The translations under genes and the position numbers were made by a program. Below, in pieces: positions 1 to 25,405 of a stretch of 25,405 bases of DNA. Origin of the DNA: a virus. The notes beneath the pieces are model-generated. The model was not told the DNA's origin. It did no database searches and saw only the letters and a list, made by a program, of their open reading frames with translations. Within the stretch, counting starts at the first letter, position 1, and the number at the start of each line of letters is the position of its first letter. The stretch covers positions 1 through 25,405 of the IMG/VR virus record IMGVR_UViG_3300021959_000350. One strand, 5' to 3'.

Positions 1-1131
1 TTCTCCATTTACTACAGCAAAACAAGCATTAGCTGTGTTATTACCCACTAAATCAGGGTTTTCACAAAGTTGAGTAATTAACCCATCAAAATTAGATATG
101 TCAATAGTAACTTCGTTGATAGTTCCCGAAGAATCTATTTCTATCCCACCACTATTAATAGGCATAGGGGTATAATTAATTCCCCCAAATTCTACATTAT
201 AAGTTACGTCTGTATTTAAATCTCCTCTAATTTCAGCAAAACGCATAGGGAAACCGTCCGGCCAGCTTCTACCAAACCCTTCTCCTCCCGGGTTGCCTTG
301 ATCGGTTGAAGGGTACCACTCTCCTGGGTAATAAATTGAAAATAAACGAACTAAAGGATTTTGAACAAAAGAATTTCTTTCTCTAATATAATTAGAGTTA
401 GCTATAGACGTAACATTAGTATTAGCCCCTTTTATTTGTTCTGAAAAAGCTTTAGCTTGAAAAGGAATAGACTCAGTATTTCCTTCATCAACTCGCACAA
501 CTACACTAGTTAAATTGGCATGTACCCAATTATCATATCCAATAGAGTAAGTAAATTCAGAATTAGAAGCAGAAACTGCAAAAGTATCTGCAATACTGCT
601 CAGAAGAAAATCATAAATACCACTTTCTTCCTGTCCCTTAATTCTTAAGTTATCTTGGGTATGCGTATCCCCAGAAGTAACTGCCCGAATAGGTTTAAAA
701 TCAAAACCAGTATCTCCTAAAGTTGTACTAGGATAGTTAATTAAAGTTTTATCAATTTGCCTATTATTAACAAAAACAGAAAAAGAATCTGAAGTTAAAT
801 TACTTCTACTTAAAACACCAAGAGGTAAAGAAAAGGTATTAGTAGTCCCATTAATTTGAAAAGAATTACCATTTACACTTAAAGAAGCACTATTAGTATA
901 TGTTGCTGCCTCAACGTTTGAGGAAATTCTATTAAAAATAGGAGAAACATTCTCTCCTTCAATAAATTCTTGATTAACATTAGCTACTTTGATTTTAATA
1001 TTAGAGTTAGCTTTATCCGTAGCAACTACTGTCCCAGTAGTACTAGTGGTTTCTGAGAGAATAGTATCTCCCTTATTGATAATGCTAGGATTGTCAATTG
1101 TTAAAATGTAATCGTAAGTGCGGGTAGTCAT
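1..1131 (-). CDS. gpL-like minor tail protein, 3' end beyond window
   Basis: This is a tail-tip protein, read here through 377 codons and open at the left edge. It is not among the longer complete frames because its stop lies outside the window. Residues 255-377 match the lambda gpL pattern: a start like NPLVRLFSIYYP, then FGGINYTPMPI, a Gly-rich turn, SNFDGLITQL and DLVG, corresponding to the gpL segment with YQPYPI, SNLYGMVTGM and SLVG. Known gpL proteins begin almost directly with this domain, so the first 250 residues are an extension. Residues 7-63 look like a small beta module with paired GDTI/GENV turns. Residues 93-125 (INGTTNTFSLP, then SFSVFVNNRQID) resemble a segment of the upstream gpM-like protein. 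The ATG overlaps the preceding stop codon (TAATG), implying coupled translation. The position after tape measure and gpM matches lambda order H-M-L. The gpL assignment is fairly secure; the role of the extension is unknown. Confidence 0.8.
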   Translation of the reverse strand, partial: MTTRTYDYILTIDNPSIINKGDTILSETTSTTGTVVATDKANSNIKIKVANVNQEFIEGENVSPIFNRISSNVEAATYTNSASLSVNGNSFQINGTTNTFSLPLGVLSRSNLTSDSFSVFVNNRQIDKTLINYPSTTLGDTGFDFKPIRAVTSGDTHTQDNLRIKGQEESGIYDFLLSSIADTFAVSASNSEFTYSIGYDNWVHANLTSVVVRVDEGNTESIPFQAKAFSEQIKGANTNVTSIANSNYIRERNSFVQNPLVRLFSIYYPGEWYPSTDQGNPGGEGFGRSWPDGFPMRFAEIRGDLNTDVTYNVEFGGINYTPMPINSGGIEIDSSGTINEVTIDISNFDGLITQLCENPDLVGNNTANACFAVVNGE

Positions 1132-2762
1132 TAATCATAAACCTCTTTTAGTTTAAAATTAACTGTATAATAGTTAGTTTGTAAACTAGTATTTGACGAG
1201 TCAGAAAAAACATGAGAAACCTGTAAAGAACCATCAAATCTTGCTTGTATTGTACCATTTTCATTGATGTGTGTCAAATCAAAAGTGAATGTCTCAAAAG
1301 ATCCGTTCCTTGCGATATAGAACTGCTCGATTGCGTGTTTTTCTACACCTGTAATATTTGTATAGGTTAAATCAAAATCACGCTTAGAACGGCGACTTCT
1401 TAATCTTCTTTTTTCATATCCGCCCTGTGATTCAAAGTTAATTACGTCAAATTCACGATTAGTGGAAAAACCTCGATCAGGTTTTCTGTCTTCCATAGAG
1501 GTAAATCTATCAAAGGTGTCAACGTCACTAGTAAAACGTCTAATAACCAAAACATCGTCAGATTGTAGAGGTGTGTGTATTCTTGTAGCGGCAACGACCG
1601 GAGTTTCAAAAGTACCTGTTCTAACAGGGCTATTATTAACAAACCTAAAAGAGTCTATAAAACCTTTTAAATGCTCTCTAGTATCGGCACTAGTTGTATT
1701 TATACGCCCTATCTCAAAAGCACCGGTAGGATTGATAGTGTAAGTACTACTAGCGTCAAACTGAACCACAGAGCCATTGACAAATAATGCAGTGTTTCCA
1801 GTTTCTTTGTTATGAGCAACTGCGACATGGGTAAAAGTGTCTGCGCTAATAGAGCCTCCCTGCACGTCTGCTACAACCGAACCGCTTTCTTTTACTAGCC
1901 ACTGCATTTTATTATTAGCCAATCTACTAAGTTTTACAAAATTATTATCATCAGTCCTATGAGAAAAAACTGTATTGGCTTGACTTGCATCTTCAAAACG
2001 AGCAAAACATTCTATGCAAAAACTACCTTCATACTTAAATTCTGCGCTATCTGCAAAGCTAATTAAATCATTTGTCCCATCAAAAGATGCAGCAGAATTT
2101 CCAAACTGTTTAGTGTCACTTAATACCGCTCCAGTAACTGTAGCAGCGCCGTGAGCTTTGGGACTTTCATCAGTAAAATTAGTCTCAAAATTTAAAAGTA
2201 GTGCAGTATCCTCAAAAGTTCCTATGCTAATGCCCGCATTTCCTAGATTAAGCGAAACATTTTGTGTTGTAACTGCTGGAGATGTGTTTGATGCGGGATG
2301 TACGTACTGAGTAGATGCCTGTTCTACACCAGAAACTGTGACTAATAATTGGTCTGTGCTATTTACATTTTCTTGAAAAGGAAGCGCAAAGTTTTGTGTA
2401 ACCCCATTAATAACATAAGTATTTGCTTGAACTACGGTAGCAGTGTTACTATATTCAATATATTTTACTGTTTGAGCTTTTCTAGAAGTTCTAAACCTAG
2501 CAGGTACAGTAATAATTTTTAAACTCAAAGAGTCCGCCGAAGGAGCTGTTACAAAAGTGATTGTAGCTCCAGAATTACTGACTGAATATGTCGAAGTAGC
2601 CTGTTCAATACCGTCTACAGTAACAACTACTTCTCCAACATGTTCAATAGTATGGGGATGTACGTTAAAGTTAGTGGCACTTCCTGTACTTGAAAAATTT
2701 ATTGTACTAATAGTATCAAAAGCAGTAGTAGTTATAGTTGCATCTGTAGGATAAGTAGCCAT
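1131..2762 (-). CDS. gpM-like minor tail protein with LamG lectin domain
   Basis: This 543-aa tail-tip protein appears to have three parts. Residues 20-165 hold two beta segments of adhesin type, each with a Val-rich strand ending in GIEQA or GVEQAS. Residues 186-385 form a LamG/concanavalin-like domain: an ALLLNFE opening strand, FGNSAASFDGTNDLISF, FTHVAVAHNKETGN, ALFVNGSVV and GFIDSFRFVNNS. Residues 425-543 match lambda gpM/DUF2460-type tail proteins: FESQGGYEKRRLRSRRSK, a central beta region with EKHAIEQFYIARNGSFETF, and VNFKLKEVYD. The lectin-like part probably contacts glycans on the host surface, while the C-terminal part anchors the protein at the tail tip. The ATG overlaps the tape-measure stop (TAATG), with GGGGGAA upstream as a weak ribosome site. 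Domain identities are read from motifs only; the sugar-binding role is inference. Confidence 0.82.
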   Translation of the reverse strand: MATYPTDATITTTAFDTISTINFSSTGSATNFNVHPHTIEHVGEVVVTVDGIEQATSTYSVSNSGATITFVTAPSADSLSLKIITVPARFRTSRKAQTVKYIEYSNTATVVQANTYVINGVTQNFALPFQENVNSTDQLLVTVSGVEQASTQYVHPASNTSPAVTTQNVSLNLGNAGISIGTFEDTALLLNFETNFTDESPKAHGAATVTGAVLSDTKQFGNSAASFDGTNDLISFADSAEFKYEGSFCIECFARFEDASQANTVFSHRTDDNNFVKLSRLANNKMQWLVKESGSVVADVQGGSISADTFTHVAVAHNKETGNTALFVNGSVVQFDASSTYTINPTGAFEIGRINTTSADTREHLKGFIDSFRFVNNSPVRTGTFETPVVAATRIHTPLQSDDVLVIRRFTSDVDTFDRFTSMEDRKPDRGFSTNREFDVINFESQGGYEKRRLRSRRSKRDFDLTYTNITGVEKHAIEQFYIARNGSFETFTFDLTHINENGTIQARFDGSLQVSHVFSDSSNTSLQTNYYTVNFKLKEVYD

Positions 2763-5700
2763 TACGATAAGTTCCCCCTAATTGATCTTCTAATCGGTCC
2801 ATTGTTTTGCATATCTCTAGTCACAATGTCTACAATGATAGCCTCTGGAGTAACAGAAACACGGGGTTTACCTTCAGATTCTTGGGCAGTTCCTGTATTG
2901 TTCATATTAACTACAACATTAGGATTATTAGGCATCGTTCCGTGAGCGTTCATTGCATTTAGTGCGGGTCCCCCAATAGCTTTTGCCATTGGCTTACGAA
3001 TTACAAACTCACCTGGCTCTAACATAGCAGGAACTCTATCTCGTAGCGCCCCACCTGAAGCCATGCGCCTTACAGGACCTCCTGCAGCTGCGCCGGGTCC
3101 AAATAAAGAACCAGCCAGCATTTTTATACCCTGGCCAGCTATCATTCCTACGATACTTCCAACAACGCTTCCTGCAGGACCACCAATTAGTCCACCAGCT
3201 AAAGCCCCTAAACCTGCTCCAGCCATTCCAGCAAAATCAGCAAGATTTTCAAAACTGAATGCTGCAGTATCCGCCGCTGCGGTTACACCTTTAGTAGCGT
3301 CAAGTTGTGTAGTTGCTGCTTCCGTGCTTTTGACTACAGCGCCTGTGTTCTTGTCTGTCGCAGTAGTTGATTGGCCTGTTGTTTTTACGTTTTTGCGTAG
3401 ACCGGCAGTTTGCCCTGCAAGATCAAGAGAAGAACCTGTAGGATCAGCAAAGTCTTGTACAAGCACAGGAGAACCGATTCCTCCGATGCCTCCTACAACT
3501 TGAACTCGTTGAACGTCCATTCCTAGTCCCTCAAAGATGTTCATTTGTTTATCAAAAATATCTTTTAAATTACCTTGTGCTGTTTGAGCAATTTGTTGGC
3601 TTACCCCAGTTTGTTGTTGAATAGCTGTCACTACCGCTTGTTGAGGGCTGGGTCCACCACCAAACATGCTTGCTAAATTACCAATTCCTTCTTTAACAAA
3701 TTCTTTGATAGGATTAATAACAAACTCTTCAGTAACACTAGTAGTTACATCTTCTAAAATTCCAACAAACAAATCTTTAACGCCTTGCTTGAAGTTTTCC
3801 ATAGTAAGAGTGCCTTCTCGGATAGCTCCGAAGAAGTCTTCGACAGCACCTCCTAGACGGTTTTGTATTTTTTCACTAATATCATCTAAAACTTTACGAA
3901 TAGAATCACGCTCTCTATCTAGAGCAGCTTGCCGGGCCTCAGCGTTATCTTGAACCGATGTTTTTTCCCTTGCAAGGCCTTCTAGTTTAGCTTTTTCGTT
4001 GGCATCAATGATGTTAAACTCTTTAAACTGTCCCTCAATCTTTTTAGTTAATAACGTAGCTTCATTTTCTAAAGCTGTTCGAGCAGTAGCGTTTGCAGTA
4101 GTAGCAATTTGGGCCTCTACTGTTTGTCTCTTTTTAATATTGGTTAAAAGAGCAGAGTTAGCTGATTGGTCAAGTTGATTAATTCTCATTTTTGAAGAGA
4201 ATTCGTCTGTTAAAGCTTGGTTACGTTCTAAATAACCTTGTCTAGCTAATGCATTATTTTTCTTTATTTGCTCGTCAAGGTTATCAAAATCAGCTTTAAT
4301 CTTATCTTGTTTTAAGTTTTCTAACTGACTGGTTATGTCCCTACCTGTCTCAAGTTGGATAAATTCAGTGATTGCTTTAACAAAAGCAGTATTGGGACCT
4401 AAGACCTTTGCCAGTTGGTCTACTACCTCTACTTGTACTCGAAGAGCATCAAGTTGTTGGTTAGCTTGCTGTACTTGGAATTGTCGATTTGCTTCTCTTG
4501 CATCATTTTGTGCTTGAGCTGCCCTAGTTTGTGCAGCAATTAAATCTGCTTGAACTTTTAAAGCTTTACCTTCTCGTATAACTTTATTTCGTTCCATTTC
4601 CGCGTTAGCAGCAGCAATTACACGCTCCTGCTCTTGAACGCGTACTAAGGTAGCTAACTCTTCTTGTTTTGCTGCTCGCTCATTCATGTTTTGTCGAATA
4701 GCTTCTCTTAAAATTTCTCTTGCTGTTTCTGCTTCAAATCTAGCAACTCGTTCTTTTTCTGCAATTATCTTTAGCTGATTATCAAGTTCTTTGTTGATAA
4801 TTTCTTCTTGTTTTTGACGAATTGATTCTAGCGTATTTAAATTTGGAAACGCTTGCATGTCAGCAAGTTGTGCTTGCGAACCACGAATTCCAGCTTTTCT
4901 TGCGCCCTGAGCACCCGCAGCCGCACCGGCTCTGCCTATTTCAGCTAGCGCTCGTTGTTGCATAAGAGCATCTTGATTAAGCTGATTCATTTGTCTCTGA
5001 AAATCTAATTCTTGTTGTTTTGCTTTGCCCAATTCTTCTTGTAGTTTTTTCTGAGCTTCGAGTAGTTTTACGGCTTCTTGAGCGGCGGTATTTGCTCGTC
5101 TATCTGAAGCCTGAGTCTCTGATATATCTTGTTGAATTGACTTAACATCATTCTGTGCTCTTAGTACAGATAACTGTCCTTCAAGGTTTATTCTAATTTT
5201 TTCTTGAGCCTTTGCTTGTTTTTCTATTTCTTTAGGCAAGCCCATTTGTAAACCTGTTAAAATTTTAGCAGCTTTAACTCCGTTTTCTAGGTTTCTATTT
5301 TGGAGTGCATCTAATGTTTTGCCTTTATCTTTTAATTTTTGTAATTTTTGACCTTCCATCACAATGTTTTGTAAAAGCGAGGCTTGTCTTTTGGCGGCGG
5401 TGTCTCCTTCTTTTGATGATAATACATTTGTAAAAGCAGCTTGATCGACAAGCTTAATAAATTTACCAAAGTTATCTGTTAATCCCTTAGAAATTGTTTC
5501 TGCTATTTTTAATTGTCGTAAATTTTCTTCTAATTTCGCTGCTTTTGTAGCAGCTTTATCTAACGCATTGGGGAAGTCATCGAAATTGTCACCACCAAAG
5601 AATTCTAATATCTTTCTTATTCCTAGTAACTTTTTAGATAGTGTTTCAGCACTGGCAGAGCCTCCCTCAAAAGAGTCTTCTGCAGATTTTAACACATTAC

Positions 5701-7747
5701 CTAAAATAGATAGTTTTTTGTTTACGTTTTCAACTTCTACAGATCCTCTTTTGTTTTTAATAGCAAACTGCTCTAAAAACTGTTCTACTGTTTGTCCTTC
5801 TTCTGCTATATTTCGTAGACCTGCGGCAGCTTGCTCTGCGCTAACTCCGGCTGCTCTTGCACCTCTTCCAATTGCTTGACTTGCCTTACCGAAGGCACCT
5901 GCAGCTTCTCTATTTAGTTGAATTGCTATTGCTAAAGCGGTATTACTATCATCTGTTGCAGCAGCTTCCGCAACGCGAGATGATTGCGTTTTCATTGCTT
6001 GCCTAAATACTTCTCCCGCCGCCTGTATTTCTTCACTGCTGCCGCTCACCCGTAACTCTTTATATTTTCTGTATTTTTCAGATAATTGGTTGAATATGCC
6101 AGCTTCTAGAAAACTCGCATCTCTAAGATTCCTCTGATTATTTTTTACTGCTGTCAAAATATCATTAAAAGCATTATTTATTGCATCAGGAGCGTCATCT
6201 TTAAGAGTCTCACTAAACTTTTTAATCTCGTCTTCTGCAACACCAGCAAGTCTTAGTCTATCTTGAACTGCTGCACCGCCTCCAGCAGCAGCTACCGCTA
6301 CTCCTGCAAGACCTGTTTTTAAATCTTCCACTTCTTGTCCAACCCCACTAATCATTTCTTTTAGTTCACCTAAAAAGTCAATACCAAGAATAGTACCTGC
6401 TAGTTGCGCAATACTAATAAAAGCAAATAAACCACTAACAACACTTTTTAACATACCAAAACCTATAGCTAACCCTCTTACAGAAATATTAAGAGTGTTT
6501 GCTATGCGAATAAAAGCTCTTGTCCTAAGACCTGCCCCTTTAAGGGCAAGATCGTTTCGCACGATTTGAGCGTTGAGTCTATCATAGGAGGTAGTCCCTA
6601 CTTTCATAGTTTTAATTTGATCTTTTAAAGCTTGATTAACTTTGTTAAGCTCAGAGAACGTTCCTATGGACCCTTTCCTCATTTGGTCTAATCCTGCTCT
6701 TGCAGCGACAGCAGCATCACTGTCTCCTCTAATTGCAAGACCTTTAATGCCTTCCTTTTTTACCCCTGTAGCTGCAGACGATTGAAGTGCTGCTAAAGCT
6801 CCGGCACTACCAGCTGTGCCTACATCAGCTAACTTAGCAGTAAAAGCACTTAAATTAGCGATAGCCCCAGCGGCAAAACCCCCAATTACTTGTGCGGCTT
6901 TACCAAAGACCAAAGCGATAACTGCTCCAAAAGCTAGAACAGCGTTACCTTCTACAGATAAAAAATCTATAAAAGGTTTTAAAGCTCCAGCAATAAGCTG
7001 TCCAAATTGAATGGCTAATGTTTGAATTTGTACGATGAATTTTTCAAGAGATGCTTGTGTAGTATCTGCCGTGGTTGATATTGAAGAAAACTTTTTCTCA
7101 CCCTCTTCAATCACTGCGTTTGCAAAAGCTTGTCGTTTTTCATAGTTAGTTAAACTAGAGGCTGCAACATTTAATTTAGCCGCATAAGCTTCCACTGCAG
7201 GGTCGATTCTAGCAAAGATACCTAGTTCGTCTAAAAGTTCTGGTTCTAACTTAGCTGTACCTCTGACTACTCGTTGTAGTGAATCTGTTAAATTTCTACC
7301 CAAAGCTCTTGAGGCTTTAAAAGATATGTCAGTTAATCGTTCTATTTGTTCTCCACCAAGGCCTGCAGATAGGGCAATGTTGATATTTTGGGCGGCCTCT
7401 TCTAAAGCAATTTGTCCTTGTGTAATATTACCAACAGTTGCTAATATATCATTACCAGCTACTCCAATTTCAGCAGCTAGAGCTTTAGTACCAGCAACAA
7501 CGGTTTCAAATTGTGCAACTCTTTGTAAGGCAGCAAAAGCCTGCTGTAAAGCAAAGATATTAGCAGCAGCTCCAGCATAGGCAGCAACAAACCCCCCTAA
7601 ACCAGATGCTTGAGCGGAAAATTGTCTACTTGTCGATGCGCTAGCTTGACCTAGACGAGTTTGAGCGCGACCAACACTTTCAATGTCTTTGGCCGCTTTC
7701 TGGCTTCCTTTAGTCTCAACTGCAATCTGTATTTTGCTTTTTGCCAT
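2762..7747 (-). CDS. tail tape measure protein
   Basis: At 1661 aa this is the largest protein here and fits a tape measure, which sets tail length and is ejected with DNA. The N-terminal 200 residues resemble the TP901-type core, with ALQRVAQFETVVAGTKAL and GRNLTDSLQRVVRGTAKLEP. Hydrophobic stretches occur near residues 255-300, 420-465 and 1505-1555. Long Lys/Glu/Gln/Ala-rich helices, probably coiled coil, fill about 700-1300. The C-terminus carries a Gly-rich segment followed by ASGGALRDRVPAMLEPGEFV, a signature common at tape-measure ends. By the usual 0.15 nm per residue, the tail would be about 250 nm long, which points to a siphovirus. The gene follows the frameshifted chaperone pair by two bases and has AAGGAA before its ATG. 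It corresponds to lambda H by position. No lysozyme or peptidase domain was recognised. Confidence 0.93.
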   Translation of the reverse strand: MAKSKIQIAVETKGSQKAAKDIESVGRAQTRLGQASASTSRQFSAQASGLGGFVAAYAGAAANIFALQQAFAALQRVAQFETVVAGTKALAAEIGVAGNDILATVGNITQGQIALEEAAQNINIALSAGLGGEQIERLTDISFKASRALGRNLTDSLQRVVRGTAKLEPELLDELGIFARIDPAVEAYAAKLNVAASSLTNYEKRQAFANAVIEEGEKKFSSISTTADTTQASLEKFIVQIQTLAIQFGQLIAGALKPFIDFLSVEGNAVLAFGAVIALVFGKAAQVIGGFAAGAIANLSAFTAKLADVGTAGSAGALAALQSSAATGVKKEGIKGLAIRGDSDAAVAARAGLDQMRKGSIGTFSELNKVNQALKDQIKTMKVGTTSYDRLNAQIVRNDLALKGAGLRTRAFIRIANTLNISVRGLAIGFGMLKSVVSGLFAFISIAQLAGTILGIDFLGELKEMISGVGQEVEDLKTGLAGVAVAAAGGGAAVQDRLRLAGVAEDEIKKFSETLKDDAPDAINNAFNDILTAVKNNQRNLRDASFLEAGIFNQLSEKYRKYKELRVSGSSEEIQAAGEVFRQAMKTQSSRVAEAAATDDSNTALAIAIQLNREAAGAFGKASQAIGRGARAAGVSAEQAAAGLRNIAEEGQTVEQFLEQFAIKNKRGSVEVENVNKKLSILGNVLKSAEDSFEGGSASAETLSKKLLGIRKILEFFGGDNFDDFPNALDKAATKAAKLEENLRQLKIAETISKGLTDNFGKFIKLVDQAAFTNVLSSKEGDTAAKRQASLLQNIVMEGQKLQKLKDKGKTLDALQNRNLENGVKAAKILTGLQMGLPKEIEKQAKAQEKIRINLEGQLSVLRAQNDVKSIQQDISETQASDRRANTAAQEAVKLLEAQKKLQEELGKAKQQELDFQRQMNQLNQDALMQQRALAEIGRAGAAAGAQGARKAGIRGSQAQLADMQAFPNLNTLESIRQKQEEIINKELDNQLKIIAEKERVARFEAETAREILREAIRQNMNERAAKQEELATLVRVQEQERVIAAANAEMERNKVIREGKALKVQADLIAAQTRAAQAQNDAREANRQFQVQQANQQLDALRVQVEVVDQLAKVLGPNTAFVKAITEFIQLETGRDITSQLENLKQDKIKADFDNLDEQIKKNNALARQGYLERNQALTDEFSSKMRINQLDQSANSALLTNIKKRQTVEAQIATTANATARTALENEATLLTKKIEGQFKEFNIIDANEKAKLEGLAREKTSVQDNAEARQAALDRERDSIRKVLDDISEKIQNRLGGAVEDFFGAIREGTLTMENFKQGVKDLFVGILEDVTTSVTEEFVINPIKEFVKEGIGNLASMFGGGPSPQQAVVTAIQQQTGVSQQIAQTAQGNLKDIFDKQMNIFEGLGMDVQRVQVVGGIGGIGSPVLVQDFADPTGSSLDLAGQTAGLRKNVKTTGQSTTATDKNTGAVVKSTEAATTQLDATKGVTAAADTAAFSFENLADFAGMAGAGLGALAGGLIGGPAGSVVGSIVGMIAGQGIKMLAGSLFGPGAAAGGPVRRMASGGALRDRVPAMLEPGEFVIRKPMAKAIGGPALNAMNAHGTMPNNPNVVVNMNNTGTAQESEGKPRVSVTPEAIIVDIVTRDMQNNGPIRRSIRGNLS

Positions 7748-7749
7748 AC

Positions 7750-8091
7750 TTATTTCCTTGCTTTACGTTGTGCTTCGTAATGTTTGCTCGATTCTGCAAT
7801 AATAAATTGTAATAACTCAAAAGCATCTCGGTTACCTTCAATACCGTATAGCTCCATGATATCACCAAGACCTGCAAAGTCTTTACCTAACCATATTCCA
7901 TTCATCCCTTCTATTTTATCCGGCAATGCTTGAAAAAGTGTTACTGCGATTGCTGCCTCATATGACAAATCATTGAAAGTCATAGGCATTTCATCGGGGT
8001 TTGGTTCCCAACCCATCTGTTCACACATTAACAAGTAGTGTTCTTGGGTTATTCCCCCTGCTTGGAACTGGTGCTGGAGGAATTTTTCAAG
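7750..8091 (-). CDS. T portion of tail assembly chaperone GT (by -1 frameshift)
   Basis: This frame encodes the C-terminal 113 residues of a gpG-T type fusion, which normally coats or recruits the tape measure during tail assembly. The first ATG in the frame is at 8034, but it lacks a ribosome site and the frame is open upstream. A ribosome slipping back one base on A-AAA-AAC at 8091-8097 continues into it as LEKFLQHQFQAGG, ITQEHYLLMCEQMGWEPNPD. The fusion is then 143 + 113 = 256 aa. A Cys-Glu-Gln-Met-Gly-Trp-x-Pro stretch followed by a helical, acidic region is typical of T partners. The frame ends two bases before the tape measure ATG, as in lambda. I therefore treat the 94-aa version starting at 8034 as an artefact of looking for start codons. 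Confidence 0.87.
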   Translation of the reverse strand, partial: LEKFLQHQFQAGGITQEHYLLMCEQMGWEPNPDEMPMTFNDLSYEAAIAVTLFQALPDKIEGMNGIWLGKDFAGLGDIMELYGIEGNRDAFELLQFIIAESSKHYEAQRKARK

Positions 8092-8519
8092 TTTTTTACG
8101 TCATTTTCCTTTTTTGTAATAGAAAATTGTTCAAACTCATTCATAGTATCTGTGATAAACTGATCAAATACTGTAGAATTAGTAATTAAACTTAACGCTT
8201 CTTCTTTAGAATAGTCAATTGGCTCTTCTACGTCGTCTCCGCTGATATCAACAGGTAGTAGTAACGGAAGATGTTTAACCTTAAGACCTTTCCAGCCTTT
8301 AATTGCTCTTTCACAATAGGCGGCTAAAAACTTATCATTATCAATTTCTTCTTCTCTTTGTCGAGTACGTTTATTAAACTTAAAGGTTAGGCTCGCGTTG
8401 CGAATCTTCATTAAATCCTCTCTATTTAAATATACTAGACTAATAACAAATTCCTCAATATCTGGGAATTCAACGTCGACAACTGTTTCAGTTGCCATTA
8501 GGGATGCGATCTTACTCAT
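8049..8519 (-). CDS. tail assembly chaperone G
   Basis: This 156-aa protein sits between tail tube and tape measure, the gpG position. It has the usual character: small, Lys/Glu-rich, with a structured first part (EEFVISLVYLNREDLMKIRN, then FLAAYCERAIKGWKGLKVK) and a disordered Ser/Lys-rich end. About nine in ten ribosomes are expected to end here in known systems; a minority shift into the T frame at 8091-8097. The start has an excellent AAAGGAG site at 8529-8535, but the bases between it and the ATG are perfectly complementary to a C-rich loop upstream (see the regulatory element at 8520-8647). The function is inferred from position and the frameshift signal, since G proteins share little sequence. 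Confidence 0.87.
   Translation of the reverse strand: MSKIASLMATETVVDVEFPDIEEFVISLVYLNREDLMKIRNASLTFKFNKRTRQREEEIDNDKFLAAYCERAIKGWKGLKVKHLPLLLPVDISGDDVEEPIDYSKEEALSLITNSTVFDQFITDTMNEFEQFSITKKENDVKNLKNSSSTSSKQGE
8051..8115 (-). promoter_or_regulatory. programmed -1 ribosomal frameshift signal (G/GT)
   Basis: In transcript order there are three parts. An AAGGA Shine-Dalgarno-like element lies at 8107-8111, nine bases before the slip site. The heptamer A-AAA-AAC occupies 8091-8097, correctly phased on GTA-AAA-AAC. After a 7-base spacer, an 8-bp stem pairs 8076-8083 with 8051-8058 (one G.U pair) around a 17-base loop. The same three parts drive the E. coli dnaX frameshift. The -1 frame opens only after a TGA at 8101-8103 and the zero frame stops at 8049-8051, so the A-AAA-AAC heptamer lies inside the only useful window. 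A second heptamer, A-AAA-AAG, at 8109-8115 leads to that TGA after two codons. Confidence 0.88.
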
Positions 8520-8647
8520 TTTTCCCCTCTCCTTTCTATATAAAAAGGGTGTCCATCGATTTCAACTTGAGGTCAGCCGAGGGGAAAAGCTGAACACATT
8601 GTTAACACGATGAACACCCACATGAAATTTTATTTTAGTTACCCCTC
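8520..8647 (-). promoter_or_regulatory. structured leader with anti-ribosome-site loop before chaperone G
   Basis: The 142-base gap between tail tube and G genes is the longest non-coding stretch here. In minus-strand RNA, 8579-8588 reads UUUUCCCCUC. It is perfectly complementary over 10 bases to 8520-8529 (GAGGGGAAAA), which overlaps the last base of the AAAGGAG site and runs up to the G start codon. The same C-rich segment can instead pair with GAGGGG at 8642-8647, just after the tail tube stop. It sits in the loop of a 5-bp hairpin (8589-8593 with 8573-8577), which lies inside the larger stem of the adjoining terminator-like structure. The complementarity is directly visible; control of G translation is inference. 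Confidence 0.5.
8542..8619 (-). terminator. stem-loop with U-run after tail tube gene
   Basis: GGGTGTTCATCG (8608-8619) pairs with CGATGGACACCC (8547-8558) to form 12 pairs, followed by five U residues (8542-8546). The single non-Watson-Crick pair is G.U in the minus-strand RNA but would be C.A on the other strand, so the structure suits the transcribed strand. The GC-rich base plus the U-run resemble an intrinsic terminator. However, the 49-base enclosed region is long for one, so partial termination or a purely structural role is more likely than a complete stop. Confidence 0.55.
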
Positions 8648-8661
8648 TAATAACTAAATTG

Positions 8662-9963
8662 TTATGCTGCTTTAACAACAAATGTTACGTTAGCACCTGT
8701 ACCTTTTTGAGCAGTTGTTTCTTGCGCTAAGAACTCAGCGCTAATGCCAACAACATCTTCAATTGAGTGTGTTGGGAAACTAAACTGAGTAGCCTGCATA
8801 TCAATTGCGAAATAAGGAGCCGTAGCGCCACCAATTTTAAGGTTGGCTTGGGTTCCTTGAGCGATTGTAGTAGCAGTATTTGCAACAATGTTTCTTAAGA
8901 AAGCAGCAGAATTATCACTTGCTGTTGCGCCACTTCTTAGATACGCGCTAATTGACCCTGAAATTGTTTGCGCGCCTGTAAACTGCGTAATAGGTGAGTT
9001 AAGGCTTGAAAGTTCTTCGGGTGTTAAATATGTCATATTATTATTAACATCAAAAGTTAGTCCTGTAACAGGGAATGTATGACTTGCTGTATCTCCGCTT
9101 GTGGTATCAGTAATATCAATAGTTGATAGCCGGTTCTGAATGAATTCGGCACTAGTAGCAGCTCCTGCAACGTTATAAGAGTTCCAAGGATGATACTTAC
9201 TAGTATTTACTGTTGCACCATCAGTCTTGAAAATATCAATTGTAGACCCGCCAGCGACTGTAGTACCATTATTTAGAGTACCACCAAAAACGTTAATAGC
9301 AACGTCTCTTGGCGCTCCTGTAAGCTCTACAAGGTTGGTAGCAAAACCAGTCCAAGTAGTAGTAGCAATTCCGTCAATAGCGGCATCAATAGATGCTTGG
9401 TTAACAGCAGCATTAGCTAGTTGGTAAACAACGTTATCAACTTTCATATATAAATGTGCTTCTGTAGCGGTTGCAAAGTTTGGGTCACAAGCAGCAACGT
9501 TAGAGGTAGCTGCACGACCGAGATTTTCCCATTTAGCAATGGACGTATCTGCAGTGCCTTGCCACGCACTTTGCATTTGGGTTCCTGTGGCAGGGGCAGT
9601 TGCACAAAGCAATGCTTGCCATAAAAACCAGTCTGCAACAGGTGTAGCGTTACCATTTTCAAGTAAGTTAGTTGCAGCTGCCCCGTCAATTGAAGTGGCT
9701 CGTGTGGGTTTCAAATATGCCTGGAAGTTCCAATCAACTGGGTTAATAGCTGTATTGAACCTCTGTTGAGAACGATCAGGAGATGTTCCACTTTCGAGCG
9801 AAGTGATGTCTGTAGTTGCCGCTGATTGACTAAATGCATATCCCGCAAGTACTTCAACCTGCCAAGTATTGGCAGGGCTCATTGCGGTTGCGGCAGCGCC
9901 ACCATTGAGATCAACGGTGGAGTAGAAAATTTTTGTATTTCTTTGTAAGTTAAGCGATGCCAT
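8662..9963 (-). CDS. major tail tube protein
   Basis: This 433-aa protein fits a siphovirus tail tube subunit, stacked in rings around the tape measure. It starts MASLNLQRNTKIFYSTVD, a beta-rich opening common among marine phage tube proteins, and contains INPVDWNFQAYLKP (tube-type strand), FPVTGLTFDVNNNMTYLTPE and a final FSFPTHSIEDVVGISAEF strand pair. It is rich in Ala, Thr, Ser and Asn with few charged residues, as expected for a beta-barrel assembly protein. It is longer than lambda gpV (246 aa), and the central 110-300 stretch may be an added surface domain. AAGGAG precedes the ATG. Its position directly after the tail terminator gene and before G/GT matches lambda U-V-G-T-H order. A stem-loop follows the stop codon, which would favour high expression relative to downstream genes. 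Confidence 0.85.
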   Translation of the reverse strand: MASLNLQRNTKIFYSTVDLNGGAAATAMSPANTWQVEVLAGYAFSQSAATTDITSLESGTSPDRSQQRFNTAINPVDWNFQAYLKPTRATSIDGAAATNLLENGNATPVADWFLWQALLCATAPATGTQMQSAWQGTADTSIAKWENLGRAATSNVAACDPNFATATEAHLYMKVDNVVYQLANAAVNQASIDAAIDGIATTTWTGFATNLVELTGAPRDVAINVFGGTLNNGTTVAGGSTIDIFKTDGATVNTSKYHPWNSYNVAGAATSAEFIQNRLSTIDITDTTSGDTASHTFPVTGLTFDVNNNMTYLTPEELSSLNSPITQFTGAQTISGSISAYLRSGATASDNSAAFLRNIVANTATTIAQGTQANLKIGGATAPYFAIDMQATQFSFPTHSIEDVVGISAEFLAQETTAQKGTGANVTFVVKAA

Positions 9964-9977
9964 TTCTTAAAGCTCCT

Positions 9978-10430
9978 TTAATCTTCTATTTCATACCCGA
10001 TGTTTATAAAGACTTCTCCGAGACCGTATGGTTCGATAAGTCCCTCATCTGTAGAAATATTTGATATATTAAATTGTAGTATTCCTTTATCAGATTGACT
10101 TGATATGTTATATATAACATGTTCCACGTCGTCGATTAGGTTTTCTAACCCGTCCTGCGCCTCTTCTTGTTTTACATAACATCTAATAACTATAGGAAGA
10201 TTAGCTAAAGTAAATCCCTGAGTCTGATAATCTCTGGTTTCTGCTCCTGCACTTAAATATAAGGCAGGAAAGTCGTTTACTTCATCAATAAATTTTAGTT
10301 GCCTAAAAACATTATTTGCTAAATTAAAGTTATAAGTGTAAGAGGCACCAAAAGTTGAAGAGTCACCATTAATTTTTTTTAATTCTGTGACAAGGAAATT
10401 TACAATATCTCTTCTTCGACTGTTTGCCAT
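9978..10430 (-). CDS. tail terminator (gpU-like) protein
   Basis: This 150-aa protein lies immediately before the tail tube gene, where tail terminator proteins that cap the tube and join it to the head are normally encoded. It starts with a basic helix (NSRRRDIVNFLVTELKKING), continues through a beta segment with FPALYLSAGAETRDY, then VIRCYVKQEE and a helix GLENLIDDVEHVIYNI, and ends in IGYEIED. This alpha-beta layout, with a helix of the LENLIDDVE type followed by C-terminal strands, is typical of gpU/minor capsid completion families. The ribosome site is weak (AGGGA, 14 bases before the ATG). A promoter-like sequence lies just upstream at 10457-10485. Function is from position and general fold pattern; no diagnostic motif exists. 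Confidence 0.65.
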   Translation of the reverse strand: MANSRRRDIVNFLVTELKKINGDSSTFGASYTYNFNLANNVFRQLKFIDEVNDFPALYLSAGAETRDYQTQGFTLANLPIVIRCYVKQEEAQDGLENLIDDVEHVIYNISSQSDKGILQFNISNISTDEGLIEPYGLGEVFINIGYEIED

Positions 10431-10456
10431 TTATTTTTTTCCCTAGCCTATATAGA

Positions 10457-10485
10457 AGTATAACAGACCATTTTGTTGTCTGCAA
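10457..10485 (-). promoter_or_regulatory. candidate extended -10 promoter before tail terminator gene
   Basis: In the 87-base gap, the minus strand has TATACT at 10457-10462, preceded by TG at the extended -10 position (TGTTATACT). A weak -35, TTGCAG, lies at 10480-10485 with a 17-base spacer. The start of transcription would fall near 10450, about 20 bases before the ATG at 10430. The spacer also holds a short inverted repeat (CAGAC/GTCTG). This could allow tail terminator and tail tube genes to be transcribed separately. AT-rich DNA makes chance matches common. Confidence 0.42.
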
Positions 10486-10517
10486 TCTATAAATTTTTAC
10501 ATCCAATAAATATCTAT

Positions 10518-11774
10518 TTAAAAACCTTTTAAAACATTAAATTGTCTTCCAACTCTTCGTTGGGTTATGTTTCTAATACTTCCTTCAATAGTTTCATTGG
10601 GGTTTCTTGAAGTATCTTGGTGTACTTGATATATAGGATTGTAATAGTATCTAATTAAGCTACCTCTAACCTGAGTTATAACACTTCTAACAAAGCGTCC
10701 ACTTCTATTTGTTAGTATTTCATCGCTCAGAGGAGGTCCTTGTAAGGGTCCTTTAGGCATTCTCGCAAATAATGATCTTTGAACTGCTGCAGTGAGTTGA
10801 GAAGAAGAAATAGTAGCTTGCATCTCCTTCTTTTTTCTTGGGCCTCCCTTGCGTGAACCTTTAATTTTACCTTTTGTCATTGGAATACTAGCGCCTGATG
10901 GGTATTCCATTATCATATCAAAATCAATACCGGATGCTTGATTGGTTACTTTTCGTCTACCTGGTAAAGTAGCTAGTGCTTTTTCAAACTCTTTTGCTGT
11001 CTCAACAGTTATTGCAGGTCCTGCATCTAATATTGATTTTATTAATTGTCTCTCAAAAGATTCGCTTAATTTTAAAACAATGGCCGCAGGCTTAGTTAAT
11101 TCTGTAACAAAAGGAGGAGAAGTAAATTTGTTTAAAGGAAATGCTATATTTATTACATCTACTGCAGTAACTTTGTTACCCCCACTTTTTTGAACTTTAG
11201 AAATCTGTAAAACTCTTGCTTTACGATAAAACTGCATAAATAAATCGGGGTCATTTTCTTTAATTAAGTTAAAAAATCCACCAGCCCCTCCTAAAGCGGT
11301 TCTAGCAGCTTTTAAGATTCCTTGTTTATCCTCTATGTCTACTCCTGGGTCTGCTGTTTGAGCTGCTCTTTTTATAGAATCTGTTAAAGATAATGAACCT
11401 ACTTGTTGTCCTCCTTCAATAGCAAAAGGAGAAACTTGTCCAATAGTAGCACCACCTTTTCCTCCTCGGGTTGCTTTTAGCTCTGTTTCTGTTATTTCTT
11501 CTAGCCCAAGAGCTGCAGCTAAAGGTGCAGATATTTCTTCTGCGTTAATCTCAAAATCTGGAACTAGACGGGCGCTACCACCTCTAACTGTTGCTTTATA
11601 AAATCTACCTATTGATTGTTCTAAAGCAGTTTGACTAATTTTTCTGGTTGCTTTTCCGCCAAGAAGAGGTTTCCCTCCTTTTTTAACTCCACGTAAAAAA
11701 TCAGCATAATTATCTAGTAACTCTGGTTCTGTAATTCTTACATTAAATGCTGTAATCCCTGCAGGAGGTGCCAT
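10518..11774 (-). CDS. neck-region structural protein, function unknown (gpZ/gp10 position)
   Basis: I do not recognise this 418-aa protein by sequence. It lies between the gp6-like connector and the tail terminator, the place of lambda gpZ or HK97 gp10, which complete the neck. It is basic, with a Lys/Arg cluster near residues 300-317 (KGKIKGSRKGGPRKKKE) and an Arg-rich C-terminus (SIRNITQRRVGRQFNVLK). The segment LSDEILTNRSGRFVRSVITQ at about 350-370 suggests a conserved contact surface. Known gpZ/gp10 proteins are around 110-190 aa, so this one is two to three times the usual size; the N-terminal 250 residues would be additional. It starts by TAATG overlap with the connector gene, so translation is probably coupled. 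A minor virion protein is likely; the specific role is a guess from position. Confidence 0.55.
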   Translation of the reverse strand: MAPPAGITAFNVRITEPELLDNYADFLRGVKKGGKPLLGGKATRKISQTALEQSIGRFYKATVRGGSARLVPDFEINAEEISAPLAAALGLEEITETELKATRGGKGGATIGQVSPFAIEGGQQVGSLSLTDSIKRAAQTADPGVDIEDKQGILKAARTALGGAGGFFNLIKENDPDLFMQFYRKARVLQISKVQKSGGNKVTAVDVINIAFPLNKFTSPPFVTELTKPAAIVLKLSESFERQLIKSILDAGPAITVETAKEFEKALATLPGRRKVTNQASGIDFDMIMEYPSGASIPMTKGKIKGSRKGGPRKKKEMQATISSSQLTAAVQRSLFARMPKGPLQGPPLSDEILTNRSGRFVRSVITQVRGSLIRYYYNPIYQVHQDTSRNPNETIEGSIRNITQRRVGRQFNVLKGF

Positions 11775-13087
11775 TATTCAATTATCCTATATAAATCTAG
11801 AACTCTTTTAATATGGGGCGGGAAGTTTGCAGCAAGAGCAGGTCTAGTTACCGACTCTCCTGCAAGAGCGAAACCAGAACGGTCTTGCTCCTCTTTGTGT
11901 AATAGCTTTATATAATCTAGTGTCGCTAATTTTAAATCTTGTGGCACATTACCCGACTCATACCCCGCACGATAATTAACACGAATAGCTTGGGGAAAGT
12001 TTTGAAAAGCTTTTGGTCCTTGTAAAGTTAGTTTTTGATAACCTGCACCAGAACCAGTATTACGACTAATTTCTCCTGTGTCCTTTTTAAATACAAATTC
12101 TTCTTGAGAAGCATGGGTATCATTAACATCTACTGCCGCATTAGCACCCTCAAAGTGGAGTAGTAGTTTAGTTTCATCGTCTGTTAAATGTTGATACTCA
12201 GGAGTGTCAAAAGCATCTGTATAGTGTGCTGATTTAGAAATTCGTAGTTCGTCCATATATCCTGTAAAATGGGCAGGAGTAGTATTACCAGATTTTGCAA
12301 TAAGCAATTCGCCACTAAAATTTGGAGCATCAACTGTTTTAGCAATTGTAGCAGTACTACCAATCTGACTTCCATCTCTAAATAATTTAAGAGAAGTTCC
12401 GCTTTTACTTACTGCAAGATGATGAAAAGTGTTAGCTGTATAGCCACTGGTAGCGGCGTGTGCTACATTCATAACTTCAGTACCAGCATCTACGACTCTA
12501 AACTGTAACCCTTCTACTGCATTATATCTAAATTGCCAAAAATCGTTAGCATCTTGATATTGTTCCACTAACACTTGTGATGCAGAAAAACTAGAAAATC
12601 TAGCTTGTAAATCAATAGTAAAATCTTCTGTATCAAACCACCAATCATCACCATTAGATGCTGATAGATAATCTCCATTTCCGTCAAAATATACGGAAGA
12701 TTGTCCAAACTTTTTAACTCTTGTTGTAATATGTGTGTCCCCATTTGTTGTTATGGTGTGGTTGTCCGAATCTTGATCCACCAAAAGCCCGTCCGCTGCA
12801 GGGGGGTTTAAACTTTCATACCTTGTTCCATTATATTCAAAAACTGAATGCACATTTGCAAGAGGTAAACGAGAGGCAAAAACTGAACTGTAACCACCAT
12901 CAAAAGTTTCTGAGTAGTTATTTGCCAGTACCTCTCGTTCAATATAGTGTTCTACCACACCACAAGCATAATTAATTACATTAGCTAACCTACCATCATG
13001 GGTAGTGCTATTAATACTTAGATAGTCTTTAGTTTCTACTAATGTAACATATGGATATTTACCTAAATTACTTTCTGTGATAGCCAC
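11774..13087 (-). CDS. gp6-like head-tail connector with inserted LamG domain
   Basis: This 437-aa protein has connector halves at both ends. Residues 1-85 (VTLVETKDYLSI, DGRLANVINYACGVVEHYIE, LPLANVHSV) match the helical N-terminus of HK97 gp6-type connectors, and residues 352-437 (KLTLQG, IRVNYRAGYE, VPQDLKLATLDYIKLLHKE) match their end. Together they give the usual length of about 170-190 aa. Between them lies a LamG-like domain, about residues 107-300: KFGQSSVYFDGNGDYLSAS, FTIDLQARF, HHLAVSKSGTSLKLFRDG, GYMDELRISKSAHYT. The strand LLLHFEGANAAVD, which normally opens such domains, is found after it at 308-320. Connector subunits form a ring below the portal; the insert would project outward. 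The start is GTG, with AAGGAG eight bases before it. The gp6 and LamG assignments are solid by motif; surface display is inference. Confidence 0.82.
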   Translation of the reverse strand: MAITESNLGKYPYVTLVETKDYLSINSTTHDGRLANVINYACGVVEHYIEREVLANNYSETFDGGYSSVFASRLPLANVHSVFEYNGTRYESLNPPAADGLLVDQDSDNHTITTNGDTHITTRVKKFGQSSVYFDGNGDYLSASNGDDWWFDTEDFTIDLQARFSSFSASQVLVEQYQDANDFWQFRYNAVEGLQFRVVDAGTEVMNVAHAATSGYTANTFHHLAVSKSGTSLKLFRDGSQIGSTATIAKTVDAPNFSGELLIAKSGNTTPAHFTGYMDELRISKSAHYTDAFDTPEYQHLTDDETKLLLHFEGANAAVDVNDTHASQEEFVFKKDTGEISRNTGSGAGYQKLTLQGPKAFQNFPQAIRVNYRAGYESGNVPQDLKLATLDYIKLLHKEEQDRSGFALAGESVTRPALAANFPPHIKRVLDLYRIIE

Positions 13088-13099
13088 CCTCTGTTCTCC

Positions 13100-13378
13100 T
13101 TAAGTCTTACTAAATAAAGATTTTTTAGTTTTTACTGCAGGCTTAACTTCTTCTACTGCTTCTTCCTTAACCTCTTCTACAACAGGCTCAGGAGCTGGTT
13201 CGGGTTCGGGAGCAACTTCTACTACTTTTGGATTACCCTGCCACTCAGCAACAAACTCATCAAGCACAGCTAAACCATAACCATGTTTCATGGCCCAGTT
13301 TTTAACTTCTTCTTCTGTTTTTAAACCTTCTTCTTTGACTTTTTCAACATCAGAAACAGTGTCTGCATAATTTGTCAT
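13100..13378 (-). CDS. small acidic Pro/Glu-rich protein after capsid gene
   Basis: This 92-aa protein is not assignable to a named family. Residues 1-50 look folded, with a helical EEEVKNWAMKHGYGLAVLDE stretch and FVAEWQGNPK. Residues 51-82 are a low-complexity tail of Pro, Glu and Val (APEPEPAPEPVVEEVKEEA), and the end is basic (KTKKSLFSKT). It has a strong AAAAGGAG site and directly follows the stem-loop terminating the capsid gene, ahead of the connector gene. Small proteins at this position in other phages include head decoration proteins and assembly factors, so either is possible. It is probably a real gene given the ribosome site, composition and tight fit between neighbours. Confidence 0.65.
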   Translation of the reverse strand: MTNYADTVSDVEKVKEEGLKTEEEVKNWAMKHGYGLAVLDEFVAEWQGNPKVVEVAPEPEPAPEPVVEEVKEEAVEEVKPAVKTKKSLFSKT

Positions 13379-13396
13379 TTATTTTCTCCTTTTACT

Positions 13397-13432
13397 AGAA
13401 AGGGGAGGCAGATAAGAACACCTACCTCCCCT
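13397..13432 (-). terminator. stem-loop after major capsid gene
   Basis: In minus-strand RNA, AGGGGAGGUAG (13422-13432) pairs with CUGCCUCCCCU (13401-13411) over 11 bp, ten Watson-Crick pairs and one G.U, around a 10-base loop. It is followed by UUCU. The wobble pairs only in the minus-strand transcript. The GC-rich stem lies about 30 bases after the capsid stop codon. The U-run is short, so partial termination with read-through into the neck genes is expected. This is a common way to make capsid protein in excess. Confidence 0.72.
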
Positions 13433-13464
13433 GGGGTATAACTAAGTATGTTACCTAGTAAGTA

Positions 13465-14865
13465 TTAACCAGCTTCAATTAATGATGCATATGCGAAGTT
13501 TGTTGCATCAAGAGCAGCGTTACTGTTAGAGCTAAGTGCTTTGAAATCAAAGCGGGTGCTCATGTACATTGCTGTAACCTGCTGGCGTGGTTCATACTCG
13601 CTCTCAATCTCCATGCCTCGGCGTTCCCCGATGAGGAATCCTGGCTTGTAGACTAGAACACCGAGTTCGTTTCCGGTAGAACCTACATTATCCATGAACT
13701 CAGAGATAACAATTGGAATACCATAAATGGCACCTACTGCACCTGTGAGATACGTGGCATTTGGTCCGAACTTATCGACAGTGCGGAAGTCAGAGAAGCT
13801 AACTAGCTCGTTGTAGCCTTCAACAGAAGTTACGTAAACTAGGTGATCTCCAAGCTGTAGACCATACTTACCCATCTTCGCACGGGCAGAGGCAATGTCT
13901 GAAGCATCAGCTTTGTCGTTTCCACTACCTGTAGTGGTTCTTAGACCAGAAATATCGTCGGCAAGAGTAACAAGACCTTTAATTACTGACGCATAACCTG
14001 TTCCTGCTGCGATAGCATTGGTTGGTGCTGCTGTAAACCCTGTAAGGGCGCCTGTTCCACGAAGGATTGCCTTGTCGATTGCGCGAGCAACACGGCGTGT
14101 AGCTGCACGACGAAGGAAGTCCATTAGGGGTAGAACTGTGTCTTCTTCTTCATCCTTGGCAAGGTGAGTTGTTGCCATGAACTTATGAGGTGTGAGTTCT
14201 ACTGCACTGATTGTGTTCTGGTTTGAAGTTGGAACGTTTGTTGCGTCTGCAATGCCTGTGGCAAAAGTGCCAGAAGCAAACTGAGCAACATCACCGTCAG
14301 TGTCTTCCTTAGCAACAGGAATTCTGAAAGTCTTTGCATCAACTTGAATTCTGTCGAACATAGGAGCAATAACGAGCTGCTGTTCCATTTCTTCGTATAC
14401 ATTAGATGAGAAATTTGAAAGGAACTGATCAACAGCTGTGACCGCCTTAATTTTCTGACCCATCTTAGTGTCGAAGGGGTCGCGACGGCCTAGGGCCTGG
14501 GAAAGCATATATGCGTTCGCCATTTCCTTCTCGGAGAACTGCTCTCTGCTTGTATGAGAAGTTTCCTGATAGACCATCTTGGACTGTGATAGAGCAGAAA
14601 TTTGCTCTTCGTACTTTTTCATTTGAGCCTTAAGTTCAGCAACCTGCTCTGTTTCAACAGGGGTGTACTCTGAACCTTTTTTGTCCTGGGCATCAGCCTC
14701 AGTTAGAATTGCCTCACCAGTCTTTTCAACAAGCTCGGCAACTCGTGGCTCGGAAACCTGAGCAGGGGCACTCTTTACTTCAACTGCGGGTGCAGCTGGA
14801 GCAGGTGTTTCTGTCTCGGCTTCGGTTTTAACAACGATTGGATCGCCAACGTCTTGTGTCGCCAT
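13465..14865 (-). CDS. major capsid protein from internal start (nested product)
   Basis: The internal ATG, codon 539 of the fusion frame, has AAAGGAG nine bases upstream. It would give a 466-aa protein beginning MATQDVGDPIVVKTEAE. That length fits an HK97-type capsid precursor with an N-terminal delta region of about 120 residues. Base composition changes at this point: the capsid segment is clearly richer in G+C than the codons before it, as if it had been tuned for high expression or joined from another source. Capsids need hundreds of copies of this protein and far fewer protease molecules, so a separate start makes sense. Direct evidence is the ribosome site and composition; use of the start is inferred. 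Confidence 0.65.
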   Translation of the reverse strand: MATQDVGDPIVVKTEAETETPAPAAPAVEVKSAPAQVSEPRVAELVEKTGEAILTEADAQDKKGSEYTPVETEQVAELKAQMKKYEEQISALSQSKMVYQETSHTSREQFSEKEMANAYMLSQALGRRDPFDTKMGQKIKAVTAVDQFLSNFSSNVYEEMEQQLVIAPMFDRIQVDAKTFRIPVAKEDTDGDVAQFASGTFATGIADATNVPTSNQNTISAVELTPHKFMATTHLAKDEEEDTVLPLMDFLRRAATRRVARAIDKAILRGTGALTGFTAAPTNAIAAGTGYASVIKGLVTLADDISGLRTTTGSGNDKADASDIASARAKMGKYGLQLGDHLVYVTSVEGYNELVSFSDFRTVDKFGPNATYLTGAVGAIYGIPIVISEFMDNVGSTGNELGVLVYKPGFLIGERRGMEIESEYEPRQQVTAMYMSTRFDFKALSSNSNAALDATNFAYASLIEAG

Positions 14866-16479
14866 TTTATCATTCTCCTTTGAATTAGTAGTTTTATGAC
14901 CGTGAAGCATTAGAGCTAAATCTTTTTCCTCAACTTCACCTGATTTAATCGCATTCAGCTCTTGAATTTGATTTATCATATGATTCGCAACTTGATAATT
15001 TGTATCAGTCCATTCGTCGAATGGAGTGATTTTTAAATTAATAGTTTTGTTCAATTTTTCTTGATCATCTTCGGTTTTTACCTTAGATTTCACATCGTAA
15101 AGCTCTTTTTCACTCAAAGTAACGAATGATTCGAAGCTTTCTTTGATAGCTACTCTATCTTTGTCAGTAAATTTGACCTCTGGAACAGTTGTTAGTGTAA
15201 TATCAAACTTAGTTCCTAAATCCCAGTTATTAACAACAGATAAAGTTTTTGCATCAACGTTAATAGTATTATCCAATGATTCGCCATTTAAGTCAACTTG
15301 TAAAAGTTGATAAAATGGGTTTTGGGCAGTCGCAAGTTTTGTAACTTTCCACCGCTTATCATCGAATTTAACAAAATTTTCGTGTGTTAAACGTGATGTT
15401 TCCGCACTGAGAAGATTAACAAAAGGAATGGGTTCGTAAGGATCAGCACTAATAGCTTCTTCCTCATCGTCTATTTCCTCTTTCTCCGTTTCGATAATAT
15501 CTTCTTCAGAAGCAACTGTAATAGTTACTTCTTCTGATTTTTCTTCAACGGCCTCTTCAACAGAAACATCGGATGACTCGGTAAGATCATCTTCAGTCTT
15601 AATTTCTGAATCTTCACTCATTTCTTCATCTCCTTTTCTGTTTTCCGATTCTGTTAAGAGATTCATAGACCCATTACCCATCGTCTCAGATGGGGACTGC
15701 GGTCTTTGTTCCTCTACACTTTGCTCATTTTGCATTTCACTAGGTTTAACCATAAAAACAAGCTCATGCTTATGAGAAGTAGGCTTTGTAGCCTCTAATA
15801 ATTTATAATATTTGACATCATGGAAGTGTTTTTCTCCATGAGAGGTATAAGTAGTAACTCCGTTACCGTTTTCATCTACTTCAACAGTATGATAATGTCC
15901 ACCTACGTATGCGGTAACTCCTACACTAACATCCGTAGCTTTTTCGATAATTTCGTTTTCATCTTTTTCAAATTGTTTTTTAAAAGTTTCGTAATCTGAG
16001 TCAGATTCGAAGTTTTTTCTAACGCTAAATAAACTCTCTTGATTACAAGGGACAGAAACAACACTAATTTCCATTAGCTCTACATCAGTAATTAACATAG
16101 TGTCCGAATCTCTGTCATAAGCGCCGTCTTTTACTTTAAATCCTACGCTAAAACTTTTTAATGCTCCATCTTCGATTAAGGTTTGTACTCCATGTAATTT
16201 TTCAGCAGCTTCACTAACAGCAGCCTCTACATAAATACCTTTTTTATCGACGGTAACCTTATCTACACGGCCAATGGGTTTACCGTGGTCATGTTGATAT
16301 AGTAATACGGGGTTTTTTCTATAGTTTTCAACGCCTTTTGCCCAAGCAGTCGCAGGGATAATATCACCCGCTCGATCTTTATCGGCAGTATTGGCATATC
16401 CAGCAATTTTAAGGGGTTTATTGTTTTTTCTTGCGCCTTTTGTTTCTAAAACGCTAGTTAAATATAATGTCTTATTCAT
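13465..16479 (-). CDS. prohead protease-linker-major capsid fusion protein
   Basis: This 1004-aa frame joins head maturation protease and capsid functions. Residues 1-155 match the HK97 prohead protease family: IAGYANTADKDRAGDII, YQHDHGKPIGR with likely catalytic His63 or His65, LKSFSVGF with likely Ser111, and LMEISVVSVP. Residues 190-240 form a His-rich module with three HxH pairs (GHYHT, HFHD, HKHE) and VDENGNG, possibly metal-binding. Residues 287-335 are strongly acidic, and 336-520 form an unrecognised domain, perhaps scaffold. From about 600 to 1004 lies a short coiled-coil delta region (VAELKAQMKKYEEQI) and the HK97-fold capsid protein (FRIPVAKEDTD, FGPNATYLTGAVGAIYGIPI). Strong ribosome sites precede Met287 and Met539, so scaffold-capsid and capsid-only products are likely. 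The ATG overlaps the portal stop (TAATG). No frameshift or stop separates the parts. Confidence 0.88.
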   Translation of the reverse strand: MNKTLYLTSVLETKGARKNNKPLKIAGYANTADKDRAGDIIPATAWAKGVENYRKNPVLLYQHDHGKPIGRVDKVTVDKKGIYVEAAVSEAAEKLHGVQTLIEDGALKSFSVGFKVKDGAYDRDSDTMLITDVELMEISVVSVPCNQESLFSVRKNFESDSDYETFKKQFEKDENEIIEKATDVSVGVTAYVGGHYHTVEVDENGNGVTTYTSHGEKHFHDVKYYKLLEATKPTSHKHELVFMVKPSEMQNEQSVEEQRPQSPSETMGNGSMNLLTESENRKGDEEMSEDSEIKTEDDLTESSDVSVEEAVEEKSEEVTITVASEEDIIETEKEEIDDEEEAISADPYEPIPFVNLLSAETSRLTHENFVKFDDKRWKVTKLATAQNPFYQLLQVDLNGESLDNTINVDAKTLSVVNNWDLGTKFDITLTTVPEVKFTDKDRVAIKESFESFVTLSEKELYDVKSKVKTEDDQEKLNKTINLKITPFDEWTDTNYQVANHMINQIQELNAIKSGEVEEKDLALMLHGHKTTNSKENDKMATQDVGDPIVVKTEAETETPAPAAPAVEVKSAPAQVSEPRVAELVEKTGEAILTEADAQDKKGSEYTPVETEQVAELKAQMKKYEEQISALSQSKMVYQETSHTSREQFSEKEMANAYMLSQALGRRDPFDTKMGQKIKAVTAVDQFLSNFSSNVYEEMEQQLVIAPMFDRIQVDAKTFRIPVAKEDTDGDVAQFASGTFATGIADATNVPTSNQNTISAVELTPHKFMATTHLAKDEEEDTVLPLMDFLRRAATRRVARAIDKAILRGTGALTGFTAAPTNAIAAGTGYASVIKGLVTLADDISGLRTTTGSGNDKADASDIASARAKMGKYGLQLGDHLVYVTSVEGYNELVSFSDFRTVDKFGPNATYLTGAVGAIYGIPIVISEFMDNVGSTGNELGVLVYKPGFLIGERRGMEIESEYEPRQQVTAMYMSTRFDFKALSSNSNAALDATNFAYASLIEAG
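14863..14881 (-). promoter_or_regulatory. internal ribosome binding site for capsid
   Basis: AAAGGAG at 14875-14881 lies nine bases before the in-frame ATG at 14863-14865. It is as strong as the sites used by the separate genes in this window. Confidence 0.7.
15619..15637 (-). promoter_or_regulatory. internal ribosome binding site for scaffold-like product
   Basis: AAAAGGAG at 15630-15637 lies eight bases before the in-frame ATG at 15619-15621 (Met287). Initiation here would give a 718-aa protein that starts with an acidic region (MSEDSEIKTEDDL), lacks the protease, and ends with the capsid. Lambda Nu3 scaffold uses a comparable internal start inside the protease gene C. Confidence 0.6.
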
Positions 16480-17753
16480 TAATTTTCATCCTCTATTGTA
16501 GTAGAGTCCTCTAGACTTTCTTCTGCGGTAGGTCTACCTCCCTGAGTCGCATCTGTAGCACTTCCTGTAATATTTTGAGGAATTCTAATGCCGTCTGAGT
16601 CTCCGTCTTCAAGTTTTGGAAATCTTAATCCAACTCTAGCCTCGTTCGGTGTAATAATTCCTGTATTAACCAACGTTGAATAGTAAATAGCTTGAGTTCT
16701 GTTATCAGGTTGTAAAGATAGTATAGCAGTTTTATCTGGTCGTATACTAATGTTATTATTAAAGAAGTGAGAAAAAGCACTACAAAATTGTTCTAAAATA
16801 GGCAGTACTGTGTGGTTATAAAACAAAACTTGATTAGCCTGAATATTAGCATTATTACCACTTTTTAGCATAACATATGGTACTCCAAGAGCCTTTGCCA
16901 TATCCTGTTGAATTCGTTCAATTGAATTTTCAAAATCTAATTCATTAAAATTTATCTGAGAAAACTTATCAATTTTTAGTCCACCATCCAAAATTGCAGG
17001 AGAACGTGCTCCGTTAAATAAACTAGTATAACTTTGTCTCCAAGATTCTAGAAGTCTATATTTAATTTTTTGACTTAAAACATTATCTGTAGTAAGAACA
17101 AATCCGGGTACTGCATTATTTTTAAAGAATTGTCTTTGGAAGTTAATCATATAATAATAAAGCTCAAAAAGTCTTTCTAAAGGACGAAGTCTACTATACC
17201 CCCTAAAGATGCTTTCTTCATTCTCACTCTTAACATGAATTATTTCACTAGGTAAAAACTGAATAGCTTCTGATTTTCTCGATTTTCCATAACCAAATAA
17301 ATCTGATTCACTTTGGTTTCTCAAAAGATAATTATAATGAGAAACAAAAGCCCTTTCATCTGGTACAATTTCCATATCATTTGCAGGAATTACGTAAATA
17401 GCGCCACCTTCTTGGTCTTTGTCATAATAGAAAAAGGCGTTACCATCTAGAAAAAAATCTAGAAAAGCACGCCTAAACAATCTAACTCTATCTTCAAATG
17501 GATTAGGTTTATTTTGTAACAGTTTGTGAACTTTTTTAGACGGAGAACCTCCTTCGATTACTAAAGGCACCTCTATTAAAGCATTAATAACTATGTCTAC
17601 TGAGCGATGAACAATTTCAATCTCTCTATAAGCTTTTTCAAAGTCTACAATATTGTCAGGGCTTGAAAAAGGTTCCTGAGAAGCAATAGATGGCTGTACA
17701 GGATTTAGTTTTTCTGAAAGATATTGTCTCCATGATGGAACATCATTTGCCAT
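16479..17753 (-). CDS. portal protein
   Basis: This 424-aa protein is an HK97-type portal, the dodecameric ring through which DNA enters and leaves the head. Visible family motifs are VHRSVDIVINALIEVPL (49-65), LLQNKPNPFEDRVRLFRRAF (78-97), FLDGNAFFYYD (101-111), EIIHVKS and FRGYSRLRPL, and later ALGVPYVMLKSGNNANIQAN and the helical LPILEQFCSAF. Its length is normal for the family (about 400-450 aa). The C-terminus is acidic and disordered (EESLEDSTTIEDEN). It follows the HNH gene with a 3-base gap, with a ribosome site inside that gene (AAAGGAG, rather far from the ATG), and overlaps the protease-capsid start. The order terminase, portal, protease, capsid is the standard HK97 head block, interrupted upstream by two accessory genes. 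Confidence 0.93.
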   Translation of the reverse strand: MANDVPSWRQYLSEKLNPVQPSIASQEPFSSPDNIVDFEKAYREIEIVHRSVDIVINALIEVPLVIEGGSPSKKVHKLLQNKPNPFEDRVRLFRRAFLDFFLDGNAFFYYDKDQEGGAIYVIPANDMEIVPDERAFVSHYNYLLRNQSESDLFGYGKSRKSEAIQFLPSEIIHVKSENEESIFRGYSRLRPLERLFELYYYMINFQRQFFKNNAVPGFVLTTDNVLSQKIKYRLLESWRQSYTSLFNGARSPAILDGGLKIDKFSQINFNELDFENSIERIQQDMAKALGVPYVMLKSGNNANIQANQVLFYNHTVLPILEQFCSAFSHFFNNNISIRPDKTAILSLQPDNRTQAIYYSTLVNTGIITPNEARVGLRFPKLEDGDSDGIRIPQNITGSATDATQGGRPTAEESLEDSTTIEDEN

Positions 17754-17756
17754 TTG

Positions 17757-18122
17757 TTAATTCTTCTCCTTTTGAATTTCTACCCAATTTTTTACTTTCT
17801 TTACCACGGAATTATCATATCGTTGTCCAAATATATTGTGTAATCTTTCGTGGTGTTGTTTACACAGAGTGAGAGCATTATCATTAGATAGCTCCCAGAA
17901 ATAGTCTTTTTCAAACTGTTCTCTATAAATATTTATTTCTTCTACAGTGGTTATTTCGTCTATATTATTTTTTGCACACCAAGAATTAAATAACTCAGAA
18001 ACACTATAAAGATGATGAAATTCTAATTTATCTGTAGAAGCACAAATATAACAATTATCTGTTTTTTGATATCTCTTCTTTAAGTAATCTCTAATATATT
18101 TTACAGGAAATCTTTTTAGCAT
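17757..18122 (-). CDS. HNH endonuclease
   Basis: This 121-aa protein has the features of a zinc-supported HNH nuclease: CYIC at 24-27, EFHHL at 34-38 (catalytic His near 36-37), then LSNDNALTLCKQHHERLH at 78-95, with Asn82, Cys87 and His91/His95. The two Cys-x-x-Cys/His groups would bind a structural zinc ion. HNH proteins next to terminase in HK97-like phages assist DNA cleavage during packaging, so this could be a packaging partner. It could also be a homing-type nuclease, since it is embedded between terminase and portal with a second accessory gene. There is no clear ribosome site before its ATG, and the gap to the glycosyltransferase gene is 12 bases. The family is certain; the role is not. 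Confidence 0.88.
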   Translation of the reverse strand: MLKRFPVKYIRDYLKKRYQKTDNCYICASTDKLEFHHLYSVSELFNSWCAKNNIDEITTVEEINIYREQFEKDYFWELSNDNALTLCKQHHERLHNIFGQRYDNSVVKKVKNWVEIQKEKN

Positions 18123-18134
18123 ACCAGATAAATT

Positions 18135-18803
18135 TTAATTATTTTGAAAACTATGAAGATTTTGAAAATCTTTTAGTACTTTCCACCGTAATTCTTTGTG
18201 ATTTTTATGTGCATTTAGTCCCACATCTTTTTCCGGTAACAATTCTACTTCAGTTGAAATAGTTTTGTGTTTAGTCTTATAAAAATGAGACATAGACAAA
18301 GACACTAATATGTCATCACCTCTTTTTATAGTTCCCCAAGGTTTTATGTACTCATCAAAAACACTTTTTAAACTATCATTGTTTACTGCAACACAAGAAC
18401 CTACAGCTATGTCCACATCTTTATCTACACACCACACATCTTTTAACTCTTCGTAAGATTTTGCGTCTTCTAAGTTGTTTTTTCCATAAATACTTATCAA
18501 AGAAGTGGGGTATTTTTCAACTGTTTTTCTCAATTTTAATAAACAATGTTTGGTTGGTAAAATATCATCATCTAAAATGATAGAATATTTAAATTTAGAT
18601 TTATTTGCCCAATACCAGCGGTCAATACACCATTTATTTTGTTCATTATTATGAAATAATACTTTTGATACTTCAAGTTTTGTGTTATTTCCATTATTTA
18701 CCACTAATATCGGCATAAATCCTTGAAAAGTATATGCTATTCTTAAAACATTTTCTAATCTTTTGTAATTTAAAATTATTAACTGAGTGTCCCTTAAAAT
18801 CAT
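18135..18803 (-). CDS. GT-A type glycosyltransferase (GT64/GT2-like)
   Basis: This 222-aa protein resembles a small GT-A glycosyltransferase. It has an opening strand LIILNYKRLENV (8-19), VVNNG (34-38), an Asp-rich metal/nucleotide-sugar motif ILDDDIL (76-82), a VGSCVAVN strand (near 134-141) and TIKRGDDILVSLSMSHFYK with an acidic pair of the type used near the catalytic centre. The spacing recalls the exostosin-type GT64 group. The enzyme would transfer a sugar from an activated donor to virion, host-surface or other acceptors; none can be named. Its ATG overlaps the terminase stop (ATGA). The gene looks more AT-rich than the portal and capsid genes around it, which suggests later acquisition. 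The fold is likely; substrate and exact family are uncertain. Confidence 0.78.
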   Translation of the reverse strand: MILRDTQLIILNYKRLENVLRIAYTFQGFMPILVVNNGNNTKLEVSKVLFHNNEQNKWCIDRWYWANKSKFKYSIILDDDILPTKHCLLKLRKTVEKYPTSLISIYGKNNLEDAKSYEELKDVWCVDKDVDIAVGSCVAVNNDSLKSVFDEYIKPWGTIKRGDDILVSLSMSHFYKTKHKTISTEVELLPEKDVGLNAHKNHKELRWKVLKDFQNLHSFQNN

Positions 18804-20068
18804 GCAGCAAAAATTCCCACAGAACGTTTTTGGTGAGTATAAATTGCATATCTTACCGCATCACTCGCATGAGAAGCCCAATCATGTACTGGTTTTGGGT
18901 TTTCAGTTTTAGGGTTCCACTTATAACTACTTAAAGAAGAATAAGTATGCCCACATTTATTAACATCAACTAGTAGTCTATCATTTTCAATTAAAACTTG
19001 TACTGCAGCAATACCATCATTTACTGATTTTATAGCATTTTCACAATATATATCATAATCATATGCTAAATCTGCTTTTAGTTGTTGTGCCGCACTATCA
19101 ATGTAGATTGAATCAATACCCCACTCATCTACTTTTTCTTGTATTTCTTCTGCAAGAGTACTAGTGGTAGTTTCATTTGACACATATTCATCAACTAAAT
19201 AAAATTCTTCTCCATCTGTAGCCATCACAATAAAGACATTCTCATCTCTATACCCTACGTCCAGTCCGGCTATAAACTCATAACGTCTATCTCTAGCTTG
19301 AATGTGTTCTAAGTCTATTAAATGTTTCTCTTCATTTAAATCATAAACTTGTAATTCAGTAGTTGTCCACTCACATTCATATTCTTGAGCAAAAAGTTTT
19401 CTGGTACTAGACTTTTTAGCTTCTTCAATATCTTTCTCTTTTAAAAAAGGGTTAGACCTCCAAGTATATAACCCCGATCCCCAATCTGGATACTCTTCAT
19501 CTTCTGCTCTTAAAAAATAATTGTAAAGGTAATTACCTTTTCCTCTAGGAGTTGAAATAAATAAAGCTCTAGAATTTTCATATGTTGATAGGGCCGGTCT
19601 TAAATCTCTTGTAAAATATTCATCGTCATCAATAATTGCGGCCTCGTCTACAATTAACAAATTAGCAGCTCTACCAACTAAACTATCTCTATTATTAGCA
19701 CTAAGTAATCTAAAAGTTGAACCATTAATTAGTCTTACTACTTTGTCTTTTTGATTAAATCTATCCACTTCTATTTGTAAATTTTTAATAATATCAGTTG
19801 TATAGTCCCATATGATAGAAGACAAAGAAAAGTTAGGAGCAACAATCATAACTTGTTGGTTAGGCTCTAATAGTTTAGCAAACGCTAAGATAGAAGCAGA
19901 CAAACTCTTTCCCGTTCTTCTAGCAGATACGTGAACCCAAAAACGATTTTCAGATAAGCCATTCACCATGCCCCACTGAGAGTCGTTAAACTGAATTCCT
20001 CGGTGTTCTCCTACAACAATTTTACCTAAAAGTCTCTCAATTGGGACTTTAAAAAAATTTTCTGACAT
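18800..20068 (-). CDS. terminase large subunit
   Basis: This 422-aa protein is the DNA-packaging motor. Motifs in order are Walker A SARRTGKS (48-55), Walker B LLIVDEAA (137-144, Asp141-Glu142), the coupling motif ISTPRGKGN (171-179), and nuclease residues in AGLDVGYRDE (Asp270), IYIDSAAQ (Asp324) and HDWASHASDAVRY (395-407, Asp396/Asp403). ATPase and nuclease halves are therefore both intact, and the length is typical for T4 gp17/HK97-type enzymes. A GAGGGGA site precedes the ATG closely. The upstream gene is a coiled-coil/membrane peptide rather than a recognisable small terminase, so the small subunit must lie outside the window or be unrecognised. Downstream the stop overlaps the glycosyltransferase start by four bases. 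Confidence 0.95.
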   Translation of the reverse strand: MSENFFKVPIERLLGKIVVGEHRGIQFNDSQWGMVNGLSENRFWVHVSARRTGKSLSASILAFAKLLEPNQQVMIVAPNFSLSSIIWDYTTDIIKNLQIEVDRFNQKDKVVRLINGSTFRLLSANNRDSLVGRAANLLIVDEAAIIDDDEYFTRDLRPALSTYENSRALFISTPRGKGNYLYNYFLRAEDEEYPDWGSGLYTWRSNPFLKEKDIEEAKKSSTRKLFAQEYECEWTTTELQVYDLNEEKHLIDLEHIQARDRRYEFIAGLDVGYRDENVFIVMATDGEEFYLVDEYVSNETTTSTLAEEIQEKVDEWGIDSIYIDSAAQQLKADLAYDYDIYCENAIKSVNDGIAAVQVLIENDRLLVDVNKCGHTYSSLSSYKWNPKTENPKPVHDWASHASDAVRYAIYTHQKRSVGIFAA

Positions 20069-20084
20069 TTCCCCTCGTCTTATC

Positions 20085-20381
20085 TTACTTAAATATGTTT
20101 GTTAGTCCAGCTAAAATAGCTACAACAGCTGCTACTAAAGAGCCCACCCAAAGTAGCGTTCTAATACTAGTTTTTCCTTGAGTTGCCATTGTTTTTAGGT
20201 CTACGATTTCTTTGTGTAAGTTTTCAATCCTCTTATCTGTTTTATCTTGGTTCTGAAGAATTTTTTCATAACGTTCTTTACACACAGCTTCATGAGTGTT
20301 CAAAGAAGCTTTCGTTTCTTGAGTTCTCTCATGTAATGTATTAACATCTTTTGCTAAATGGTCTGTAGTAACCTCTGCCAC
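20085..20381 (-). CDS. coiled-coil protein with C-terminal membrane helix
   Basis: This 98-aa protein has a charged helical region (residues 10-66, with Leu/Ile spacing typical of a coiled coil, for example RIENLHKEIVDLKT) and one membrane helix at 76-95 (LLWVGSLVAAVVAILAGLTN). This plan is seen in XhlA-type holin accessory proteins and other phage membrane factors, so a role at lysis is possible. The start is GTG, supported by AAAAGGAG seven bases upstream within the end of the collar gene. It lies 16 bases before terminase. Position would also fit a small terminase, but there is no helix-turn-helix and the membrane helix argues against it. A lysis-related or membrane-anchored role is a moderate inference. 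Confidence 0.6.
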   Translation of the reverse strand: MAEVTTDHLAKDVNTLHERTQETKASLNTHEAVCKERYEKILQNQDKTDKRIENLHKEIVDLKTMATQGKTSIRTLLWVGSLVAAVVAILAGLTNIFK

Positions 20382-20395
20382 TAAACTTCTCCTTT

Positions 20396-20959
20396 TTATG
20401 TTTTAATTATAAAATTAACTACGACTGTTGGAAAAGTCATGTTAGGTGTAATAGCTGAGTGAGCAGCTACAGCAGTAACAGCAGAACTTGTTGAAGAGTC
20501 TTTCGCTGATGTAGCAAAAGTTGCTGTTGTGAGTGAGTGGGCGCTAATTGATGTAGATTCTGAAGGCTTAACAGAGCTTGCTGACATCGCGTGAGTTGTA
20601 GTTCCTAGGGTACTGTTGTTAGCTCCCTTTCCTAGTGCTAATTTATCTCTAAAATCTGGAACGTTAAAAGTTGTATTACCATCTCCCGCTCCGAAACCTG
20701 TTGCAATTGTCGCAAAAAGATGTGCGTATGTTGATCTTGAAACAGCGCTACCGTCACAGATAAGATAGTTAGCGGGAACAGTTGCTCCTCCAAAACCCAT
20801 GATAGCTCCAGAAGGAATTACTTCAAAGCCTCCAGCAGTCGATCCATCATGGATACGAATACTTTCGGTATCTGTATCTAAAGAAAGTTCTCCGACAGCT
20901 CCTGTAAAACTATCATTTTGTGATGTTGTGCCTCTTCTAAATTGTACTTGAGTGGCCAT
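20396..20959 (-). CDS. phage tail collar domain protein
   Basis: This 187-aa protein belongs to the tail-collar family found on fibers and baseplate spikes. Residues 4-47 (QVQFRRGTTSQND, then GELSLDTDTESIRIHDGSTA) match the N-terminal fiber module seen in many phage adhesins. Residues 48-112 carry the collar core: IPSGAIMGFGG, VPANYLICDGSAVSRSTYAH, LFATIATGFGAGDGNTTF and VPDFRDKLALGKG. The C-terminal 70 residues are Ser/Thr/Ala-rich and end in a hydrophobic VVNFIIKT strand. It has a strong AAGGAG site and follows the repeat fiber gene by 17 bases, so both probably belong to the same receptor-binding structure. The family is clear; its partner and receptor are not. Confidence 0.87.
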   Translation of the reverse strand: MATQVQFRRGTTSQNDSFTGAVGELSLDTDTESIRIHDGSTAGGFEVIPSGAIMGFGGATVPANYLICDGSAVSRSTYAHLFATIATGFGAGDGNTTFNVPDFRDKLALGKGANNSTLGTTTHAMSASSVKPSESTSISAHSLTTATFATSAKDSSTSSAVTAVAAHSAITPNMTFPTVVVNFIIKT

Positions 20960-20976
20960 TTGTTTTTCTCCTTAAA

Positions 20977-22731
20977 TTATAGTGCGCCTAAGTCTAGTGT
21001 TGCTAATGTAGTTTCAAAGGGCATATCTAATAAATCGTTAATTTGAGCAATTCCTTGTCCAAAAGGGTCTGTTGTAGAGTCGGTTAAGTTTCCTAAATCA
21101 ATATCAGACGCCAAATTTACAGAGGGATCGGCTCCTCCAGAGGCTGCAGCGGCAAAAGATAGAGTACCAGAACCGTTTGTTGTAAGAACTTGGTCTGCGT
21201 CACCGTCTGCCGTGGGCATATTAAATGCAACACCGTTTGATGTAAGAATAAGCTTACTTCCATCAGATGAAATAGCTTCATCAGCATCGTGTAATTGTAA
21301 TGTAGGGGAGCCTCCGGTGTCCGTTAATTTTAGTCCAGTATTGTGAATATGAGTTAAAACAATTTCATCATTTCCACCAAAAGAAATTGTTGCTCCATCA
21401 TGTTGTAGTTCTAAATCTTGTGTAAGAGTAACATCTCCGTCTGAACCAATAGAGATAGCATCTGTGTCTGAAGTATGTCCGATGTTTGTCCCATTGATAA
21501 TAATATTGTCAACTGTGAGGGTAGTTAGCGTTCCAAGTGATGTAATATTGCCTTGTGCAGCAGTAGAAAGTGTTCCCGCAATACTACCACCAGAAACATT
21601 AATACCAGCACTGAATACTGGTATTTGGTTCATTGTAACTACGCCGTCTGAAGCAATAGCAATCGCATCTGTGTCGCTAGCACTACCAATGTTACCAGCA
21701 TCAGCAATAACAAGACCAGCTCCAGATGTAATTACTGCACCCGAAACTATTTCATTACTAAAGGTTGCTTTACCTGCTGCACTACCATCAAGAGTAAGGA
21801 ATGTAGTATCTACACCACCATCTGTTCCCTTGAGGATAATATCAGAATTATTTGCAGCCGCATCAATAGTAATATTGCCCGAACTTGTTGTAAGAAGAAC
21901 TGCTGCGTCACCAGCAGTAATATCATCTGCCGCCGCACTAGTGTGGTCGCCAATATATGTTTTTAACCTTGACATTGTGGCTTTTCTGTTTGTGCCATTA
22001 GCCCCGTCGTCAATGATGAACAAGTCTGCATCAACAATTGCAGCACCAATGTCTGTTGCACCATCTATGTCCAGATCAGCAACCGCAATAGACCCATCAG
22101 GAAATACTGGTGCTTGACTGAACGTAACAACTCCGTCTGAAGCAATAGCAATGGAATCTGTATCAGAAGTGTGCCCAATATTTGTTCCGTTAATAATGAT
22201 ATTATCAACGGTCAGCGTTGTCAATGTACCCAAAGAGGTTATATTGCCTTGAGCGGCAGTAGCAAGTGTACCAGCAATAGTACCGCCCGACACATTAATA
22301 CCGGCACTGAATACTGGTATCTGGTTCATGGTAACAACACCATCAGAAGCAATTGTAATAGCATCAGTATCAGATGCTGAACCAATCGTACCACCGTCTT
22401 TAATCTTAATGTCGTCTTTAAAAGTTACAATACCGCTAGAGCTAATCTGTATTGCATCAGTTGCCCCCGCAGAGCCTATATCACCATCATTAGGAATAAC
22501 TATGTTACCACCAGTGGTCATTGTACCCCCACCGGTATAGGTTCCTCCACCTGTGATATTACCACCAGTTGAAAGAGTAGTAGTAATATGAGCATTACCT
22601 GTCACATGAACATTAGCTGTTGGGTTCATTGACGCACCGAATGCTATTCTATTTTCAGTCGCGTGTACGTTCGCTACATTAGTAACGTCTGTACCAAGTC
22701 CGCCTAAAAATTTATCGACTCTTGTTACCAT
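20977..22731 (-). CDS. repeat-rich tail fiber protein
   Basis: This 584-aa protein is built from beta-repeats. The unit with SDTDAI and IASDGVVT occurs about five times (near residues 86, 117, 187, 349, 419). A longer unit of 77 residues occurs twice, 116-192 and 348-424, with only three residue differences; it includes MNQIPVFSAGINVSGG and NITSLGTLTTLTVDNIIING. Such Asn/Gly/Thr-rich repeats form extended trimeric fibers in marine phages. Residues 50-80 have short GG repeats (GGNITGGGTYTGGGTMTTGG). The ATG follows directly on the stop of the small basic protein, so it is coupled, with AAGGAAG as ribosome site. A fiber or fiber-associated role is inferred from composition and neighbours; no receptor domain is identified. 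Confidence 0.78.
   Translation of the reverse strand: MVTRVDKFLGGLGTDVTNVANVHATENRIAFGASMNPTANVHVTGNAHITTTLSTGGNITGGGTYTGGGTMTTGGNIVIPNDGDIGSAGATDAIQISSSGIVTFKDDIKIKDGGTIGSASDTDAITIASDGVVTMNQIPVFSAGINVSGGTIAGTLATAAQGNITSLGTLTTLTVDNIIINGTNIGHTSDTDSIAIASDGVVTFSQAPVFPDGSIAVADLDIDGATDIGAAIVDADLFIIDDGANGTNRKATMSRLKTYIGDHTSAAADDITAGDAAVLLTTSSGNITIDAAANNSDIILKGTDGGVDTTFLTLDGSAAGKATFSNEIVSGAVITSGAGLVIADAGNIGSASDTDAIAIASDGVVTMNQIPVFSAGINVSGGSIAGTLSTAAQGNITSLGTLTTLTVDNIIINGTNIGHTSDTDAISIGSDGDVTLTQDLELQHDGATISFGGNDEIVLTHIHNTGLKLTDTGGSPTLQLHDADEAISSDGSKLILTSNGVAFNMPTADGDADQVLTTNGSGTLSFAAAASGGADPSVNLASDIDLGNLTDSTTDPFGQGIAQINDLLDMPFETTLATLDLGAL
21460..21690 (-). repeat. 77-residue protein repeat, copy 2
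   Basis: This encodes residues 348-424 of the repeat fiber. It matches copy 1 at 74 of 77 residues, but about 50 of 231 nucleotides differ by hand count, nearly all silent. Confidence 0.85.
22156..22386 (-). repeat. 77-residue protein repeat, copy 1
   Basis: This encodes residues 116-192 of the repeat fiber and pairs with 21460-21690, 696 bases away. The protein match is nearly exact while codons differ widely. Confidence 0.85.
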
Positions 22732-22863
22732 TTATTTCTTCCTTTTTCTAGTGGCAGCTTTTACATACCTTTGATTCTTTTTCATAGATTGTGTAGGCTT
22801 AGTCCTTGAAAAACCGCCACGGACTGGTTGTAATTTTTTATGTGCAGGACCGATACGGGGCAT
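22732..22863 (-). CDS. very small basic protein (43 aa)
   Basis: This short frame is easily missed. It encodes MPRIGPAHKKLQPVRGGF followed by a Lys/Arg-rich half ending ATRKRKK. Fifteen of 43 residues are Lys or Arg. Its ATG overlaps the stop of the 75-aa gene (TAATG) and its own TAA directly precedes the fiber ATG, so it is packed between two genes without spare bases, which argues for a real gene. The charge suggests contact with nucleic acid or with acidic virion surfaces. No family is recognised. Confidence 0.62.
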   Translation of the reverse strand: MPRIGPAHKKLQPVRGGFSRTKPTQSMKKNQRYVKAATRKRKK

Positions 22864-23090
22864 TAACGATATTTCCTTGTAACCATATTTTTAAATGGAG
22901 TTTTTGATGCACAAAATTCTTCCTCACTCATTCCTGTGGGGCGGCGACCAACAGCTTTAGTTACCATTCTACCAAGGGGGGTATAAAAAGCACACCAAGG
23001 CTGTGCTTTTTTCTTACGACTATCTCTGCTCATTGTTTCCCAACGAGCTGGCCCATAGTCTGACTTTGGAATCCTTTTCATTTTTGCCAT
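22863..23090 (-). CDS. small basic protein (75 aa), unknown function
   Basis: This 75-aa protein is basic and contains two Cys (WCAFYTPLG and EEFCASKTPF) within a compact sequence including SDYGPARWETMSRD and TKAVGRRPTG. The aromatic and Gly/Pro content suggests a small folded domain rather than a disordered peptide. It has an AAGGA site ten bases before ATG and is the first gene after an 83-base gap with a promoter-like sequence. It overlaps the 43-aa gene by one base. No family is recognised; a minor virion or DNA-binding role is possible. Confidence 0.6.
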   Translation of the reverse strand: MAKMKRIPKSDYGPARWETMSRDSRKKKAQPWCAFYTPLGRMVTKAVGRRPTGMSEEEFCASKTPFKNMVTRKYR

Positions 23091-23124
23091 AAAGTTTTTA
23101 TCCTTTTTAAAAAATGCTCTTTAT

Positions 23125-23153
23125 AATTTACTTTACATTAGGGTAGAAGTCAA
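23125..23153 (-). promoter_or_regulatory. candidate sigma70-type promoter in fiber module
   Basis: TTGACT (23148-23153) and TAAATT (23125-23130) are separated by 17 bases on the minus strand, in the 83-base gap before the 75-aa gene. Five of six -35 bases and four of six -10 bases agree with consensus. The gap is very AT-rich, which lowers confidence. It would serve the small basic proteins and the second fiber. Confidence 0.4.
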
Positions 23154-23173
23154 ATTAAAATTTATAAACTATG

Positions 23174-25405
23174 TTATAATTTGCGTATTTCTAACTCAAG
23201 CCCAGAAGCTAACGTAGCATCCTTAAACTGTACATTATGTGTAGAGTTTCCTAGCACATATTGATTTTCGTTTTGATATATTCCATTTAAATAAACTAAA
23301 ACTTTGTCTAAATTAGAAGTTGTTCCCCCAGTTGCATAACTATTTGCAGTGCTAGTAATATGTAGGATATTAGATAATACTAAATCAGTGGTAGCGGCTT
23401 TTGCATCTAATTGAGTTTGAATAGCCGAACTTACCCCATCAAGGTACCCAAGCTCTGTGGAAGTAACATCTGAAACACCGACTTTACCTGAACCACTAGA
23501 GACTAATGCTCTTGACGCAGTTAAATCAGCGTCGTCTATTGTAGTTGCTGCACCTGTAATAGTTGCTTGTTTTGCATTTAACTGAGTTTGAATAGCAGAA
23601 CTGACGCCATCAAGGTACCCTAGTTCTGTAGCAGTAACGTCTGAAACACCCACCTTACCTGATCCACTCGAAACTAAGGCTCTTGATGCGGTTAAATCTG
23701 ATGTTGTTATTGTTGATACGGCACCCGCAATATTTGAGGTACGTCTTGACTCTAAAGCAGCATTATTAGAAGCAGCTACAGTAACGTTAGCGTCTCTTCT
23801 AGTTTCTAATCCATTAATTTGTGTTTGTATAGCACTAGTGACTCCATCAAGATGTCCCACTTCCGTTGCAGTAACTGCTGATACAGCTACTTTACCTGAA
23901 CCATCAGAGACTAAAGCTCTTGAAGCAGTTAAATCAGCGTCATCAATAGTCGTAGCTGCTCCTGTGATAGTTGCTTGTTTTGAGTTTAACTGTGTTTGTA
24001 TAGCAGAACTAACGCCGTCAAGATATCCTAATTCTGTAGCGGTGATGTCTGAAACAGCTACTTTACCTGAACCATTAGTTACCATAGCTCTAGAGGCTGT
24101 TAAATCACTAGTAGTAATAGAAGACACAGCTCCAGCAATATTAGCAACTCTTCTAGCCTCAATAGCTGTCTGCTCTGTTACGTTAGCAACTCTTCTAGCT
24201 TCTACAGCAGTAACGATTGCAGCGTTAGCAGTTATCCTAGCTTGTAACGCTGTATCTTCTGTACTATGGGCATCTAATTGGTCTTGTATAGAGCTTGTAG
24301 CGTCTACATATCCTAACTCTGTAGAAGTAACTGACGCTAATACGGCTACTTTACCAGACCCGTCACTTACTAACGCTCTTGACGCAGTTAAGTCACTAGT
24401 AGTAATAGTAGATACAGCTCCAGCAATGTTAGCAGCTCTTCTAGCCTCAATAGCTGTCTGCTCTGTTACGTTAGCAACTCTTCTAGCTTCTACAGCAGTA
24501 ACGATTGCAGCGTTAGCAGTTATCCTAGCTTGTAACGCGGCTGCATTATCTGTGATAGAGGTATTTAAATCAGCTCCATTGTAAATAACTGTAGCAGCGG
24601 TTAAAATTCCAACATCTAAATTAGAGGCTGTTACAGGAGAAATACTTGTATTTGATTTAGGGTCCTTAGTGTCACTAAGTTTAAATGTCTTAGCAGATTC
24701 ATCATAGAAAATAGCGGCGTTGCCTTGGTTTCCTCGGTTAAATAGCAAACCTACATCAGCGCTTGGAGAACCTGTTACTCCGTCTGCTAACATAATCATT
24801 CTATCTTCAACGTCAAGATTAGTAGTAGATACAGTTGTTGTCGCACCATTAACAGTTAGGTTACCAGTAACAACTAAATCGTCGCTCATATTTACTTGAC
24901 CAGTAAAAGTTGCTCCTGCTAGTGCAGCTTTAGCAGCCAGCTGTGTTTGAATCGCGGAACTAACACCGTCAAGATACCCTAATTCTGTAGCGGTGACGTC
25001 TGAAACAGCTACTTTACCAGAGCCGTCACTTACTAACGCTCTTGAAGCAGTTAAATCAGCATCGTCTATTGTAGTTGCAGCTCCAGTAATCGTAGCTTGT
25101 TTTGAGTTTAACTGTGTTTGAATATCTGAGGATACTCCGTCAAGGTATCCAAGCTCTGTTGATGTTATATCTGAAATAGCTACTTTACCAGACCCGTCAC
25201 TTACTAACGCTCTTGACGCAGTTAAGTCACTAGTAGTAATAGTAGATACAGCTCCAGCAATGTTAGCAGCTCTTCTAGCCTCAATAGCTGTCTGCTCTGT
25301 TACGTTAGCAACTCTTCTAGCTTCTACAGCAGTAACGATTGCAGCGTTAGCAGTTATCCTAGCTTGTAACGCTGTATCTTCTGTACTATGAGCGTCTAAT
25401 TGGTC
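23174..25405 (-). CDS. repeat-built tail fiber protein, 5' end beyond window
   Basis: This frame is open from the right edge: 743 residues are visible and its true start is outside. An ATG at 24889 is in frame but internal; codons before it continue the same repeats (ELGYLDGVSSAIQTQL, then ATFTGQVN leading into MSDDLVVTGNLTVNG) and it lacks a ribosome site. Repeat units are TITTSDLTASRALVSDGSG, KVAVSDVTATELGYLDGVSS, AIQTQLNSKQATITGAATTI and a helical arm LQARITANAAIVTAVEARR. This pattern belongs to long trimeric fibers of marine phages. The final 60 residues (DKVLVYLNGIYQNENQYVLG and LELEIRKL) differ and may form an end cap. Perfect DNA repeats inside it suggest recent internal duplication or recombination. 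Role in host attachment is inferred from fiber type. Confidence 0.82.
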   Translation of the reverse strand, partial: DQLDAHSTEDTALQARITANAAIVTAVEARRVANVTEQTAIEARRAANIAGAVSTITTSDLTASRALVSDGSGKVAISDITSTELGYLDGVSSDIQTQLNSKQATITGAATTIDDADLTASRALVSDGSGKVAVSDVTATELGYLDGVSSAIQTQLAAKAALAGATFTGQVNMSDDLVVTGNLTVNGATTTVSTTNLDVEDRMIMLADGVTGSPSADVGLLFNRGNQGNAAIFYDESAKTFKLSDTKDPKSNTSISPVTASNLDVGILTAATVIYNGADLNTSITDNAAALQARITANAAIVTAVEARRVANVTEQTAIEARRAANIAGAVSTITTSDLTASRALVSDGSGKVAVLASVTSTELGYVDATSSIQDQLDAHSTEDTALQARITANAAIVTAVEARRVANVTEQTAIEARRVANIAGAVSSITTSDLTASRAMVTNGSGKVAVSDITATELGYLDGVSSAIQTQLNSKQATITGAATTIDDADLTASRALVSDGSGKVAVSAVTATEVGHLDGVTSAIQTQINGLETRRDANVTVAASNNAALESRRTSNIAGAVSTITTSDLTASRALVSSGSGKVGVSDVTATELGYLDGVSSAIQTQLNAKQATITGAATTIDDADLTASRALVSSGSGKVGVSDVTSTELGYLDGVSSAIQTQLDAKAATTDLVLSNILHITSTANSYATGGTTSNLDKVLVYLNGIYQNENQYVLGNSTHNVQFKDATLASGLELEIRKL
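24148..24250 (-). repeat. 103-base repeat in fiber gene, third copy
   Basis: This stretch is identical to 24436-24538 and to the matching part of 25179-25372. It encodes the helical arm around ARITANAAIVTAVEARR. Confidence 0.85.
24345..24538 (-). repeat. 194-base perfect direct repeat, copy 1
   Basis: This is identical base for base to 25179-25372 (read and aligned by hand), in the same frame and 834 bases apart. Both copies lie within the fiber gene. Confidence 0.9.
25179..25372 (-). repeat. 194-base perfect direct repeat, copy 2
   Basis: This is identical to 24345-24538. Beyond its right end the sequence follows the 24148-24290 copy instead, so the repeats form a mosaic. Confidence 0.9.

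Follow-up and report, generated by a model that had tools for sequence, protein, structure and literature searches.

Introduction

In the IncI-alpha (ColIb-P9) repY-repZ system, as in IncL/M, an RNA loop forms long-range pairs with a segment next to a ribosome site. In these systems, the nearby end of upstream translation alters the structures that are formed, and the downstream gene is controlled. Intrinsic terminators follow abundant phage structural genes, e.g. T7 Tphi after the capsid gene, and U-rich stretches 5' of ribosome sites have other known uses. The ratios of tube, chaperone and tape measure in phages such as the one described here are mostly ascribed to ribosome-site strength and to the G/GT frameshift. 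Differential decay within operons is common, and stem-loops between cistrons are known to act as decay terminators; those of puf and malEFG lie between the more and the less expressed genes of one operon (PMC5927463).

Here we describe what is apparently a new structured RNA family, unmatched in Rfam, which was seen in uncultured phages at 130 distinct junctions and always occupies the same place in the tail operon. If it acts as proposed below, it would add an RNA-structural layer to the setting of tail-protein ratios.

Tail-gene context of the junction

The window, by which we mean the whole stretch of DNA that was analysed, is a 25,405-base IMG/VR record. It carries the head-tail cassette of a tailed phage on the minus strand, with genes for terminase, portal, fused protease-capsid, tail terminator, tail tube, G chaperone, a downstream chaperone frame and tape measure. 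Among the 60 matches listed for each protein, the named relatives of the tube are T5-like major tail proteins (27-30% identity), and those of G are likewise T5-like (33-36% identity). The gap from the tube stop to the G start measures 142 nt in the window and is taken up by the element (minus strand, 8661-8520), whose parts are collected in Table 1.

Several observations were made elsewhere in the cassette. A slippery heptamer, A AAA AAC, lies near the end of G (8091-8097, minus strand) and leads in the -1 frame into a 94-aa frame (8034-7750); together these are a G/GT-type programmed frameshift. AAAAAAC also stands at the end of G in many relatives, and in one of them (L066:2047-2823) G and the downstream chaperone frame make up one continuous 259-aa ORF, as if the frameshift were unneeded. 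Laminin-G-like lectin domains (Pfam) were identified within a head-completion protein (11774-13087, minus strand) and a tail protein (1131-2762, minus strand). Between portal and terminase (17757-18803, minus strand) there are two genes, of 121 and 222 aa, that have no Pfam match; the smaller one has, by eye, the look of an HNH nuclease.

A 14-pair hairpin (AGGGGAGGUAGGU... / ...CUGCCUCCCCU; 13380-13466, minus strand) spans the gap 3' of the fused protease-capsid gene. Its fold has a z of -3.7, and 0 of 200 shuffles were equally stable. A strong intercistronic RNA structure is thus found after both capsid and tube, i.e. after the two genes expected to be the most abundantly expressed.

Table 1. 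Coordinates of the junction element and its flanking genes in the window
Feature	Position	Strand	Basis
Upstream cistron, gene for the tail tube (major tail protein)	8662..9963	-	phrog_3575 major tail protein, E 8e-51
H1 hairpin	8634..8658	-	stem 8658-8651 / 8641-8634, loop 8650-8642; fold z -4.5
A1, GAGGGG inside the H1 loop, matching the P2 loop	8642..8647	-	B core complementary in 130/130; G-run and C-run lengths covary
P1 stem, 5' strand	8608..8619	-	12/12 pairs changed on both sides, 97.7% of cells paired, 26 diverged representatives
P1b stem, 5' strand	8601..8605	-	pairs with 8566-8562; fold and columns changing together between clades (UA/AU, GC/AU)
P2 hairpin	8573..8593	-	stem 8593-8589 / 8577-8573 around the C-rich loop; 4/5 pairs changed on both sides, 79% of cells paired
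B, C-rich loop UUUUCCCCUC	8579..8588	-	core CCCCUC = 8584-8579; 127/130 CCCCUC, 3/130 UCCCUC
P1b stem, 3' strand	8562..8566	-	fold and between-clade column changes
P1 stem, 3' strand	8547..8558	-	same alignment basis as the P1 5' strand
U5 run directly 3' of P1	8542..8546	-	at least 5 U among the first 8 nt in 99/130; 3 or fewer in 13/130
A2, GAGGGGAAAA at the G ribosome site, complementary to B	8520..8529	-	GAGGGG at 87/130, GAGGG/AGGGGG at 111/130 G starts
G, tail assembly chaperone gene, downstream cistron	8049..8519	-	phrog_313 tail assembly chaperone, E 1e-13

Architecture of the element

In the window, the H1 stem starts 3 nt past the tube stop, and A1 (8647-8642) lies 14 bases past it. 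P1 consists of 12 pairs including one G-U (8619-8608 with 8558-8547) and encloses 49 nt with further folding; P1b is separated from it by an asymmetric internal loop. A preliminary description of this junction had pointed to a perfect 10-base complement between the C-rich loop and the G ribosome site (8588-8579, UUUUCCCCUC, against 8529-8520, GAGGGGAAAA), to a six-base match just past the tube stop (8647-8642, GAGGGG), and to a small hairpin that holds the loop and is nested in the 12-pair P1 with its one G-U, followed by U5. All of these features can be read directly on the sequence, and the coordinates given for them were correct.

When both strands of the window are searched, GAGGGGAAAA is found twice, exactly at 8588-8579 and 8529-8520, where 0.04 occurrences are expected; two were found in 0 of 100 shuffles. 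The triple pattern GAGGGG-CCCCUC-GAGGGG at these spacings is present once in the window and in none of 100 shuffles, and CCCCTC has a single occurrence on the coding strand. Folding of 8510-8670, which had been proposed as a check, gave a mixed picture: taken as one nested fold, the whole stretch is unremarkable (z -1.5; 15 of 200 shuffles were equally stable) and its C-rich loop stays unpaired, nested folding being unable to display loop-loop contacts, whereas P1-P2 folded by itself (z -4.9) and H1 alone (z -4.5) stood out.

Relatives of the junction

Relatives were gathered by IMG/VR searches with the G and tube proteins, plus one pattern-based scan of 84,980 species genomes. They gave 130 distinct tube-to-G junctions (collected as 69 + 22 + 19 + 16 + 4), which are a sample, as three locus searches kept the best 80 of 137, the best 80 of 341 and the best 80 of 295. 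In the first set, 141 of 147 records (146 loci and the window) passed the filter for tube followed by G; from the later four sets, 3, 3, 12 and 7 loci without a recognised G, mostly at a contig edge, were set aside. Some comparisons were carried out on 91 or 126 of the 130 junctions, the tube tree on 68 representatives, and a set of 26 representatives was formed by taking one junction per cluster at 20% distance. The identity of G to the query set is as low as 44%. The pattern-based scan contributed a sole relative (L440), a short contig binned as SAR86, which gives a weak hint of the host.

A1 and B were located in each junction by a search for GAGGG and CCCTC, so that five letters of the six-base core were set by the search itself. 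All 130 junctions have GAGGG past the tube stop and CCCUC further down, with a P1 helix around CCCUC. The A1 core lies 8-26 nt past the tube stop, a distance that fits an effect of upstream translation, and the stretch from A1 to P1 measures 14-30 nt. P1 varies from 9 to 15 pairs (13 pairs in 73/130) and ends 18-36 nt 5' of the start codon in 128 junctions and 17 nt from it in the remaining two. Four contigs (L572-L575, L601, L602; e.g. IMGVR 3300046806_000035) carry an additional tube-like gene with 48-51% identity to the queries. These paralogues, which were among the loci set aside, are followed by a gene other than G, and no element was found after the tube.

Covariation of the stems and complementarity of the loops

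Because choosing the best P1 per sequence favours pairing, the evidence for P1 was taken from alignment counts (Table 1). RNAalifold returned 16 pairs for 69 junctions in a plain MAFFT alignment, 15 of these pairs being changed on both sides. For P1b, 3 of 4 pairs were changed on both sides among the 26 representatives, with 59% of cells paired. The low paired shares of P2 and P1b (79% and 59%) are partly due to MAFFT misplacing these segments between clades. When the partner was slid by 1-3 columns, pairing dropped from 86% to 34-45%. The H1 arms form on average 6.81 bp, compared to 3.89 bp when permuted among 67 clusters, and 6.33 bp compared to 3.72 bp among 12 clusters; in both cases 0 of 10000 permutations were as high. 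In a simple test of the H1 helix adjoining the loop, at least 4 bp were found in 117/130 and at least 5 bp in 108/130 junctions. The 13/130 junctions that had fewer than 4 bp beside the loop in this test were counted against the explanation that we prefer below. Altogether, these patterns of sequence change speak for a genuine RNA element under selection where tube meets G, with H1 and P1/P1b/P2 as its conserved structures.

The six-base cores of A1 and B are exactly complementary in all 130 junctions (127 GAGGGG/CCCCUC and 3 GAGGGA/UCCCUC), five of the letters being search anchors. In the three exceptional junctions (L478, L514, L551) the core is altered on both sides; either one G and one C were lost together or, if these are substitutions, G-C became A-U. 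By parsimony on the tube tree, this coupled change corresponds to two events, with nearby supports of 0.73-0.91, and its being seen in 3 junctions only was, like these supports, counted against the explanation preferred below. A second line of evidence comes from run lengths. The G-run of A1 is as long as the C-run of B in 102/130 junctions, compared to 42% when permuted. Among 67 clusters the match was 0.72 vs 0.40 and among 26 clusters 0.65 vs 0.37 (p 0.0014); among the 12 broadest clusters it was 0.58 vs 0.44 (p 0.24) and thus not significant. For the complementarity of the flanks, 0, 8 and 2033 of 10000 permutations were as high at 67, 26 and 12 clusters, respectively, the last of which is not significant. 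A kissing loop between H1 and P2 is well supported by these comparisons as a whole, the deepest clusters alone being no proof. The six-base match, which the preliminary description had treated as a competitor, is by the same comparisons the conserved pairing.

The ribosome site of G

As a control for the motifs at G, we used 367 mechanically called ORF starts (at least 100 aa, ATG) from the same loci, with junction-internal starts excluded. GAGGGG, frequent at G starts (87/130), was found at 1/367 of these, and GAGGG or AGGGGG (111/130 at G) at 10/367. Conversely, AGGAG, GGAGG or AAGGA occurred at 163/367 other starts and at 14/130 G starts. This enrichment marks the ribosome site of G as an unusual one that has been maintained, which favours control of translation. 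A CsrA-like site in the G-runs was considered and rejected, since A1 of the window is followed by U and no GGA is present.

The pairing of the ribosome site with the C-rich loop behaved differently from the loop-loop pairing. The G-run of A2 and the C-run of B were equally long in 0.27 of the junctions vs 0.29 when permuted (n=110), i.e. no covariation was detected, and A2-B complementarity was no better than permuted across junctions. Moreover, 19/130 junctions have neither GAGGG nor AGGGGG at the G site and nevertheless keep the complementary loops (e.g. L432, L421/L443, the L393 group and L478/L551), so a switch cannot be the general function. The presence of the match changes 6 times on the 68-tip tube tree; judged across these lineages, the 10-base ribosome-site match is lineage-dependent. 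The window is an exception in that its ribosome-site match is longer (10 bases, vs 6 from the core) and its duplex stronger (-16.4 vs -12.4 kcal/mol for the upstream pairing). By duplex energy, which takes no account of loop geometry, the upstream pairing is the stronger one in 107/130 junctions and the weaker one in 17/130, and B:A2 beats the duplex of A2 with the 16S tail in 124/130. We therefore rejected the idea that pairing with the ribosome site is what defines the element, as this pairing is absent from 19/130 junctions and shows no covariation.

These results divide the claims that had been made for the C-rich loop and its two complementary partners. Both partners proved to be enriched or kept (130/130 for the upstream one; 111/130 vs 10/367 for the ribosome site), the ribosome-site pairing not being constant. 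Covarying pairs, which had been suggested as a check in relatives, were found for P1 (12/12 pairs) and, as coordinated changes, between the loops, with none for the loop against the ribosome site. The proposal would have been refuted if relatives lacked the complementary segments or changed them without compensation: the loop-loop pairing is there in 130/130, with coupled changes, and the ribosome-site match is absent in 19/130. That the element tunes the tube-to-chaperone ratio, as was first proposed, is plausible.

Specificity and novelty

A model built from 31 sequences of one clade, with the clade of the window left out (R1), recovered the element of the window at E 0.0077 in 512 kb, and its 96 matches in 89 sources were all at the element (either strand). 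A second model (R2) was built from the 26 representatives; its match in the window (E 1e-11) is by construction, because one of the 26 (L002) has an identical junction. A triple-motif scan of all viral contigs gave at least 80 loci, 79 of which served to try out R2 on loci found without a protein query; as the scan and its scrambled control both yielded lower bounds, it has no enrichment value by itself. Among these 79 loci, 18 matched R2, all 18 between tube and G, and several of the contigs were already known. On 14 whole contigs (38-117 kb), R2 gave one strong match each, three of them with a match on the opposite strand as well, and one weak match elsewhere (E 0.06).

Rfam returned nothing up to E 1 for positions 8000-10000 of the window. 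In nine relatives its one match was a sub-threshold Moco match (24.4 bits, gathering 36), which lies well away from the element. A blastn search of three junctions against the INPHARED phage records found nothing. Nor was a named element at the tube/G position found in the literature covered (titles and openings of abstracts, preprints and most subscription journals excepted), which included portions of PMC2864571, on candidate RNAs of 2010, and of PMC6316719, on SPP1.

Possible mechanisms

The explanation that we tentatively place first is that a cis-acting kissing-loop RNA fills the tube-to-G junction and tunes the output of G relative to that of the tube. It would be an intercistronic control element that separates tube expression from G expression, and in most lineages it would have the covering of the ribosome site as a further arm. 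While the element is locked, H1 would hold the C-rich loop, and P1 with the U run would form a barrier between the highly and the less expressed cistron. As the H1 stem of the window begins so close to the tube stop, a terminating ribosome should cover its 5' strand; H1 would then be opened and the C-rich loop set free. Because the G ribosome site has the same GAGGG(G) sequence, the freed loop could cover it in most lineages, that of the window included. Lineages without a matching ribosome site would have the barrier function only. We regard as unlikely the full three-segment switch, in which ribosomes finishing the tube would open H1, the freed C-rich loop would cover the G site and heavy tube synthesis would restrain the chaperone. 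If this switch were true, the ratio of tail parts would be kept by RNA alone, via ribosome traffic on the tube gene. Counted against the explanation placed first is that few nucleotides separate P1 from the ribosome site, a short linker if the far loop is to be reached. A leader ORF between A1 and P1 was rejected, as the ATG seen in the clade of the window is not kept from clade to clade.

The main rival is a static barrier that closes the tube message at its 3' end, where kissing-locked P1 and the U-run would serve as a leaky intrinsic terminator and/or as a stop to 3'-5' decay, so that tube mRNA would exceed G mRNA without any switching. We consider it possible, if on the doubtful side. It explains the lineages in which complementary loops are retained where the ribosome-site match is gone, the capsid gene of the window also has a strong hairpin after it, and decay terminators and differential operon decay are known precedents (PMC5927463). 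The stretch after P1 is U-rich (mean 5.4 of 8, vs 28.7% U in the junctions; at least 5 of 8 in 99/130). However, the 13/130 junctions with 3 U or fewer in these 8 nt imply that termination is not universal, and a universal terminator was rejected because some junctions are without a U-run. Compared to a canonical terminator, the window has a GC-rich stem with a direct U-run, but P1 encloses 49 nt that fold further instead of a short apical loop, and the site was absent from a terminator scan with a pattern limited to loops of 3-8. U-rich stretches before ribosome sites are known in other roles, too. Finally, a simple hairpin would be enough for a static barrier, which needs no invariant loop pair and leaves the excess of GAGGG(G) at G starts unexplained.

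The kissing-loop element could also be read as a site bound by some protein or small molecule (e.g. the tube protein, G or a host factor) that would stabilise or open the fold and give feedback on G. The compact architecture with a tertiary contact would suit this, as would internal-loop sequences conserved within clades, such as CUUGC.../...AGCAGAU and GUUAACAA/GUUGA; these sequences vary between clades, however, and no Rfam riboswitch matches near the element, which makes this reading improbable. It is more improbable still that the C-rich hairpin is released as a small RNA derived from a 3' end and acts in trans on G-rich ribosome sites: a C-rich loop on a hairpin with a U-run after it in many members would be expected of such an RNA, but two enriched complementary partners lie in cis and some members lack the U-run. 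Chance complementarity without function hardly deserves credit. The modest z of -1.5 for the whole region would be in line with it, and the covariation of P1, the triple-motif shuffles, the loop complementarity and the run-length tests speak against it with respect to both structure and loop pairing.

Comparison with known systems

The tail module resembles that of T5-like phages (Demerecviridae) in its tube (27-30% identity) and chaperone (33-36%), among the matches listed. In contrast to the junction described here, Erwinia phage KEY has a minor tail protein gene between tube and chaperone and no such gap, and Vibrio phage 70E38.1 would have the same layout as KEY if its unnamed 1469-2620 gene is the tube. 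The R2 search of the 70E38.1 locus, the only Demerecviridae locus covered, found nothing. A T5-type ancestor of the element was rejected, as the gene order differs and the one such locus searched had no R2 match.

Like T7 Tphi, the junction presents a stem and then a U-run at a step-down point, with at least 5 U of 8 in 99/130. It differs in that P1 in the window encloses 49 nt with a further fold, that a complementary hairpin lies upstream and that the U-run is not universal. The likeness to puf and malEFG (PMC5927463) is that of a structure separating two genes of one operon that differ in expression, as tube and G are proposed to do; the junction adds loops whose complementarity is conserved and, in many cases, a ribosome site that is complementary as well.

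A parallel in design is repY-repZ, which shares with the junction a long-range loop pairing, a segment beside a ribosome site and a downstream gene, whose control is proposed here. As in a repZ-type pseudoknot switch, the long-range loop pairing is backed by covariation, which is not significant among the 12 broadest clusters. A counterpart of the alternative pairing at the downstream ribosome site would be the complementary site of 111/130 junctions, which is without covariation. The two systems are not related by genes, and they differ in that the upstream cistron is a structural protein at the junction and a leader peptide in repY-repZ, and in that two hairpin loops would kiss at the junction, whereas in repY-repZ a loop pairs with a tail.
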